A stretch of 64,000 bases of DNA. Source: Chitinophagales bacterium (GTDB taxonomy: Bacteria > Bacteroidota > Bacteroidia > Chitinophagales > JADIYW01). The notes under the pieces are model-generated. The model saw only the letters and a program-made list of their open reading frames with translations. It was not told the origin of the DNA and searched no databases. The stretch lies in assembly GCA_023957235.1 (NCBI GenBank), contig JAMLHI010000001.1, forward strand, positions 1-64,000. Reading direction: 5' to 3'. Below, in pieces: positions 1 through 64,000 of this stretch (position 1 is its first letter; every line of letters begins with the position of its first letter). The translations under genes and the position numbers were made by a program.

Positions 1-776
1 AGGCATTAGGGTATTCTTCTAATCCCATAGAAATCATTAAATCTGAAAATCAAATACAATTAGTATATCTCGAAGGTGTCGCAGACTTTGGATGGATGGA
101 TACTAAAATATTAATAAGTCAGAATAAAGTTGAGAAGATAAATGTGTTAACTAAATTATTAACTATGTTATCCATAGAAGGAGAGTTAGAAATAAATAGG
201 AAAGATAATAAATTTGAAAGAATTATGTTTAGTGATTATGTCTCAAACTCAGTTACAACATATTTTCCAATAGAGTCCAAAGTATTAAAATATAATCAAT
301 ATGATTTGCCTGAATCAACAGTGATGGATTCTAAGTTTATTCGAAATGATAAATATAGTAAGTATATGGCCTATTTTAACTTCGAATATGTGGAAGCACT
401 TAGTATTCCTAAAAAATTAAAAAGATTAATCAATGAAGAACTATTGTTTCTAAATAGATATGGTGTTACAAACGCTGATTTTGACTTTTTTTTAAATAAC
501 AATACAAGTGTTTTATATGGAAATAATAATGGAAATCAATACGGAGAAGGTAATTGGCTGATTTCTTTCGGGCTACCACAGTATTATATTCTTGAAGAAA
601 AAAGTAATTATATGGTATCCAAAAGGACTACGGATATTTATCAAATTGATGAAGCTGGAGAGAAAAAATATCTCAAAACCAGAGTAGAGGACTTTCCCTA
701 CAAGCATGACTCTAAAGCCAAAACCTTGGAAATTGCAGGGCTGAAAATATGGTATGAGTTTGTAGAAGAAAAATAA
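1..776 (+). CDS. Hypothetical protein, 5' end outside the window
   Basis: I do not recognise this protein. The frame is open without a stop from base 3 of the window, upstream of the first internal ATG at 96, so the gene begins before the window and about 258 C-terminal residues are visible. The product is hydrophilic, rich in Asn, Lys and Tyr, with no signal peptide, membrane segment or recognisable catalytic motif. It stops at 774-776, but coding-like sequence continues in other frames to 911 (see the next entry), so this stop may be the result of a frameshift in an A5 run at 769-773. It is convergent with leuS. Base composition is as AT-rich as the surroundings or more so. Existence as coding DNA is fairly sure; function unknown. 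Confidence 0.6.
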   Translation, partial: ALGYSSNPIEIIKSENQIQLVYLEGVADFGWMDTKILISQNKVEKINVLTKLLTMLSIEGELEINRKDNKFERIMFSDYVSNSVTTYFPIESKVLKYNQYDLPESTVMDSKFIRNDKYSKYMAYFNFEYVEALSIPKKLKRLINEELLFLNRYGVTNADFDFFLNNNTSVLYGNNNGNQYGEGNWLISFGLPQYYILEEKSNYMVSKRTTDIYQIDEAGEKKYLKTRVEDFPYKHDSKAKTLEIAGLKIWYEFVEEK

Positions 777-911
777 TTCACTATATCAAAGCTGATGGTC
801 AGCTTTCGAGCATTATAGGCTCTGAGTTTATAACAAGAATGAGAGAAAAACCTTTTGCAAGCTCTATCACTTGATATTGAAGAGATTGAAAAGCAATACT
901 TTGAAAAGTGA
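774..911 (+). pseudogene. Frameshifted C-terminal tail of the preceding gene
   Basis: After the stop at 774-776 the frame that begins at 773 reads on for about 33 codons (IHYIKADGQLSSIIG...), to a stop at 872-874. A third frame from about 858 then reads QALSLDIEEIEKQYFEK and stops at 909-911. Adding one A to the A5 run at 769-773 and removing one A from the A5 run at 846-850 would give one continuous protein of about 45 further residues ending at 911. The two shifts are opposite and both fall in homopolymers. That is what either recent gene decay or two sequencing errors would look like. No separate start codon or promoter is seen. Confidence 0.45.
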
Positions 912-950
912 TAGACTAAGAGGCTATACAATGAATAAAAGCGATAATAA

Positions 951-3731
951 TCACAATACGATATTGACTATTCGACCCGGTACGACTATCACTTTTTTAG
1001 GGCTTTTACCTTCTATCCATTTCTGAACTCCAGATTCCTCCAAAACCAATTTTTCAATTTCTTGAATAGAGGAGGAAGAAGGAACTTCCAATTTCAACCT
1101 CACTTTCCCATTAATTGAGACTGGATATATTATATTATCTTCTATAAGATATTTTTCATTATAAAGAGGGAAATCAGCATTCAAAACAGATTTCAGATTG
1201 CCAATTTTTTGCCACAAAACCTCCGCCACAAACGGAGCTAAAGGAGCTAATAACACTGGCAAAGTATTCAAGGTTTCTTTACTTAACTTATTTATTTTAC
1301 CAAAGTCATTTACAGCAATCATCAAAGCACTTACTGCCGTATTAAATGAAAAGCGTTCAATATTTTCTGTTGTCTTCTTAATAGCCTTGTGCAAAACTTT
1401 CAATTCTTCTTTATTGGCTTCTTCTGCAAACTGTGGAGTTCCATGTTCATCAAATTGATATAATCTCCAAATTTTTCTAACAAATTTACTTACTCCTTCA
1501 ATACCGTTGATATCCCAAGGTTTATGGGCTTCAATTGGGCCTAAAAACATTTCAAACATGCGGAAAGTGTCTGCTCCATATTGAGCTATCATATCGTCAG
1601 GATTGACCACATTGAATTTGGATTTTGACATTTTTTCTACTTCTGGTTGTAGAGAAATAAAAGCTTTATGCTCTACATCTTCCCAATGTATATCTGTTTT
1701 TGGATTGACACTTTCAAATCTACTATCTGCCTTCAAAAGTTCTAAAAATTTCTCTTGATAGATTCTATCTCCTGGTCCAGTATATGAAAGAGGTATGTGG
1801 ATTCCACCTGGCATACCTTTTATCGAATTTGCTTTAGTCAATAAAGAACGCCCCTGAATCATTCCTTGGTTAATCAACTTTCTAAATGGCTCCTCAGTGC
1901 TTACCCAATTATTGTCTTTAAAGAATTTATGCCAAAATCTACTATATAATAAATGTCCAACAGCGTGCTCAGTACCTCCTATATACAAGTCCACATCTTT
2001 CCAATAATTTTGAGCTTCATTCCCAACAAACTGATAATCATTGTGTGGATCCATATATCTCAAAAAATACCAACTGCTCCCAGCATATCCAGGCATTGTA
2101 TCAGATTCCCGCACGTTTCCATTGCCTAAAGCATTCATCCACTGAATTGAATTGGCCAAAGGAGAATGACCATCAGAAGTAGGTTTATAATTTTCTACAT
2201 CAGGTAGTATTATAGGCAAATCTTTCTCATCTAACACATTTACAATACCTTCAGAGTCATAGTAAACCGGAAATGGCTCACCCCAATATCTCTGTCGACT
2301 GAATCCTGCATCTCGCATTCGATAGTTGGTTTTACCAGCTCCCTTTCCTATTTTCTCTAGCTCGTTTATCAGTGTTTCAACTGCTTCATTGTATGACATA
2401 CCATTTATCAATCCAGAATTTAGATATTTACCTTCTTTAGTAGCATCAGCTTGTATATCAAGATTCTTTTGGGCATCAGAAATTTGAATAATTGGTAAAT
2501 CAAACACCTTTGCAAAAGCATAATCTCTCTGATCTCCACTAGGAACAGCCATCACCGCTCCTGTACCATACCCCGCTAAAACATAATCGGCAATATAAAC
2601 AGGGATTTGTACTCCTGACAATGGATGAATGACATAAGCACCAGTAAATTGACCGCTTACTTTCTTCTCTTGCTGACGTTCTACATCAGATTTGGCAGCA
2701 CATATTTTTTGATAAGATTTGACTGCATCTGCATATTCTGCGGTAGTGATCTGAGCTACCAAGTCATGTTCTGGAGCTATCACTATAAATGAAACACCAT
2801 AAATGGTATCTACTCTGGTTGTAAACACTTCTATTTCTTGATCATTGCCGAGAATTGGGAAACACACCATAGCACCGATAGATTTTCCTATCCAGTTGCG
2901 TTGCATTTCTTTCATGGATTCAGACCAATCTAAAGTATCTAAACCTTGAAGCAGTCTTTCAGCATAAGCCGTAATACGCAAAAACCATTGAGACATTTTT
3001 TTTCGTTCGACTGGGTAGCCTCCCCGTTCAGAAACGCCATTCACAATTTCATCATTGGCTAAAACAGTGCCTAGTTTAGGACACCAGTTGACCCAAGCAT
3101 AATTCTGATATGCCAAACGATACTGCATCAAAATATCTTGTTGTTCCTTTTTGGAGAATTTATTCCACTCTTCAGCAGAAAAAGAAATAGCTTTTTCATC
3201 GCAAACTGCATTAATAGTTGATGAACCTGATCTTTCGAAAACATTTATCAACTCAGCCATCTTTCTTGCCTTTTGGGAAGATTTATCGTACCAGCTATTA
3301 AATAATTGAATAAAAATCCATTGAGTCCAGCGATAATATGAAGGGTCACTAGTCACAACCTCACGAGACCAATCATAAGAAAATCCGATTTTGTCTAACT
3401 GCTTTTTATATGTCTCAATATTCTCCTTAGTCGTTTTGGCAGGATGCTGACCAGTCTGAATAGCATATTGCTCGGCAGGAAGCCCAAAAGCATCAAATCC
3501 CATAGGATGCAATACATTAAATCCTTTTAATCTTTTGTATCTAGAATAGATATCTGAGGCGATATATCCGAGCGGATGACCGACATGCAAGCCAGCACCA
3601 GAGGGATAAGGAAACATATCTAAGACATAATATTTGGGTTTAGAATGATTTATTTCTACTTTATATACTTGTTGATCTTCCCAAATTTTACGGGCTTCAG
3701 CTTCAACAATAGAGAAATCAAATTCTTGCAT
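951..3731 (-). CDS. leuS: Leucyl-tRNA synthetase
   Basis: Cytoplasmic class I synthetase that charges tRNA-Leu. The HIGH motif is HVGH at residues 49-52, and KMSKS is at 700-704. The CP1 editing domain is present: TTRVDTIYG at 304-312 and GTGAVMAVPSGDQRD at 389-403, the latter holding the conserved editing aspartate. At 926 residues it is longer than the E. coli enzyme (860); part of the extra length is an insertion at about 150-205, between the first catalytic half and the zinc/CP1 region, as in other Bacteroidota LeuRS. The start is ATG at 3731, with an exact -7 element (TAACTTTG) 25 bp upstream on the same strand. No T-box leader is visible. Monocistronic in appearance. Confidence 0.97.
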   Translation of the reverse strand: MQEFDFSIVEAEARKIWEDQQVYKVEINHSKPKYYVLDMFPYPSGAGLHVGHPLGYIASDIYSRYKRLKGFNVLHPMGFDAFGLPAEQYAIQTGQHPAKTTKENIETYKKQLDKIGFSYDWSREVVTSDPSYYRWTQWIFIQLFNSWYDKSSQKARKMAELINVFERSGSSTINAVCDEKAISFSAEEWNKFSKKEQQDILMQYRLAYQNYAWVNWCPKLGTVLANDEIVNGVSERGGYPVERKKMSQWFLRITAYAERLLQGLDTLDWSESMKEMQRNWIGKSIGAMVCFPILGNDQEIEVFTTRVDTIYGVSFIVIAPEHDLVAQITTAEYADAVKSYQKICAAKSDVERQQEKKVSGQFTGAYVIHPLSGVQIPVYIADYVLAGYGTGAVMAVPSGDQRDYAFAKVFDLPIIQISDAQKNLDIQADATKEGKYLNSGLINGMSYNEAVETLINELEKIGKGAGKTNYRMRDAGFSRQRYWGEPFPVYYDSEGIVNVLDEKDLPIILPDVENYKPTSDGHSPLANSIQWMNALGNGNVRESDTMPGYAGSSWYFLRYMDPHNDYQFVGNEAQNYWKDVDLYIGGTEHAVGHLLYSRFWHKFFKDNNWVSTEEPFRKLINQGMIQGRSLLTKANSIKGMPGGIHIPLSYTGPGDRIYQEKFLELLKADSRFESVNPKTDIHWEDVEHKAFISLQPEVEKMSKSKFNVVNPDDMIAQYGADTFRMFEMFLGPIEAHKPWDINGIEGVSKFVRKIWRLYQFDEHGTPQFAEEANKEELKVLHKAIKKTTENIERFSFNTAVSALMIAVNDFGKINKLSKETLNTLPVLLAPLAPFVAEVLWQKIGNLKSVLNADFPLYNEKYLIEDNIIYPVSINGKVRLKLEVPSSSSIQEIEKLVLEESGVQKWIEGKSPKKVIVVPGRIVNIVL

Positions 3732-3756
3732 GACAATTAAAATAATTTTGAGAACG

Positions 3757-3764
3757 CAAAGTTA
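3757..3764 (-). promoter_or_regulatory. -7 promoter element of leuS
   Basis: TAACTTTG on the minus strand matches the Bacteroidota -7 consensus TAnnTTTG exactly, 25 bp before the leuS ATG. No clear -33 TTTG is seen. Confidence 0.6.
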
Positions 3765-3859
3765 GATAATATTGCTTATAATTCAGTGATTAAAGAAGGA
3801 CTCATATAATGTGTCTCGAGAATAAACTCAATATTCATTTTTACATTTCTCTATTCATT

Positions 3860-3890
3860 AAAAAAGCTACCCTTTTGAGGTAGCTTTTTG
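3860..3890 (-). terminator. Rho-independent terminator of the barrel gene
   Basis: An inverted repeat of AAAAAGCTACC and its complement flanks a 7-nt loop. Read on the minus strand it ends in a T-run and lies just past the stop of the outer-membrane protein gene and before leuS. Confidence 0.8.
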
Positions 3891-3906
3891 ATTTATCTTA
3901 AAGAAA

Positions 3907-5046
3907 TTATTTTTTTACTTTCTTTTTTTCACTTTCTTCTGCTTTTTTAGCACTTCTTTTGTCCCATCTGTTGATATCATAAGTTAGACCGATATTGAAG
4001 TACAAAGATGAAGCATTATATCTAATAGCAAGTTCATCCATAGGTTTAGTCAAATCGACCTTACCACCATAGCGACCAGTGTTAGAAGACTCTGTTAATT
4101 CTTTTCTGTAAACAATCTTTTTCAAGAACTCAGGAGCTTCGCTGACATCTTTAATTTGAGTTTTTAATGGACCCAATTCTTCAATTTCAATACCCAAAAG
4201 TTTTGTACTCATGAATAATTCATCAAACTTAGTTTCCTTCAAAGAGATAGTATAAGCGGCTACTCTTGCTTGGGCAAACAATTTTAAACTTTCTGTTATT
4301 TTATAATCAAAAGCAATAGAAGCACTAATACCTAGAGTAGGATGATAGGTTGTAATTGGCTTCGCCTTAAATGTCAAATCAACTATACCTCCACCCATGG
4401 GCTGAATTGGTTGACCTAGTAAGGTTTGTAACATTCTACCTGTCTTATCAGAAATTTCTGCTCTAGATTGAGTAGAACCATAAAAAGGTAATAAAAGACC
4501 TGCTTTACCAGTCACTCCAAATTTCTTTCCATTATCCCATTTTGTAACTAAGTGAGGCGCAAAATAGAGTGCATTAGTTCCTGTTCTTTGTTGAGCAAAA
4601 TATCCTGTAATATTTATTCTTGCATCCAATTGTTCAGGGTGTTTAGCAACAGTGATGGTAGCATCCAAACCAATATTCTTATTAAACATGTGGCCAACAG
4701 TAACATTTGCTGCAAATCCACCACCATTTGTTCCAAATAGCGGTTTAACACTCAACTCTTTTTTTCCTCTCTGATACCAATCTTTATCACCAATCTCCAT
4801 TAAAGGAGATTTCCTATTTGTAGCCAAATAAGGAATACCATAACCAGCACTTGCTTCGATATACCATCTTTTACCTTCTGGTCTAGCTTTTTTCAACAAA
4901 GCATCAGAAACTTCCAATCCACTGGAGTCAACATTCTCCACATTTTCAGTTGTACTTTCAATACTGGTTACAACTGCTTCCTGTGCATACAATGCAGATG
5001 CGAAGTACGCTGAAATTACGCTAAGTGCAATAGTTTTTAATGACAT
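3907..5046 (-). CDS. Outer-membrane beta-barrel protein, hypothetical
   Basis: A 379-residue secreted protein. Residues 1-21 form a Sec signal peptide (hydrophobic core then SALYAQ, cleavage near Ala21). The mature part alternates short amphipathic strands with Gly and aromatic residues (for example VTGKAGLLLPFYG, LYFNIGLTYDI), as expected of a transmembrane barrel. The last strand (SSLYFNIGLTYDINRW) is followed by a strongly charged Lys/Glu tail of about 19 residues instead of ending at an aromatic residue. No TonB-plug or OmpA peptidoglycan-binding domain is seen. It stands alone between two terminators. I cannot assign a substrate or role. Confidence 0.75.
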   Translation of the reverse strand: MSLKTIALSVISAYFASALYAQEAVVTSIESTTENVENVDSSGLEVSDALLKKARPEGKRWYIEASAGYGIPYLATNRKSPLMEIGDKDWYQRGKKELSVKPLFGTNGGGFAANVTVGHMFNKNIGLDATITVAKHPEQLDARINITGYFAQQRTGTNALYFAPHLVTKWDNGKKFGVTGKAGLLLPFYGSTQSRAEISDKTGRMLQTLLGQPIQPMGGGIVDLTFKAKPITTYHPTLGISASIAFDYKITESLKLFAQARVAAYTISLKETKFDELFMSTKLLGIEIEELGPLKTQIKDVSEAPEFLKKIVYRKELTESSNTGRYGGKVDLTKPMDELAIRYNASSLYFNIGLTYDINRWDKRSAKKAEESEKKKVKK

Positions 5047-5173
5047 AATAATTTATCAATTTCTATCGGCTAAATTAATATTCCTTAATGAAAAATTTAA
5101 ATTAAATACAAACATTCATCAAATTAATCGATAAAAGGTCAATTATTTATTATTAATCAATTCTTTTCATGTA

Positions 5174-5206
5174 AAAAACGAAGGAGGTGAATTATTGCAC
5201 CTCCTT
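5174..5206 (-). terminator. Rho-independent terminator of the FabG-like gene
   Basis: Stem AAGGAGGTG / CACCTCCTT (5181-5189 with 5198-5206) with an 8-nt loop. On the minus strand it is followed by a T6 run at 5172-5177. The AAGGAGGTG arm looks like a Shine-Dalgarno but no start codon follows. Confidence 0.85.
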
Positions 5207-5238
5207 CCATATAAAATTTACTATTCAACTACTATATA

Positions 5239-6588
5239 CTAGGCTCCTAAGAAGCTTCCTCCACAGACTCTTAAAACTTGACCAGAAACATATCTTCCCC
5301 CAGGTCCAGCAAAGAATGTAATAGCTTGTGCAATATCAATAGGCAAGCCTCCTTGTTTTAATGCACTTAGACGACGACCACCTTCTTTCACAAAGAAAGG
5401 TAGATTGGCGGTCATAGGTGTTTCAATATATCCTGGTGCTATTGCATTTGCGGTAATTCCTCTTTTAGCATTTTGTGCAGCAATTTGTTGGGTATAAACA
5501 ATCAGCCCAGCTTTTGAAGTTGCATAATTTGTTTGCCCCATATTACCAGCAATTCCTGCAATTGAAGACAATCCTATGATAGAAGAATTATCTGCAAGTC
5601 CATCTTTTAATAATGCATCAGTAAATCTGATAACAGATTTCAAATTGACATTCAATACGGCTCTCCACTGATCGGGACTCATTTTTGCCAAAGTCTTATC
5701 ACGAATAATACCGGCATTATTCACTAAGATATCCAATTGAGCATTGTGCTCTTTCAAAATTCTCCTCACTTCTATTTCAGCATTTTCAGATGTGATATCT
5801 ACGGGCAAAGCTATTCCACCAATTTCACTTGCCACTTCTTCCAATGATTCTTTGGCTTGAACAACATCTAAAACAATTACTGTTGCTCCTTCCTGTGCTA
5901 TAGCTCTCGCAGTATCAGCACCGATTCCACGAGCTGCACCAGTCACTAATGCCCATTTGCCTTTGAGATTCCCATTGTTCACATATTCAACTCCTTTAAT
6001 TCCAGAATCAGCTACCAATGTTTGTCCTGTAATAAATACTCCTCTATCAGAAACAAAGAAATGTATCAATGGCCATATTTGTTCCAAAGAACTATTTTTA
6101 TTCAATTCGGATATAGTAGGTAATCTAAGACCATTCACAACAATTCCTTTTCCTCCTACTTCTTTGGCAAGAGATTTTACGAAGCCCACCAAAGATTTTG
6201 AAGCTACTTCTGCAATATCAGTAGCCTTTTTTGAAGAAGTAGATAATACTAAAATCCTACCATTTCTTTTCACCTTTTTAATATTGGCATTAGCAAAAGA
6301 ATATAACTTTTCTAATTCGTCAATGGAATTAACATTCGTAGCATCAAGAATCAAAATGTTCATAGACTCAGAATAGTACTCTACACGCGACTTAGGGCCT
6401 ATTATTTGATTTAAGGCTTTATACCATTCGCCTTGCTCATCTGTTGTACCTATCACTACAACTTTATTTTGCAATTCGTCATATTGAATAGGGGATTCAT
6501 TTCTAACTAGAATTTCAGGACTAGGCACTGGAATATTCAAAGTGGCTAATACCTGTTTCAAATATGGATTTTGTAGGTAATCACTCAT
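5239..6588 (-). CDS. Double-domain 3-oxoacyl-ACP/CoA reductase (high-molecular-weight FabG type)
   Basis: NADPH-dependent short-chain reductase acting on 3-oxoacyl thioesters. Two Rossmann units are fused. The N-terminal half (about 1-200) keeps an SDR-like fold but has no intact TGxxxGxG or YxxxK. The C-terminal half (208-449) is canonical: TGAARGIG at 216-223, NNAG at 290-293, a catalytic Ser at 341 or 342, Tyr355 and Lys359. The 449-residue length matches the HMW FabG (FabG4) class, about twice ordinary FabG (about 245). It is divergent from a MarR regulator 163 bp away, which is a plausible controller. The exact substrate (ACP or CoA thioester) cannot be read from sequence. Confidence 0.88.
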   Translation of the reverse strand: MSDYLQNPYLKQVLATLNIPVPSPEILVRNESPIQYDELQNKVVVIGTTDEQGEWYKALNQIIGPKSRVEYYSESMNILILDATNVNSIDELEKLYSFANANIKKVKRNGRILVLSTSSKKATDIAEVASKSLVGFVKSLAKEVGGKGIVVNGLRLPTISELNKNSSLEQIWPLIHFFVSDRGVFITGQTLVADSGIKGVEYVNNGNLKGKWALVTGAARGIGADTARAIAQEGATVIVLDVVQAKESLEEVASEIGGIALPVDITSENAEIEVRRILKEHNAQLDILVNNAGIIRDKTLAKMSPDQWRAVLNVNLKSVIRFTDALLKDGLADNSSIIGLSSIAGIAGNMGQTNYATSKAGLIVYTQQIAAQNAKRGITANAIAPGYIETPMTANLPFFVKEGGRRLSALKQGGLPIDIAQAITFFAGPGGRYVSGQVLRVCGGSFLGA

Positions 6589-6606
6589 TATTAACAGTTT
6601 AATTTA

Positions 6607-6614
6607 CAAAAATA
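6607..6614 (-). promoter_or_regulatory. -7 promoter element of the FabG-like gene
   Basis: TATTTTTG on the minus strand, an exact TAnnTTTG match, 18 bp before the ATG at 6588. It lies in the 163-bp divergent region shared with the MarR gene. Confidence 0.5.
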
Positions 6615-6751
6615 ACATTCTATTGATGGAAATCTTCTAAATGTTTATTAACTCATTATGAAATATATGATTGCAAAAAACAAATTCACTTTTTTAAATT
6701 AAAATCCAATGCAATGCTAATTAATTATCTTTTTTATAGTTATTTAGCGGT

Positions 6752-7270
6752 ATGGAATTATTCGAACGTCTAGCACCTCATGTTGTATTATATCACTTAA
6801 GAGCAAACTGGCTCTCTGTTTCCAAACTTTTTAACGATTTAGCCAAAGAATACGATAGTACTATGGCAATGGCTTTTGTATTACTAGCCATTGATGAAGG
6901 TACTGGAACCCCTGTCACCAAAATTGCTCCTCGTATTGGTATGGAACCCAATAGCCTTTCAAGATTATTAAATTCCTTAGAAGATAAAGGAGCTATCTAT
7001 AGAGAAAATGATACGAAAGACCAAAGAAAAGTATATGTTTCCTTGACCGACTTGGGTAAATCTTTAAGAATTGTAGCTATTCAGTCTGTAATAGAAGTAG
7101 AGAAAGAAATCACCAAAGGATTGACCAAAGAAGAGAAAAGAGTTATTCTAAAATTTATGGGAAATATAGGAAATGCTATCAAATCTATGCGTTCAAATAT
7201 AGACCAACTAAAAGAAGACAGAAAGCATATTAACGTCAATACTGCTGAAATCATTTCCCAATTGTTATAA
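6752..7270 (+). CDS. MarR-family transcriptional regulator
   Basis: A 172-residue winged-helix protein. Helices at about 1-45 would form part of the dimer interface. The HTH/wing covers about 50-112 (PVTKIAPRIGMEPNSLSRLLNSLEDKGAIYRENDTKDQRKVYVSLTDLG), with the D-x-R-K wing typical of MarR. It is divergent from the HMW-FabG gene, and MarR proteins often control the divergently transcribed neighbour, so regulation of that reductase is a reasonable inference. The length is about 20 residues above the family average because of a C-terminal extension. No ligand can be predicted. Confidence 0.88.
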   Translation: MELFERLAPHVVLYHLRANWLSVSKLFNDLAKEYDSTMAMAFVLLAIDEGTGTPVTKIAPRIGMEPNSLSRLLNSLEDKGAIYRENDTKDQRKVYVSLTDLGKSLRIVAIQSVIEVEKEITKGLTKEEKRVILKFMGNIGNAIKSMRSNIDQLKEDRKHINVNTAEIISQLL

Positions 7271-7318
7271 TTTATTTATTCTCTTATGAGCTAAATAGAA
7301 TCAAGTTCTATTATAATG

Positions 7319-7354
7319 AAAAGAGGCTACCCGAAAAAATGGATAGCCTCTTTT
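7319..7354. terminator. Bidirectional terminator between marR and the GH5 gene
   Basis: A stem of AAAAGAGGCTA and its complement (7319-7329 with 7344-7354) has an A-run on one side and a T-run on the other. It can serve both convergent genes. Confidence 0.85.
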
Positions 7355-7373
7355 GTTATATGATTCAAATGAA

Positions 7374-8825
7374 TTATTTAGCTTTCACGCTCACTTTCAC
7401 TGTCGCTTTCTTTTCCACTTTAATTGTTAACACTTGATTTACATCATTATATTGAGTAGTATAAGGACTTTCTGACTCGATATTCAACTCATATCCATTC
7501 GGAAAATGTCTTCTTGGAATAAATATTTCAGTAGGTTGCGTGATGGAAGGGTTACTAACATATTCCATATTAAAAACCTTTGTATCCCAATTAAAAGAGA
7601 AAGAGGAAATCTTTCCAGCAGTTGCCTTTGGGTAAGCACGAACTAAATATTGAGCAATAGCAGTTTCTGTACCATCATGTTCAAGAGGAGACCAACCTCC
7701 ATCGTCATTACTCCAATAAGCCCAATGCCATTGATTCTCATCGAATATACCTGTAATCTCTTTAAGATAAACATCAAAATCTTTCACCCCTGGTGATAAA
7801 CCAAATTCTCCACAAAGCAATGGAACACCGCCATGATTGACAACTTCTTTCTTTCTTTCACGGTGCCAATCCACAACATTTTTCTTGTCATTGCCTCCAT
7901 AAGGCTTACCTTCATGAGTGCCTAATGGATAGACATGGGGTGCATAAACCAATTTATCGCTATTCGGTAAAATATCTTTCATTGGTCTTAAGCGAGAAGG
8001 CATACCAAAAGTAACTGGTGCTGGAGCAGGTTCAAAGAATAAATACTTCTCTGTATCAACAGTTCTCAATTCAGGAATCAATCTAGCATACAAAGCGGAC
8101 AATTGATTGCGTTCAAACTCCCCAGAAATAAACGTTTTCATCAAATCACCTCCCCATGGTTCATTCATCAAATCATATCCTATCACTCTAGGATTGGATT
8201 TAAATCTTGTAGCAACAAATTTCCACATTTGGATATAATGATCTTGCAAGTATTTATAATCTGAATATCCCCAAAAATTTGTCCATGAGTTTATAACCGC
8301 AGGAGAAATATTTTTCAACCACCATGGGCCATCTATATCCACTTCCCAAGAAGCGCCATTAGACTCAATAGCCCAAGCTGGAGCTCCATCTCCTCCAAAT
8401 TCCAAAGAATATAAGTCTTGGTGCATATCCAACATCACATACATCCCACGACTGGTGTACCATTCTACTCTTTTTTGAACTTCATCTAAATATTGTGAGT
8501 TGAACACTCCTTTTTCAGGTTCAACAAAATCCCAAAATATCAACAACCTGACAAAGTTAAAGCCCAATTGAGTAGCTTCTCGTTCAACATCTACTTCTGC
8601 AATCCAAGGCATTCTATCCAATGCAGATTTTGCACTCGAAGAAGTATTTAATCCATGAAGAATCAATTGACGACCATACTCATCGGCAATCCATTTCATT
8701 TCTACCGGTTCTTCTGAAATCTTCTTTGTATTATCATTATCCTTTTTGCAGGATAAAGTTATCCCTAAAAAGAAAAGGAGAGAAAACCCTAAGAATAAAC
8801 GATTTAAGAGCATTTTTGTATTCAT
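7374..8825 (-). CDS. Endoglycoceramidase-like glycoside hydrolase family 5 lipoprotein
   Basis: Predicted to cleave the bond between the glycan and ceramide of glycosphingolipids. Residues 1-25 are a lipoprotein signal with Cys26 as the lipidation site (TLSC). Family marks that resemble the endoglycoceramidases rather than cellulases are NTSSSAKSALDRMP (60-73), VMLDMHQDLYS (130-140), GDGAPAW (145-151), the acid/base Glu222 in YDLMNEPWGG, and the nucleophile Glu340 in CGEFGL. A C-terminal beta-sandwich (about 400-483, TEIFIPRRHFP) is also as in endoglycoceramidases. Length (483) fits. It is bounded by a bidirectional terminator. A ceramidase-family gene lies 26 kb away and could act on the ceramide released. 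Substrate specificity is inferred from remembered family motifs only. Confidence 0.82.
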   Translation of the reverse strand: MNTKMLLNRLFLGFSLLFFLGITLSCKKDNDNTKKISEEPVEMKWIADEYGRQLILHGLNTSSSAKSALDRMPWIAEVDVEREATQLGFNFVRLLIFWDFVEPEKGVFNSQYLDEVQKRVEWYTSRGMYVMLDMHQDLYSLEFGGDGAPAWAIESNGASWEVDIDGPWWLKNISPAVINSWTNFWGYSDYKYLQDHYIQMWKFVATRFKSNPRVIGYDLMNEPWGGDLMKTFISGEFERNQLSALYARLIPELRTVDTEKYLFFEPAPAPVTFGMPSRLRPMKDILPNSDKLVYAPHVYPLGTHEGKPYGGNDKKNVVDWHRERKKEVVNHGGVPLLCGEFGLSPGVKDFDVYLKEITGIFDENQWHWAYWSNDDGGWSPLEHDGTETAIAQYLVRAYPKATAGKISSFSFNWDTKVFNMEYVSNPSITQPTEIFIPRRHFPNGYELNIESESPYTTQYNDVNQVLTIKVEKKATVKVSVKAK

Positions 8826-8929
8826 GCGATGAAAATACTACATATCAAGAGTTGTTAAAAGATTTTTAAGAAAATAATAATTGATATATATCAACAAATG
8901 AAAAACGACTAGATCCTTACTAAAGCAAC

Positions 8930-9538
8930 TTATAAAAAGTTCAAAACATGAACAATATCCTGATCTGGAGAAATAATCTGTGTCTGAATTCCAAGCCCAG
9001 AAGCTCCATCCAGATTACTCTGTTTGTCATCCATAAAAAGACATTCATTGGCTATTAATTGATGAGCATCCAAAAGAGTCTGGTATATCTCTGAATCTGG
9101 CTTGACCATCTTCAGTTGATAGGAATAAAAACAGTCATCAAAAATATCCTGAAAAATATTTTGACCATATTTTTGAAAAATGTATTCCAAATGAATCTCA
9201 TTTGTATTGCTTAAGAGATAAAGTTTGTACTTCGACTTTAAATGATTTAAAAAATGAATTCGATGCATAGGAATATCTTTTAATAGACTATTCCATCTTT
9301 CATAAATATCATTTACAGAAAAGCTGGGCAATAATAAAGGTTCTATTGTCTTCAAAAAAGAGGAAGTATCTAGTATTCCTTTTTCATAATAGACAAAAAA
9401 CAAATCATCTTTTAATTGTATTACTTTTTCAGGTGAATGAAAAATACTTAAAAAATGAGTTTGCCACCAATCTTTTTCATTTTCTAATGGTAAAATCACA
9501 TTTCCCAAATCAAATATCAAAGCTTGTATATTATCCAT
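8930..9538 (-). CDS. HAD-superfamily hydrolase (subfamily IA)
   Basis: A cytoplasmic phosphatase-like protein of 202 residues. Motif I is IFDLGNVI with nucleophile Asp10; the usual second Asp is replaced by Gly-Asn, which marks the YihX-type group. Motif II is LLSNTN (S110), motif III Lys146 in VKPDSEIY, and motif IV DD at 170-171 in FMDDKQSNLDGA. The helical cap lies between about 15 and 90. It probably dephosphorylates a small sugar or nucleotide phosphate, but the substrate cannot be told. It is single, with a tRNA-Val in the opposite direction upstream. A near-match promoter (TATATTTTG) lies about 15 bp before the start. Confidence 0.85.
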   Translation of the reverse strand: MDNIQALIFDLGNVILPLENEKDWWQTHFLSIFHSPEKVIQLKDDLFFVYYEKGILDTSSFLKTIEPLLLPSFSVNDIYERWNSLLKDIPMHRIHFLNHLKSKYKLYLLSNTNEIHLEYIFQKYGQNIFQDIFDDCFYSYQLKMVKPDSEIYQTLLDAHQLIANECLFMDDKQSNLDGASGLGIQTQIISPDQDIVHVLNFL

Positions 9539-9614
9539 AAAAACAAAATATAGCGAATATCAATAAGATAGCAATAAAATTTATAATAAAATTTAAAAAA
9601 TCATCTAGTATTTA

Positions 9615-9622
9615 TATCTTTG
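9615..9622 (+). promoter_or_regulatory. -7 promoter element of tRNA-Val
   Basis: TATCTTTG, an exact TAnnTTTG match, ends 10 bp before the mature 5' end of the tRNA, so the precursor leader would be only a few bases. Confidence 0.65.
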
Positions 9623-9632
9623 CCGTCCGAAA

Positions 9633-9707
9633 GGGCAATTAGCTCAGTTGGTTTAGAGCGCAGCCTTGACAGGGCTGAGGTCATGGGTTCGAATCCCTTA
9701 TTGCCCA
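9633..9707 (+). tRNA. tRNA-Val (GAC)
   Basis: Complete cloverleaf of 75 nt. Acceptor GGGCAAT pairs with ATTGCCC; the D arm is GCTC/GAGC; the anticodon stem CAGCC/GGCTG encloses TTGACAG with anticodon GAC at 9668-9670; the T arm has GGGTTCGAATCCC. Discriminator A; CCA is not encoded. It has its own promoter and terminator, so it is a single-gene transcription unit. Confidence 0.97.
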
Positions 9708-9715
9708 CTTAAATG

Positions 9716-9754
9716 ACAGCAATTAGTAAAGAAAATCTAGTTGCTGTTTTTTTT
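9716..9754 (+). terminator. Terminator of tRNA-Val
   Basis: Stem ACAGCAA / TTGCTGT (9716-9722 with 9741-9747) followed directly by a run of T to 9754. Confidence 0.8.
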
Positions 9755-9771
9755 ATTTCCATTGATAAACA

Positions 9772-9797
9772 CAAAAAGCCATGCATAAAGCACGGCT
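9772..9797 (-). terminator. Terminator of rplU-rpmA
   Basis: On the minus strand AGCCGTGC and GCATGGCT pair (one G-U) and are followed by TTTTT. It lies 25 bp past the rpmA stop. Confidence 0.75.
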
Positions 9798-9822
9798 CTT
9801 ATAATTGAAGAATAATTGATTT

Positions 9823-10080
9823 CTATGCTTCTGTAGCTATAGAAACAAATGTCCTATCTTTAATACCTTTGGTAAATACCACTTTACCTTCTTTTAAAGC
9901 AAAAAGAGTATGATCTCTTCCAATCCCTACGTTAGTACCTGGGTGAAATTTAGTACCTCTTTGGCGAACAATAATATTCCCTGGGATCACGTCTTGACCT
10001 CCAAATATTTTTACACCTAATCTTTTGCTTTCTGAATCACGTCCGTTTTTAGAACTACCGACACCTTTCTTGTGAGCCAT
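9823..10080 (-). CDS. rpmA: 50S ribosomal protein bL27
   Basis: An 85-residue large-subunit protein whose N-terminal tail reaches the peptidyl-transferase centre. It begins [16 protein letters not shown], the classic mature bL27 start, without the N-terminal extension that Firmicutes cleave off. [13 protein letters not shown] is the conserved core. It is the second gene of the rplU-rpmA unit, 19 bp after rplU, with a terminator directly downstream. The start is preceded by an AT-rich stretch rather than a Shine-Dalgarno. Confidence 0.97.
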
Positions 10081-10099
10081 TTCTTTATCCTTTTAATAA

Positions 10100-10408
10100 T
10101 TAAGCAATTCCTTCAATCTTGATTTTTGTAAAAGACTGGCGGAAACCATTTTTGAGTTTATAACCTTTACGTCGTTTTTTCTTAAAGATAATTACTTTAT
10201 CACCTTTTACCTGATCTACAATAGTAGCAGCAACTTTAACGCCTTCTACTACTGGAGCTCCTACTTGTACTGAGCCATTATTGTCTATTAATAACACTTT
10301 ATCAAAGATTACCGAGTCACCCGTATTTCCTGCCAATTTATGCACGAAAATTTCTTGATTTTGTGTTACTTTAAATTGTTGTCCGTTAATTTCAACGATT
10401 GCGTACAT
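10100..10408 (-). CDS. rplU: 50S ribosomal protein bL21
   Basis: A 102-residue 23S rRNA-binding protein. MYAIVEINGQQFKV at the N-terminus and the basic stretch KKKRRKGYKLKNGFRQ near the C-terminus are the family signatures. First gene of the rplU-rpmA operon, the usual bacterial arrangement. An exact -7 element lies 23 bp upstream of the ATG, giving a short leader. No autoregulatory leader structure is evident in the short 5' region. Confidence 0.97.
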   Translation of the reverse strand: MYAIVEINGQQFKVTQNQEIFVHKLAGNTGDSVIFDKVLLIDNNGSVQVGAPVVEGVKVAATIVDQVKGDKVIIFKKKRRKGYKLKNGFRQSFTKIKIEGIA

Positions 10409-10430
10409 TACCTAAACTATTTAGTGGGTG

Positions 10431-10438
10431 CAAAGATA
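10431..10438 (-). promoter_or_regulatory. -7 promoter element of rplU-rpmA
   Basis: TATCTTTG on the minus strand, an exact TAnnTTTG match upstream of the rplU start at 10408. Confidence 0.65.
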
Positions 10439-10560
10439 GTATTTATCTTTTACATTTCCATCACTTAAAAAAATATATTCTTTACTTATTGACAAAATTA
10501 ATTGTATTCATAACAATTGGCAAAATCAGTTAATCATTTATCAATCAAATATTCCTTTTA

Positions 10561-11208
10561 TTACTTATTGATTAAGTCGAAAACACTATGTACCTCTCCA
10601 TATAACCATGTGTTTTCATAAAAATCCACTTGTCCATCCTCAATATTATACATTCCACCAATTATCCCTACTTCTTTATTCAGCACCATATCTCTCAATA
10701 TTACGCTTTGCTCTACAATTGCATCTACACATCTATAAACATGAATTTTTGACACTTTATTCACAAACTCTTTATTAGTGGAAGTACGATTGTCTTTTTC
10801 TGTCTTTTCGTAATATAATGAAGGGGTGATTTTATTTAATAGCGTAGTCAAGTTTCCCATCTCAATATGATCACAAGCACCGCTTATCGCACCGCATTTT
10901 GTATGCCCCAAAACGACTATTAATTTTGAATTAGCAATTTTACATGCAAATTCTAAACTGCCTAGTACATTTTCTGAAATCACATTTCCTGCCAATCTAA
11001 TGCTAAAAATATCTCCTAAACCCAAATCAAAAATCAACTCTGCTGATGTCCGACTATCTATGCAACTAATGATAGACGCAAATGGCCATTGCCCATCTCT
11101 CGTTTCATTCACTTGCTCTAATAAATTTCTGTTTTTTTTGAGATTGTTTACAAATCTAAAATTTCCATCTACTAGACGACTAAGCGCATTCTTGGGATCT
11201 AAGGGCAT
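10561..11208 (-). CDS. Beta-class carbonic anhydrase
   Basis: Zinc enzyme that interconverts CO2 and bicarbonate; bicarbonate feeds the biotin-dependent carboxylase AccBC encoded elsewhere in this window. The zinc ligands are Cys49, His102 and Cys105, with the Asp51-Arg53 dyad in SCIDSR and the HTKCGA motif at 102-107. The length (215) fits the family. There is no signal peptide, so it is cytoplasmic. It is transcribed alone, between the ribosomal protein operon and the VWA-like gene. A near-match to the promoter consensus (TAACTTTA) lies just upstream of the ATG. Confidence 0.93.
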   Translation of the reverse strand: MPLDPKNALSRLVDGNFRFVNNLKKNRNLLEQVNETRDGQWPFASIISCIDSRTSAELIFDLGLGDIFSIRLAGNVISENVLGSLEFACKIANSKLIVVLGHTKCGAISGACDHIEMGNLTTLLNKITPSLYYEKTEKDNRTSTNKEFVNKVSKIHVYRCVDAIVEQSVILRDMVLNKEVGIIGGMYNIEDGQVDFYENTWLYGEVHSVFDLINK

Positions 11209-11319
11209 TGTATTTTTTTGCTAAAGTTACTCAAAAGAAAACTCGCTACCAAAAACATTTCAATAAGGCTCAATCTTCATAGATTTTTTCATACAAATAC
11301 ATCTACTTCATTGCACAAA

Positions 11320-13416
11320 TTATGGCTGACCGAAAAATCTTCTCAAAAACCACTCAATAGACAATAATAGAATAATTATTCCAAGAACTATTTTATAATC
11401 AATCAGTGCTTTAGTACTCATATTTTCTTTAAATATTGGTCTAATTCTTTCATCATTCTGAATATCATTCATCAATTGATGCATATCTTTCCAATAGTAC
11501 ATTTTGCCAAAATGCTGGACAGCCAATGAATTCATTAGCTGAAAATCTGCTTTTGTTCGTGAACTTTCTATATTGAAAGACTGGACTGCAAACTTATATT
11601 CACTATCCACTTTTTTGCCATTTAATTCAGTTGAAGCGAGTACATTGTATGAACCGGATGGAAGTTTCCCAAGATGATATGTAAATGCGTTTGGACTTTT
11701 GTCCATGAAAAAATCTGAATAAGCGGTATTATCTTTCTTTAATAAGACTTTTACGTCAGAAGTATTGATGAGTTGTCCACTTTCATTATGTAATGTAGCT
11801 TCTAGAGAAACTCTTTCTGATTCATTATAAATTGTCTTATCTGATTTAATTTTAAATTGCCTATGGTCTTTTTTACTTGCTATATATTGAACCAATCTCT
11901 GTACCCATTCAAAAACATCAGATGTATTTTGGGTTTCAAGATATGCTTGCATCTTCCAACGCCACATGCCTTCGCCAAACAAAATTGCAGTTTTTTGAGT
12001 ATTTTGAGAACTAGTGACCAATAATGGGACTTGCAATTTCACTTTATTCATTTTTTGCATCCAACAGACTTCTACAGAGGGCGATAATTGATATTGACCA
12101 TAAGGAGCAATCAAAGGTGGCACCTTATCGAGCCATTGAATAGCTTGCTCACTGACAAAAAAGTTTTGATATGTAGGCAAATAAATAGGATTGACTTCAA
12201 TAGGATTAGGTTGAATCTGAGAAAGCTGAGCCACACTTTGGAGCTTATTGAAGGCATTAAAATCTGTCTGTTGATTGACTATCCACCATTTTGAATGAAT
12301 ATTTTGAATAACAGATTGTAATTGAGTAGTAAGGCTTGAGTTTTTTATACTAGGCAAACCATATAAAATCAATAAATCTAAATCCTTCTTACTATTGATA
12401 AAATCATTCACATGAAGAACATTAATATCAATATTCTTCAATTCTGACAATGCTTCTCTGATAAATCTTATATCAGGATGTGGAGCATCATAAATGATAG
12501 CTACCTTTTGTCTGCCATCAATCACTTGAATATAAAACTCCTGCTGGTTATTGCTAAATATTTTCTCTTGGCTGAGCTTAGAAATATGGACATGATATTT
12601 TTGAATACCAGGATGCTCTACAAGAATTTTAAATTCAATTGTTTGATACCAATCGTCAGAAGAAATCTGCGTTCTTTTCGTTTCTAATACTTTTCCTTCA
12701 GTATCTTTTAACTGAACCTCAATATTTTGACCATTTAAATTATTTGCCCCAACTTCTACAAGAATCTGAGCTTCATCACCTAAATAAACAACATCATTAT
12801 ATTTCAGCCTTTGAATGCGAACATCTTTATAGGTTGTTGTATCTCCTACTAAAATTGTATAAACGGGAATGCCTTCTAATGATTTATTATAAATAGGATT
12901 TAATCCCTGATTAAATAATCCATCAGAACTAATAATAATAGCTCCAATATTCTGATTGTTAATTCGTTGAGCAATCTGTTCTATCGCTTTATCAATATCT
13001 GTTCCTTGTAGATGAAATCGATTGGAATCAGCTAAAGAATCGGCAATACCTACACCAAAAAAATAACTTTTCACTTGAAACTTCTCTGAAAGCTGGTCTA
13101 TCAATGAACTGACTTTATCTTGATAATCTTTCAACTTTTGCTCGCCAATACCCCATCTAACTGAAGCAGAATTATCCTCCAAAAAGATGATTTTAGCATC
13201 TATTTTGTCATTTGTTATTGATTTGACCAGCGGGTTTAATAGTAGCAAACCTATTAGAAAAATAGCCGTCCATCTTAGAGCAGATAAAAATAAAACCCAA
13301 ATTAAGGAGACTTCAAATTTAGCCTTTGCTCCTTTGTACAACCAATAAGTCAGTAAAGTAGCTAGTATAGCAACTATTATCAGCGTCCAAACAGGATATG
13401 TCAAAATCCATTGCAT
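11320..13416 (-). CDS. VWA-like membrane protein
   Basis: A 698-residue envelope protein. Two N-terminal membrane helices (about 8-28 and 36-60) are followed by a von Willebrand A-like domain. A metal-site motif of the form DxSxS (DNSAS, 81-85) starts it. A large extracytoplasmic region of beta-sandwich character follows (about 205-650), and a single helix near 675-693 re-anchors the C-terminus. Such proteins are common in Bacteroidota beside BatA/BatB-like genes, but their function is not established. It lies downstream of the truA-ABC unit on the same strand, about 100 bp away, so co-transcription is possible. Confidence 0.72.
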   Translation of the reverse strand: MQWILTYPVWTLIIVAILATLLTYWLYKGAKAKFEVSLIWVLFLSALRWTAIFLIGLLLLNPLVKSITNDKIDAKIIFLEDNSASVRWGIGEQKLKDYQDKVSSLIDQLSEKFQVKSYFFGVGIADSLADSNRFHLQGTDIDKAIEQIAQRINNQNIGAIIISSDGLFNQGLNPIYNKSLEGIPVYTILVGDTTTYKDVRIQRLKYNDVVYLGDEAQILVEVGANNLNGQNIEVQLKDTEGKVLETKRTQISSDDWYQTIEFKILVEHPGIQKYHVHISKLSQEKIFSNNQQEFYIQVIDGRQKVAIIYDAPHPDIRFIREALSELKNIDINVLHVNDFINSKKDLDLLILYGLPSIKNSSLTTQLQSVIQNIHSKWWIVNQQTDFNAFNKLQSVAQLSQIQPNPIEVNPIYLPTYQNFFVSEQAIQWLDKVPPLIAPYGQYQLSPSVEVCWMQKMNKVKLQVPLLVTSSQNTQKTAILFGEGMWRWKMQAYLETQNTSDVFEWVQRLVQYIASKKDHRQFKIKSDKTIYNESERVSLEATLHNESGQLINTSDVKVLLKKDNTAYSDFFMDKSPNAFTYHLGKLPSGSYNVLASTELNGKKVDSEYKFAVQSFNIESSRTKADFQLMNSLAVQHFGKMYYWKDMHQLMNDIQNDERIRPIFKENMSTKALIDYKIVLGIIILLLSIEWFLRRFFGQP

Positions 13417-13518
13417 AAAACTAAACTAATAAAAAATCATTATTCATTGGATGATACTTTCTCTTTAATCAATAGCAACACAAATCTTCCTTTTAAAAAA
13501 TATTATCATCTCAAATAT

Positions 13519-15282
13519 CTAATGAGCAAATTGCATCTCAACTAAATTGCGATAATACCCATCTTCTTTCTCCAACAAGGAAGTATGAGTTCCTATTTCT
13601 TTTATCTCTCCTTTATCAAGCACAATGATTTTATCCGAATGTTGAATGGTGCTTAATCTATGAGCTATAATTATAGATGTACGACCTTTGACCAATTTCT
13701 CAATCGCATTCTGAATCATTATTTCTGATTCTGTATCTACAGATGATGTTGCCTCATCTAAAACCAGAATGGAAGGATTATATACCAGCACTCTGATAAA
13801 AGATATCAATTGCCTTTGCCCCACAGACAGAGTTGCACCTCTTTCCATGACATTATAATCATAAGCATTAGGCATATCCATAATAAAATCATGAGCACCT
13901 ACAAGTTTGGCTGCTGTTATCACCTTTTCTCTCTCAATATTTGGATTTTTTAAAGTAATATTTTCAAATATAGACCCAGAAAATAAAAACACATCCTGCA
14001 TCACTACTCCTATTGAAAAGCGCAAAGCTGACAGCTGATATTCCTTTATAGATATATCATCCACGAGTATTTCACCTTTCTGAATTTCATAAAAGCGATT
14101 GAGAATATTGATTGTAGAGGTTTTTCCAGAACCTGTTGCCCCCACCAAAGCAATTGACTGCCCTGGTTCCACTATAAAACTAATTCCTCTCAAAACAAAA
14201 TCAATATCATTATATGAAAACCAGACATCCTTAAATTCTATTTTTCCTAAAACTTTTTGAGGGATAAAATGACCATTATCTTCTATTTTTTCATTTGTAT
14301 CTAAAATTTTAAATACTCTATCGGCAGCCACTATACCCATTTGAAGGGTGTTGAATTTATCTGCCAACATCCGCAATGGGCGGAAAGCTAAATTAAGGTA
14401 TTGATAAAATGCGATAAAAATACCGACTTCAACCATAGATCCTGGGGTGATAATAAGTCGTGCTCCAAACCAAAGCATAATCGCTACTGCTATCGACAAT
14501 ATAATCTCCACTAAAGGGAAAAAAATTGAAAAATACCAGACAGATTTTAAGTTGGCAATCTTATGCTCTTTATTGATTAAATTAAATTTTTCAAATGATC
14601 TATCTTGCGCATTAAACACTTGAACCACTCTCATTCCTGCAATATACTCTTGAACAAATGCATTCATCTGAGCCACTTTTTCTCGGACTTCATTAAATGA
14701 ATCTTTGACAGCTTCCTTAAAAATATAAGTACTCCAAATAATAAAAGGGAATGTCACTATACATGCTAATGCTAATTGCCAATTGATAGAGAACATAAAA
14801 GCAATCACGACAACAAAAGTCAATACATCAGAAATTATCGTTATAAACCCTTCAGAAAAAATATTGCTGACTGCTTCTACATCGTTAATAGTCCTTGTGG
14901 TCACTATACCAATTGGCGTTTTGTCAAAAAAACGAAGACGCATAGATGCCACGTGATTAAATACTTTCACCCTCAGATATCTAATCACTGATTGCCCTAA
15001 GTCAGAAGTATAAAAGCTGAATAAATATTTAGAAAGAAATTCTAATAACAATATCACTCCAACGATAATAGCCATTTTTTGCAGACCTTCTTTATCATAG
15101 CTCACTATATAGTCATCAACCATCACCTGAGTGAGCCATGGACGTACAGATGTCAGCAAAGCCGATAGAATTCCCAACAAAACAGATACCCACAACAGAT
15201 TGCGAAAGGGTTGTGCCAAGCCCATCACCCTTTTTAAAACTGGCCAGTCTTTACTCATTGTAGATGATGTCTTTTTTCTCAT
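13519..15282 (-). CDS. ABC exporter, fused permease and ATPase (MsbA/MdlB-like)
   Basis: A 587-residue half-transporter that would act as a dimer in the inner membrane. Six membrane helices lie in residues 27-310. The ATPase domain has Walker A GATGSGKT at 381-388, the signature LSVGQ at 485-489, Walker B SILVLDE at 504-510 with catalytic Glu510, and the switch His541. The ATG overlaps the truA stop by 4 nt (ATGA), so the two genes are translationally coupled. The substrate (lipid, peptide or drug) cannot be predicted; MsbA-like lipid flipping is only one possibility. Confidence 0.9.
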   Translation of the reverse strand: MRKKTSSTMSKDWPVLKRVMGLAQPFRNLLWVSVLLGILSALLTSVRPWLTQVMVDDYIVSYDKEGLQKMAIIVGVILLLEFLSKYLFSFYTSDLGQSVIRYLRVKVFNHVASMRLRFFDKTPIGIVTTRTINDVEAVSNIFSEGFITIISDVLTFVVVIAFMFSINWQLALACIVTFPFIIWSTYIFKEAVKDSFNEVREKVAQMNAFVQEYIAGMRVVQVFNAQDRSFEKFNLINKEHKIANLKSVWYFSIFFPLVEIILSIAVAIMLWFGARLIITPGSMVEVGIFIAFYQYLNLAFRPLRMLADKFNTLQMGIVAADRVFKILDTNEKIEDNGHFIPQKVLGKIEFKDVWFSYNDIDFVLRGISFIVEPGQSIALVGATGSGKTSTINILNRFYEIQKGEILVDDISIKEYQLSALRFSIGVVMQDVFLFSGSIFENITLKNPNIEREKVITAAKLVGAHDFIMDMPNAYDYNVMERGATLSVGQRQLISFIRVLVYNPSILVLDEATSSVDTESEIMIQNAIEKLVKGRTSIIIAHRLSTIQHSDKIIVLDKGEIKEIGTHTSLLEKEDGYYRNLVEMQFAH

Positions 15283-16031
15283 AACTTTACAAACAAACTT
15301 TCAGGATATTCAATTGACCAAAGGTGAAGTCCATGAGCTGGAGCTGTCATACTCAGATCAATTCTCTCCTTATTATAGACTTCAACCATGATGTTTTTTT
15401 CTTCTCTTTTTTTACATCCTATCATCAAAGATGTGCCGACTATTGCACGTACCATATTTCTAAGAAATCGGTTAGAGCATATTTCTAAATAACAACCTTC
15501 ATCTGTTGAAGTCCAATTAGCATGAAATAAATTACATATACTATTGTTATTATCACTCCCTTTTTTTTCAAAAGAAGAAAAATCCTCTACACTTAATAAT
15601 TGCTGGCAGAAATTATTCATCATGTCAATATCAGGTTTGAATGGTTGACGAAAAAAATAACTCCTATCGGTTAAAAATGGGTCTTTGCGATAATGAATAA
15701 AGTATCTATAGGTTCTCGATAATGCTGAAAACCTAGCATGAGCATCTTCTACCATAGGATGAATAGCTCTTATACTGATATCATCAAGCAATATGGCATT
15801 TAAAGCATAAATAAAATTTTTATCTAAAATCTTATTAGTATCTATTTGAGCAAAATAAGATTGGGCGTGCACGCCAGTGTCAGTTCTGCCACAACCTAAA
15901 ACATCAGTTTTACTCTTCAGTAAGATTGTCAATTTATTTTCCAATTCTGCTTGAACAGTATATGCATTATCCTGTCTTTGCCATCCATGGAAATTTGTAC
16001 CTCTGTAAGATAAATGCAAAAAGTAACGCAT
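15279..16031 (-). CDS. truA: tRNA pseudouridine(38-40) synthase
   Basis: Modifies uridines 38-40 in the anticodon arm of many tRNAs. The catalytic Asp51 lies in GCGRTDTGVHA, and GTNFHGWQRQ near the N-terminus is also conserved. I place the start at the ATG at 16031 (MRYFLHLSYRGT). The frame can be extended six codons to a TTG at 16049, but that TTG lies inside an exact -7 promoter element (16047-16054) and so would not be transcribed. The length is then 250 residues, normal for TruA. First gene of a unit with the ABC exporter. Confidence 0.94.
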   Translation of the reverse strand: MRYFLHLSYRGTNFHGWQRQDNAYTVQAELENKLTILLKSKTDVLGCGRTDTGVHAQSYFAQIDTNKILDKNFIYALNAILLDDISIRAIHPMVEDAHARFSALSRTYRYFIHYRKDPFLTDRSYFFRQPFKPDIDMMNNFCQQLLSVEDFSSFEKKGSDNNNSICNLFHANWTSTDEGCYLEICSNRFLRNMVRAIVGTSLMIGCKKREEKNIMVEVYNKERIDLSMTAPAHGLHLWSIEYPESLFVKL

Positions 16032-16046
16032 ATAGAAAAGAAATTG

Positions 16047-16054
16047 CAAAGATA
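16047..16054 (-). promoter_or_regulatory. -7 promoter element of truA, fixing the start
   Basis: TATCTTTG on the minus strand, 16 bp before the ATG at 16031. It overlaps the upstream in-frame TTG and so decides the start. Confidence 0.65.
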
Positions 16055-16190
16055 GATAAATGAATAGAAATACTTTTGGTCAATCATTTAAACTATTTGA
16101 TTAAGCAATAAACAATTAAGAGATCTTCCTTTGAAGATAGATGTAGTCTTTCAAAATAAATTGAACCACAATATGATTTAAAAATCTATT

Positions 16191-16206
16191 TGAAATAGCT
16201 ATTTCA
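16191..16206. repeat. Perfect 16-bp palindrome upstream of terC
   Basis: TGAAATAGCTATTTCA reads the same on both strands. It sits in the 277-bp divergent region between truA and terC, 73 bp upstream of the terC -7 element. A dimeric regulator site is possible. Nothing else recognisable is in this region. Confidence 0.5.
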
Positions 16207-16279
16207 GACTCATCTAAACCATACATTTTGAAAAGCTAAAAAATAAATATTTTTCACACTTTCACAAAAAAAATCAATT

Positions 16280-16287
16280 TACTTTTG
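16280..16287 (+). promoter_or_regulatory. -7 promoter element of terC
   Basis: TACTTTTG, an exact TAnnTTTG match, 21 bp before the ATG at 16309. Confidence 0.55.
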
Positions 16288-16308
16288 CAAAAATAAATAA
16301 AAAAACAA

Positions 16309-17085
16309 ATGGAGTTTTTATTCAACCCAGACACCTTAGTAGCATTTGCTACCTTAACTTTTTTAGAAATTGTCTTAGGAATAGATAATATAATATTCAT
16401 TTCTATTATTACTGGCAAACTCCCTTTAGAACGTCGTAAAAGAATCACTAGACTAGGCTTATTTCTAGCTATGTTTATGAGAATAATCATGTTGTTTGGT
16501 ATCACCATTTTAATAGCGATGAAGCAACCTTTATTCAGTGTCAACTGGAGTTGGTTCAGTGCTCACTTCAATGGACAAGCACTTATCCTACTAGGAGGAG
16601 GAATTTTCTTGATTTGGAAAAGCACTAAAGAAATTCATGAAAAAGTCAACCACATTGAACACCATACTCAACCATCTGTTGGCGCACAAGTTTCAAAATC
16701 TATTGTAGGGATAATTTTTCAAATCTTGATGATTGACCTCATCTTCTCATTGGATAGTATCTTGACCGCCGTAGGAATGACCAATGGTTTGGATGGTGCC
16801 CTTTATATTATGATTGCTGCTGTCATTGTTTCCATAGCTGTGATGATGCTTTTTGCTGTTCCAATAGGCAATTTTGTCAATAACAATCCCTCTATACAGA
16901 TTTTAGCACTCTCCTTTCTGATACTCATTGGATTTATGCTGACTACTGAGAGTATGCACCTCTCTGATGCAGTATTAATGGGACAAGATATTGGTGCAGT
17001 ACCTAAAGGCTATTTATATTTTGCAATCGTATTTTCTCTAGCTGTAGAATTTATGAATATGAGAATGCGCAAAAAGCCCCATTAA
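16309..17085 (+). CDS. TerC-family integral membrane protein
   Basis: A 258-residue multispanning inner-membrane protein, probably with seven helices. The two acidic membrane motifs of the TerC/Alx family are present: FLEIVLGIDNIIF (Glu20, Asp26, Asn27) and DLIFSLDSILTAVGMT (Asp143, Asp149). Members studied elsewhere export manganese or take part in metal and envelope stress, and the acidic residues are the likely metal path. It has its own promoter and a 16-bp palindrome upstream, which suggests regulation. A strong hairpin follows before the DUF4293 gene. Confidence 0.87.
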   Translation: MEFLFNPDTLVAFATLTFLEIVLGIDNIIFISIITGKLPLERRKRITRLGLFLAMFMRIIMLFGITILIAMKQPLFSVNWSWFSAHFNGQALILLGGGIFLIWKSTKEIHEKVNHIEHHTQPSVGAQVSKSIVGIIFQILMIDLIFSLDSILTAVGMTNGLDGALYIMIAAVIVSIAVMMLFAVPIGNFVNNNPSIQILALSFLILIGFMLTTESMHLSDAVLMGQDIGAVPKGYLYFAIVFSLAVEFMNMRMRKKPH

Positions 17086-17103
17086 TAAATCTAACAAATT
17101 AGC

Positions 17104-17139
17104 TAGTTAATCTTCTTTTTTTCAAAAGAGGATTAACTA
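17104..17139 (+). terminator. Strong hairpin between terC and the DUF4293 gene
   Basis: A 16-bp stem (17104-17119 with 17124-17139, one G-U) closes a 4-nt loop. No T-run follows, so it may be a weak terminator, an mRNA-stabilising end or an attenuator. Confidence 0.5.
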
Positions 17140-17163
17140 TCTTAGCTTTCCAAAATAATAGAT

Positions 17164-17565
17164 ATGATTCAAAGAATTCAGACGATTTATCTCTTTTTAG
17201 CAGCAATATTTTTATTTGTCCTCTTATTTTTATCTATAGGTGTCAGAGAGAATGAATCTGTAAAAATGTTTGAAAATTTATACACTACTGTTTTGTCAAT
17301 AGTAAGTGGAGGCACGGCTATAATTGCTATCTTTTTATTCAACAATAGGAAATTGCAAATAAAAATAATCAGCGGATTAACTGTTTTATGTCTTGGAGTG
17401 ATAGCTAGTTTAGTCATCTTTCAATTTGTACTACCTACTCAATTAACAACTATTAATTATATTCCTTACGCCTCACCTATTATCGCTTTCATTTTTTCCA
17501 TTTTGGCTCTTAAAGGAGTAAAAGCTGATGAAAAATTAGTTAGATCTATGGATCGACTGAGATAG
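17164..17565 (+). CDS. DUF4293 family membrane protein
   Basis: A 133-residue inner-membrane protein with four predicted helices (about 7-27, 38-60, 70-90, 98-118). The N-terminus MIQRIQTIYLFLA is the hallmark of DUF4293, a family found in Bacteroidota with no known function. It is transcribed in the same direction as terC after a hairpin and is convergent with the OxyR gene, whose stop lies 19 bp away with no obvious terminator between them. Confidence 0.82.
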   Translation: MIQRIQTIYLFLAAIFLFVLLFLSIGVRENESVKMFENLYTTVLSIVSGGTAIIAIFLFNNRKLQIKIISGLTVLCLGVIASLVIFQFVLPTQLTTINYIPYASPIIAFIFSILALKGVKADEKLVRSMDRLR

Positions 17566-17584
17566 TATTCACCTTTTTTTCAGA

Positions 17585-18529
17585 CTACCTCCATTCTACA
17601 ATACTTCCTCTATTCTTATCCAACATCTCAGATGGCACTACAGTTTTAATACAATTGCTTAGAATTTCAATTAAATCTTTTTTAGCTGCATTTCTAACAA
17701 AACACAATCCTATTTCTCTCAAAGGAGGCTTTGAGTAAAAACCGACAATCTGATTCATTTGTCGAGTAGATAATTCCATCATTGCCAATTCTGGGAGAAA
17801 TGTAAATCCACCCTCTGTCTCCACCAACTTCTTCAGAGTTTCCAATGAACCACTTTCATAGCTGACCCTATCTTCTTGATGAGTTGAATAGGGATTTTTA
17901 CAAAAATTTACAACTTGATTTTTAAAGCAATTACCATCGGTCAACATCCACACGTCATTGCGCCTTGATACATCTGCAGCAGTTACTTTGTCTAGTTTAG
18001 TCAATGGATGATTATAATGTGTATAGATTTTAATTTCCTCATAAAACAAGGGAACTTCAATCACATGTTCCTCATGAAGAGGAGTAGATAATATACCTAC
18101 ATCTATTTCATCTACTTTCAACTGATGAATGATTTCAGAAGTAGTCAGCTCCTTGATATTTAATTTTATTCCAGAATTGTGTTCCATCAATTTTCCAATA
18201 AACAAAGGCAATAAATAAGGAGCCAATGTAGGAATTACTCCTATATTCAATTTGCCAGTGACATTATGGTGATAACCTTTAGCAATATTTTCTAATAACA
18301 TTGACTCCCTGAGCACTACGCGCGCTTGAGCGATGATGAGTTTGCCAATATCAGTAGGCATTACTGGCTGTTTAGAACGGTCAAATAAAACAACACCCAA
18401 TGTATCTTCCATTTTTTTAATCTGCATAGACAAAGTAGGTTGAGTCACCATACACTTTTCAGCTGCATTAGCAAAATGTCGATAGGTATCTACTGCCACA
18501 ATATATTCCAACTGAGTAATTGTTATCAT
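17585..18529 (-). CDS. oxyR: OxyR-like LysR-type peroxide sensor
   Basis: A 314-residue transcriptional activator. The HTH covers about 1-60 (HFANAAEKCMVTQPTLSMQIKKME), and the effector domain about 90-300. Two cysteines in the effector domain, Cys201 and Cys210, are nine residues apart in GNCFKNQVVNFC. This is the same spacing and setting as the Cys199/Cys208 redox pair of E. coli OxyR, so disulfide sensing of H2O2 is likely. It is divergent from dps, and prx and trx follow dps, all typical OxyR targets. The shared 105-bp region carries an inverted repeat that could be the binding site. Confidence 0.9.
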   Translation of the reverse strand: MITITQLEYIVAVDTYRHFANAAEKCMVTQPTLSMQIKKMEDTLGVVLFDRSKQPVMPTDIGKLIIAQARVVLRESMLLENIAKGYHHNVTGKLNIGVIPTLAPYLLPLFIGKLMEHNSGIKLNIKELTTSEIIHQLKVDEIDVGILSTPLHEEHVIEVPLFYEEIKIYTHYNHPLTKLDKVTAADVSRRNDVWMLTDGNCFKNQVVNFCKNPYSTHQEDRVSYESGSLETLKKLVETEGGFTFLPELAMMELSTRQMNQIVGFYSKPPLREIGLCFVRNAAKKDLIEILSNCIKTVVPSEMLDKNRGSIVEWR

Positions 18530-18533
18530 AATA

Positions 18534-18559
18534 ATTATCTATTAAAATATAAAGATAAT
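18534..18559. promoter_or_regulatory. Candidate OxyR site between oxyR and dps
   Basis: ATTATCTAT and AAAGATAAT (8 of 9 complementary) are separated by 8 bp. The right arm overlaps a near-match -7 element for oxyR (TATCTTTA on the minus strand), which would suit autorepression along with activation of dps. Confidence 0.4.
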
Positions 18560-18586
18560 CAATTTTTATTATGAAACAATATTGGG

Positions 18587-18594
18587 TATATTTG
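18587..18594 (+). promoter_or_regulatory. -7 promoter element of dps
   Basis: TATATTTG, an exact TAnnTTTG match, 40 bp before the dps ATG. No good -33 TTTG is seen, as expected of an activator-dependent promoter. Confidence 0.6.
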
Positions 18595-18634
18595 CATTAT
18601 AATAGTATTCAATTCACCTTAAAACCTTATTAAA

Positions 18635-19111
18635 ATGGCAAAATTGAGCAAAATAGGATTAGACAAGACTTTATCAGAAAAATTGGCTACCCAATTAAAT
18701 GTGCTATTATCTGATTATCAAATTTTTTATCAAAACCTCAGAGGCCTACATTGGAATATTAAAGGCAATCAATTCTTTGAATTACACGCCAAATTTGAAG
18801 AGCTATACAATGATGCCCAAATAAAAATTGATGAGATAGCTGAAAGAATTTTAACTTTAGGATTTACACCGCTTCATACATTTGAAGACTATATCAATCA
18901 TGCAGAAGTAAGAGTTGGTAAAAATATTTCTAATGCAGAAGAATCTGTATCTTTAGTATTAGAAAGTTTGAAAGTAATAGTAGTAGTAGAAAGAGAATTA
19001 TTAACTATTGCTGACGATTTGGGAGATGAAGGAACTTTGACTTTATTGACAGATTTTATCACAGAGCAAGAGAAGACCATTTGGATGTATTCCTCATGGC
19101 TCAACAAATAA
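18635..19111 (+). CDS. dps: Dps-family ferritin-like DNA-protection protein
   Basis: A 158-residue four-helix protein that forms a hollow 12-mer, oxidises Fe2+ with H2O2 and stores the iron. The ferroxidase ligands are all present with exact Dps spacing: His39 (GLHWNIKG), His51 (FELHAKFEELYND), Asp66 and Glu70 (IDEIAER). The N-terminal tail is short with a few Lys, so DNA binding is uncertain. It is transcribed away from oxyR and leads a set of peroxide-defence genes (prx 30 bp downstream, then trx), which may form one unit. Confidence 0.94.
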   Translation: MAKLSKIGLDKTLSEKLATQLNVLLSDYQIFYQNLRGLHWNIKGNQFFELHAKFEELYNDAQIKIDEIAERILTLGFTPLHTFEDYINHAEVRVGKNISNAEESVSLVLESLKVIVVVERELLTIADDLGDEGTLTLLTDFITEQEKTIWMYSSWLNK

Positions 19112-19141
19112 ACAGATTATTCATTTAAAACTAAATAAATT

Positions 19142-19771
19142 ATGGCAAACGTAGGCAAAAGCTTCCCTAGTATCTCAATTGATGCAATATCAGAAATGGG
19201 AGACACTTTTAGAATTAATATTTTCAAACAAGCAGTAGAACAAAAAAAGAAAGTATTACTTTTTTGGTATCCAAAAGATTTCACTTTTGTATGCCCAACT
19301 GAGCTACATGCTTTTCAAGAAGCACTTCCAGAATTTGAAAAGAGAAACACCATTGTTATTGGAGCTTCATGCGATACGCCAGAAGTTCATTTTGCTTGGT
19401 TGAACACACCTAAAGACAATGGAGGAATAGAGGGGGTTACTTATCCAATTTTGGCAGATACACACCGATTATTATCAGGGGAATTAGATATTTTAGACGC
19501 TGAGTATGATAGCGAATCTGATGAAATTGAGTACTCAGGTGGAAATGTCTCTTATAGAGCTACATATCTTATTGATGAAACTGGCAAAATCTTTCACGAA
19601 AGTGTAAATGATATGCCATTGGGTAGAAATGTTCATGAATATATTCGTTTGATAGACGCATACGCTCATGTGCAAAATTATGGTGAAGTTTGTCCAGCCA
19701 ATTGGGAAGTTGGAAAAGATGCAATGACTGCTGACAGAAGCGGAGTTGCTGATTATTTGAGCAAACACTAA
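19142..19771 (+). CDS. 2-Cys peroxiredoxin (AhpC/Prx type)
   Basis: A 209-residue peroxidase that reduces H2O2 and organic peroxides. The peroxidatic Cys51 is in FTFVCPTELHAF, and the resolving Cys184 in GEVCPANWEVG near the C-terminus, so it is a typical 2-Cys enzyme recycled by a disulfide donor. The thioredoxin encoded 25 bp downstream is the obvious candidate. There is no signal peptide. It follows dps and is near oxyR, so peroxide induction is likely. Confidence 0.94.
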   Translation: MANVGKSFPSISIDAISEMGDTFRINIFKQAVEQKKKVLLFWYPKDFTFVCPTELHAFQEALPEFEKRNTIVIGASCDTPEVHFAWLNTPKDNGGIEGVTYPILADTHRLLSGELDILDAEYDSESDEIEYSGGNVSYRATYLIDETGKIFHESVNDMPLGRNVHEYIRLIDAYAHVQNYGEVCPANWEVGKDAMTADRSGVADYLSKH

Positions 19772-19796
19772 TCTCTCACATAAAACTTAAAAGATA

Positions 19797-20111
19797 ATGT
19801 TCTGGGAATTAACAGAAGACACTTTGGCGAAAATAATCAGCGAAAACGAGATGGTGATGGTGCAATATGGTGCCTCATGGTGTGGAAATTGCAGATTAAT
19901 GAAACCTAAGTTTAAAAAATTGGCATCCGAAAATGTAGAAATTCCTTTTGTCTATGTTGATGCTGAGAAGTTACCATTTTCTAGGCAGCTAGCTAAAGTA
20001 GATAATTTACCCACTTTTGCATTTTTTAAAAATGGAAATTTGCTTAACCAAGTTCAAACTAATCAAGTTGAAAATTTAATCCATTTATTCAATGAAAGTA
20101 CCGGTAATTAA
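19797..20111 (+). CDS. Thioredoxin-family protein with CGNC active site
   Basis: A 104-residue cytoplasmic thioredoxin fold. The active site is WCGNC (Cys29, Cys32) in place of the usual WCGPC, with the conserved cis-Pro later in VDNLPTFAFF. The Pro-to-Asn change between the cysteines should alter the redox potential. The position directly after the 2-Cys peroxiredoxin suggests it is its dedicated reductant. Its last 20 nt overlap the start of the next small gene, which implies translational coupling. Confidence 0.9.
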   Translation: MFWELTEDTLAKIISENEMVMVQYGASWCGNCRLMKPKFKKLASENVEIPFVYVDAEKLPFSRQLAKVDNLPTFAFFKNGNLLNQVQTNQVENLIHLFNESTGN

Positions 20112-20340
20112 GCATCTATTTCAAAATAATGAAATAGAAAAATTAGAAAAGACATTAGAGGTATTGGAGTCAATCTCAGAAGCTAGAGGCATTACCGAAG
20201 AGGAGATGAATGTCATAGGCGAAATGATTACAAATATTTGTGGCGCCCTAGAAGTTCATGAAATGGTTGCTTCAGGAATGCGTAGTACTGAAGCCATTAA
20301 TATTTTCGCCAAAAAAGTGACAGGATCTGTAGATAGATAA
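20092..20340 (+). CDS. Small DUF6952-like protein coupled to thioredoxin
   Basis: An 82-residue, mostly helical, acidic protein starting MKVPVIKHL. It has a predicted helix-loop-helix around ESISEARGITEEEMNVIGEMITNICGALEVHEM with a single Cys. I associate it with DUF6952, small Bacteroidota proteins that sit beside thioredoxin and peroxiredoxin genes, but this is from memory and not checked. The ATG lies inside the end of the thioredoxin gene (20-nt overlap, different frame). Its constant company suggests a partner or regulator in thiol peroxide metabolism; function unknown. Confidence 0.72.
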   Translation: MKVPVIKHLFQNNEIEKLEKTLEVLESISEARGITEEEMNVIGEMITNICGALEVHEMVASGMRSTEAINIFAKKVTGSVDR

Positions 20341-20369
20341 GTGTTTTTTTTCAAATATTGAAATAGCAG

Positions 20370-20404
20370 TAGAGCCGCAATATTGAATAAATATTGCGGC
20401 TCTA
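20370..20404 (+). terminator. Terminator of the dps-prx-trx block
   Basis: A 15-bp perfect stem (TAGAGCCGCAATATT with its complement) closes a 5-nt loop and is followed by a T-rich stretch. Confidence 0.8.
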
Positions 20405-20549
20405 TATTTTAATTATCTATATCTATAAAAATAAGATTACTAATAAACAACATCAAAAATATTTAAATTTTCATTCTATTAATTAAGAGATAAACCTTTA
20501 AGCAATAGCAAGTTAATTTTTTAATCATATAAAATCAGGATTTCCATAT

Positions 20550-20557
20550 TATCTTTG
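20550..20557 (+). promoter_or_regulatory. -7 promoter element of psd, only 6 nt before the ATG
   Basis: TATCTTTG, an exact TAnnTTTG match; its G is 7 bases before the A of the psd ATG. Transcription would start at or next to the start codon. Confidence 0.55.
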
Positions 20558-20563
20558 TAGCCA

Positions 20564-21235
20564 ATGTTACACAAGCATTATATACACAAAGAAGGGAGAA
20601 AAATTATCCTTGCAACGCTTTTGGGCGTATTGCTAATCAATTTCATTGCTATAAAAGTAATTGGGTTTGATTTAATTATTAGAAGTATCATTATTTTATT
20701 GACATCATTGTTTTTAGGTTTTGTTACTTATTTCTTTAGAGATCCTAAAAGAAATCTTTTATCAGGAGACAATAAAATCATTTGCCCTGCGGATGGCAAA
20801 ATCGTTGTCATTGAGGAAGTAATAATGGATGAATATTTTTCAGATAGACGACTTCAGGTATCTATCTTTATGTCACCTACCAATGTACACGTCAATAGAG
20901 TTCCTATCAGTGGAGAGGTCAAATACTCTGCTTATCATCCTGGAAAATACCTTGTTGCATGGCATCCAAAATCATCAGAACTGAATGAAAGGACTACCAT
21001 TGTCATTGACAACGGCAGTTTCGATATTATGATGCGTCAAATAGCAGGGAAATTAGCTAGACGTATTGTCAATTATTTAGAAGAAGGACATGAGGTCACT
21101 CAAGGCGAACAATTTGGATTTATTAAGTTCGGCTCAAGAGTAGATTTATTTTTACCACTTGACACTCAAATTGATGTCAAACTTGGGCAAAAAGTAAAAG
21201 GTGGAGTTACTATTATCGGCGAACTGAAAGATTAA
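20564..21235 (+). CDS. psd: Phosphatidylserine decarboxylase proenzyme
   Basis: Makes phosphatidylethanolamine from phosphatidylserine at the inner membrane. It is the short (223-residue) class. Residues 12-57 form two hydrophobic segments, and CPADGKI (74-80) and SPTNVHVNR (104-112) are conserved. The self-cleavage site is Gly190-Ser191 in IKFGSRVDLFLP, where Ser191 becomes the pyruvoyl prosthetic group. The last 84 nt overlap the end of the convergent YfhO-like gene. The promoter element lies directly before the ATG, so the mRNA may be leaderless. Confidence 0.93.
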   Translation: MLHKHYIHKEGRKIILATLLGVLLINFIAIKVIGFDLIIRSIIILLTSLFLGFVTYFFRDPKRNLLSGDNKIICPADGKIVVIEEVIMDEYFSDRRLQVSIFMSPTNVHVNRVPISGEVKYSAYHPGKYLVAWHPKSSELNERTTIVIDNGSFDIMMRQIAGKLARRIVNYLEEGHEVTQGEQFGFIKFGSRVDLFLPLDTQIDVKLGQKVKGGVTIIGELKD

Positions 21236-23293
21236 CCTTTGAGTTTTTTTCAAGTAGAAAATAATGAGGTAAGTCAGACTCACCATCCATAAAATACAAT
21301 TCAATCCTAAAAAGAATTTTACCCAAATAGGGTCAAAATAAAAATCAATAACATTTTCTTGAGAAGAAATTGCTGGTAGATAGATTTTATAAAAGACTGA
21401 ATTATCCTCCTCTTTGATTATCTTTTGTTGATTCAGCTTAATTCTCCAATGTGGATACTTTTTATATAAAAGCACTAAATATCCGCTTTCCTTATTGGCA
21501 ATATTGATGGTGAGATGATTAGGAGAAAAATTAGTCATCTCTGGATAGACTCTAGGAGTTTTGTTCTCTGTTTCAAAATACAAAAAAGGTCTATTTTTTA
21601 GAATGTTGATAGAAGAATCAGAAAATATTTCAAACTCAGATTTAAAAATAATAGGTTGGCTAGCTCTTATTAAGGTTCCTGGCTGTTTGTTATAATAACT
21701 GCCGTGACCTACGACATTTATATTTTGAGGCTTGCCATAATCATATTCACCAAGATTGATTAATCGAGGCGTTATTAGTCCTTTAGGAAACTCAGAAATA
21801 ATAGCTTGCAAATCTTTAGGCTTTTGCAATCCTACGCCAGTATAAGGCAACTGTAAATTGACAGCAATAAAAATATCTATAATACCTATCAATATCACCC
21901 ATCTCCATTTTCCTTTTATGACAGCATATCTAATAGTCAATAAAATAATCAAACAAAAAAACGCTGAAATCAATAGAAAGAAATTAAAATCTAAAGTCTC
22001 AATTAGTCGCTTTATACCCAAAGATGAAAAAGTAATAGAAGAGAGAATATCTACTTGATTTATCTCCCCATTTTGACAAACAATAGAATAAATTAAATAC
22101 AATATGACTGGAACTAATAATATTGAAAATATAAAAAGAAACCTTTTCAATTGAGATGGACGATATGAGTTACCTTTTATATATTCTTGAAAGCTATCAA
22201 ATCCTGCTATTAATATTGAAATCAAGGCAAATAAACGAAAAGCACCATTTAATCTTACAAAACCCACCAAAGGCAAAAAATCTTTTACTTCATCTACAAA
22301 GAATAAATCAGAAGATAAATACAAGAAAAACACGGCTATAAAATACCAAAAAACATTTCTCTTCCAGTTGGCCCAAATACCGAACAAGAAAAACACAAAT
22401 GGCAACAAACCAATATAACAGTTCCTTAAAGAAATTTCATTTTGAAAAAATGAAGATCCCTTATTGGTAATAGCTGAAAAGATAAAACTCCACCAACTTC
22501 TATGCGTTGTTGAATTATAAAAAACACCCATGTCAGGCTTTTGCGAGTGAGTCACATAGGGCAAAACTTCAGTATAGCTATATAATATGCCCAATATCAT
22601 CAAACACAATAGCACGGCAAAAGCCAAAACTCTCTTCAATAAAAATGCAACTTCTAAAGGATATCTTCTTATTTCAAGATAAAAATTCATACAAAAAAGT
22701 AGAATAAAGAAATACCATGCTCCTATTATCAACCCTGGGTGAGCAGATGCTATCAGCATATAAAATAATAATGCAGAAAATACAGAATAATGATATGAAC
22801 GCCCTTTAATGACTAAATGAATTGACCAGATACACCAAGGCAAAAAACCTGCTGGCGCTACCCAATTGAGGTGTTGTATATGCCCTGTAAAAAAACCCAT
22901 CCCCATATAAGTAATTGCCGCCAACACGCTGATATCCCCTCTCCATCTATATTGCCTACCTAGAAAATACATCCCTATACCACCTATCAAAATATACAAA
23001 AGCACCTCCAATTGAATCGTATAAATAGAGTATCCAGGCAAATAGGCAATCAACCAAGTCAATGGATTCCAAAATCCACTGTTCATATCCGTGTATTGAG
23101 GGACGCCAAAATTGACATACGGGTTCCAAAATGGAAAATATCCAGAATTCAGCGACTCACTAATAAAAAACCTCGTAGGGAAATAATCAGTCAGGATATC
23201 ATTTTTTACACCAAAAACAAAAAAACTCAATGGCCAGTATATACAAATTCCAACTCCAATAATGATGAATAGATGTTTGTATATTTTTGACAT
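21152..23293 (-). CDS. YfhO-like multispanning membrane protein
   Basis: A 713-residue protein with about 12 membrane helices and a C-terminal soluble domain (about 530-670). The N-terminus (SFFVFGVKNDILTDYFPTRFFISESLNSGYFPFWNPY) is typical of YfhO-type GT-C glycosyltransferase-like proteins, which have been linked to lipid-carrier or teichoic-acid glycosylation in Bacillus. I start it at the ATG at 23293; the frame extends to a TTG at 23356, but that adds a second hydrophobic stretch with no parallel in the family. The last 28 codons are antisense to the end of psd, so the original stop may have been lost. A second YfhO-like gene lies at 56318. Confidence 0.78.
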   Translation of the reverse strand: MSKIYKHLFIIIGVGICIYWPLSFFVFGVKNDILTDYFPTRFFISESLNSGYFPFWNPYVNFGVPQYTDMNSGFWNPLTWLIAYLPGYSIYTIQLEVLLYILIGGIGMYFLGRQYRWRGDISVLAAITYMGMGFFTGHIQHLNWVAPAGFLPWCIWSIHLVIKGRSYHYSVFSALLFYMLIASAHPGLIIGAWYFFILLFCMNFYLEIRRYPLEVAFLLKRVLAFAVLLCLMILGILYSYTEVLPYVTHSQKPDMGVFYNSTTHRSWWSFIFSAITNKGSSFFQNEISLRNCYIGLLPFVFFLFGIWANWKRNVFWYFIAVFFLYLSSDLFFVDEVKDFLPLVGFVRLNGAFRLFALISILIAGFDSFQEYIKGNSYRPSQLKRFLFIFSILLVPVILYLIYSIVCQNGEINQVDILSSITFSSLGIKRLIETLDFNFFLLISAFFCLIILLTIRYAVIKGKWRWVILIGIIDIFIAVNLQLPYTGVGLQKPKDLQAIISEFPKGLITPRLINLGEYDYGKPQNINVVGHGSYYNKQPGTLIRASQPIIFKSEFEIFSDSSINILKNRPFLYFETENKTPRVYPEMTNFSPNHLTINIANKESGYLVLLYKKYPHWRIKLNQQKIIKEEDNSVFYKIYLPAISSQENVIDFYFDPIWVKFFLGLNCILWMVSLTYLIIFYLKKTQRLIFQFADNSNSTFYFLPKFDINLSVKW

Positions 23294-23369
23294 AAGTAAG
23301 TGAAAAATGAATAACAACTTTAAAAATAGCAGTTTCGACTTAAAAAGAACGTTCAAACTCTCAATAATT

Positions 23370-23382
23370 TGACAAATTGTCA
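23370..23382. repeat. Perfect inverted repeat between the YfhO-like gene and htpG
   Basis: TGACA-AAT-TGTCA lies in the 139-bp divergent region, 18 bp upstream of the htpG promoter-like TATACTTTG. It could be an operator for htpG or the divergent gene. Confidence 0.4.
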
Positions 23383-23432
23383 GAAAACCTGATGTGGCAT
23401 ATACTTTGAAAAAACGATATCAAAAATTAAAT

Positions 23433-25298
23433 ATGGAAAAAGGACATATTAGCGTACAGACAGAAAATATTTTCCCTATCATCAAGAAATTTCTTTACTC
23501 AGATCATGAAATATTTTTACGCGAATTAGTTTCTAATGCAGTAGATGCTACAAAAAAGATTAAAGGGCTTGCACAATTAGGTGAATACCAAGGTGAATTA
23601 GGTGACTTGACAATACAAGTAAAAATAGACAAAGATGCCAAAACCCTAAGCATTACTGATCATGGTATTGGAATGACTGCAGAAGAAGTCAAAAAATATA
23701 TCAACCAAATAGCTTTCTCATCTGCGAATGAATTTATTGAAAAATTTAAAGAAGTAGATGATGCTAAAAGTATAATCGGTCATTTTGGATTAGGATTTTA
23801 TTCTGCTTTTATGGTGGCTCACACTGTAGAGATATTGACCCAATCCCATCAGAACGAACCAGCTGTAAAATGGACTTGTGATGGCTCTACTGAATTTACT
23901 TTAGAAAATATAGAAAAGCCAGAAAGAGGTACTACTATTATCCTACATATTAACGAAGAATCTGAAGAATTTTTAGAAGAAGGAAGAATCTCAGGATTAT
24001 TGAAAAAGTATTGTAGATTCCTACCTATTCCTATTCAATTTGGTGAACAATTTCTTTCTGAGGAAGCAAAAAATGAAGGAAAAACTCCTGAACCCAATAT
24101 CATCAATATCACTGAGCCCCTTTGGACAAAATCTCCAGCCAACCTGACTGATGAGGACTACTTGTCTTTTTATAGAGAATTATATCCTATGGCCAATGAT
24201 CCATTGTTTTGGATACATCTCAACGTAGATTACCCATTCAATCTCACAGGGGTTTTATACTTTCCTCCATTGAACAAAAGTTATGAAGTACAAAAAGATA
24301 AAATACAATTATATAGCAATCAAGTATTTGTAACGAACAATGTTGAAGAAATTGTTCCTGAATATTTGACACTTCTACATGGCGTTATAGATTCACCAGA
24401 TATTCCTCTCAATGTCTCTCGTAGTTACCTGCAAGCCGATGGGAATGTCAAAAAAATAAATCAACATATATCAAAAAAGGTCTCTGATAAACTTGCTGAA
24501 ATCTTTAAAAATGACAGAAATTCATTTGAAGAAAAATGGGCAGATATAAGTATTTTTGTTAAATACGGAATGTTGAGTGATGATAAATTCTACGACCGTT
24601 CCAAGAACTTCTGTTTATTAAAAAGCTCAACAGACAAACTTTTCACTATTGATGAATATAAAGAGTTCATAAAAGATAATCAGACAGACAAAAACGATTC
24701 CTTAATTATCCTATATACCCACTCGGTACAAGAGCAACATGCATATATCAAAAAGGCAAACGAAAGAACCTATGATGTTTTAGTGATGGATAGTATTATT
24801 GACAATCATTTTGTTCAATTATTAGAAAGCAAATTTGAAAAAACTCAATTTAAAAGAGTAGATGCTGACACTCTTGATAAATTGATTGAAAAAGATACGA
24901 CTTATGAAAGTGTCCTAACACAAGAGCAACAAGATGCTTTAAAACAAATCTTTGAAAATCAAATATCTAAAGACACTACTACTATTGAGATAAAAAATCT
25001 TTCCCCTGATGATGCGCCAGTAACAATCACAAGAAATGAATTCATGCGCCGTATGCAGGAAATGAGCAAAATGGGAGGTGGAGGACAAATGATGATGTTT
25101 GGAGACATGCCGGAACGCATCAATATGGTTATCAATACAAATCACCCTATCAGCCAAAAAATATTGAATGCTGAAGATATTGATAAAAATAAAATTGTCA
25201 AACAATTAACCGACCTTGCATTGCTCTCACAAGGTATGCTAAAAGGAGCAGCATTGACAGACTTTGTTGAAAGAAGTGTGGAAATAGTGACTCAATAA
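23433..25298 (+). CDS. htpG: HSP90-family chaperone
   Basis: ATP-dependent cytoplasmic chaperone of 621 residues. The N-terminal GHKL ATPase has ELVSNAVDAT, ITDHGIGMT and HFGLGFYSAF. The middle domain contains the conserved LNVSRSYLQ, and the C-terminal dimerisation domain ends VERSVEIVTQ. The start is the ATG at 23433 (MEKGHISVQTENIFPI). An in-frame GTG at 23394 is rejected because a promoter-like TATACTTTG (23400-23408) follows it. A perfect palindrome lies just upstream. Likely heat- or stress-induced. A strong hairpin terminator follows. Confidence 0.96.
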   Translation: MEKGHISVQTENIFPIIKKFLYSDHEIFLRELVSNAVDATKKIKGLAQLGEYQGELGDLTIQVKIDKDAKTLSITDHGIGMTAEEVKKYINQIAFSSANEFIEKFKEVDDAKSIIGHFGLGFYSAFMVAHTVEILTQSHQNEPAVKWTCDGSTEFTLENIEKPERGTTIILHINEESEEFLEEGRISGLLKKYCRFLPIPIQFGEQFLSEEAKNEGKTPEPNIINITEPLWTKSPANLTDEDYLSFYRELYPMANDPLFWIHLNVDYPFNLTGVLYFPPLNKSYEVQKDKIQLYSNQVFVTNNVEEIVPEYLTLLHGVIDSPDIPLNVSRSYLQADGNVKKINQHISKKVSDKLAEIFKNDRNSFEEKWADISIFVKYGMLSDDKFYDRSKNFCLLKSSTDKLFTIDEYKEFIKDNQTDKNDSLIILYTHSVQEQHAYIKKANERTYDVLVMDSIIDNHFVQLLESKFEKTQFKRVDADTLDKLIEKDTTYESVLTQEQQDALKQIFENQISKDTTTIEIKNLSPDDAPVTITRNEFMRRMQEMSKMGGGGQMMMFGDMPERINMVINTNHPISQKILNAEDIDKNKIVKQLTDLALLSQGMLKGAALTDFVERSVEIVTQ

Positions 25299-25320
25299 TA
25301 TCAGATTTTATATTCTAAGA

Positions 25321-25359
25321 AAAGAGATTGTCTTTAAATTAAAGGCAATCTCTTTTTTA
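25321..25359 (+). terminator. Terminator of htpG
   Basis: A 15-bp stem (AAAGAGATTGTCTTT with its complement, one G-U) followed by TTTTTT. Confidence 0.85.
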
Positions 25360-25533
25360 TTTATTTTAAGTATATCCCTTTCAAATACTCATTCGTCTCT
25401 GATTTTGAATTTGAGAGCGACAATCAATATAGCACTCAAGTTTAACTTTAAAGAAGGAAAGAATGAAATATCCCCTTTTTTAGGCATGTAGGAAATCGAA
25501 AAATATTATATTTTTATTTATTAAACCACCACT

Positions 25534-26778
25534 ATGAAAACAAATCATCCAATTTTATTTGCTGTATTTACAGCTATCATTCTATTATCTGCTTGTAAAA
25601 AAGAAACAAACAATAAACAAAAGGAAGAAAATACACCACCTATTGTTTTATTAAAAAGCAATCAATGGAAAGTAATGGCATCAGAAAGTATTTTAAAAAT
25701 TGAAGGTATCCTTGGAGGGAGCATTGGCACTGTAGCTTTCAACACTCAAAAAACAGGAGAATTACGTTGGTACACTATGCATAGTACAAAGTCTAATTTT
25801 AGTGGACAGAATGAAATTATTTTATACTCAGATGGGAAAGTTACAAAAGAAAACTTAGAAAACTCCCTAGGGCATGGCGGTCAAATAAAAACGATTTACG
25901 GTTCAGATATTTGGAAAATAAATTTATCTCCTGACAATATGTATCAAATTTCTAATGCTTATAAAAACAACCAAAATATCAACATCAATAAAGAATCTTC
26001 AAGAATTCCAAATTGGAAAAATTTGCAAGCATCAGAAGATGGTCTATTGACAAGTACAAAAACTAGTGGTTCTAACTCAATAGGTCATTTTCATTATGGC
26101 ACTCAACAATGGAAACACAACACTTATTATGGTAACAATACAGTAGCTATTAGATATAATGGACTGACTTACGCTGTCTCTTTGCTAAAAAATATGGACA
26201 CAAAAGGGATAAGTATTTATGTTGAAACAGATAGTATGATAAAAAAACCAGACAGTCAAATACCTTCTCTTTTCACTATTTATTACCCTATGAAAGAATT
26301 GAAGCTGATAGATATAGGATCTATACCTGGGTTTATTATGCATGCCACACTTTATAATGACAATCTATTTATTGTAACTGACAATTATCAATCTTCAAAC
26401 ACCCAATATTCTGTATATAAAATCAATCTTACTCAACTGAGTGCTTCATTAATACAAGCACCAACTTGGAATAAACCTTTTGGATTAGGCATTTCTGACA
26501 TTTTATATAATCAAACGATGATAGAAGTTGATGACGAAGGCAATTTATACGTAGTAGAAGTGAGGACAGAAAACCAAAAACCCTCTTATAGTATTCGAAA
26601 ATATCTTGCTAAAGGTGGAAGTGAAATCATTTTAAAAGAAGATGAGATAATACAATATACCCATATCCAAGCAATCAAGTATTTCAATGGCAAATTACAT
26701 GCAGCAATAAGCTATAAAGAAAAAATGCCAGAAGATAATACATATACATATCACCTTCAAATCATTGCGATGAAGTAA
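25534..26778 (+). CDS. Hypothetical lipoprotein, possibly beta-propeller
   Basis: A 414-residue exported lipoprotein. The signal is residues 1-20 with lipobox LLSAC (Cys21), followed by a Lys/Asn/Glu-rich linker. The body has repeating beta-rich stretches with Gly/Trp/Tyr and phrases such as VDDEGNLYVVEVRT and IQAIKYFNGKLHAAISY, which resemble blades of a propeller. I recognise no family and no catalytic residues. It stands alone between htpG and the DUF177-rpmF operon with no operon partner. A weak hairpin (26788-26805) follows the stop. Confidence 0.65.
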   Translation: MKTNHPILFAVFTAIILLSACKKETNNKQKEENTPPIVLLKSNQWKVMASESILKIEGILGGSIGTVAFNTQKTGELRWYTMHSTKSNFSGQNEIILYSDGKVTKENLENSLGHGGQIKTIYGSDIWKINLSPDNMYQISNAYKNNQNININKESSRIPNWKNLQASEDGLLTSTKTSGSNSIGHFHYGTQQWKHNTYYGNNTVAIRYNGLTYAVSLLKNMDTKGISIYVETDSMIKKPDSQIPSLFTIYYPMKELKLIDIGSIPGFIMHATLYNDNLFIVTDNYQSSNTQYSVYKINLTQLSASLIQAPTWNKPFGLGISDILYNQTMIEVDDEGNLYVVEVRTENQKPSYSIRKYLAKGGSEIILKEDEIIQYTHIQAIKYFNGKLHAAISYKEKMPEDNTYTYHLQIIAMK

Positions 26779-26941
26779 GGTATTATCTTATCAATTTAAT
26801 GATAAAATTCTTTCTACGAAAAAGAAAAAGAAGATAAGTGATTTATCCTCTATTCTCCCTAAAACCTAATCATAAGAAAACATAAAACATCAAACGATAT
26901 TAATAAAACTTCATAAAATGTTTTTTGTCAAAAAAAAAACA

Positions 26942-26949
26942 TATCTTTG
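26942..26949 (+). promoter_or_regulatory. -7 promoter element of the DUF177-rpmF operon
   Basis: TATCTTTG, an exact TAnnTTTG match, 28 bp before the ATG at 26978. A TTTTTTG sits upstream but at only 14 bp spacing. Confidence 0.6.
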
Positions 26950-26977
26950 CAGTCCTTAAAAACAGGGTAATGTTATC

Positions 26978-27517
26978 ATGAGTAAACAAGAAACATACAA
27001 CATTCCCTATATCGGGTTGAAAAGAGAAGTTCACACTTTCAATTATCAACTAGATGGAAAGTTCTTTAAAAAGGATGAATATTCACTTATCCAAGATGGA
27101 AAGGTTGATGTCAAACTTATTTTTGACAAAAGCAACACTCCTTACATTCTGGATTTTGATATTAGAGGTATCATACAGACAAATTGTGATAGATGTACTA
27201 CGGCAATTGATATTCCTATACAAGGCAATTATAAAGTCTATGTAAAGTTTGACCAAAATGCTGAAGATATAGAAGATGAAGATATGGAAATTCTATTTCT
27301 TCATCCCGAAAATCCAGTCATAGACATTGAAACATATCTGTACGATTTTCCTCTTCTATCCATTCCATATTCAAAAGTTTGTGAGGATGTCGGATTAACT
27401 TGCGATCCGGAATTTCTCAAATACATCCAAAGAGAGAATGAAGAAAAACTAAAAGAGACAGAAAATATCCCTGACCCAAGATGGGCAGAATTAAATAAAC
27501 TAAAAGATTTAAAATAA
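26978..27517 (+). CDS. DUF177 (YceD-like) protein
   Basis: A 179-residue cytoplasmic protein of the DUF177/YceD family, which almost always lies directly before rpmF and is thought to affect 23S rRNA or large-subunit maturation. Visible family marks are IIQTNCDRCTTAI, with a Cys-x2-Cys pair, and VCEDVGLTCDPEF, giving a possible metal site of four cysteines. The acidic middle stretch (AEDIEDEDMEILFL) is also typical. Six bp separate it from rpmF, so the two are co-transcribed. Confidence 0.85.
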   Translation: MSKQETYNIPYIGLKREVHTFNYQLDGKFFKKDEYSLIQDGKVDVKLIFDKSNTPYILDFDIRGIIQTNCDRCTTAIDIPIQGNYKVYVKFDQNAEDIEDEDMEILFLHPENPVIDIETYLYDFPLLSIPYSKVCEDVGLTCDPEFLKYIQRENEEKLKETENIPDPRWAELNKLKDLK

Positions 27518-27523
27518 ACAAAA

Positions 27524-27712
27524 ATGGCACATCCTAAGAGAAGACATTCGACGACTCGCAGAGATAAGCGTAGAACACACTACAAATTAGATGCTCCTAA
27601 TGTTGTAGTATGCAAAACAACTGGCGAAGCACATTTGCCTCACAGAGCTTATGAAGTGGACGGTAACGTATATTACAACGGTAGGCTTTTTATCCAAAAA
27701 GCTGAAGCGTAA
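27524..27712 (+). CDS. rpmF: 50S ribosomal protein bL32
   Basis: A 62-residue large-subunit protein beginning [21 protein letters not shown], the bL32 signature. The C-terminal half ([27 protein letters not shown]) has kept only one of the four cysteines of the zinc-ribbon form, so it is the zinc-independent version. It lies 6 bp after DUF177. A hairpin follows before efp. Confidence 0.96.
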
Positions 27713-27731
27713 GCTAATGTCGTTTTAAAAT

Positions 27732-27765
27732 GATAGTGCCTACCGAATTTTTTCGGTGGGCTATC
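27732..27765 (+). terminator. Hairpin between rpmF and efp
   Basis: GATAG-n-GCC-ACCGAA pairs with TTCGGT-GGC-CTATC across 34 nt with minor mismatches, followed by a weak T-rich stretch (TTAATTTTAT). It may partly terminate, letting ribosomal genes be expressed above efp-accBC. Confidence 0.55.
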
Positions 27766-27796
27766 TTAATTTTATAAATTTACAACTTAAAAACTT

Positions 27797-28351
27797 ATGG
27801 CAGACTTCAAAAACGGTATGTGTATTAAATTCAACAACGATATTTTTCAAGTTGTAGAATTTCTCCATGTCAAACCTGGAAAAGGTGCGGCATTTGTAAG
27901 AACTAAATTAAAAAGTGTATCTACAGGAAGAGTATTGGAAAACACTTTCCCTTCAAATGCTAAAATTGAAGAAGTACGTGTAGAAAGAAGAGAATACCAA
28001 TATCTCTATAAAGAAGGCGACATGTTTAATTTTATGAACAACGAAACTTTCGAACAAATAGCTATCGAAGAAAAACTGATAAACAATGCTCCTTTATTAT
28101 TGGAAGGAATGATTTGTTCTATCACTTTCGATGCCAACGAAGAACGTCCAATGACATGTGAACTTCCAATGACGACTATCCAAGAAGTAACTTATACAGA
28201 GCCTGGACTGAAAGGTGATACAGCAACCAATGCTTTGAAACCATGTACTGTAGAATCTGGAGCAAAAGTAATGGTTCCTCTTTTTGTAAATACTGGTGAT
28301 AAAATTAAAATAAATACCGCTGATAACTCGTATATTGAGAGAGCGAAATAA
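27797..28351 (+). CDS. efp: Elongation factor P
   Basis: Binds ribosomes stalled on proline runs and promotes peptide bond formation. It is 184 residues with the usual three beta-barrel domains: N-terminal KOW-like domain 1-60, OB domain about 65-125 and C-terminal OB about 128-184. The tip loop is KPGKGAAF with Lys29 at the position that is modified in other bacteria; no modifying enzyme (EpmA, YmfI or EarP-type) is encoded in this window. It precedes accB and accC at short spacing, a known gene order in Bacteroidota. Confidence 0.96.
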   Translation: MADFKNGMCIKFNNDIFQVVEFLHVKPGKGAAFVRTKLKSVSTGRVLENTFPSNAKIEEVRVERREYQYLYKEGDMFNFMNNETFEQIAIEEKLINNAPLLLEGMICSITFDANEERPMTCELPMTTIQEVTYTEPGLKGDTATNALKPCTVESGAKVMVPLFVNTGDKIKINTADNSYIERAK

Positions 28352-28364
28352 ATATCACAAAATT

Positions 28365-28871
28365 ATGGATCAGGAATCTATTAAAGCACTTATCGAATTA
28401 GTGGATAAATCCAATATTGGTGAAGTTAAAATCGAACAAGGCAATTTCAAACTGACCATTCGGCATAAAGACTATCATCCAAAAGGGCTTATTCAAGCTA
28501 CAGCCTCTTTGACACCTGTACAAACAAGCCTACCTCATTTTACAGACACTCCTACACCCATTATTCCTAAAGAGACTCGTCCTTCTGAAACAGAGGAAAA
28601 GCCTCTTGAAACCAAAGAAGACACCTCCAAGTATATTGAAATCAAATCTCCTATGATAGGAACTTTTTACAGATCGTCATCTCCTGAAAGTGAACCATTT
28701 GTAAAAATTGGAGATGTTGTAAAAAAAGGAGCGGTGCTAGGCATCATTGAAGCTATGAAGCTATTCAATGAGATTGAATCAGAATTAGAAGGTACTATTG
28801 TAAAAGTTTTAGTAGATAATGCTACTCCAATAGAATATGACCAAGCATTATTTCTGATTGATCCAAGTTAA
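28365..28871 (+). CDS. accB: Biotin carboxyl carrier protein of acetyl-CoA carboxylase
   Basis: Carries CO2 on biotin for malonyl-CoA synthesis. The C-terminal biotinyl domain (about 91-168) contains EAMKLFNE with the biotinylated Lys132. A Pro/Thr-rich flexible linker (about 45-88) joins it to the N-terminal helix. I start at the ATG at 28365 (MDQESIKALIELVDKS), the standard AccB beginning; an in-frame TTG at 28335 lies inside efp. Length is 168. It is 13 bp after efp and 6 bp before accC, so it is one operon. Confidence 0.96.
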   Translation: MDQESIKALIELVDKSNIGEVKIEQGNFKLTIRHKDYHPKGLIQATASLTPVQTSLPHFTDTPTPIIPKETRPSETEEKPLETKEDTSKYIEIKSPMIGTFYRSSSPESEPFVKIGDVVKKGAVLGIIEAMKLFNEIESELEGTIVKVLVDNATPIEYDQALFLIDPS

Positions 28872-28877
28872 CAAACG

Positions 28878-30233
28878 ATGCTTTTTAAAAAAATTCTTAT
28901 TGCCAATAGAGGAGAAATTGCCCTCAGAATTATTCGCACTTGTAAAGAATTGGGTATTCCTACAGTCGCTGTATATTCCACCGCCGACAAAGAAAGTTTG
29001 CATGTCAAATTTGCTGACGAATCTGTCTGCATTGGACCTTCCTCCAGCAAAGAATCTTATTTAAACATTCATAATATTTTAGCTGCTGCTGAAATATCTG
29101 GAGCAGACGCAATACATCCAGGATATGGTTTCCTAGCTGAAAATGCTGTTTTTGCTGAATCTTGTCAAAAACAAGGAATAAAATTTATCGGTCCCACTGC
29201 TGCACAGATCAGGAAAATGGGAGATAAGATTACTGCAAAAGAAACAATGATAGCTGCAAACGTACCTGTCGTTCCTGGTTCTGAAGGACTTATTACTGAT
29301 GTATTGGAGGGTAAAAGAATCAGTGCACAAATTGGATATCCAATTATTCTTAAAGCTACTGCAGGAGGTGGAGGAAAAGGAATGCGTATTGTCTGGAATG
29401 AAGATGAATTTGAATATGCATACAACACTTCAAGCAACGAAGCAGGTGCAGCATTTGGAAATAGTGGAATGTATTTGGAAAAATATGTTGAAGAACCAAG
29501 ACACATTGAAATCCAAATTGCTGGAGACCAATATGGCAATAGCTGTCACATGTCCGAAAGAGACTGTTCCATTCAAAGAAGGCATCAGAAACTAGTTGAA
29601 GAAAGCCCTTCTCCTTTCGTAGATGAAATACTCAGAGAAAAACTGGGTGCTGCCGCTAGAAAAGCTGCAGAAGCAATTCAATATGAAAGTGTAGGAACTG
29701 TAGAATTTCTTGTGGACAAAAATAAAGACTTCTATTTTATGGAGATGAATACACGCATCCAAGTAGAACACCCAGTAACAGAAGAAGTTGTAGGCATGGA
29801 CATTATCCGCTTACAAATAGAATTGGCTGCTGGAAAAAAGATAGAAGAATCTGCTTATTTGCCTACTGGTCATGCTATTGAATGTCGTATTAATGCTGAA
29901 AATCCTTATAAAGATTTCATGCCTAATCCTGGAAAAATCCTTTCACTTCATACTAGTAAAGGATATGGAGTAAGAGTTGAAACACATATCTATGCAGGTT
30001 ATACCATTCCTCCTTTCTATGACTCTATGATTGCAAAAATCATCTGTAGAGGATCGACAAGAGATGAAGCCATCCAAAGAATGAAAAGAGCATTGGATGA
30101 ATTTAAAATCGAAGGAATTAAGACTACAATTCCTTTCCATAAGGCATTAATGAGGCATCCTGACTTTATATCAGGAAATTTTACAACAAAGTTTTTGGAA
30201 ACTTTTGATTTTAGTAAATTACCGATAGAATAA
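28878..30233 (+). CDS. accC: Biotin carboxylase subunit of acetyl-CoA carboxylase
   Basis: ATP-grasp enzyme that carboxylates the biotin on AccB. The N-terminal domain starts [20 protein letters not shown]. The ATP-grasp glycine loop GGGGKG is at 163-168, and [14 protein letters not shown] around 285-300 holds the catalytic residues. The C-terminal domain is complete and the length of 451 is normal. It is cytoplasmic and pairs with AccB; the carboxyltransferase genes are not in this window. It ends the DUF177-rpmF-efp-accB-accC run. A 9-bp inverted repeat follows. Confidence 0.97.
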
Positions 30234-30241
30234 CCTACAAA

Positions 30242-30275
30242 TTAGAAATTCGTTTATTGTAATTCCAATTTCTAA
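30242..30275 (+). terminator. Inverted repeat after accC
   Basis: TTAGAAATT (30242-30250) and AATTTCTAA (30267-30275) are perfectly complementary with a 16-nt loop. There is no T-run, so termination is uncertain. Confidence 0.35.
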
Positions 30276-30316
30276 ATGTGATGCTTTTCCCAAATAATTA
30301 GTCAAAAAATAAAAAA

Positions 30317-30526
30317 ATGAGAGCTGAACCTAACTTAGGAAACATTGAACGTATTGTCAGAGTAGTCATTGCTATCATTTTAATATCTTTATATTTTTTA
30401 GGTTTTGTTCCAAGAACTGTAGGTATTTTACTTACAATTTTAGGTGGAATCTTAGTAGCATCAGCCTATCTCAGTTTTTGTCCACTGTGGGGAATATTAA
30501 GAATTTCTACTAAAAAACAAAAATGA
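30317..30526 (+). CDS. DUF2892 (YgaP-like) membrane protein
   Basis: A 69-residue inner-membrane protein with two helices (about 15-33 and 37-56). The N-terminal NLGNIERIVRVVIAI and the C-terminal YLSFCPLWGILRIST are the DUF2892 family marks; the conserved Cys in SFCPLWG is present. The YgaP membrane anchor belongs to the same family, but no rhodanese domain is attached here. Function unknown. It appears monocistronic between accC and asnS. Confidence 0.85.
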   Translation: MRAEPNLGNIERIVRVVIAIILISLYFLGFVPRTVGILLTILGGILVASAYLSFCPLWGILRISTKKQK

Positions 30527-30599
30527 GATTTCATTCATAGCTTATAGTTAACTAAAATATTGTATCTGTTATTCCATCTAAAAAGATAAGTAGTTTTCA

Positions 30600-30607
30600 T
30601 ATCTTTG
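30600..30607 (+). promoter_or_regulatory. -7 promoter element of asnS-rpoN
   Basis: TATCTTTG, an exact TAnnTTTG match, 25 bp before the asnS ATG. Confidence 0.65.
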
Positions 30608-30632
30608 CGCTTCTATTTTAAAGGCAAAAACG

Positions 30633-32072
30633 ATGACGCCAAAGACAATTGCAACAATATTAAAAGATGCCCAGATAGGCAAAGAAATAACTATCAAAGG
30701 ATGGGTAAGGACAAAACGAGACAGTAAGAATGTTATCTTTATCAATATCAATGATGGTTCAACTATAAAAAACATACAGGCAGTTGTAGTGCCTACGGAT
30801 ATTGAAGAAAGCATAATTCATCAAGTAGTCACAGGAGCGGGAGTTGCAATTACAGGCATTTTAACTCCATCACAAGGTAGCGGACAAGATGTTGAATTGT
30901 TAGCCTCTCATATTATAGTCTATGGTACCGCTGACCCAGAAAAATACCCATTACAACCCAAAAAACACTCCTTAGAGTTTTTACGTGAAATCGCTCATTT
31001 GCGCCCTCGTACCAATACATTTGGAGCTATTTTAAGAATCAGACACGCTTTAGCTTATGCTATTCATCAGTTTTTCAATGAAAGAGGATTTTTTTATCTC
31101 CATACTCCTATCATAACTGGGTCAGATGCAGAAGGTGCTGGAGAAATGTTTAGAGTAACGACTTTAGATCCTAAGAACCCTCCTTTAAATGACAAGGGAG
31201 CAGTAGATTATAAAGAAGATTTTTTTGGAAGAGAAACCAATCTCACCGTCTCTGGTCAGCTGGAAGGAGAATTAGGGGCAATGGCATTAGGAAAGATTTA
31301 CACTTTCGGTCCTACTTTTCGTGCTGAAAATTCAAATACAGCTCGCCACTTGGCAGAGTTTTGGATGATAGAACCCGAAATGGCCTTTTACGAACTTGAA
31401 GACAATATGGATCTTGCAGAGGAATTTTTGCAATATTTAGTCAAGTATGCTTTAGATAATTGTAGTGATGATATAGCGTTTTTAGAAAAAAGATTATTAG
31501 ACGAAGAAAAATCGTTGAAAAAAGAAGAACAATCTCCCTTGCCATTAAGAGAAAAACTTCATTTTGTAGTCAATAATTCATTCAAAAGATTAACCTATAC
31601 TGAGGCCATTAAAATATTGGAAAATTCCAAACCCAATAAAAAAGGACAATTTAAATATCCTGTTTCTTGGGGAACAGATTTGCAATCAGAACATGAAAGA
31701 TATTTGGTAGAAAAAGAATTTAACGCACCAGTAATATTGACTGATTATCCTAGAGAAATTAAATCTTTCTACATGAAACAAAGCGAAGATGGAAAGACTG
31801 TTAGAGCAATGGATGTCTTATTTCCAGGAATCGGCGAAATCATAGGAGGCTCTCAAAGAGAAGAAGATTATGACAAATTAATCAAACGAGTAGATGAAGT
31901 AGGAATTGATCATGAAACAATTTGGTGGTACTTAGAAACTAGAAAATTTGGCACTGTACCCCATAGTGGTTTTGGATTAGGATTTGAAAGATTAGTTCTT
32001 TTTGTGACTGGAATGAAAAATATAAGAGATGTCATTCCTTTTCCTCGCACACCTAAAAGTGCAAACTTTTAA
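30633..32072 (+). CDS. asnS: Asparaginyl-tRNA synthetase
   Basis: Class IIb synthetase charging tRNA-Asn; two tRNA-Asn genes lie at 60856-61087. The N-terminal OB fold (about 15-105, [21 protein letters not shown]) is followed by the catalytic domain. That domain has motif 2 around [21 protein letters not shown] and motif 3 [15 protein letters not shown] near residue 447. It ends with the family-typical [16 protein letters not shown]. The length of 479 is normal. Its presence indicates direct Asn charging. Followed by rpoN after 44 bp, likely co-transcribed. Confidence 0.97.
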
Positions 32073-32116
32073 ACATCAATAGCTCTTTTTCGTATATAAA
32101 TAAAAGAAGACAACTT

Positions 32117-33589
32117 ATGCTCCATCAGACTCTAAGTCAAAAAATGCTCCAAAAGCTATCGCCACAACAAATTCAACTAATGAAATTATTGCAGGTGCCG
32201 ACTGCCTCTTTGGAACAAAGAATAAAAGAAGAACTGGAAATTAATCCTGCCTTGGAAGAAGGCTCTAATGAATCTGAATTTGAAAGTGAAGGATTGTCAG
32301 AAGCCCAAGAAACTGATAACGAACATGATTCAGATGACACTTCCAGCTCAGACGAAGACTTAGGATTAGATGATTACCTTGATAAAGAAAGCTATGACTA
32401 TAGAGAAGATGGGGATGAGTATTCAAGTGAAGATGATAATAAGACCATTCCAATTGCGGTAGGAAAAAGTTTTCATGACCTACTATACGAACAATTATCT
32501 TTACTCAATTTGGATGAAGATGAATATATTATTGCCGATCAAATTGTAGGAAGCATAGATGATGATGGCTATATCCGAAGAGAAATTGATGCAATAGTTG
32601 ATGACATTGCATTCTCTCGTGGTATTATGGTGACAGAGGAACAAGTCGAAAAAGTATTGAAAGATATCCAATATTTTGACCCTGCTGGAATTGGTGCAAG
32701 AGATTTGCAAGAGTGTTTATTGATACAACTAAAACGAAAAAATGACCCTAAGGCCATTACAAAATATGCTATCCTTGTAATAGAAAATCATTTTGAATCT
32801 TTTACCAAAAAACATTATGACAAGCTACTCAAACAATTAAACATTGATGAGAGCACACTTAAAGAAGTAATAGATGAGATTTTGAAGCTCAACCCAAAAC
32901 CTGGAGGCTCAAGTGCTGGTACTAGTATTGGTTTGCAACAAGTCATTATTCCAGATTTCACTTTGATTAACAATAATGGGAAACTAGAAGTGTTGCTCAA
33001 TGGTAAGAATGCTCCTGATCTTCGTGTCAGCGAAAGCTTTAAAGACATGATAAAAGATTATAACAAAAGCAAAGTCAAAGACAAAAAGCAAAAAGAAGCT
33101 CTTTTATTCATCAAACAAAAAATAGATTCTGCCAAATGGTTTATTGATGCTATAAAACAAAGACAACACACCCTTCTAATCACTATGAATGCAATTGTTT
33201 CATACCAAAAAGATTATTTACTTACAGGTGATGAAATACAAATGCGACCAATGATATTAAAAGATATTGCAGAGATAACAGAATTAGATATTTCTACAAT
33301 TTCTAGAGTAGCCAACAGCAAATATATTCAAACAGAGTTTGGTACTTTTCTTCTAAAAAATTTCTTCTCTGAATCCCTACAAACAGATAGTGGAGAGGAA
33401 GTTTCAACTCGTGAAGTCAAAAAAATATTGGAAGACTTAATAGATATTGAGGACAAAGGCAAACCAATGTCAGACGAACAACTCACTGAGGCTCTTACTG
33501 AAAAGGGATACAATATAGCACGACGGACTGTAGCAAAATACAGAGAACAACTCAACATCCCTGTAGCAAGGTTAAGAAAAGAGTTGTAA
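32117..33589 (+). CDS. rpoN: RNA polymerase sigma-54 factor
   Basis: Alternative sigma factor that needs AAA+ activators. Region I (MLHQTLSQKMLQKLSPQQIQLMKLLQVPT) is Gln/Leu-rich as expected. A very acidic region II (about 50-115) is followed by the core-binding domain, an HTH and the C-terminal RpoN box ARRTVAKYRE at 468-477. The length of 490 is normal. No bacterial enhancer-binding protein is encoded in this window. It lies downstream of asnS, a neighbourhood seen in other Bacteroidota. Confidence 0.96.
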   Translation: MLHQTLSQKMLQKLSPQQIQLMKLLQVPTASLEQRIKEELEINPALEEGSNESEFESEGLSEAQETDNEHDSDDTSSSDEDLGLDDYLDKESYDYREDGDEYSSEDDNKTIPIAVGKSFHDLLYEQLSLLNLDEDEYIIADQIVGSIDDDGYIRREIDAIVDDIAFSRGIMVTEEQVEKVLKDIQYFDPAGIGARDLQECLLIQLKRKNDPKAITKYAILVIENHFESFTKKHYDKLLKQLNIDESTLKEVIDEILKLNPKPGGSSAGTSIGLQQVIIPDFTLINNNGKLEVLLNGKNAPDLRVSESFKDMIKDYNKSKVKDKKQKEALLFIKQKIDSAKWFIDAIKQRQHTLLITMNAIVSYQKDYLLTGDEIQMRPMILKDIAEITELDISTISRVANSKYIQTEFGTFLLKNFFSESLQTDSGEEVSTREVKKILEDLIDIEDKGKPMSDEQLTEALTEKGYNIARRTVAKYREQLNIPVARLRKEL

Positions 33590-33638
33590 TATCAACGATA
33601 GCATATTTATTTCAAAAATCCTTCTAAATTATAAATTG

Positions 33639-34307
33639 ATGAAAGACCAAAATCCATTTCTGAAAATTATTTTCAAATTTATTGCTATAGTTTTTCATCC
33701 TCTTTTAATGCCTACTTATGGTACATTATTGTTTTTGTGGGCATTTCCTTCAATAACACCGAGTACACCCGTAGAAGATGGTGACATTGTAAGAACGCCT
33801 CAACATGTATTAATGTCTATCATTATCAACACCTTTTTGATGCCACTTATTGCCATTCTAATGATGAAAGCATTAGGATTTATTAAAAGTTTTGAAATGG
33901 AAGATAAAAAAGACCGTATTATTCCATTTATTGCAACAATGACATTTTATATCTGGGCATTTTTAGCTGTCAAAGATTACTTTCATTTTATGCCCAATAT
34001 CTACATCATATTTATTTTGGGAACAGTTATCTCTCTCATGTTGTCATTTTTTATCAACTTATTCTTCAAATTAAGCATCCACATGGTAGGAGCTGGAGGT
34101 ATGCTAGTTGCTACTATGTTGATGATGATGAATGCTGAAAAATCATTGGCAGGGATATTTTTATTGATAATTATTCTTAATGGATTGATTGCGACTGCAA
34201 GACTCTATCTCAAAGCCCATACAATAAAAGAGTTGTATATTGGCTTTTTAGTGGGTATTGGAGGACAAATGGTAGCAGTCACATTTTTCAGCAAATTTCT
34301 TAGATAG
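33639..34307 (+). CDS. Hypothetical multispanning membrane protein
   Basis: A 222-residue inner-membrane protein with about six hydrophobic helices and few soluble loops. The start is the ATG at 33639; a TTG one codon upstream is less likely. I see no PAP2 phosphatase, rhomboid or transporter motif. It has a conserved look (HPLLMPTYGTLLFLW; MEDKKDRIIPFI) of a Bacteroidota family found near rpoN. It is 49 bp after rpoN and may belong to the asnS-rpoN unit. The 259 bp after it, before the ceramidase gene, hold only a small 6-bp hairpin at 34320-34334. Confidence 0.7.
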   Translation: MKDQNPFLKIIFKFIAIVFHPLLMPTYGTLLFLWAFPSITPSTPVEDGDIVRTPQHVLMSIIINTFLMPLIAILMMKALGFIKSFEMEDKKDRIIPFIATMTFYIWAFLAVKDYFHFMPNIYIIFILGTVISLMLSFFINLFFKLSIHMVGAGGMLVATMLMMMNAEKSLAGIFLLIIILNGLIATARLYLKAHTIKELYIGFLVGIGGQMVAVTFFSKFLR

Positions 34308-34566
34308 CTCTTTAAAATGTCAAAGATGCTTTGAGATGACTATTCACCATAGCCTCTCATTTTTTAAATTTTCAGATGAATGTTACTACATTCAGTACCA
34401 GTAATTTAAACCTAAAAGTGTTCTTCAACAGTATTTCAATCATATCCAATTCCCTTTACAGCACATTTTAACAATTATCAAAACTTATTTTTTTTTGAAA
34501 AGGCATTTATTTATAATTAACTATTAATTTTAAGCTATTCTAATCACTAAAAACAGTTAGGGAAAA

Positions 34567-36393
34567 ATGTTGGAAATAGGAATAGGGAAAGGAGATATCA
34601 CTGCTTTCAAAAGAGGTGTTGGAATGTTGGGATATGGACTTGCAACCCAAGTCATGCTAGACATCGAAACCCCACTATACGCAAGGGCTTTTGTTTTTTA
34701 TGACCCTTCAACAAAAAAGAGGGTAGCATTTGTCAACACCGAATTGTGCATGATAAATCCTTCTTTAAAAGATGGTGTCATTCGTCAATTGAAACAAAAT
34801 TATCCAGATTGGAACTATGACTATGAGAATCTTATGTTGACAGCCCAGCATACTCACACAGGCCCTAGTGGTTATTCTTTACATCCATTATACAGTATGG
34901 GAGCTCCAGGATTTGTCAGAGAAATCTATGACAAAATTGTTGATGGAATTTATGAAGCTATTGTAAAAGCTGAAATCAATAAGGCTCCTGGCAAAATTCA
35001 AATTGGCAAAGGTAATTTTGACTTAGAAACATCTATCAGTTACAACCGCTCTATAGCTGCATACAATCTCAATCCTGAAGTTGAGCATAAAATATCTTTT
35101 GCAGAGCGTCATAAAGCAGCTGACAAACAAATGACCTTACTACAAATCACTGATGAACATGGGCAACCAAAGGCTTCTGTCAATTGGTTTGCAGTACATA
35201 CAACCAACCTACCTAATAATTGGACAAAAATATGTTCTGACAACAAAGGATATGCTGCTACTGAACTAGAAGAATCCTTCCATAATGAAAACAAATCTTA
35301 TATATCAGCTTTTGCTCAAGGAGCTTGCGGAGATGTATCTGCAAGAGTAAAATTCAACCCTAGACTTGATAGACAAAGAGGCTATTGGGAGGGACCATTT
35401 GAAGATGACTTGAAAAGTTCAAAATACAATGGCCATATTCAGTATGAAAAAGCAAAAGAAATCATTAAAAGTATAGACAACACACAAGATTTAGGTACTG
35501 GTGGCCTAGATGCTCAGATACTTTATACAGATTTTGGAAAAATAGATATCCATCCCGATTTTACAAATGGAAAAGAAGGTTGTGTTACAAGTCCTTCATG
35601 TATGGGAGCGGCTTTCTTAGTCGGTTCAATCATGGACGGACCGGGAATGCCTGAGCTATTGGGAAAAGGAGCTGTAACCTTATCTAAAGTCATCACCAAA
35701 AAACGAGAACTCTTGAGTAAAGGTGAGCCTAAAGCCTATATTGATAGAATGATAAAAGCACAGGGAGTCAAGCCAGTCGTACTTGAGACAGGGCGCAATC
35801 TTATTTTGGGTGCACAGCCTAGAAAATTGGTTTTGCCAGATTTTGCAGATGAACTAGTAAGAAATATTAAATATTTTGACCGTATTGGAATCTACGATCA
35901 AATCACAATGGCCCCCCAAGTCTTACCTGTCCAAGCCATGCGTATAGGGTCAATTTTAATATTAGGAATACCTTTTGAAATCACAACGATTGCCAGCAAA
36001 AGATTGAGAAAAACGATAGAAGACAAAGTAGCCAAACAAGGAATTCAGCATGTTATTTTGGCACCTTATGCCAATGCCTATAATGGATATATTGTTACAA
36101 ATGAAGAATATCAGCTTCAGATGTATGAGGGTGGGCATTGTGTATTTGGACAATGGTCACTGAATGCACTTCAAGAAAAATCATCAAAATTAGTTGATGA
36201 ATTAATGAAACCTGCATCTCAAAGACAATCATTATGGGAAGCAGAGCCAGATGTATTTAGTGAGGACTTAGCTACAGCATTTGCATTTCACGAAGGGAAT
36301 GTCTATAAAAGTATTCGCCAAAAAGAAGAAAGAAAAGAAAGGAGGCGATTATTACTTGAAGGAAGAAAAGACAAAAACGGTCGTTCCTACTAA
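34567..36393 (+). CDS. Neutral/alkaline ceramidase-family hydrolase without signal peptide
   Basis: Predicted to hydrolyse the amide of ceramide to sphingoid base and fatty acid. Family marks are GYGL near the N-terminus, the zinc-site motif LTAQHTHTGPSGY (His95, His97), His211 in WFAVHTTNLPNNW, and the putative nucleophile Ser258 in QGACGDVSARV, where bacterial ceramidases usually have GDVSPN. At 608 residues it is a little shorter than typical secreted ceramidases. There is no signal peptide or lipobox, and a TAG just upstream (34558-34560) rules out an N-terminal extension. A cytoplasmic role is therefore inferred. An inverted repeat (36385-36392 with 36411-36418) spans its stop codon. Confidence 0.8.
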   Translation: MLEIGIGKGDITAFKRGVGMLGYGLATQVMLDIETPLYARAFVFYDPSTKKRVAFVNTELCMINPSLKDGVIRQLKQNYPDWNYDYENLMLTAQHTHTGPSGYSLHPLYSMGAPGFVREIYDKIVDGIYEAIVKAEINKAPGKIQIGKGNFDLETSISYNRSIAAYNLNPEVEHKISFAERHKAADKQMTLLQITDEHGQPKASVNWFAVHTTNLPNNWTKICSDNKGYAATELEESFHNENKSYISAFAQGACGDVSARVKFNPRLDRQRGYWEGPFEDDLKSSKYNGHIQYEKAKEIIKSIDNTQDLGTGGLDAQILYTDFGKIDIHPDFTNGKEGCVTSPSCMGAAFLVGSIMDGPGMPELLGKGAVTLSKVITKKRELLSKGEPKAYIDRMIKAQGVKPVVLETGRNLILGAQPRKLVLPDFADELVRNIKYFDRIGIYDQITMAPQVLPVQAMRIGSILILGIPFEITTIASKRLRKTIEDKVAKQGIQHVILAPYANAYNGYIVTNEEYQLQMYEGGHCVFGQWSLNALQEKSSKLVDELMKPASQRQSLWEAEPDVFSEDLATAFAFHEGNVYKSIRQKEERKERRRLLLEGRKDKNGRSY

Positions 36394-36561
36394 AAAAGGT
36401 ATAAAATTTCTAGTAGGAGTGAAAGTTTAATATTTAGGCATAAATATTGAGTCTGTCTATTCATAATATTTTAATGAAGTATTTAATAAATAAAAGAAAT
36501 AGTTATCTTAATAGAATAAAAGAAAATTATTTGAATTGATTACCTTTTAAATTTAAACATT

Positions 36562-36963
36562 ATGAACATTGAAAAAATTGAAGGCATTGGTCCAGCTTTT
36601 GCTGCAAAATTAGGAAACGCATCAATAAAAACTGTTGAAGGACTATTAAAAGCTGGTGCGACTAAAGCAGGTAGAAAAAAAATCGCAGAAGAATCTGATA
36701 TTAGCGAAGCAAAAATTTTGGATTGGGTGAACATGGCTGATTTATTTAGAATCAAAGGTATAGCTACTCAATTTGCAGAATTACTGAAAGCCTCTGGTGT
36801 AGATACAATCAAAGAATTGAAGCACAGAGTTCCTGAAAACCTCCACGCTAAATTGACAGAAGTCAATGCTGAAAAAAAATTAACACGTGTTGTCCCTTCT
36901 TTATCACAAGTAGAAAATTTTATTGCACAAGCCAAAGAATTAGCACCTGCAGTTACTTACTAA
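36562..36963 (+). CDS. DUF4332 helix-hairpin-helix protein
   Basis: A 133-residue cytoplasmic protein made of two helix-hairpin-helix-like units: IEGIGPAFAAKLGNASIKTVEGLLKAG (6-32) and FRIKGIATQFAELLKASGVDTIKELKHR (about 62-89). This matches DUF4332, a small family thought to bind nucleic acid non-specifically. The C-terminal region (LTRVVPSLSQVENFIAQAKEL) is also conserved. It has a terminator directly downstream and appears to be a single-gene unit. Confidence 0.8.
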   Translation: MNIEKIEGIGPAFAAKLGNASIKTVEGLLKAGATKAGRKKIAEESDISEAKILDWVNMADLFRIKGIATQFAELLKASGVDTIKELKHRVPENLHAKLTEVNAEKKLTRVVPSLSQVENFIAQAKELAPAVTY

Positions 36964-36985
36964 ATTTAGAATGAAAATATTTTAC

Positions 36986-37010
36986 AATGCCTCTTTTAGG
37001 GGCATTTTTT
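36986..37010 (+). terminator. Terminator of the DUF4332 gene
   Basis: AATGCC / GGGCATT stem with a T6 run (37005-37010). The T-run touches the stop codon of the convergent permease gene. Confidence 0.75.
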
Positions 37011-38268
37011 ATTTTGCACGGATAGCTTCTACCGCATCTAGACGAGCAGCTTTCCTTGCTGGCAAATAACCTGATACCAATCCAATAAGCATAGAAATAC
37101 TTATTCCTATCATTGCATTTTTTATACTCAATTCAAAACTCATTCCAGAAATACTAGAAACAGGATAGGTCAATATTCCTACTAATGCAAGCCCCATGAG
37201 CCCTCCCATCAAGCAAAGAATGATGGATTCAATAAGAAATTCCATTAAAATATAAACTCTTTTAGCTCCCAATGACTTCTTGATTCCAATTATATTTGTG
37301 CGTTCAGTAACTGATACATACATAATATTAGCAATACCAAAACCTCCGACTATCAAGGCAAAAAAACCAATGACCCAGCCAATAATATTCAAAACAGAAA
37401 AAATTCCATTGAATCCATTAGCAACTATACTTAGTTGATTCAAAGAAAAATTATCTACATCTTTAGGCCTTAGTTTTCTGACAGAACGAAGATGCTGTTG
37501 AATGTCATACATCAACTCATCTAAACTCACCCCTTTTTGGGCCCTGACTTGAATGGTCTGGTTATCATTGTCAGGGTTAATATAATTAACGCTATTGGCA
37601 TAAGTATAAGGCAAATAAATCCTTTGGTCATTGTTCATCCCTAAGAGTCCCCCTTGACCTTCCTTTTTGATTATCCCAATGATTTTTACTTTTCTACCCC
37701 AAACCTCCACATTTTCACCTAAAACATGTGTAGATGTTTTCCTCATCTCTTCAGCTAATCCACCTCCTATCACAGCAATAGAATTGCCAGAAAGAGATTC
37801 CATAGTAGAAAAAAACCGCCCCTCTTCAATATTCAAATCAAAAACGTCAATAAATTCTTGAGTTGTGCCTTCTACCTTCGCATTTTCTATCGCATTTCCT
37901 TTAAACTGAGGATTTGCATCATCTAACTCTACTGAGTAAGATACACTTTCTGCTTTTGACAGTCTTATTTTTAGTTTCTTATAATCACTATATGTAGCCT
38001 GAGGACGTTTGTAATAATCCCACCATGGATATTCTGAATCACCGAAAGCCCAAGGCCATTTACTAATAAAAATCACCTGACTACCCATCTTATCTATAGA
38101 GCCTTTGATATCCTTTTTCAATGCATCTATTGCTGTCAAAATAGCTATAATACAAAAAATTCCTATTGTAACACCCAATAATGAAAGCCCTGAACGGAGT
38201 TTATTGCCTATAAGTTGTTGAACAGAAAGCCCAATAGATTCTTTGATTAATAATCTTGGTGATAACAT
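37009..38268 (-). CDS. MacB-type ABC transporter permease
   Basis: A 419-residue inner-membrane permease of the MacB/FtsX superfamily. One N-terminal helix (about 27-48) is followed by a large periplasmic MacB_PCD domain (about 50-280) and three C-terminal helices (about 290-410) with the conserved ending YLPARKAARLDAVEAIR. The matching ATPase is not adjacent, so it must be encoded elsewhere. Such proteins act in mechanotransmission-type export or lipoprotein handling; the substrate is unknown. An exact -7 element lies 6 nt before the ATG. Confidence 0.87.
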   Translation of the reverse strand: MLSPRLLIKESIGLSVQQLIGNKLRSGLSLLGVTIGIFCIIAILTAIDALKKDIKGSIDKMGSQVIFISKWPWAFGDSEYPWWDYYKRPQATYSDYKKLKIRLSKAESVSYSVELDDANPQFKGNAIENAKVEGTTQEFIDVFDLNIEEGRFFSTMESLSGNSIAVIGGGLAEEMRKTSTHVLGENVEVWGRKVKIIGIIKKEGQGGLLGMNNDQRIYLPYTYANSVNYINPDNDNQTIQVRAQKGVSLDELMYDIQQHLRSVRKLRPKDVDNFSLNQLSIVANGFNGIFSVLNIIGWVIGFFALIVGGFGIANIMYVSVTERTNIIGIKKSLGAKRVYILMEFLIESIILCLMGGLMGLALVGILTYPVSSISGMSFELSIKNAMIGISISMLIGLVSGYLPARKAARLDAVEAIRAK

Positions 38269-38274
38269 CTATCT

Positions 38275-38282
38275 CAAAAATA
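38275..38282 (-). promoter_or_regulatory. -7 promoter element of the MacB-type permease
   Basis: TATTTTTG on the minus strand; its G is 7 bases before the A of the ATG at 38268, so the transcript would be leaderless or nearly so. Confidence 0.5.
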
Positions 38283-38408
38283 ATAAACCATTTTCTCAAA
38301 AATGAACTATAATGTAGAAACTATGTTAAATGACTTAAGCAAAGTATTTATATGCTTATCTTTATTCAAACACCTATAATTAATATTATTTGAAAAAATT
38401 GTTTTATT

Positions 38409-39314
38409 ATGAAAAAAAAGAGAATTATTTACTCAATGTTATTTGCCATAGCTTTAGGCTTTGGTAGTCATGCTCAAGCTCAAGGCCTAAAAGTACCTGT
38501 TCCAAGTCCACAGCAAAAAATCTCACAAGGGTTTGCTATTTCTGAAATACAAATTGATTATTCAAGACCAAGTGTAAAAGGTAGAGTTATTTTTGGAGAT
38601 TTGGTGCCTTATGGAAAGGTATGGAGAACAGGAGCCAATAGCTCAACTACCATTTCATTTGGAGAAGATGTGAAAATTAATGGTCATGACGTAAAAGCAG
38701 GAACTTATGCTATCTATACCGTCCCTGGACCAACAGAGTGGAAATTATCTTTATATAGTGATTTAAAACTTGGCGGCAATGTCAATAGCTATGATACCCA
38801 AAATGAAGTTATCTCTATACAACTTCCAGTCAAAAAGCTAGCTGATAAAATTGAAACTTTCACAATCCAAATTAACAATCTGACAGATGTAAGTGCAAAT
38901 ATCTCCTTAGCGTGGGAAAACACTTCTGTCTCTTTCAATGTAAATGCAGAAATTGATGAAGATGTCATGAAAAGTATTGAAAAAGCTATGAAAGACAATC
39001 GTCCTTATGGTCAAGCTGCTTCTTACTATTTGAATAATGGAAAAGATTTAAATCAAGCTTATGATTGGATACAAAAGGCTATCGACCAAGCTCCTTATGC
39101 TTTTTGGCATATCTTAAGCAAAGCCAAAATAGAAAAAGGTTTAAAAAAACATGAGCAAGCTATCGAAACAGCTAATTTGGCTAAAGTAAAAGCTGCTGAA
39201 GCACAAAGTCCAGACTATGTAAAAATGAGTGAGACATTGATTGAAGAATGTAAAGCAGAAATACAAAAACTCCCAGCAAAACCTATCATCAATACACCTA
39301 AGAAAAAGAAATAA
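38409..39314 (+). CDS. DUF2911 periplasmic protein with TPR-like tail
   Basis: A 301-residue exported protein. The signal peptide is residues 1-25 (cleavage near AQAQ-G). The DUF2911 domain follows (about 29-185): YSRPSVKGRVIFGDLVPYGKVWRTGANSSTTI and AGTYAIYTVPGPTEW are its signatures. The rest (about 195-285) is helical with TPR-like repeats (AYDWIQKAIDQAPYAFWHILSKAKIEKGL), then a Lys-rich end. No enzymatic activity is known for DUF2911. It has a bidirectional terminator and no operon partners. Confidence 0.87.
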   Translation: MKKKRIIYSMLFAIALGFGSHAQAQGLKVPVPSPQQKISQGFAISEIQIDYSRPSVKGRVIFGDLVPYGKVWRTGANSSTTISFGEDVKINGHDVKAGTYAIYTVPGPTEWKLSLYSDLKLGGNVNSYDTQNEVISIQLPVKKLADKIETFTIQINNLTDVSANISLAWENTSVSFNVNAEIDEDVMKSIEKAMKDNRPYGQAASYYLNNGKDLNQAYDWIQKAIDQAPYAFWHILSKAKIEKGLKKHEQAIETANLAKVKAAEAQSPDYVKMSETLIEECKAEIQKLPAKPIINTPKKKK

Positions 39315-39330
39315 TTTTAATTCATTTCAA

Positions 39331-39369
39331 AAAAGGGACTATCATAGTAATACTAGAATAGCCCCTTTT
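39331..39369. terminator. Bidirectional terminator between the DUF2911 and WbqC-like genes
   Basis: AAAAGGG-n-CTAT...ATAG-n-CCCTTTT imperfect stem with A-run and T-run flanks, between two convergent genes. Confidence 0.75.
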
Positions 39370-39397
39370 GATTTTTATTATTCAAAGAATCAACATT
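39331..39397. other. Intergenic region between convergent genes
   Basis: Beyond the bidirectional hairpin, nothing else is recognisable here. No intergenic stretch in the window exceeds 300 bp without a gene; the longest are 16032-16308 and 34308-34566, which hold the terC palindrome and promoter, and a minor hairpin, respectively. Confidence 0.3.
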
Positions 39398-40021
39398 TTA
39401 TTGCTCTAAATAATCCAAAGTTCTAGGCCCCAAATTAAACAAGGCATCCAAAATACTTAAATTGGGAAGAAATGCCATCCTATCCATAAATACTTGAGTA
39501 TAAGGCAAATCTAAGGGAGGGATTCCCATTTTTTCGATTTGAGGTCGAATACAATCTCTCAAATCCAATCCATCAAAATCACCCGGAACAATATACTTTT
39601 CTGAATATTGTAAATTGATTTTTCTATTCAATAATTTCTGAATCAAATTGATTGCAACAACATTTAAATCGACAAGTTTGTCAAATTTATTTTCATACAA
39701 AGGAGCAATATCCTCTTCATAAAATTCAAAATAAGCAGAACGTCTATATGAAGACACTAAGCTTTGCCAGTGGTCTTTGACCCAATTTTCAGTATAACTA
39801 ATTCTTACATCTCCTATGACTGAATGTTGTTCTTTGCCTTTTACTAGAGGCACTGAAAGGGATAACATTCCATTAGGTCCCATAATATGGCAGCGATTGC
39901 GGTAGGTGCCTTTTTTAAAATGAGAATGAACATCCAACACAATTGTTTCTGCTTTCAAAAGTTGCTGAAAATACGAAACACTTCCCCAATAATGTGGTTC
40001 AATTAATATAGATTGTAACAT
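39398..40021 (-). CDS. WbqC-like family protein
   Basis: A 207-residue cytoplasmic protein of the WbqC family. Family marks are EPHYWGSVSYFQQLL near the start, FKKGTYRNRCHIMGPNGMLSLSVPL (about 36-60) and the central WKxHWxSLxxxYxxxxYFEFY pattern (VKDHWQSLVSSYRRSAYFEFYEED). WbqC proteins occur in O-antigen and sugar-amide gene clusters and may be acyl- or aminoacyl-transferases, but no activity is proved. It is divergent from an LpxL-type acyltransferase 94 bp away, which suits an envelope-lipid setting. Confidence 0.82.
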   Translation of the reverse strand: MLQSILIEPHYWGSVSYFQQLLKAETIVLDVHSHFKKGTYRNRCHIMGPNGMLSLSVPLVKGKEQHSVIGDVRISYTENWVKDHWQSLVSSYRRSAYFEFYEEDIAPLYENKFDKLVDLNVVAINLIQKLLNRKINLQYSEKYIVPGDFDGLDLRDCIRPQIEKMGIPPLDLPYTQVFMDRMAFLPNLSILDALFNLGPRTLDYLEQ

Positions 40022-40103
40022 AAGGCAACAAAATTAATGAAATCAGTTGCGTAAATTAACTGCTCTAAAAATAAACTTATATTTTGGAGATATCATTCTT
40101 CCT

Positions 40104-40111
40104 TATTTTTG
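40104..40111 (+). promoter_or_regulatory. -7 promoter element of the LpxL-type gene
   Basis: TATTTTTG, an exact TAnnTTTG match, with TTTG at 40083-40086 (17 bp upstream). Its G is 5 bases before the A of the ATG at 40116, so the mRNA may be leaderless. Confidence 0.55.
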
Positions 40112-40115
40112 ACTT

Positions 40116-40997
40116 ATGAAAGAAAAATTGTCTTTGGGTATATTTAAAATATTTTTAGCTATCATTTCAATTATACCGTTTTCTATTTTAGCATTCTTTT
40201 CAAGATTTCTTTATTTCATTCTGTTTAAAGTCATCCGATACCGAAATCATGTTGTACGAACTAATATTTTCTATGCTCTTCCATACATTGAAGAAAATAA
40301 ATTTAACAAGGTAGCTCCTGCATTCTATAAGCATCTTTCTGAATTAATTATAGAAATTTTTAAAGGTTGGAGTATGTCATTAAAAGATTTGCTGAAACAT
40401 ATTTCAATTGATAGTGAATCGCAAAAGCTACTTCAAAATTTCACTAAAGAAAAACGTCATATTGTACTGATGCTTGGGCATTATGGCAATTGGGAATGGC
40501 CACTATTAATTATACAACAATTCACTTCCCTTAAGGCATTTGCATTTTATTCTGCTTTGAATAATAAAGCAATAAATCATTATATCAAAGAAAAGAGAGA
40601 GAGATATGGAGCTACAATGATTGAAATGGCTCATACAAAGAACTTTATGAAGGCAATCAATCAACAAGCATCTATCATAGCTGTGGTTGCAGACCAGTCA
40701 CCCACAGGAAGAACAAGCGTCCATAAAAGCAGATTCCTTTCTTTAGATACTCCTTTTTTTATGGGAGGAGAAAAAATTGCACATAAATTGGATGCAGTAG
40801 TATTGTATGTTTATCTAGAAAAAATAACTTTTGCTAAATATGTCATTCATTTAAAATTAATTACAGACAAAGTTTCTTCATTAGAAGAGGGTTTAGTAAC
40901 AGAAAATTATATTCGATTATTTGAAGATGATATTCTCCAAAATCCTGAATACTGGCTATGGAGTCACAAAAGATGGAAGAGCACTCTCCCCTATTAA
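40116..40997 (+). CDS. LpxL/LpxM-type lipid A acyltransferase
   Basis: A 293-residue inner-membrane acyltransferase. One N-terminal hydrophobic anchor (about 8-39) precedes the catalytic domain. The HX4(D/E) dyad is His122-YGNW-Glu127 in LMLGHYGNWEWP. ADQSPTG (about 193-199) is a second conserved block. It should add a secondary acyl chain to lipid A or a related lipid. It is divergent from a WbqC-like gene and convergent with the NagZ fusion gene, with 60 bp and no clear terminator between them. Confidence 0.87.
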   Translation: MKEKLSLGIFKIFLAIISIIPFSILAFFSRFLYFILFKVIRYRNHVVRTNIFYALPYIEENKFNKVAPAFYKHLSELIIEIFKGWSMSLKDLLKHISIDSESQKLLQNFTKEKRHIVLMLGHYGNWEWPLLIIQQFTSLKAFAFYSALNNKAINHYIKEKRERYGATMIEMAHTKNFMKAINQQASIIAVVADQSPTGRTSVHKSRFLSLDTPFFMGGEKIAHKLDAVVLYVYLEKITFAKYVIHLKLITDKVSSLEEGLVTENYIRLFEDDILQNPEYWLWSHKRWKSTLPY

Positions 40998-41057
40998 TTC
41001 AATGTTCCCAACAATTCATTTAGTACAATAATATATTAGGCAAAACATATTATCTAA

Positions 41058-43997
41058 TTATTCTTCAGTAGATTTTCCTATTATATTATAAATAATCTGT
41101 TGCATTTTAGGACGAATATTCTGATTGATAAGCAATCTATTATCAGGATTGGGATAAGTCCTATTAGAAAGAAAAATAAATATCACTTCATTCTTAGGAT
41201 CAGCCCATGCAATTGTTCCAGTAAAACCAGTGTGGCCAAATGATTCATCAGAAACACAATCACATGAAGGACCATTACTTCCATTGATCGCCGATTTATC
41301 AAATGCCAAAGCTCTCCTATTACCTTTACTCACACGAGAAGTGAATTTTTCAACTAATTGAGGTTGAAAAAACTGAATATTTCCATAATATCCCTTATTC
41401 AATAACATCTGAAAATACTTAGTCAAATCATTTGCATTACTAAAAAGACCTGCATGACCTGCAACTCCTCCCATCATTGCAGCTCCCTGATCATTGACAT
41501 AACCTTGAATTTTTTGCATCCTGAAACTATTATCTTCTTCAGAAGGAACAATATTCTTCAATTCAATTCCTTGACGTAGAGGGTTATACATCGTCATATT
41601 ACCACCCAATTTTTTCCAAATCAAAGAATCAGCTACAACATCCAAAGGTCTATGAAAGAAATTCTCTATAATCTGTTTAAAATAATAATATCCCAAATCA
41701 CTATATCTATATTTAGCTTCCTGCAAAGGAACTTCATCAATATCTTTATAAATGGTATCAATATATCTTTTATCCATAAACATGTGGTCCGCTACCTCAC
41801 TTGAATACTGAGCACTTGAATCTTTATTATAAATTTCTGGATTTGGTTTATTATTGGCTCCTAAAGTCTTTTTGTAAAAAGGAATCCAAGCAGGGAGTCC
41901 AGATTGATGTGCTAAAATATCTTTGATAACAAGATGTCTTTTGTTTCCTTGAAGAGAAGGTAGATAATCAGACAATTGCTTATTGATATCAAACTTGCCT
42001 AATTCATTCATATACATCAACACTGGCGCAGTAGCGGTAATTTTAGTAATTGAGGCAATATCATATAAGTCTGAATTTCTGACCATCTCTCCTCCATAAC
42101 TCTTCTTACCAAAAGATTTCTCATAGATTACCGCTCCTTTATATGCAACAACAATCTGACAACCTGGCGTAGCTCCCATTTGAATAGTCTCTTCTGCCAA
42201 GCGATCAATTTCCTTAAATTGAGAAGGAGATATACCCAAATAATAAGGGCTAACATATCTTAACCTCACTCCTCCGACTTTATTCAGACCTGTGCCCTCA
42301 GGATAATTTCCCGCTCTCACAGGCAACTTGGCAGCAGTTCCCATTCCTCCAAAAACGACCTGAGCTGCTACTGATTGAGCAATAGGGTCATCTATATACG
42401 CAATTATACTAGACTTTAAATCAGAAAAATGATTAAGTACATAAGGAAGTCCAAAGAATATATTGATAGTCCGTTTTTTTTGTTGAAGTTGCTGGATAAA
42501 TCCAATTGAACTTGCAGTAGTGCCGTGCTTCTTACTTGCCGACCTCTGCAAACCAAAATGAGCAACAATAATTAAATCATATTCTTCTAGCTGAGATTGC
42601 AAAGATTGAAACTCTTGAACACTAGCGTCTTTAGAAATATAAAAATGAGTTACTTTCCCATATTTATTCAGCATTTCTGTGAATTTATTTGATGCACCCC
42701 CATTTATCTGTACCGATGCTAATTTCAATTGACTTAAATCACCAATAGGAATATTATTCTCACTATCTGAAACAACAGTGATAGCTTCAGAAATTAATTT
42801 TTCATTGAGGAAAGAAGCATAATCTGTATTTAATTCAGCACTAAGATTTGAAGTATCAATGAGTTTGCTTTTGTGATTAAGGCCTAACCAATATTTGGCT
42901 AATAAAATCTTTTTTACTTTTTCATCAATTAACTCTTGGGACAATCTACCACTTTTGACAGCAGCTAGAACTCCTTCCATCGCTTTAGGTACATTTTCAG
43001 AAAATAGCATAATATCATTTCCTGCCAATAGAGCCCTTACTTCTGCTTCACCAGAAGGAAAATATTTGCTGATACCTTTCATATTTAAAGCATCAGTAAA
43101 TACCAATCCTTGATATCCAATTTCACCTCTCAACACTCCATTAATAATTTTAGGAGACAATGTGCTAGGCAAATTTGGAGTATTATCTACGGCAGGCACA
43201 TTGAGGTGAGCCACCATCATACTTCCCACGCCATTGGCAGAAAGAGCTTTAAAAGGCATCAACTCTACAGAGTCAAGCCTTGATTTACTTTGTTTGATTA
43301 CTGGAAGGTCATAATGAGAATCAATATCTGTATCACCATGCCCAGGAAAATGCTTTGCACAAGCCAAAACTCCACCATCCTGCAATCCTTTCATATACAT
43401 AATGCTCTTTTTGATGACATTTTGTACATTTTCTCCAAAAGACCTATCATTTATCACCGGATTATTGGCATTATTATTCACATCTACAACCGGAGCAAAA
43501 TTAAAATGTATGCCTGTCAATTTCATTTGACGAGCAAATTCTCTTCCCATTTCATATATCAACAAGTCGTTTTGTAAAGCCCCTAACAACATCTGCCTTG
43601 GATATTCTACTACACCTTTTAACCTCATTGACAAACCCCATTCTCCATCAAAACCAATCATCAAAGGAATATTGGCAACTGACTGATATTTATTGAGTAA
43701 TTCAGCTTGTTTTTGAGGTGTCCCTTGCATCATTATCAAACCCCCAATCTTATACTTACGTATAAAATTTTCAATCTCCCGCTCATGATTCTCATCTTTA
43801 TTAGAATAGGCTGAAATCATAAACAATTGAGCTACCTTTTCTTCAGGAGTTAGGCTAGACAATAATGAATCCACCCAGATAGTTCCTTCTTTCGGCACTT
43901 CACTCATATAAGGAGGGGAGATTTGTGCCTTTACGATACAAATAGGAATAAAGAATTGGACAACTAAAAATAGATAGCAAAAAGATTTCATCTTCAT
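41058..43997 (-). CDS. GH3 beta-N-acetylglucosaminidase (NagZ-like) fused to a beta-lactamase-fold serine hydrolase
   Basis: A two-enzyme cell-wall protein of 979 residues with an N-terminal signal peptide (about 1-24, IPICIVKAQ). The GH3 part (about 40-380) has the NagZ loop KHFPGHGDTD at 215-224 and the nucleophile Asp302 in VFTDALNMKG. After a linker/C-terminal GH3 domain comes a class C/PBP4-like hydrolase (about 590-979): Ser649-x-x-Lys652, Tyr765-Ser-Asp and His922-Thr-Gly. I start at the ATG at 43997; an in-frame ATG at 44105 adds 36 residues before the signal peptide. It should trim GlcNAc and peptide or ester bonds of peptidoglycan in the periplasm. Such fusions are known in Bacteroidota. 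Confidence 0.9.
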   Translation of the reverse strand: MKMKSFCYLFLVVQFFIPICIVKAQISPPYMSEVPKEGTIWVDSLLSSLTPEEKVAQLFMISAYSNKDENHEREIENFIRKYKIGGLIMMQGTPQKQAELLNKYQSVANIPLMIGFDGEWGLSMRLKGVVEYPRQMLLGALQNDLLIYEMGREFARQMKLTGIHFNFAPVVDVNNNANNPVINDRSFGENVQNVIKKSIMYMKGLQDGGVLACAKHFPGHGDTDIDSHYDLPVIKQSKSRLDSVELMPFKALSANGVGSMMVAHLNVPAVDNTPNLPSTLSPKIINGVLRGEIGYQGLVFTDALNMKGISKYFPSGEAEVRALLAGNDIMLFSENVPKAMEGVLAAVKSGRLSQELIDEKVKKILLAKYWLGLNHKSKLIDTSNLSAELNTDYASFLNEKLISEAITVVSDSENNIPIGDLSQLKLASVQINGGASNKFTEMLNKYGKVTHFYISKDASVQEFQSLQSQLEEYDLIIVAHFGLQRSASKKHGTTASSIGFIQQLQQKKRTINIFFGLPYVLNHFSDLKSSIIAYIDDPIAQSVAAQVVFGGMGTAAKLPVRAGNYPEGTGLNKVGGVRLRYVSPYYLGISPSQFKEIDRLAEETIQMGATPGCQIVVAYKGAVIYEKSFGKKSYGGEMVRNSDLYDIASITKITATAPVLMYMNELGKFDINKQLSDYLPSLQGNKRHLVIKDILAHQSGLPAWIPFYKKTLGANNKPNPEIYNKDSSAQYSSEVADHMFMDKRYIDTIYKDIDEVPLQEAKYRYSDLGYYYFKQIIENFFHRPLDVVADSLIWKKLGGNMTMYNPLRQGIELKNIVPSEEDNSFRMQKIQGYVNDQGAAMMGGVAGHAGLFSNANDLTKYFQMLLNKGYYGNIQFFQPQLVEKFTSRVSKGNRRALAFDKSAINGSNGPSCDCVSDESFGHTGFTGTIAWADPKNEVIFIFLSNRTYPNPDNRLLINQNIRPKMQQIIYNIIGKSTEE

Positions 43998-44199
43998 AGG
44001 AAAGTAATAGTCAATATTTATACCGAAAACGAGGTTAAGATAATGAATTGTCTGTTCTTCTAAAAAAAACATCGCACTTCTCCTCCAAAAAATATTTATA
44101 CACATCTGATGGGGAAATCTTGTGCGTATTCAATATCTTGAAAAGGAGGTCATTCATTAGGAATTATGTAATATTGCTAAAAATAGCGTTAACATTCAG

Positions 44200-46053
44200 A
44201 TGGCAGACATTATTCATTTACTTCCAGATGCAATAGCAAATCAAATTGCCGCTGGTGAGGTGGTCCAAAGACCTGCGTCTGTCGTTAAAGAATTATTAGA
44301 AAACTCCATTGATGCTGGCAGCACTCAGATTCAATTAATCTTAAACGATGCTGGCAGGTCACTCATTCAGACAGTAGATGATGGTCGAGGAATGTCAATG
44401 ATAGATGCCCGAATGTGTTTTGAAAGGCATGCTACTTCAAAAATTCGAGAAATTAACGACATTTTCAGCATATACACCATGGGATTTCGTGGTGAAGCAA
44501 TGGCCTCTATTGCTGCAGTAGCTCAAGTAGAATTAAAATCTCGCCAATCTACTGATACAATTGGGACACATATACGCATTGAAGGCTCTAAAGTTATTTC
44601 TCAAGAACCTATCAGCCATCATGTAGGAACATCTATCATAGTACGAAATCTATTTTTCAATGTTCCAGCAAGAAGAAATTTCTTAAAATCCAACCAAGTA
44701 GAACTAAAGCATATTATAGATGAATTTACACGTATTGCTTTGGCGCATCCACATATAGGTTTTAGCTTTCATCATAACAGTATAGAATTATTCCATTTCA
44801 ATACAGGCAATTTGAGACAGAGAATTGTGAGCCTATTTGGCAAACAAGTCAATGACAAGTTAGTTCCAGTAGAAGAAATGACAGACTATGTGAGCGTGAG
44901 TGGTTTTATTGGGAAACCTGAAATCGCAAAAAAGACCAGAGGAGAACAGTTTTTTTTCGTCAATAATCGATTTATCAAAAGTCAATTTTTGAATTATGCT
45001 GTTTCAAAAGCTTTTGAAGAACTTATCCCTGAAAAGAGTTTTCCATTTTATATTTTATTTATCCAAATCAATCCAGCAGCTATAGATGTGAATGTTCATC
45101 CCACTAAACAGGAAATCAAATTTGAAGATGAAAGAAGTGTCTTTATGATTATCCAAGCAGCAGTGAAACACGGACTAGCACAATATAGCGTAACTCCTTC
45201 ACTTGATTTTACACAAGAAGCCCAATTCTCCAATTTGGAGGCAGTCAAATATACTCCTAGAGCAGATGAGCGAATCTTAAATAAATATACTGGAGGGCAT
45301 GGATTTTCTTCTTCATCTGGTCATCAAACACCATTGACTACCCCTCAAAAGGCCAATTGGCAGACAATATTACCTTCAGCAATGCAAGCTGCTTCAGATA
45401 TCATTACCTTAAAGAGTCAGATGGATGATGAAAATTTTGAGAAGTCCAACAGAAATTCTTTATTTGACGAAGCAGATGTTTATACACCATTTGAACCCAT
45501 ACAATTACATCAAAAATATATTCTCACTCAAATAAAATCTGGACTGGTATTGATAGACCAACAGCATGCCGTTGAAAGAATATGTTTTGAAAGATACCTT
45601 AAATCACTAGAGGCAAGATCTTCAGCATCCCAACAGTCATTGTTTCCAAAATCAATAGAATTTTCTCCTCAGGATTCCTTTTTACTGGCAGAAATGCTTC
45701 CCGATTTAAAGAAAATTGGATTTGACATCCAAATATTTGGACAAAACACATTTATTGTACATGGATTGCCAGAAGAAAATACAGGTGAAGATGAACAATC
45801 TATCCTCGAAATGATGTTAGAATCATACAAAGAAAGTTATGGAAGTGAATCTCTCAGCAAAAAGGAAAGACTAGCTCAATCTCTCGCCAAAGGCATTGCA
45901 CAGAAGAGTATTAAAAAATTGGATAATAGAGAGATAAAAACCATCATAGAAGATCTTTTTGCTTGTGCAGAACCCAATTATACTATGAATGGAAAGAAAA
46001 CTTTTATTACTTTAACACTACAAGAAATAGAAAGAAAGTTTATTAACGGATAA
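44200..46053 (+). CDS. mutL: DNA mismatch repair protein MutL
   Basis: Links MutS mismatch recognition to strand removal. The N-terminal GHKL ATPase has Glu31 and Asn35 in KELLENSIDAG, DDGRGMS (60-66) and GFRGEAMASIAAVA (95-108). The C-terminal domain carries DQQHAVERICFE at 453-464 in place of the DQHA(x)2E(x)4E endonuclease motif; the third and fourth residues differ. The length of 617 is normal. It is followed after 8 bp by two rhomboid genes and an EEP gene, all head to tail, so one operon is likely. It is divergent from the NagZ fusion gene. Confidence 0.96.
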   Translation: MADIIHLLPDAIANQIAAGEVVQRPASVVKELLENSIDAGSTQIQLILNDAGRSLIQTVDDGRGMSMIDARMCFERHATSKIREINDIFSIYTMGFRGEAMASIAAVAQVELKSRQSTDTIGTHIRIEGSKVISQEPISHHVGTSIIVRNLFFNVPARRNFLKSNQVELKHIIDEFTRIALAHPHIGFSFHHNSIELFHFNTGNLRQRIVSLFGKQVNDKLVPVEEMTDYVSVSGFIGKPEIAKKTRGEQFFFVNNRFIKSQFLNYAVSKAFEELIPEKSFPFYILFIQINPAAIDVNVHPTKQEIKFEDERSVFMIIQAAVKHGLAQYSVTPSLDFTQEAQFSNLEAVKYTPRADERILNKYTGGHGFSSSSGHQTPLTTPQKANWQTILPSAMQAASDIITLKSQMDDENFEKSNRNSLFDEADVYTPFEPIQLHQKYILTQIKSGLVLIDQQHAVERICFERYLKSLEARSSASQQSLFPKSIEFSPQDSFLLAEMLPDLKKIGFDIQIFGQNTFIVHGLPEENTGEDEQSILEMMLESYKESYGSESLSKKERLAQSLAKGIAQKSIKKLDNREIKTIIEDLFACAEPNYTMNGKKTFITLTLQEIERKFING

Positions 46054-46061
46054 TCTTATTT

Positions 46062-46739
46062 ATGTTCGGATTTGGAAATTTACCAGAAGTTACTAAAAAC
46101 TTAATCATCATCAATGCCATAGTACTATTGGCTTTAACAATATACCCTCAATTATATGAGTATATTTCATTGTATTATTTTTCAAATGAACAATTCAAAC
46201 CTTGGCAGATCGTCACTCACATGTTTGCACACGGAGGATTTACTCATTTGTTCTTTAATATGTTTTCACTGTTCATGTTTGGCTCAGTACTTGAAAATGT
46301 ATTAGGCTCTAAAAGATTTTTAAACTATTATTTACTGACAGGATTTGGAGGAGCATTTTTACATCAATTGGTCAACGTGATTCAGGTTTATTATCTTTCG
46401 GGACAGATTTGGCTGACTCCTGATATCATCAATCATCTGCTAATTCCTTTTGCAGACAAGCAAGAGCTTGCCAAAATATTTTTAACGCCTATGGTTGGTG
46501 CATCTGGGGCTGTATTTGGAGTATTGATTGGATTTGCTTATTTCTTTCCAGATGCAAAACTAATGCTTATCTTTCCACCTATTCCGATAAAAGCCAAAGT
46601 CATGGTCACCATCTTAATTTTAATGGAACTGTGGTATAGTTACCAACAAGAAGGTAATATTGCACATTTTGCACATTTAGGAGGAGCATTATTTGGCTAT
46701 CTGATATTGAAATATTGGAAAAGAAATGGTAGATTATAA
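46062..46739 (+). CDS. Rhomboid-family intramembrane serine protease (first copy)
   Basis: A 225-residue inner-membrane protease with six helices. The catalytic pair is Ser149 in GASGAVFG and His205 in AHFAHLGG; Asn66 in HLFFNMFSL is the oxyanion residue. A loop of about 40 residues (100-145) between helices is longer than usual. It lies 8 bp after mutL and just before a second rhomboid, so it is probably co-transcribed. Substrates unknown. Confidence 0.92.
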   Translation: MFGFGNLPEVTKNLIIINAIVLLALTIYPQLYEYISLYYFSNEQFKPWQIVTHMFAHGGFTHLFFNMFSLFMFGSVLENVLGSKRFLNYYLLTGFGGAFLHQLVNVIQVYYLSGQIWLTPDIINHLLIPFADKQELAKIFLTPMVGASGAVFGVLIGFAYFFPDAKLMLIFPPIPIKAKVMVTILILMELWYSYQQEGNIAHFAHLGGALFGYLILKYWKRNGRL

Positions 46740-46745
46740 TTGAAT

Positions 46746-47678
46746 ATGTACACTAATCCCTCAATATGGCAAGAAATAAAATATAAGTACCAATATGGTG
46801 GTGCTCATATTAAAATTATTTTTATCAATATTGCTGTTTTTATCCTACTCAATCTGATTTTATTTGTTGATAGATTAGTATTTGACAGTTTAGGTCGTTC
46901 ATTTATTTTAGACCAGTTATTAGGAAGTTCAAGTTTATTGCAAAATCTATATAAACCATGGATCATCATCACCAATTTATTTGTTCATGATGTTGGAGGT
47001 TTTTCACATATCTTTTTCAATATGCTTGTTCTATATATTTTTGGGAACATTGTTAAAGATTTAATTGGCAATTCAAAAGTCACTCCTATTTTCCTATTGT
47101 CAGGTTTGGCTGGTTATTTTATTTTTATCATCGCTTATCATCTCATTCCCGGGTTAAACTCTTCAGGAGCTGTAACAATATGTGGAGCCTCAGGAGGGGT
47201 AATGGGTATCACCTTTGCAGCAGTGGCTATCTCTCCCAATTTTGAGTTGCATCTACTTTTTTTAGGAAGAGTAAAAATCAAATGGATAGCTCTTTTTTAT
47301 TTATTTATTAACATCATTATGCTTCAGGGGAATAATGCTGGTGGCAGTATTGCTCATTTAGGAGGAGCCTTAATAGGATTCTTATTTGTCCGACAATTAA
47401 GAAATGGAGTAGATTGGGGGAAGCCTTTTTACTGGGTTGAAGACCAGATAGAAAATTTAAAAACTATTAAAAGAAAGCCAAAATTTGTTTATAAAAAAGA
47501 AGAAAAAGTGATTGTAGGTGAAAGTAAAAAACAAAATAAAACAACCCCTCAAAGACCTACTAGAAGTAATAATCAAGAACGTCTAGACGAAATTTTAGAC
47601 AAAATCAGCCAGTCTGGTTATGACAGCTTAAATCAAGAAGAAAAATCATTTTTATTCAAAATCAGCCAAGAAGACTAA
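46746..47678 (+). CDS. Rhomboid-family intramembrane serine protease (second copy) with cytoplasmic tail
   Basis: A 310-residue membrane protease. Catalytic Ser149 lies in CGASGGVMG and His204 in SIAHLGGAL, with Asn92 in HIFFNMLVLY. Unlike the first copy it has a basic C-terminal tail of about 90 residues (KTIKRKPKFVYKKEE... then ERLDEILDKISQSGYDSLNQEEKSFLFKISQ), the last part resembling the helical tail of other Bacteroidota rhomboids. The start is probably the ATG at 46746; a TTG two codons upstream would abut the preceding stop. The EEP gene starts directly after its stop. Confidence 0.92.
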   Translation: MYTNPSIWQEIKYKYQYGGAHIKIIFINIAVFILLNLILFVDRLVFDSLGRSFILDQLLGSSSLLQNLYKPWIIITNLFVHDVGGFSHIFFNMLVLYIFGNIVKDLIGNSKVTPIFLLSGLAGYFIFIIAYHLIPGLNSSGAVTICGASGGVMGITFAAVAISPNFELHLLFLGRVKIKWIALFYLFINIIMLQGNNAGGSIAHLGGALIGFLFVRQLRNGVDWGKPFYWVEDQIENLKTIKRKPKFVYKKEEKVIVGESKKQNKTTPQRPTRSNNQERLDEILDKISQSGYDSLNQEEKSFLFKISQED

Positions 47679-48797
47679 ATGAATTTCCTACATGGTCTTT
47701 TATCCATCTTTTCAAGGAGTGCCAATTTGGTGGCTTTCATACTGATAATTGCATCAGGAGCAGCAGGTCGGATCAATCCTGATATTTTTTGGCCATTGGG
47801 ATTACTCGGTCTGGCTTATCCTTTTTTTGCATTGATTAATATTTTTTTTATTATTTCTTGGATACTGAGAAAAAGATTTTTCTTCATCTTTTCATTAATT
47901 GGACTCCTATTTACATTTCCACAATTAAAGGCACAAATTGCCTTGCCCATTTTTCAAAAAAAATTACTCAACGAGAAACCTTCACTCCGAGTGATGAGTT
48001 ATAATATCCGAAACTTTGATTTATACAACTGGAGTAAAAATCTTCAATCTAGGCAATCAATGGTAGATACTATCCAGCGTTATCAACCAGATGTTCTCTT
48101 TTTACAAGAATATTACTCAGACAAAGATAAATATCAAAATAAAGAACTACTCAATTCTTTAGGTTATAAGTATAGTCAATTTGCATTAGAACTTACTAAG
48201 AAAAAAAATAGAGTTTGGGGTGTTGCTATCTTTAGTAAATATCCCATTTCAGAAAGTGGAGAATTTGTTCGTCAAGGAGTGCCAAGTCCTTATGGCAATT
48301 TCCATAATAGAGGTGTATATGCTGATATTCAAATAGAAAATCAAAAAATCCGTTTTATTTCTGTGCATTTACAATCTATTTATTTAGGCATAGATGATTA
48401 TGGTGTAATTAAAGAATTGAAAGAAGACCCTTCTTATCAAATGAATAAATATATGCCTATATTAAGAAAGCTGGGGAAAGCCTATAAACAGAGAGGTGTT
48501 CAGACTGCAGAACTAAGAACCTTTATAGAATCTTCTCCTTATCCTGTCATTTTAGGCGGTGATTTTAATGACACACCTGGTTCTTTTGCTTATCAGCAAA
48601 TGAGTGAAATACTAGATGATACATTTATAAAAAAAGGGAAAGGAATAGGCGCAACCTACAATGGTATCATCCCATTTCTACGAATTGATTATATTTTCAT
48701 TGATAAAGAAATGGATTGTACACAGTTTATTAAAAATAAAAACTCTAACTCCGATCATTTTCCAATCATTGCAGATATTACTTTACCTAAAAAATAG
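47679..48797 (+). CDS. Endonuclease/exonuclease/phosphatase-family membrane hydrolase
   Basis: A 372-residue protein with two to three N-terminal membrane helices (about 13-33, 38-60 and 64-82) anchoring an EEP domain (about 100-372) on the outside. The metal and catalytic residues are in MSYNIRNFD (Asn), LQEYY (Glu), GGDFNDTP (Asp/Asn) and SDHFPIIADI (Asp-His). The fold includes DNases, sphingomyelinases and inositol phosphatases; the membrane anchor argues against DNA repair. It starts at the base after the rhomboid stop, so it is translationally coupled to it. The substrate is unknown. Confidence 0.87.
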   Translation: MNFLHGLLSIFSRSANLVAFILIIASGAAGRINPDIFWPLGLLGLAYPFFALINIFFIISWILRKRFFFIFSLIGLLFTFPQLKAQIALPIFQKKLLNEKPSLRVMSYNIRNFDLYNWSKNLQSRQSMVDTIQRYQPDVLFLQEYYSDKDKYQNKELLNSLGYKYSQFALELTKKKNRVWGVAIFSKYPISESGEFVRQGVPSPYGNFHNRGVYADIQIENQKIRFISVHLQSIYLGIDDYGVIKELKEDPSYQMNKYMPILRKLGKAYKQRGVQTAELRTFIESSPYPVILGGDFNDTPGSFAYQQMSEILDDTFIKKGKGIGATYNGIIPFLRIDYIFIDKEMDCTQFIKNKNSNSDHFPIIADITLPKK

Positions 48798-48835
48798 TTT
48801 TATCATCAAACAATTCACCATAATATTTTCAAGCA

Positions 48836-48843
48836 TATATTTG
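48836..48843 (+). promoter_or_regulatory. -7 promoter element of cysS, 4 nt before the ATG
   Basis: TATATTTG, an exact TAnnTTTG match; its G is 5 bases before the A of the cysS ATG. No later in-frame ATG precedes the conserved region, so the transcript should be leaderless. Confidence 0.55.
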
Positions 48844-48847
48844 TATT

Positions 48848-50344
48848 ATGAATTCAGCAACACTTTATATATATAACTCTTATTCAAAAAGCAAAGAAGT
48901 ATTTAAAGCTATTAATCCTCCTTTTGTAGGCATGTATGTATGTGGACCGACAGTATATAACGATGTTCATCTAGGCAATGTGCGCACCTTTTTAACTTTT
49001 GATATTGTTTTTCGGCTATTGACCTATTTGGGATATAAAGTTAGATATGTACGAAACATTACAGATGTGGGGCATTTAGTAGATGATGCAGATCATGGTG
49101 AAGATAAAATTGCCAAAAAAGCGAGACTTGAACAATTGGAGCCTATGGAGATTGTTCAGAAATACACTATTGGGTTTCATGATGTAATGCGATTGATGAA
49201 CATTATACCTCCAAGCATAGAACCTTCAGCCAGCGGGCATATTATTGAACAAATAGAAATGATTAATAGTATCATCGCTAATGGTTTTGCATACGAAGTC
49301 AATGGCTCCATTTATTTTGATGTCTTAAAGTTCAATGAAGAATACCCTTATGGAAAACTTTCTGGTAGAGTACTAGAAGATTTATTGGAGACGACTCGAG
49401 ACTTAGAGGGTCAAGAAGAAAAAAGGAATAAAGCTGATTTTGCACTTTGGAAAAAAGCAGATAAGAATCATATCATGAAATGGAACTCTCCATGGGGAGA
49501 AGGGTTTCCGGGTTGGCATCTAGAATGTTCTGCCATGAGTACAAAATATTTAGGTAAAGTATTTGATATCCACGGTGGAGGAATGGATTTAAAGTTTCCT
49601 CATCATGAATCTGAAATAGCTCAAAATATCGGAGCTTGCGGTCATGCTCCTGTCAATTATTGGATGCACAGTAATATGCTGAATTTTAATAGTAAAAAAA
49701 TGAGCAAATCTGAAGGAAACTCTATTTTGCCCATGGAAATGGTTTCAGGTGAGCACCCCTTATTAGATAAAGGATATAGCCCAATGACATTGCGATTTTT
49801 ATTTCTTCAATCACATTATAGTAGTGAAATTGATATCTCTATCAAATCACTTCAAGATGCAGAAAAAGGATTAAAAAAGATAATGAATGCCTTGAGTTAT
49901 TTATCTAAAATCAAATGGAAACAAGGGCTTATCCATCCAGAAACAGTATCTGATATCATCAAGTTAAACACTGAAATCATCACTCATCTATGCGATGATT
50001 TTAACACTGCCAAAGCAATTGCCGACTTATATGCTATGGCAACATATATCAACACATGGTATCACCAAAAGCAAGAAGTATCTGAAATACCAAAAGACAT
50101 CTTTGAAAATCTCCACAAAATTTATTCAGAAATTGTAAGTGATGTGTTGGGACTGAAAGAAGAAAAAGGCGCAGACAACAACACGCTAGATGCGGCAATG
50201 AACCTTATAATAGAGTTGAGGCAACAAGCCAGAGAGGAGAAAAAATGGAGTGTGTCTGACCAAATTAGAGATACATTAAAAGCTGCAGGTATCATTATTA
50301 AAGATTCAAAAGATGGCCAATCTACCTATGAAATTGAAAATTAA
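48848..50344 (+). CDS. cysS: Cysteinyl-tRNA synthetase
   Basis: Class I synthetase charging tRNA-Cys. The zinc and HIGH region is YVCGPTVYNDVHLGN, with Cys32 and HLGN at 41-44. KMSKS lies in NSKKMSKSEGNSI near residue 278. The length of 498 is normal. The -7 promoter element lies only 4 nt before the ATG, and the next Met (29) is inside the catalytic core, so this start must be correct. Its 3' end overlaps the start of the M28 lipoprotein by 17 nt, so the two are coupled. Confidence 0.96.
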   Translation: MNSATLYIYNSYSKSKEVFKAINPPFVGMYVCGPTVYNDVHLGNVRTFLTFDIVFRLLTYLGYKVRYVRNITDVGHLVDDADHGEDKIAKKARLEQLEPMEIVQKYTIGFHDVMRLMNIIPPSIEPSASGHIIEQIEMINSIIANGFAYEVNGSIYFDVLKFNEEYPYGKLSGRVLEDLLETTRDLEGQEEKRNKADFALWKKADKNHIMKWNSPWGEGFPGWHLECSAMSTKYLGKVFDIHGGGMDLKFPHHESEIAQNIGACGHAPVNYWMHSNMLNFNSKKMSKSEGNSILPMEMVSGEHPLLDKGYSPMTLRFLFLQSHYSSEIDISIKSLQDAEKGLKKIMNALSYLSKIKWKQGLIHPETVSDIIKLNTEIITHLCDDFNTAKAIADLYAMATYINTWYHQKQEVSEIPKDIFENLHKIYSEIVSDVLGLKEEKGADNNTLDAAMNLIIELRQQAREEKKWSVSDQIRDTLKAAGIIIKDSKDGQSTYEIEN

Positions 50345-51299
50345 TTCATATATTATTTCTATTGTTTTATTGATTGCCTCTTGTAATGGACGTGAAAGCC
50401 AACCTTCAATAGATCTTCCGCAAGATGTTGCCAAAGTCATTGAGCGTCCCGATTTTTCTTCTGATTCTGCATTTCAATATATTCAACACCAAGTCAATTT
50501 TGGCCCACGAGTTCCAGGTACTGAGGCACATCAAAATTGTTCAGAATGGATAGCAAATCAACTTAAAGCATTTGGAGCGACAGTACAGGTTCAAAAGGCT
50601 CAATTGACGACTGGCAACAATCAAAGTGTACCCTGTTATAATATTATTGCAAGCTATAAAACAGAATCCAAAGATAGAATTTTACTAGGAGCACATTGGG
50701 ATACCCGACCTTGGGCAGACCAAGATAATGAAAATCAGGATCAACCAATCTTAGGAGCTAATGATGGTGCAAGCGGAGTAGGTGTATTGCTTGAAATCGC
50801 TAGACAAATTCAGAAAAGTGGTACAGAAACAGGAATTGATATTATATTTTTTGACGTTGAAGACTCTGGTATTAATCAAGTGGAAGATTCATATTGTCTA
50901 GGTTCACAATATTGGGGGAAAAATCCCCACGTATTAGGTTATTATGCACAAAAAGGCATTTTGCTTGACATGGTGGGTGCAAAAGATGCAATATTCACAA
51001 TGGAAGGTGCTTCTATGTCTATTCATCCTAGTTTTGTAAATGAGATATGGGATATTGCTCAAAAACTAGGACATGGTAGATATTTCCAGTTTAAAAAAAC
51101 CAACTCTATCATTGATGACCATGTTTATGTCTTTAAATATACCCGTATTCCCATGATTGACATTATACATTATGACCAGACTACACCATCAGGGTTTGGT
51201 ACTTATTGGCATACACATCAGGATAATATGGATATTATCAGCAAACTGACATTACAGGCAGTAGGAGAAACTGTATTGGCAAGTATTCGTAATAAATAA
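50328..51299 (+). CDS. M28-family glutaminyl-peptide cyclotransferase-like lipoprotein
   Basis: A 323-residue exported zinc enzyme. The start is the ATG at 50328 giving MKLKINSYIISIVLLIASC, a lipoprotein signal with Cys19. An ATG at 50313 would add five residues before it. The M28/QC core has ligands in GAHWDTRP (His), GANDGASGVGVLLE (Asp), FFDVEDSG (Glu), DDHVYVF (Asp) and WHTHQDNMD (His). The Trp and Asp around GAHWDTRPWADQD resemble type II glutaminyl cyclases, which close N-terminal Gln to pyroglutamate, more than ordinary aminopeptidases. It overlaps cysS by 17 nt. Confidence 0.87.
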   Translation: MKLKINSYIISIVLLIASCNGRESQPSIDLPQDVAKVIERPDFSSDSAFQYIQHQVNFGPRVPGTEAHQNCSEWIANQLKAFGATVQVQKAQLTTGNNQSVPCYNIIASYKTESKDRILLGAHWDTRPWADQDNENQDQPILGANDGASGVGVLLEIARQIQKSGTETGIDIIFFDVEDSGINQVEDSYCLGSQYWGKNPHVLGYYAQKGILLDMVGAKDAIFTMEGASMSIHPSFVNEIWDIAQKLGHGRYFQFKKTNSIIDDHVYVFKYTRIPMIDIIHYDQTTPSGFGTYWHTHQDNMDIISKLTLQAVGETVLASIRNK

Positions 51300-51310
51300 T
51301 ACCTCCAATC

Positions 51311-51342
51311 TTTGTGAATATCAAATAATCATCTTAATTTCG
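51311..51342 (+). promoter_or_regulatory. Promoter of tRNA-Ser
   Basis: TTTG at 51311-51314, a 20-bp spacer, then TAATTTCG at 51335-51342 (one mismatch to TAnnTTTG), 18 bp before the tRNA. Confidence 0.55.
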
Positions 51343-51360
51343 CACTCTTCAAAATTCCAC

Positions 51361-51447
51361 AGAGAGGTGTCCGAGTGGTTGAAGGAGCTACCCTGGAAAG
51401 GTAGTATATGGGCAACTGTATCGAGGGTTCGAATCCCTTCCTCTCTG
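51361..51447 (+). tRNA. tRNA-Ser (GGA)
   Basis: An 87-nt class II tRNA with a long variable arm (around 51405-51422). Acceptor AGAGAGG pairs with CCTCTCT; the anticodon stem CTACC/GGTAG holds loop CTGGAAA with anticodon GGA at 51395-51397; the T arm has GGGTTCGAATCCC. Discriminator G; CCA is not encoded. Confidence 0.96.
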
Positions 51448-51448
51448 C

Positions 51449-51492
51449 AAAGCGCAACTATCACATTATCATGATGTTGCGCTTTTATTTTT
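51449..51492 (+). terminator. Terminator of tRNA-Ser
   Basis: AAAGCGCAAC (51449-51458) pairs with GTTGCGCTTT (51476-51485), followed by a T-rich run. The hairpin begins two bases after the tRNA. Confidence 0.8.
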
Positions 51493-51507
51493 AAGTATTT
51501 TATTACC

Positions 51508-52314
51508 TTATCCTTGAGTGTCCTTTCTGATAGACAACAATGGAATAGTTATCAATTTTGCTGCATTCTCTGTCAAACTAATACTAAAAATTCGTTGTAA
51601 TAATTTTCGTGGATGTGTAAACATTACCAGAATAGAATCATTATAATCTTGAGTATAATTTCTGATGTTTTCAGAGAGAGACAGTTCTATATTAGATGAA
51701 ACACTTTCAAAAGGAATACCTTCAATCACTCTATTTTTAATATCACCATCTTCTATCACTTGAAATTCTACTGCTCTTATTGGTAATTTAAAGAAAGCTT
51801 GCAAGTCTTTGATTGGCTCAATTACGCTAAAAATATCTTTTAACTCTATAGCTAATATCAGATGATTCAATTCAACTGGTTTCCAATGAGATGGGATGAC
51901 TAATACTGGCCATGTTGATGCACTTATAACATCCAAAGTATTGGTTCCCATTAATCTATCAACCAAACCAGTAACACCATGTGTACCCATCACAATTAAA
52001 ACAACATTTGACTCGGCTGCTCTTATCAACACTTCATCTACAATGCGTTCTCCTTTCTGAAGAACAACAGTTGTACTCACATCTTCAGAAATTCCTAAGA
52101 TTTTGCGAGCAGCATCTATTTTTGTCTCTAAACTTTCTTTGATAGCTTCTTCATCATCTGCCGTCCATGCAATTGGATAATCTCTACTCACTAAAATATT
52201 CAGCACATGAAGTACTTCAACACTACATCCACTTTTTTGAGCTATTAATAATGCTTGCTGTAACGCTACAAATGCATTCTCTGAATGATCAAAAGGCACT
52301 AAAATTTCTGACAT
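51508..52314 (-). CDS. Tandem universal stress protein (UspA family)
   Basis: A 268-residue cytoplasmic protein with two Usp folds. The first (1-142) has the ATP-binding motif G-x2-G-x9-G-T in MGTHGVTGLVDRLMGTNTLD. The second (about 150-268) is diverged and lacks a clear motif (LVMFTHPRKLLQRIFSISLTENAAK), so only one site is likely to bind nucleotide. Usp proteins build up under stress and may signal by ATP occupancy. Single gene, convergent with tRNA-Ser. Confidence 0.88.
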   Translation of the reverse strand: MSEILVPFDHSENAFVALQQALLIAQKSGCSVEVLHVLNILVSRDYPIAWTADDEEAIKESLETKIDAARKILGISEDVSTTVVLQKGERIVDEVLIRAAESNVVLIVMGTHGVTGLVDRLMGTNTLDVISASTWPVLVIPSHWKPVELNHLILAIELKDIFSVIEPIKDLQAFFKLPIRAVEFQVIEDGDIKNRVIEGIPFESVSSNIELSLSENIRNYTQDYNDSILVMFTHPRKLLQRIFSISLTENAAKLITIPLLSIRKDTQG

Positions 52315-52378
52315 AAAAATCTGTTTTCAACTAATTTATAACAAATATTTATGTTTATTCATGACTAAAGTTACATTA

Positions 52379-53119
52379 TCAAAAATTTTGACGATTCATA
52401 TACACTTGATACATGGTAAGTGCAGCTGCCACACTCACATTATAAGAGTCTAAATTTGAAATTGGAATTTTATAGAAAGTTTGAATTTCCTTCTGAACTT
52501 GCGCACTAATACCTGCATCTTCTGCTCCCATGACCAAAGCGAGAGGAGCATCACCTCTTATCTCAGAAATCATAATGTCTGTATGAGCATGAATTCCAAT
52601 CACTTCTATTCCATTCAGTTTTAAATCCTTTACTGCAGCAACTAGGTTTTGCACCCTACAAATTGGCATCTTTAACAATGCTCCTGCAGATGATTTGATA
52701 GCATCCGCCTGAATAGGAGCTGAACCCTTCTGCGGCAAAATTATACCATGAACACCTAGACCATACGCTGTTCTGGCAATAGCACCAATATTTCTGACAT
52801 CGGTCACTCCATCCAAGATAATAAAAAATGGCAATTCAGTAGCGTCTAAAACATTGTCAATTAACTCTTGCAATTCGTAATATTTAATGACACTTAATAC
52901 TGCAGCAACACCTTGATGATTGATATTTTTCCACTCCCTCTGAAGCTTTTCTTCTGGAACTATCTGATAATGAATCTCTTTCTGCCTACAGATAGATTTA
53001 ATTTTATCAATTACTTCTCCTTTAGCAAACTTAGAAATAAATACTTTATCAATTTTCTCTTCAGCCTCTAGTGCTTCTAAGACAGGTTGCCTACCAACAA
53101 CATAAGGAGTATCTGACAT
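52379..53119 (-). CDS. rlmB: TrmH/SpoU-family rRNA 2'-O-methyltransferase (RlmB-like)
   Basis: A 246-residue SAM-dependent RNA methyltransferase. The N-terminal substrate-binding domain (about 1-75) is followed by the SPOUT knot: motif 1 DVRNIGAIARTAYGLG, motif 2 LALVMGAEDAGIS and motif 3 IPISNLDSYNVSVAAALTMYQ. This arrangement is that of RlmB (Gm2251 of 23S rRNA), although related TrmH enzymes with tRNA targets cannot be excluded. Monocistronic in appearance. Confidence 0.88.
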   Translation of the reverse strand: MSDTPYVVGRQPVLEALEAEEKIDKVFISKFAKGEVIDKIKSICRQKEIHYQIVPEEKLQREWKNINHQGVAAVLSVIKYYELQELIDNVLDATELPFFIILDGVTDVRNIGAIARTAYGLGVHGIILPQKGSAPIQADAIKSSAGALLKMPICRVQNLVAAVKDLKLNGIEVIGIHAHTDIMISEIRGDAPLALVMGAEDAGISAQVQKEIQTFYKIPISNLDSYNVSVAAALTMYQVYMNRQNF

Positions 53120-53203
53120 TATTTAAGATTGAATTAGTTGCAAGTTAAAGATTATTGGAATTGAAACAGAAAAAAATATATTCTTACATTCAATCAGGTC
53201 AGA

Positions 53204-53977
53204 TTATTTTATCAAAAATTGGTATTTCTCCATTTTTAAAGGGTGAATAAAAAAATAATCTTGACTATAATTATCCGGCTTAGCCGATGTCAAACTACCA
53301 TTTTCATAATAAAAAGGAATATATCCCAAATCCAATAGTGTACTTTCAATTACCTCTTGTGAATCATCTTGTATTTCTATTTGTATGACTGGTTGCGTTC
53401 TTTTCAAAAAATCCTTAATTTCTGGAATCACATATTTCTCATATCCTTCAATATCCATTTTGAGATAATCCAAAGAAATAATTTTTGAAAACAATTGGCT
53501 ACCAGCAATCATCGGAGCTTCAAAAACAAAAAAATCATCTTTATTATTCTCTTTCCCATCTGTAGATACCACTTTAGGTAATCCTGTTCTAAGATATCCA
53601 TATCCTTTAGGAATAGATAATTGTACTGATTTTTGCTCAGTCCCTAATGCATAATTCCATAAAGTCAGATTTTTATTTTGACCTAAAAAATATTGAATAT
53701 TATCAAAAAATGGCTTTACCGGTTCTACCACATAGACTTTCCCTAAAGGCCCAACTGCTTTCAAAAACACTCTTGTATAATAGCCCAAATTACCTCCAAC
53801 ATCTAAAACTGAATCTCCTGTCCGTATCATTCTTGAGGCAAATTGATGTAAAGCATATTGAGAATTATTTTTAAGAAAATTAAAGTCCAATAAAAAAGCC
53901 AATCCCCTATACAATAACCTTATATAGTTTTGAAACCCTAAGATTCTAAACAGCCACTTCTTTATTATTTTATCCAT
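53204..53977 (-). CDS. FkbM-family methyltransferase
   Basis: A 257-residue SAM-dependent methyltransferase. The SAM motif is VLDVGGNLGYYT at 57-68, and LKMDIEGYEKYVIPEI around 170 is the FkbM hallmark; the N-terminus is helical and basic. The start is the ATG at 53977. A TTG at 53986 is rejected because it overlaps an exact -7 promoter element. FkbM enzymes methylate sugar or lipid hydroxyls, and the glycosyltransferase cluster downstream on the same strand side suggests a surface-glycan role, though this is inference. Confidence 0.86.
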   Translation of the reverse strand: MDKIIKKWLFRILGFQNYIRLLYRGLAFLLDFNFLKNNSQYALHQFASRMIRTGDSVLDVGGNLGYYTRVFLKAVGPLGKVYVVEPVKPFFDNIQYFLGQNKNLTLWNYALGTEQKSVQLSIPKGYGYLRTGLPKVVSTDGKENNKDDFFVFEAPMIAGSQLFSKIISLDYLKMDIEGYEKYVIPEIKDFLKRTQPVIQIEIQDDSQEVIESTLLDLGYIPFYYENGSLTSAKPDNYSQDYFFIHPLKMEKYQFLIK

Positions 53978-53983
53978 ACTACC

Positions 53984-53991
53984 CAAAAATA
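53984..53991 (-). promoter_or_regulatory. -7 promoter element of the FkbM-family gene
   Basis: TATTTTTG on the minus strand; its G is 7 bases before the A of the ATG at 53977. Transcript predicted leaderless or nearly so. Confidence 0.5.
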
Positions 53992-54144
53992 CAATTATTG
54001 ATTACTTTTCTCTCTAAAAAGTAACTAAAAGCTTTCTTCCAATACATTACCTCAATATTATATTTTATTAGCTATATTAAAATATAATGTCTTAAGAAAA
54101 TAGAAAGCTATTTTTATGAAGTAAGTTTTAATTAAATTGGCATT

Positions 54145-54969
54145 ATGACTCAAAAGATGGATATTCAATTAGGTGGAGTACAGAAAACTTTGCTTCTTCC
54201 TTTTGTTGCAAGAATTATTGAGACCAAACATAAAAATGGCATTTTGCATGATACAAAGACCTTGGAAATAGCAAAAAAGATTCATTTTGATTTAGGAAAA
54301 ATTCAGAGAGAAATGTCTGAAGTCGGCATTGCCGCTTTGGCAGTCAGGTCAGTGAAATTTGATAAACACATCAAAGCATTTCAAAAGACCCATCCAAATG
54401 GAAAAATATTAACACTTGGAGCAGGCTTGGATACTTATTTCTATCGTTGTGATAATGGAAGCAATCTATGGTATGATCTAGATTTGGATGACACTTTATC
54501 TTTGAGAGAAAAATTATTACCTATACCCAATCAGCGTGTAAATTATATTAAAAAATCTCTTTTTGATATTACATGGATAGATGATATTGGTTCGATTGAA
54601 GAGGGTTTATTGATATTAGTTCCAGGTGTTTTACCTTATTTTCCCGAAGAAGATGTCAAAAATTTCTTTAAGATTATCTCATCAGAATTAAAAGGAGCTG
54701 CAATAGTCTTTGACACAATTTCCCAGATGGGTATTCTATTTGTCAATCAAAGAATTCACCGTTCAGGAATGGAAACCGCCAATCTCAATTGGGGGATAGT
54801 GGATCCTAAAGAGATGGAATCATGGGGAAGACACATTCAAGTTGAAGAAGTAGAAAAATATTTTAAAAATATTAGTCAACTGCCTAGATACAATATTATT
54901 ACGAAGCAATTAATGAGACTCAATGACTTATTTTCAATTTCTCAGATAATAAAGATTAGATTTATTTGA
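54145..54969 (+). CDS. LCM-family (polyketide O-methyltransferase-like) SAM methyltransferase
   Basis: A 274-residue class I methyltransferase. KTLLLPFVARI and the second-strand block LTLGAGLDTYFYR (89-101), followed by WYDLDLDD (109-116), are the marks of the leucine-carboxyl-methyltransferase/TcmP-like family. Its substrate in bacteria is usually a small molecule or polyketide. It is divergent from the FkbM gene and convergent with the GT4 gene (8 bp between stops, no terminator). The neighbourhood suggests a modifying role in glycan or secondary metabolism, unproved. Confidence 0.84.
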   Translation: MTQKMDIQLGGVQKTLLLPFVARIIETKHKNGILHDTKTLEIAKKIHFDLGKIQREMSEVGIAALAVRSVKFDKHIKAFQKTHPNGKILTLGAGLDTYFYRCDNGSNLWYDLDLDDTLSLREKLLPIPNQRVNYIKKSLFDITWIDDIGSIEEGLLILVPGVLPYFPEEDVKNFFKIISSELKGAAIVFDTISQMGILFVNQRIHRSGMETANLNWGIVDPKEMESWGRHIQVEEVEKYFKNISQLPRYNIITKQLMRLNDLFSISQIIKIRFI

Positions 54970-54977
54970 CAATAAAA

Positions 54978-56315
54978 TTACTGATTCAACTCATCCAAAT
55001 AAAAAGCTAATTGCTTGGTTATCTGAAAGTTAGAAAACTCATCTATATTTATTCGCTTATCTTCTTTCATATCAGACTTTTCTAAAAACTGTTGGATATG
55101 AGATAAAATATAATTTTCCATCACATTCTCTTCTCCTTCATATTGGACAGAAGCACCTAATCCCTTGCTTTCAACTATATTTTTAACATCACTATTATTA
55201 GGGCCGAAAACAAGCATAGGAGTATATGTCCTCATACATTCAAATAACTTTCCAGGAATTCTTCCTTGTTCATTTTCTGCTTGATTGATAGGTAGCAATA
55301 ATAAATTACTTTCTTCATAATGCTTAAGCACTTCTTTTCGGGATATTAGGCCATAAAAAGTAGTGATTTCATTCAGTTGAAAATCATTAACTAACATTTT
55401 ATTTGAATAATCAACTTCACCAGCAAATTCTAACCTCAATATGTCCTTATATTCGGGATACTTATCTAAAATTCTTCTTATTACCCCAAAAAAAGAAGAT
55501 AGATTCCTATCCTTGCCTAATAATCCTGCATGAAATATTTTAAAATATCCTGAGCTTTGCTTTCTAAAATCTAAAAAGTCAGCTTCATCAAAACCCAAAT
55601 ATAATACACTGACATTCTGGGCACCGATTGATTCTAAATCTCTCTTCCATGATGGGCTCACAATAGTTATTTTATTCGCTGTATTAAAAACTGCTTGCTC
55701 CAGTCTCCGATGCTTCCTATCAGCCCATTTTCCAATTTTCATTTGCTTGTAATAATCAACCTGTGTCCAAGGATCCTGAAAATCTGCTAAAAAGGGAATA
55801 TTAAATTTCTTTGCAACTTCCATTCCTATCAACAAAGCTGAATGAGGTGGGCCACTAGCCATTATCACATCAATATGGTGCTCTTTTAAATATTGAGAAA
55901 GAAATTTCACTGAAGGTCTGACCCAACCGACTCTTGCATCAGGCACAAAAAAATTGCCCCTAATCCAAATTCCTAACTCATCTATCCATGATTTCTGATT
56001 GGAGGTAATAGCTGTAATACTTTGTAATGAATCTGTTTTTTTTCGCCCGCTAAATTTTTTAAATAAATCTAAAGGCTCCCAAATTTTACTTTTTAATACA
56101 GTAATTCCATCTGGAATCTCTTCTAACTGAGAGTTGTCAATAAAAGGATAGCTGGGATTCAATGCGGTAAGCATAATAGGTTCCCACCCAAACTCCCTTA
56201 GATACTTGACAAATTTCAAATTTCGAAAAATACCTATCCCTCCACTTGGAGGCCAATAATATCCAATAATAAGTACTTTTTTACTGCCCGACACTTCACT
56301 CATTTCAACCAGCAA
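54978..56315 (-). CDS. Glycosyltransferase, GT-B fold (GT4-like)
   Basis: A 445-residue cytoplasmic glycosyltransferase. The N-terminal Rossmann half opens VLIIGYYWPPSGGIGIFRNLKFVKYL with the Gly-rich acceptor-site loop. The C-terminal half has FHAGLLGKDRN and the sugar-nucleotide motif QGRIPGKLFECMRTYTPMLVFG (E-x7-E-like, around 360-390). Last gene of a three-gene run with the fucosyltransferase and the YfhO-like protein: only 2 bp separate it from the YfhO stop. It is therefore probably part of surface polysaccharide or glycolipid assembly. Confidence 0.88.
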   Translation of the reverse strand: MLVEMSEVSGSKKVLIIGYYWPPSGGIGIFRNLKFVKYLREFGWEPIMLTALNPSYPFIDNSQLEEIPDGITVLKSKIWEPLDLFKKFSGRKKTDSLQSITAITSNQKSWIDELGIWIRGNFFVPDARVGWVRPSVKFLSQYLKEHHIDVIMASGPPHSALLIGMEVAKKFNIPFLADFQDPWTQVDYYKQMKIGKWADRKHRRLEQAVFNTANKITIVSPSWKRDLESIGAQNVSVLYLGFDEADFLDFRKQSSGYFKIFHAGLLGKDRNLSSFFGVIRRILDKYPEYKDILRLEFAGEVDYSNKMLVNDFQLNEITTFYGLISRKEVLKHYEESNLLLLPINQAENEQGRIPGKLFECMRTYTPMLVFGPNNSDVKNIVESKGLGASVQYEGEENVMENYILSHIQQFLEKSDMKEDKRINIDEFSNFQITKQLAFYLDELNQ

Positions 56316-56317
56316 AA

Positions 56318-58936
56318 TTAAACTTCAACAGACAAGTGTTTGTTTTTTCTATAATACAATCCTCCTAACAAGGCTATCAATATATAAAAGATAGCATATC
56401 CAGCTATCATTACTTTATCAGTTACAGCAGCCATCACAGGCTTAAACTCAAAGGTAATAATATGCTCTCCAGCATCCACTTTCATTCCTCTTAGAATATA
56501 ATTAACCCGTATATGTTCTGATTTTTTACCATCGACATAAGCTATCCAATCTATATTAGGTCTATATATCACTTCAGAAAAAACTATCATTTCAGGCTTA
56601 TCCGACTTAAAATGATATTCAAGTTTCATTGGATCTTTTGTGTCAACTTTTGTAATATATCTAGAGCCTTCATGCATTACACTATCACTATTAGGGGTAA
56701 AACCAGTCAGATAAGGTTCAAATTCTTTATGAATAATTACCGTATTTTTAGGGTTAATATCTCTAACATTCAAAATTTCCTTCTCAGGTGATTCCACCCA
56801 TTGGATATGATTGACCATCCATGCATTCCCAAGAGCATTTGGATTTTGAACTACATCTTTCTCCTCTGTTGTCCTTTTTAAATATTTAGTGTTGAGCATA
56901 TTTAGAAAATTAGTTTGCTCAAAACCAGTCTTGTTTAATAATTGAAAATCATAAGTAATTCCATACTCAATAACATCTTGATATCTTTTCAATTTGGCAG
57001 GAGTGTATCCACCAATGGTTCGATGATAATATGCAGGAGTAGCTGTATTGAAAACATCCTTCGTCAAATCCACCATTCTAGCACCATCTTTATTATCAGA
57101 AAGGATAAATCTATCAGCTGGCGTCAAAGGAAAAATCAAAGACTCAAACCTATCCTTGTCAACAAAATCATCATTATTAAGACTTCGTTTGCTCACCGAC
57201 CAAAAATCTGTCAATATTAGAATAGCAATAACTCCAATCACTATATTCTCATTTTTCAACTTACCAATAGCCAATATATATAGCAAAGCAATGACTATTG
57301 CAATGAAAATAAAAGACCTTACTGCATCTGACCGCAATAGACTTACCCTGTCACTGACCAAAGCAGAATAAATTGAAGAAGCAAATTCTTTGTCCCCAGT
57401 CATCTGTTCTAGCTGAGATTCAAATCTCACATCTCCAGAAGGTGATGCTTCACTTGAATTTGGCTTGAAACTCATAGTGCTGCTCAACAAAAACACCAAA
57501 ACAAAGACCCCGCCAATGGTGATAGCAGATTGTTTCACAACTTTTAAGCGACCATCCTTATTTTTTTCTAAAAATTCATTCAACCCTAATATTCCCAATA
57601 AGACGACAAGAGCTTGAGTCAAAGACAATATCATTGTTGGCGACCTATACATATTAAATAAAGGCACATAATCATATAAAATTTTATAGAAAACAGATAC
57701 ATTCTTTCCCATTGCTATTAATGTAGATAATACAATCGCTCCAATTATCCACTTCTTCAAAAAACCTGTATAGCTAAACAATCCAAATATAAATAGCAGT
57801 ATTACTATTGCTCCAAAATACATCTCCCCTTGAACAAAAGGCTGGTCACCCCAATAAAGCGGTAAATGCTGAACAAACTGTTGGGCTTGATTGGACTGGA
57901 CTCCTCTACTGGTCAAAACCTTATACACTTCAGAATTTTCATCTAAACTACCTGAAGAAGATCCTCCAGTAAAATTTGGAACCAACCAAGAACCTATCTC
58001 ATTGAATCCATAACTCCAACTTGTCGCATATTCAAAACCTACTCCTTGCTCTTTAGAAGGCAATTCTGATGCTTGTTTACCCATCAACTCTGCATGAAGA
58101 ATATCACCTCCACGAGTTGTCTCTTTGGAAAATTGTTTGACAAAAAAATTATCAAAATTCATTAACATACTTACTGCCAACGCAACAGCCAAAATCAAGG
58201 ACGAAATCGCTATATGTTTGAATTTCTTCTCAATTGCATTGATGACTATTTCATATACACCATATATACCAATAAGAATAAAACTATAATAGGCAATCTG
58301 AATATGTCTTTGATAAACTATTTCAAAAAAGAATACTAAAGCAGCAATTCCACCTATAAAATATTTTCCTCTAAAGACCAACCATACTGAAGCAAACAGA
58401 GGAATGAACATAGCAATTGTGTTGATCTTAGTAATATGACCAGCATCTAATATCACAAAATTGGCTGAGCAAAAACCAATAGCTATGGCTCCTAAAAATG
58501 ATAAAAATGATTTCTTAGTCAGAATATAAAAACCAATAAAAGCACCTATCAACATCAACACAATATCGACAGCCGGGAAAGGCATCAAATTGAATATCTT
58601 ATGAATAAAAGGAAGTGGCGTATAATTTAAAAAAGTAGCAAACTCAATCCCTCCAATGGCATAAGCAGGCATTCCGCTAAACATTCTACTTGACCAAAAT
58701 GATATATGACCAGTAGCTTCTTTATATGAACTTACTTCTTTGCTCATAGCCAAAAATTCATTCATATCATGAGTAGAAAGCATCATACCTTCCAACAGCG
58801 GAGAAGCATAGCTATATGCCAACACAATAAAAAATAAAATAAAAGCAGGAATCAATATCTTGTCTGATACTTTATGCGCATTGTTTTTATCTATTTGTGG
58901 TGTCTTCAAATTTGAAGTCGGTTTTGATTTTGCCAT
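56318..58936 (-). CDS. Large YfhO-family membrane protein
   Basis: An 872-residue inner-membrane protein with about 13-14 helices. The N-terminus (IPAFILFFIVLAYSYASPLLEG...THDMNEFLAMSKE) and the loop FWSSRMFSGMPAYAIGG are typical of Bacteroidota YfhO proteins. A large soluble domain lies between about 600 and 830, and a final helix near 845-863. The fold is that of GT-C glycosyltransferases that use polyprenyl-linked sugars. It lies between a fucosyltransferase (22 bp upstream) and a GT4 gene (2 bp downstream) on the same strand, so a role in transferring or flipping lipid-linked sugars is likely. Confidence 0.86.
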   Translation of the reverse strand: MAKSKPTSNLKTPQIDKNNAHKVSDKILIPAFILFFIVLAYSYASPLLEGMMLSTHDMNEFLAMSKEVSSYKEATGHISFWSSRMFSGMPAYAIGGIEFATFLNYTPLPFIHKIFNLMPFPAVDIVLMLIGAFIGFYILTKKSFLSFLGAIAIGFCSANFVILDAGHITKINTIAMFIPLFASVWLVFRGKYFIGGIAALVFFFEIVYQRHIQIAYYSFILIGIYGVYEIVINAIEKKFKHIAISSLILAVALAVSMLMNFDNFFVKQFSKETTRGGDILHAELMGKQASELPSKEQGVGFEYATSWSYGFNEIGSWLVPNFTGGSSSGSLDENSEVYKVLTSRGVQSNQAQQFVQHLPLYWGDQPFVQGEMYFGAIVILLFIFGLFSYTGFLKKWIIGAIVLSTLIAMGKNVSVFYKILYDYVPLFNMYRSPTMILSLTQALVVLLGILGLNEFLEKNKDGRLKVVKQSAITIGGVFVLVFLLSSTMSFKPNSSEASPSGDVRFESQLEQMTGDKEFASSIYSALVSDRVSLLRSDAVRSFIFIAIVIALLYILAIGKLKNENIVIGVIAILILTDFWSVSKRSLNNDDFVDKDRFESLIFPLTPADRFILSDNKDGARMVDLTKDVFNTATPAYYHRTIGGYTPAKLKRYQDVIEYGITYDFQLLNKTGFEQTNFLNMLNTKYLKRTTEEKDVVQNPNALGNAWMVNHIQWVESPEKEILNVRDINPKNTVIIHKEFEPYLTGFTPNSDSVMHEGSRYITKVDTKDPMKLEYHFKSDKPEMIVFSEVIYRPNIDWIAYVDGKKSEHIRVNYILRGMKVDAGEHIITFEFKPVMAAVTDKVMIAGYAIFYILIALLGGLYYRKNKHLSVEV

Positions 58937-58958
58937 TTTTATGTTTATCTAAACTAAT

Positions 58959-59843
58959 TTACAATAATATCCATTCCTCAGGAAATAAACTCATTGAATT
59001 TACTTCCATCCCCTTCAACCATCTATCTGGACGAATGACTATTTTATTATTCTGATTATTCAACCATGCCGCCCACCAACTAAATGAGCTATTAGCAATT
59101 ATTTGATTTTTACACAAAGACATTAATTGCATATCCAAATAAGCATTATTCCCATGATTATTTTCTACATAAATACATGGGAAATCTATTTTAAGATTGT
59201 CTTTCACCCACTCAATATCATCAGAGAAAATAAAAAAAGTAGGTGTTTGCAATTTTTCTGACATATAATGAATTGCCTTATGATAATAATCCAAGTCCAA
59301 GAAATAAAATTTTTCTTTATTCTTTTTGATTGACAAATAATCTCCTCTTCGAATATGCACAGATACCGAATATGTTTCTGCAATTTGACAACTTAGCTCT
59401 TTATTGAACCCATTTAATTCATGCAAAAAACTCAACTCTTTTCTAATGATAGGACTATATGCACTAAAATATTTCTCAGACATAAAATGCCCTATTACAT
59501 ATAAGTTTCCTCTCTCAGTTAAATACTGTGGACAAAACTTCAAATCAAGCTCCTCCACAACATCATATTTTCTCCGATTTAAAAAACCTTTGAATAAACT
59601 CTCCACTTTAGCAAGAGGATACAAAAACGGAGATTGAAAAAAATTATGTTCAAGTTGAGCATCTATTCTAAAAACACCTAATTCGTACTTCATAGGAGTC
59701 GTCCATTTTTTGAATGGCATTTTACTATTCAAATAAGATGTATCTAAAATTAAACTTGTCTGATTTTGAATAGCCAATGCCCTACCAAATGCATATTGAA
59801 ACATCTGATTACCCAATCCTCCTCTAAGTAAGACTTTTATCAT
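58959..59843 (-). CDS. Alpha-1,2-fucosyltransferase (GT11)
   Basis: A 294-residue glycosyltransferase. The three GT11 motifs are GGLGNQMFQYAFGRALA (8-24), the GDP-fucose-binding VHIRRGDYL (162-170), and ANSSFSWWAAWL near 250. It transfers fucose from GDP-fucose to a galactose or similar acceptor. It is the first gene of the GT11-YfhO-GT4 run. An exact -7 element and a perfect 9-bp-arm palindrome overlap directly upstream of its start, which points to control of the whole run. Confidence 0.92.
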   Translation of the reverse strand: MIKVLLRGGLGNQMFQYAFGRALAIQNQTSLILDTSYLNSKMPFKKWTTPMKYELGVFRIDAQLEHNFFQSPFLYPLAKVESLFKGFLNRRKYDVVEELDLKFCPQYLTERGNLYVIGHFMSEKYFSAYSPIIRKELSFLHELNGFNKELSCQIAETYSVSVHIRRGDYLSIKKNKEKFYFLDLDYYHKAIHYMSEKLQTPTFFIFSDDIEWVKDNLKIDFPCIYVENNHGNNAYLDMQLMSLCKNQIIANSSFSWWAAWLNNQNNKIVIRPDRWLKGMEVNSMSLFPEEWILL

Positions 59844-59859
59844 TCTATTCTTAATCCAT

Positions 59860-59867
59860 CAAAGGTA
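59860..59867 (-). promoter_or_regulatory. -7 promoter element of the fucosyltransferase operon
   Basis: TACCTTTG on the minus strand, an exact TAnnTTTG match, 16 bp before the ATG at 59843. It overlaps the palindrome at 59864-59884. Confidence 0.55.
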
Positions 59868-59884
59868 AAAATCTAATTTTTACC
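59864..59884. promoter_or_regulatory. Palindrome over the fucosyltransferase promoter
   Basis: Arms GGTAAAAAT and ATTTTTACC are perfectly complementary around a 3-bp centre. The palindrome overlaps the first four bases of the -7 element, a typical repressor-operator position. Confidence 0.45.
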
Positions 59885-60027
59885 CACTCTACAAAAATAG
59901 AAAATAGGCTAAAAATATTTCTTGAAAACCAAGCACCCCAAATTCAAGTTCGTCCAAAATATTTTTTGACACTTTGATGATTTATAGATTGAGGGATTGC
60001 ATTAAAATTACTTTAACATTTGCTTAC

Positions 60028-60059
60028 TTTGATTTATATTACACTATAGTATATATTTG
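60028..60059 (+). promoter_or_regulatory. Full promoter of the lipoprotein gene at 60079
   Basis: TTTG at 60028-60031, a 20-bp spacer and TATATTTG at 60052-60059, the complete Bacteroidota -33/-7 pattern, 19 bp before the ATG. Confidence 0.65.
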
Positions 60060-60078
60060 ATTCAAATTTGACGACTCA

Positions 60079-60768
60079 ATGAAATCTCTTTACAAAATAT
60101 TTATTTTCAATTCCATCGCATTATTTATTACACTTATCCTTATCTCCTCTTGTAATAGTAAAAAAGATTTTTTAAACTCAGATAATGATGATTTTGGCTT
60201 TGCAAAAATGGATAGTATTGCACTTCAATTGGAACAAATCAGAGTATTATTTCCAACAGTAGATCAATGGGAAGAAGAAAACGCTATCACATATAGAAAA
60301 GATAGTGCTATCGTCATAGATAAAAATGGCGAAATGTTATTGAGCAAATCTTTTACAATCAATATTGATGCTACAAAAAATATTATTGTTGAACAACAAT
60401 ATGAAACGATTTTGATCATAATGAACACTGAAAATGAAGATGCAAATTTGACAAAATTTAAAAGATATGAGTCTCCATGGACAATAATTGAATCCACATC
60501 ATCTAGCAATCAATATACAAAAGATGCTTATTCTGTTGATCAAATCAAGAAATTCCCCGCTACCTCTATCGGTGAAGTTTTAGATTATATTTTCATACAG
60601 ACTAGAACAACAAAAAGCGAATTTGACTGGAACAAATACCTTAGACAAGCAAAGACTATCTATGACTTTCCTTTCAATATTAAAATATCTAAAATAACAA
60701 TACGAATGAAGGGGGAGTACTTGAACAATCAACCATTTAAAAAGTATATTGTATTCAAACTCATATAA
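60079..60768 (+). CDS. Hypothetical lipoprotein
   Basis: A 229-residue exported lipoprotein. The signal is residues 1-24 with lipobox LISSC (Cys25), followed by a charged linker (NSKKDFLNSDNDD). The mature part is about 200 residues, soluble, with mixed alpha/beta character and no motif I recognise. It has one of the clearest promoters in the window but no operon partners. A hairpin shared with the tRNA-Asn unit follows its stop. Confidence 0.68.
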   Translation: MKSLYKIFIFNSIALFITLILISSCNSKKDFLNSDNDDFGFAKMDSIALQLEQIRVLFPTVDQWEEENAITYRKDSAIVIDKNGEMLLSKSFTINIDATKNIIVEQQYETILIIMNTENEDANLTKFKRYESPWTIIESTSSSNQYTKDAYSVDQIKKFPATSIGEVLDYIFIQTRTTKSEFDWNKYLRQAKTIYDFPFNIKISKITIRMKGEYLNNQPFKKYIVFKLI

Positions 60769-60812
60769 ACATAAGCATAGGGCTAAAAACTATCTTGAAA
60801 AGAATTCAAAAA

Positions 60813-60848
60813 TAAAAAGGAGAGGGTTGCATTTGCAACCCTCTCCTT
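60813..60848 (-). terminator. Terminator of the tRNA-Asn unit
   Basis: AAGGAGAGGGTTGC and its perfect complement (60817-60830 with 60835-60848), 4-nt loop; on the minus strand followed by a T-run. It may also end the convergent lipoprotein transcript. Confidence 0.9.
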
Positions 60849-60855
60849 CCTTTTG

Positions 60856-60929
60856 CTCCCCCTGTTGGACTTGAACCAACGACCCTCTGATTAACAGTCA
60901 GATGCTCTAACCGACTGAGCTAAGGAGGA
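60856..60929 (-). tRNA. tRNA-Asn (GTT), promoter-distal copy
   Basis: A 74-nt cloverleaf on the minus strand. Acceptor TCCTCCT pairs with AGGGGGA (one G-U); D arm GCTC/GAGC; anticodon loop CTGTTAA with GTT; T arm with GGTTCAAGTCC. Discriminator G; CCA is not encoded. Identical in sequence to the copy at 61014-61087, and probably co-transcribed with it. Confidence 0.97.
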
Positions 60930-61013
60930 AAATAATTGTTTAGAACTACTCAATAAAATGACTAAGCTTTAACAATAAGAACTTGTATTTTATACTCTAT
61001 CCTTGAGTGGTGG

Positions 61014-61087
61014 CTCCCCCTGTTGGACTTGAACCAACGACCCTCTGATTAACAGTCAGATGCTCTAACCGACTGAGCTAAGGAGGA
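61014..61087 (-). tRNA. tRNA-Asn (GTT), promoter-proximal copy
   Basis: A 74-nt tRNA identical base for base to the copy 158 bp away. The identity extends only two bases on one side and one on the other, so just the gene is conserved. The nearest promoter is at 61151-61181. The 84-bp spacer shows no second promoter. Confidence 0.97.
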
Positions 61088-61147
61088 ATTTTAATTTTAA
61101 AATCTTCTATATAAACACGATATTCATAGAATGACTTCAAAAAGCGA

Positions 61148-61181
61148 TTGCAAATGTAGATGTTTAATTTTAATTTTGCAA
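61148..61181. promoter_or_regulatory. Face-to-face interleaved promoters of pfkB and tRNA-Asn
   Basis: On the plus strand TTG (61148-61150), 20 bp, then TAATTTTG (61171-61178). On the minus strand TTG (61179-61181), 20 bp, then TACATTTG (61151-61158). Each -33 element directly abuts the other promoter's -7 element, so the two divergent promoters occupy the same 34 bp. The outer ends form an inverted repeat, TTGCAAA / TTTGCAA. Confidence 0.65.
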
Positions 61182-61204
61182 CTTTGCATTCAAATTTTTT
61201 AACA

Positions 61205-62125
61205 ATGAATTTATTAGTAATAGGCACTGTAGCATTTGATGCTATTGAAACACCTTTTAACAAAATAGAGAAAATTACCGGGGGTTCAGGAAACTATATT
61301 TGTCACTCTGCTGCACACTTTATCAATGACATGAATTTAGTTGCCGTAGTGGGTGACGACTTTGACCAAGACGAATTGAAATATTTAAAATCCAAAGGTG
61401 TAAATCTTGATGGATTACAAATCAAAGCTGGAGAAAAATCTTTCTTTTGGTCTGGAAGATATCATCTGAACATGAATTCTAGAGATACTTTGGCTACCGA
61501 CTTAAATGTATTAGCCAATTTTGACCCTATTCTTCCAGAAAGCTACAAGCAGCCTGAAATGCTTATTTTGGGAAATATCGACCCCCATCTTCAAATCAAA
61601 GTAATTGAGCAATTAGAGAATCGTCCTCAGCTGATTGCTATGGATACTATGAATTTCTGGATGGATCAGACACCTGAAGCTTTAGATAAAGTATTGAAAA
61701 TGGTAGATTTACTCATTATCAATGATGAAGAATCAAGACAACTAAGCGGTGTAAGTTCTTTAGTGAAAGCCGCAAGTATTATAAAATCCAAAGGACCTAA
61801 ATATCTAATCATTAAAAAAGGTGAGCATGGTGCTTTGCTTTTTCATGAAAATCGCATCTTTTTTGCACCTGCTTTACCATTAGAAGAAGTATATGATCCA
61901 ACTGGAGCAGGGGATACTTTTGCAGGAGGTTTTATGGGATATCTTGCCCAAACAAATGACATTTCATTTGAAAATATGAAACGAGCTATTATCTATGGCT
62001 CTGCAATGGCTTCGTTTTGCGTTGAGAAATTTGGACCTGAAAGATTAAAAACTATCACCAACGAAGAACTACAAGACAGAGTTCAAGCATTTGTCAATTT
62101 AGTAGATTTTAATATCGAGCTATAA
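61205..62125 (+). CDS. PfkB-family carbohydrate or nucleoside kinase
   Basis: A 306-residue cytoplasmic sugar/nucleoside kinase. The start is the ATG at 61205 (MNLLVIGTVAFDAIETPF), because the promoter -7 element at 61171-61178 lies inside the 15-codon upstream extension to 61160. The N-terminal Gly-Gly motif is TGGSGNY, and the C-terminal catalytic signature DPTGAGDTFAGGF holds the base Asp near residue 252. The sequence resembles the adenosine kinase/ribokinase side of the family, but the substrate cannot be told. A terminator follows; it is divergent from the tRNA-Asn genes. Confidence 0.9.
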   Translation: MNLLVIGTVAFDAIETPFNKIEKITGGSGNYICHSAAHFINDMNLVAVVGDDFDQDELKYLKSKGVNLDGLQIKAGEKSFFWSGRYHLNMNSRDTLATDLNVLANFDPILPESYKQPEMLILGNIDPHLQIKVIEQLENRPQLIAMDTMNFWMDQTPEALDKVLKMVDLLIINDEESRQLSGVSSLVKAASIIKSKGPKYLIIKKGEHGALLFHENRIFFAPALPLEEVYDPTGAGDTFAGGFMGYLAQTNDISFENMKRAIIYGSAMASFCVEKFGPERLKTITNEELQDRVQAFVNLVDFNIEL

Positions 62126-62136
62126 ATAGAAAATCT

Positions 62137-62168
62137 AATAGCCGATATATTATCGGCTATTTTTTTTC
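62137..62168 (+). terminator. Terminator of pfkB, containing the stop of the TPR gene
   Basis: AATAGCCGATA (62137-62147) pairs with TATCGGCTATT (62151-62161), followed by T7. The TPR gene's stop codon (62157-62159, minus strand) lies within the right arm. Confidence 0.85.
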
Positions 62169-64000
62169 TTTTGTTTCAATAGGACAATATTTCTTAATGA
62201 CTGCAGCCGCTTTAGTATTTCCTTTTTCCAATGCTTTTTTCAAATCTTCACAAGCTTCTTCAACATTTCCTAGTTCAGCATAAGCTACTCCTCTATTATA
62301 ATACACTATATTCGTTTCTTCACGCATCTGCAATGCTCTACTCGCATCATCAGCAGCTAACTGATAATCCCCTTTCTTTAAATATAAAGTAGAACGAAGC
62401 ACATAATCATCAGGGAATTTATCATATAATGAAATGGCTTTGTTCACATCTCTTAGAGCAGCAGTATCATCCCCTAAATGAAAATAAACCTGACTTCGAT
62501 TAGAAAAAGAAGTAGAATAAGTACTGTCCAATTCAATTGCCCTATTCAAATCTTCAATTGCGCCTTTTAAATCTCCAACTGTTGCTTTTAGGCTACCTCT
62601 ATTTGCCCAACCTAGCTGAAAAGAAGGGTCATTCTTCAAAATCATTTCACAATCTTTCAACGCACTTTTATAATCTCCTTTCATCGTTTTTATATTTACA
62701 CGATTGGCCAAAGCTTTTAAGTCATAAGGTTGAATTTCCAATGCTCTGTTATAATCTATCAAAGCTTCTGAGTATTTTTTTAAATCATAAAAGATATTAC
62801 CTCTTATGAATAAAGCTGGAGCATAAATAGAATCCAATTGAAGTGCCAAATTGCTATCATCAATACCTTCTGATGTCAGCCCTAAACTCCTTCTCGCCTG
62901 TGCCCTTCCCACATAATAAGCTGGATTCAATTTGTCAATCTGAATAGCTCTGCTCCAATCTGCTTGAGACGCTGCATAGCTTCCTTTAGTTTGAAAAACA
63001 TCAGCTCTTGTAGCCCATGATTCAGGTTCAATACTATTTGCGTTTAATGCTTTTTCTGCTGATTGAAAAGCTTTATCTACTTCATTTAATTTTAATTGAA
63101 CTTTTGATAGTCCCCACAAGGCTTCAAGGGTAGTTGGATTTTTTTGTAATGCCTCCTCAAAATTTCTCAAAGCATCATTATATTTTTTTAAGGCTAAATT
63201 AGCATATCCAAAATCAACATCTCCCAATGCAGAATTTGGCACCAAACTGATAACTAATTTAGCATCATTCAATGCATCTGTGGGATTCCCATTCAAGGTT
63301 TTAATGAGTGACCGCAAGGCAATAATTTCTGGATGTTGAGGAATCAAAATATTTGACTTCTGGATATCTATAAATGCTTCTTTGTTGAGATACTTTCTTT
63401 TTTTATATAGAGCTGATGCCCATAGAGCATAACCATCTTGAGCATTTATACTCAATGCTTTTTGCACATCTTTTTGTGCATTTAGCAGATCATATTTTTC
63501 ATTATACAACAAAGATCTAAACGCATAGGCACGACTAGAATTATTGTTCAAACTGATGGCTTCATTCAAATCTTTCTCTGCCAAATCTAATTGTCCATTT
63601 CTCAAGCGAACCGCTCCTCTGATTAAATATGCATCACTACTTTGAGGGTCCAGTTGAATAGCTTGAATGGAAGAAGATTCTGCTTTATCATTATCATTTG
63701 TTCTATAATATGCAAATCCTAAAAACTCATGAGCCAGAGCCAATTTCGAATCCAGACTTATTGCTTTCTCACCATAACTGATTGAAGCTATAAAGTCATT
63801 CTTTTCATTTGATATTCCTGAAAGGTAAGCATTGGAGAGAGCAATTTCCTCTCCTACTTCAATTGATTTCAGAAAGTCAGCTTGGGCTTCATTCCAAAGT
63901 TTTAAGTAAAACTTGGCAAGCCCTCTATGATAAAATGCAAAAGATTGATCTCCTTTTAATTGAATTCCTTGATTAAAATCTTTGACAGCTAATTGGTATT
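62157..64000 (-). CDS. Long TPR-repeat protein, N-terminus outside the window
   Basis: At least 613 residues of tandem tetratricopeptide repeats, about 17-18 units of 34 residues. They have the usual pattern of small/aromatic residues (for example AYFHLGDDTAALRDVNKAI-type blocks; NRAIELDSTYSTSFSNRSQVYF; NRGVAYAELGNVEEACEDLKKALEKG near the end). The frame is open to the window edge at 64000; a TTG at 63743 is only an internal codon (context SLDSKLALAHEF). No catalytic domain is visible. TPR arrays scaffold protein complexes; many Bacteroidota examples are periplasmic, but the signal region is not in view. The stop lies inside the pfkB terminator. Confidence 0.9.
   Translation of the reverse strand, partial: YQLAVKDFNQGIQLKGDQSFAFYHRGLAKFYLKLWNEAQADFLKSIEVGEEIALSNAYLSGISNEKNDFIASISYGEKAISLDSKLALAHEFLGFAYYRTNDNDKAESSSIQAIQLDPQSSDAYLIRGAVRLRNGQLDLAEKDLNEAISLNNNSSRAYAFRSLLYNEKYDLLNAQKDVQKALSINAQDGYALWASALYKKRKYLNKEAFIDIQKSNILIPQHPEIIALRSLIKTLNGNPTDALNDAKLVISLVPNSALGDVDFGYANLALKKYNDALRNFEEALQKNPTTLEALWGLSKVQLKLNEVDKAFQSAEKALNANSIEPESWATRADVFQTKGSYAASQADWSRAIQIDKLNPAYYVGRAQARRSLGLTSEGIDDSNLALQLDSIYAPALFIRGNIFYDLKKYSEALIDYNRALEIQPYDLKALANRVNIKTMKGDYKSALKDCEMILKNDPSFQLGWANRGSLKATVGDLKGAIEDLNRAIELDSTYSTSFSNRSQVYFHLGDDTAALRDVNKAISLYDKFPDDYVLRSTLYLKKGDYQLAADDASRALQMREETNIVYYNRGVAYAELGNVEEACEDLKKALEKGNTKAAAVIKKYCPIETKEKK

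Follow-up and report, generated by a model that had tools for sequence, protein, structure and literature searches.

Predicted overlapping divergent promoters for tRNA-Asn genes and a PfkB-family kinase gene in a Chitinophagales bacterium

Near the end of the window, by which we mean the whole stretch of 64,000 nucleotides analyzed here, two tRNA-Asn genes and the gene for a PfkB-family carbohydrate kinase (pfkB) diverge from a short intergenic region (Table 1). This raises the question whether two promoters can be folded into the same 34 bp, and whether such an arrangement is peculiar to this genome. The primary sigma factor of Bacteroidota, sigma-ABfr, recognizes promoters with TTTG at -33 and TAnnTTTG at -7 (PMC7366714). 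In our reading, to which we assign a probability of roughly 0.8, the site represents overlapping divergent promoters for this sigma factor, which would direct transcription of tRNA-Asn one way and of the kinase gene the other way.

Table 1. Features of the tRNA-Asn/pfkB locus; promoter elements are predicted and positions refer to the window.
Feature	Position	Strand	Remarks
Terminator (intrinsic) of the tRNA-Asn unit	60814..60851	-	17-pair stem, TTTTT tail; -29.3 kcal/mol, z -6.8
tRNA-Asn(gtt), second copy	60855..60929	-	
tRNA-Asn(gtt), first copy	61011..61087	-	
pfkB -33 candidate TTG for A	61148..61150	+	TTG in own genome and G001; ATG in G002
tRNA-Asn promoter, -7 element TACATTTG	61151..61158	-	counterpart aligned in 51/52 syntenic loci
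pfkB -7 candidate A, TAATTTTG (proposed by the first-pass annotation)	61171..61178	+	within the genus, in L002, L003 and L004 only
tRNA-Asn promoter, -33 element TTG (CAA on +)	61179..61181	-	N20 from its -7
pfkB -7 candidate B, CAACTTTG	61179..61186	+	overlaps the tRNA -33; counterpart of AATATTTG/AATCTTTG in relatives
PfkB-family carbohydrate kinase, 306 aa	61205..62125	+	PF00294, E 1.2e-33

Geometry of the site and the tRNA-Asn promoter

On both strands a TTG is followed after N20 by a -7 box of the sigma-ABfr type TAnnTTTG, TAATTTTG on the plus strand and TACATTTG on the minus strand, and a TTG or TTTG at 18–21 bp from the -7 box, which we required of a -33 element, is thus present in both directions. 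The ends of the 34-bp site form the inverted repeat TTGCAAA (61148–61154)/TTTGCAA (61175–61181), and the two -7 boxes share no bases and are separated by 12 bp. Both boxes and the inverted repeat lie exactly where the first-pass annotation had put them. A single TTG-N20-TAnnTTTG is unremarkable in this AT-rich window, with 4 found against 2.2 expected. The interlocked pair, allowing any gap of 2–30, gave one match in the window and none in 100 dinucleotide shuffles of it, and the exact twin is the sole copy in the 3.0-Mb genome. Among 116 divergent ORF-ORF intergenic regions located in 1.2 Mb of the genome, no perfect TTG-N17-23-TAnnTTTG pair was detected.

The assignment of the minus-strand promoter to the tRNA-Asn genes, which had been proposed from the motif, is well supported. 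The promoter, TTG-N20-TACATTTGCAATCGC, resembles other tRNA promoters of this genome, for example TATATTTGCACTCGC at tRNA-Lys, Gly and Asp, and its spacing is N20 in 40 of the 52 syntenic relatives. The -7 box leads into CAATCGC, a GC-rich start region that is common to the other tRNA promoters of the genome; TAnnTTTGCA[AC]TCGC recurs at tRNA-Lys, Gly, Asp, His, Arg, Leu and Glu. Typing of all 42 tRNA genes showed that the two copies at this locus are the genome's only genes for tRNA-Asn. Because no TAnnTTTG lies between the two copies, they are probably cotranscribed. Combined with the strong terminator after the second copy, this points to supply from a single promoter, and tRNA-Asn in this genome probably comes from the interlocked promoter alone. 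The near-perfect hairpin of the terminator contains TTGCAAATGCAA, which is similar to the promoter's own TTGCAAATG.

The kinase gene and its promoter in relatives

For the kinase itself, no NCBIfam equivalog scored over its cut-off and no curated substrate family fits; its best solved relative is 3kd6. The same PfkB-family kinase occurs in 122 of 158 sampled Bacteroidota genomes. The ATG at 61160 chosen by the ORF caller, which lies inside the site, was rejected as start of pfkB because relatives begin at the position corresponding to 61205.

From relatives we collected 124 distinct pfkB loci, 118 of them with enough upstream sequence, and a divergent tRNA-Asn was located upstream of pfkB in 52 of the 118. 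Aligned on the tRNA promoter, these loci commonly read TGCAAAnnTA-N20-CAA followed directly by TATTTG or TCTTTG, so that the tRNA -33 (CAA) abuts or overlaps a -7-like core at a distance from the ATG that suits pfkB. Of the 36 loci in which the tRNA -33 lies no more than 50 nt from the ATG of pfkB, 30 have a TT[TC]G core 1–4 nt behind it, whereas at larger distances this was the case in only 1 of 16 (Fisher 1.6e-7, on relatives that are not independent and with relatedness corrected only roughly; shuffles gave 0.7 on average and at most 5). If a TAnnTTTG just before the CAA is also counted, 33 of the 36 close loci have the overlap. The TTTG behind the -33 was considered as a part of the tRNA promoter and rejected, because none of 17 further tRNA promoters in the genome has it and it is missing in 15 of the 16 loci with a distant pfkB. 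The dependence on a nearby pfkB and the absence from other tRNA promoters argue that the TTTG-type core belongs to the promoter of pfkB and not to that of the tRNA.

Absence of the arrangement from all close relatives had been named as an observation that would refute the proposal. Instead, the exact form is present in a congener (G001) as well, and most members of the family, along with other orders, have overlapping forms. Our genome and G001 agree at 33 of 34 positions of the 34-bp site and at 22 of 23 in the stretch to the ATG, compared to 39 of 60 in the tRNA leader. The family and order of the window have the overlap, as do the Sphingobacteriales isolates Mucilaginibacter sp. OK283 (L083) and Solitalea longa (L106), Phaeodactylibacter xiamenensis (L090) and two further families of the class; in the phylum sample, the synteny was absent from most families beyond the order of the window and two other families of the class. 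Across the pfkB tree, the loci with the overlap (34) are scattered, and this state requires at least 18 changes against a mean of 29.7 after shuffling, indicating that it is clustered yet was often lost or regained. In several lineages the promoters are separated or the synteny is lost, and the overlap is therefore not essential. The distribution of the core between near and distant loci suggests that the overlap is old and recurrent, although not phylum-wide and frequently lost. Judged from these comparisons, the arrangement is older and more common than initially supposed, and the exact palindromic twin of 34 bp would be the genus-level version of an older overlap. In another family of the order (L156, L158 and L161), the pfkB -7 TATATTTG is positioned directly before the CAA of the tRNA side, with a tRNA spacing of 18. 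This abutment resembles the arrangement described by the first-pass annotation and possibly originated independently.

A plus-strand promoter for pfkB with TAATTTTG as its -7 box (candidate A) was part of the original proposal. The overlapping divergent promoter as such holds, but the named box is conserved in three genomes of the genus only, and its TTG in two. The pfkB -7 that is conserved across families is AATATTTG or AATCTTTG, located on the tRNA -33 or immediately behind it and 8 bp downstream of A; the corresponding candidate B reads CAACTTTG in the genus of the window and CAAATTTG in its member G002. With odds that we place slightly short of even, A is fortuitous: one base change in the A/T-rich -33 region of the tRNA promoter (ATGCAA to TTGCAA) would have created TAATTTTG, and pfkB would use B only. 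Outside the genus, A is indeed absent at this position, where relatives read TAAATATG or TAATTATG, and B is no worse than A (10.4 versus 9.3) on a matrix that was built from pfkB loci without tRNA and in which TTTG is fixed by construction. However, A forms a perfect TTG-N20-TAnnTTTG with a predicted leader of about 20 nt, close to the usual length (the commonest leader in B. theta has 23 nt; PMC7366714), and its -7 is retained in all three genomes of the genus. Candidate B has a mismatch to the -7 consensus at its first base, lacks a TTG at 18–21 bp and predicts a short leader of about 12 nt. Either candidate, as positioned, would interlock with the tRNA promoter.

Exact copies in the order and comparison with known promoters

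A search of 299 genomes of the order located the twin motif TTGCAAAnnTA-N12-TAnnTTTGCAA at 15 places, distributed over 14 genomes, compared to none for the reversed control, and when the gap was varied from 2 to 32 in 120 genomes, 5 of 12 matches had a gap of exactly 12; the recurrence of the motif within the order is thus non-random. Leaving out the own genus, there are 13 exact copies in 12 genomes, and all of them are located between divergent genes, which suggests that this geometry is a recurrent way to build divergent promoters in this order. Twelve of the 13 adjoin an HxlR-type regulator gene (PF01638 was confirmed for 8, the other 4 were called by HxlR-like sequence) and one adjoins a TetR-type gene. 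By analogy, the inverted repeat could serve as an operator through which a repressor silences both genes. We consider this very improbable for the present site and rejected it, because its neighbors are tRNA-Asn and pfkB with no regulator gene adjacent, and relatives lose the palindrome but keep the promoter boxes.

In line with the first-pass annotation, which knew of no example of this geometry in Bacteroidota, we found no described case in the open-access literature on tRNA promoters in divergent competition, overlapping Bacteroides promoters or HxlR divergent promoters in Bacteroidetes, but the 13 further copies in the order show that the geometry as such is not unique. The partner genes of the HxlR-flanked twins are oxidoreductase-, pirin- or hydrolase-like (L142, L144–L155), and several of the 13 twins have TATAG/ACTATA repeats beside the boxes that look like regulator sites.

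Compared to other sigma-ABfr promoters, the site has the consensus with N20 on both strands, and the tRNA side agrees with the tRNA promoters of the genome; the difference is that the consensus occurs twice on the same bases, head to head and interlocked. By geometry, the boxes of each promoter lie inside the polymerase footprint of the other, and as a class this overlap is conserved in relatives. Classical overlapping divergent promoters, such as those of bioA/bioB and tetR/tetA, come with an operator and a repressor. They likewise have the boxes of each promoter inside the binding site of the other, whereas at our site no operator or repressor is evident and one of the partners is a tRNA operon. 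We regard the arrangement as a variant of these known overlapping divergent promoters. Bidirectional promoters of E. coli and other prokaryotes also use a short pseudo-symmetrical sequence for both directions, and one orientation should exclude the other (PMC12825309). In E. coli, both directions share one -10 element and the starts are 10, 18 or 23 bp apart (PMC12825309), whereas here the -7 boxes are separate, each -33 abuts the opposite -7 and the predicted starts are about 41–49 bp apart. Since a shared -10-type box is lacking, the site does not qualify, by its motifs, as a bidirectional promoter in this strict sense.

Mutual exclusion and possible competition

Polymerase bound in one orientation would transcribe the two tRNA-Asn genes, and in the opposite orientation the kinase gene, with starts predicted, some 7 bp beyond the respective -7 boxes, at about 61144 on the minus strand and at about 61185 (A) or 61193 (B) on the plus strand. 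The tRNA -33 adjoins or overlaps the kinase -7, and both polymerase sites would therefore occupy the same ~35–45 bp and could never be filled together; with starts at the predicted distance, a bound polymerase would cover the boxes of the other promoter. Mutual exclusion is therefore a sound steric inference from the geometry. The presumably strong tRNA promoter would most likely hold the site for most of the time, and the kinase would be made at a low level when the site is free.

Competition for expression between tRNA-Asn and pfkB is plausible by analogy, yet unproven, because competition at bidirectional promoters of E. coli arises only if one direction has strong activity: at basal activity competition was not measurable, and strong activity in one direction depressed the other (PMC12825309). 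That the site acts as a dedicated regulatory switch is conceivable but lacks support. In such a switch, polymerase directed towards the tRNA genes would repress pfkB, and starvation, via ppGpp acting on the GC-rich start region of the tRNA promoter, would free the kinase. The CAATCGC start region shared with the tRNA promoters of the genome, opposed to an A-rich kinase side, the retention of the overlap in nearly all close loci and the repression of one direction by strong activation of the other in E. coli would be compatible with such a function. We nevertheless consider it unlikely, as promoters at basal level do not compete in E. coli, the genes are apart or unlinked in many relatives and no link between the kinase and asparagine tRNA is known. 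More doubtful still is a generalization to several orders of Bacteroidota, according to which tRNA promoters interlocked with those of housekeeping genes (pfkB/tRNA-Asn, era/tRNA-Met) would let the occupancy of the tRNA promoter set expression by growth rate, without a regulator protein.

Returning to overlapping divergent promoters as the preferred reading, the locus offers a conserved natural test case for competition: an mRNA promoter and a tRNA promoter, the latter presumably strong, occupy the same bases, and the phylum has a promoter code of its own. The palindrome TTTGCAA joins a -7 box to the opposite -33 box, and interlocked divergent promoters should therefore arise easily in Bacteroidota and be readily located in sequence searches.

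A similar interlock was observed between the divergent tRNA-Met and era genes, where the -33 of the tRNA promoter is followed almost at once by TATATTTG of era. Three genomes of the genus and a single genome from a different genus have it (L138, L301–L303 and L310); in the genome of the window, the site lies around position 1445 of L138 (G000:C10, near 238000).
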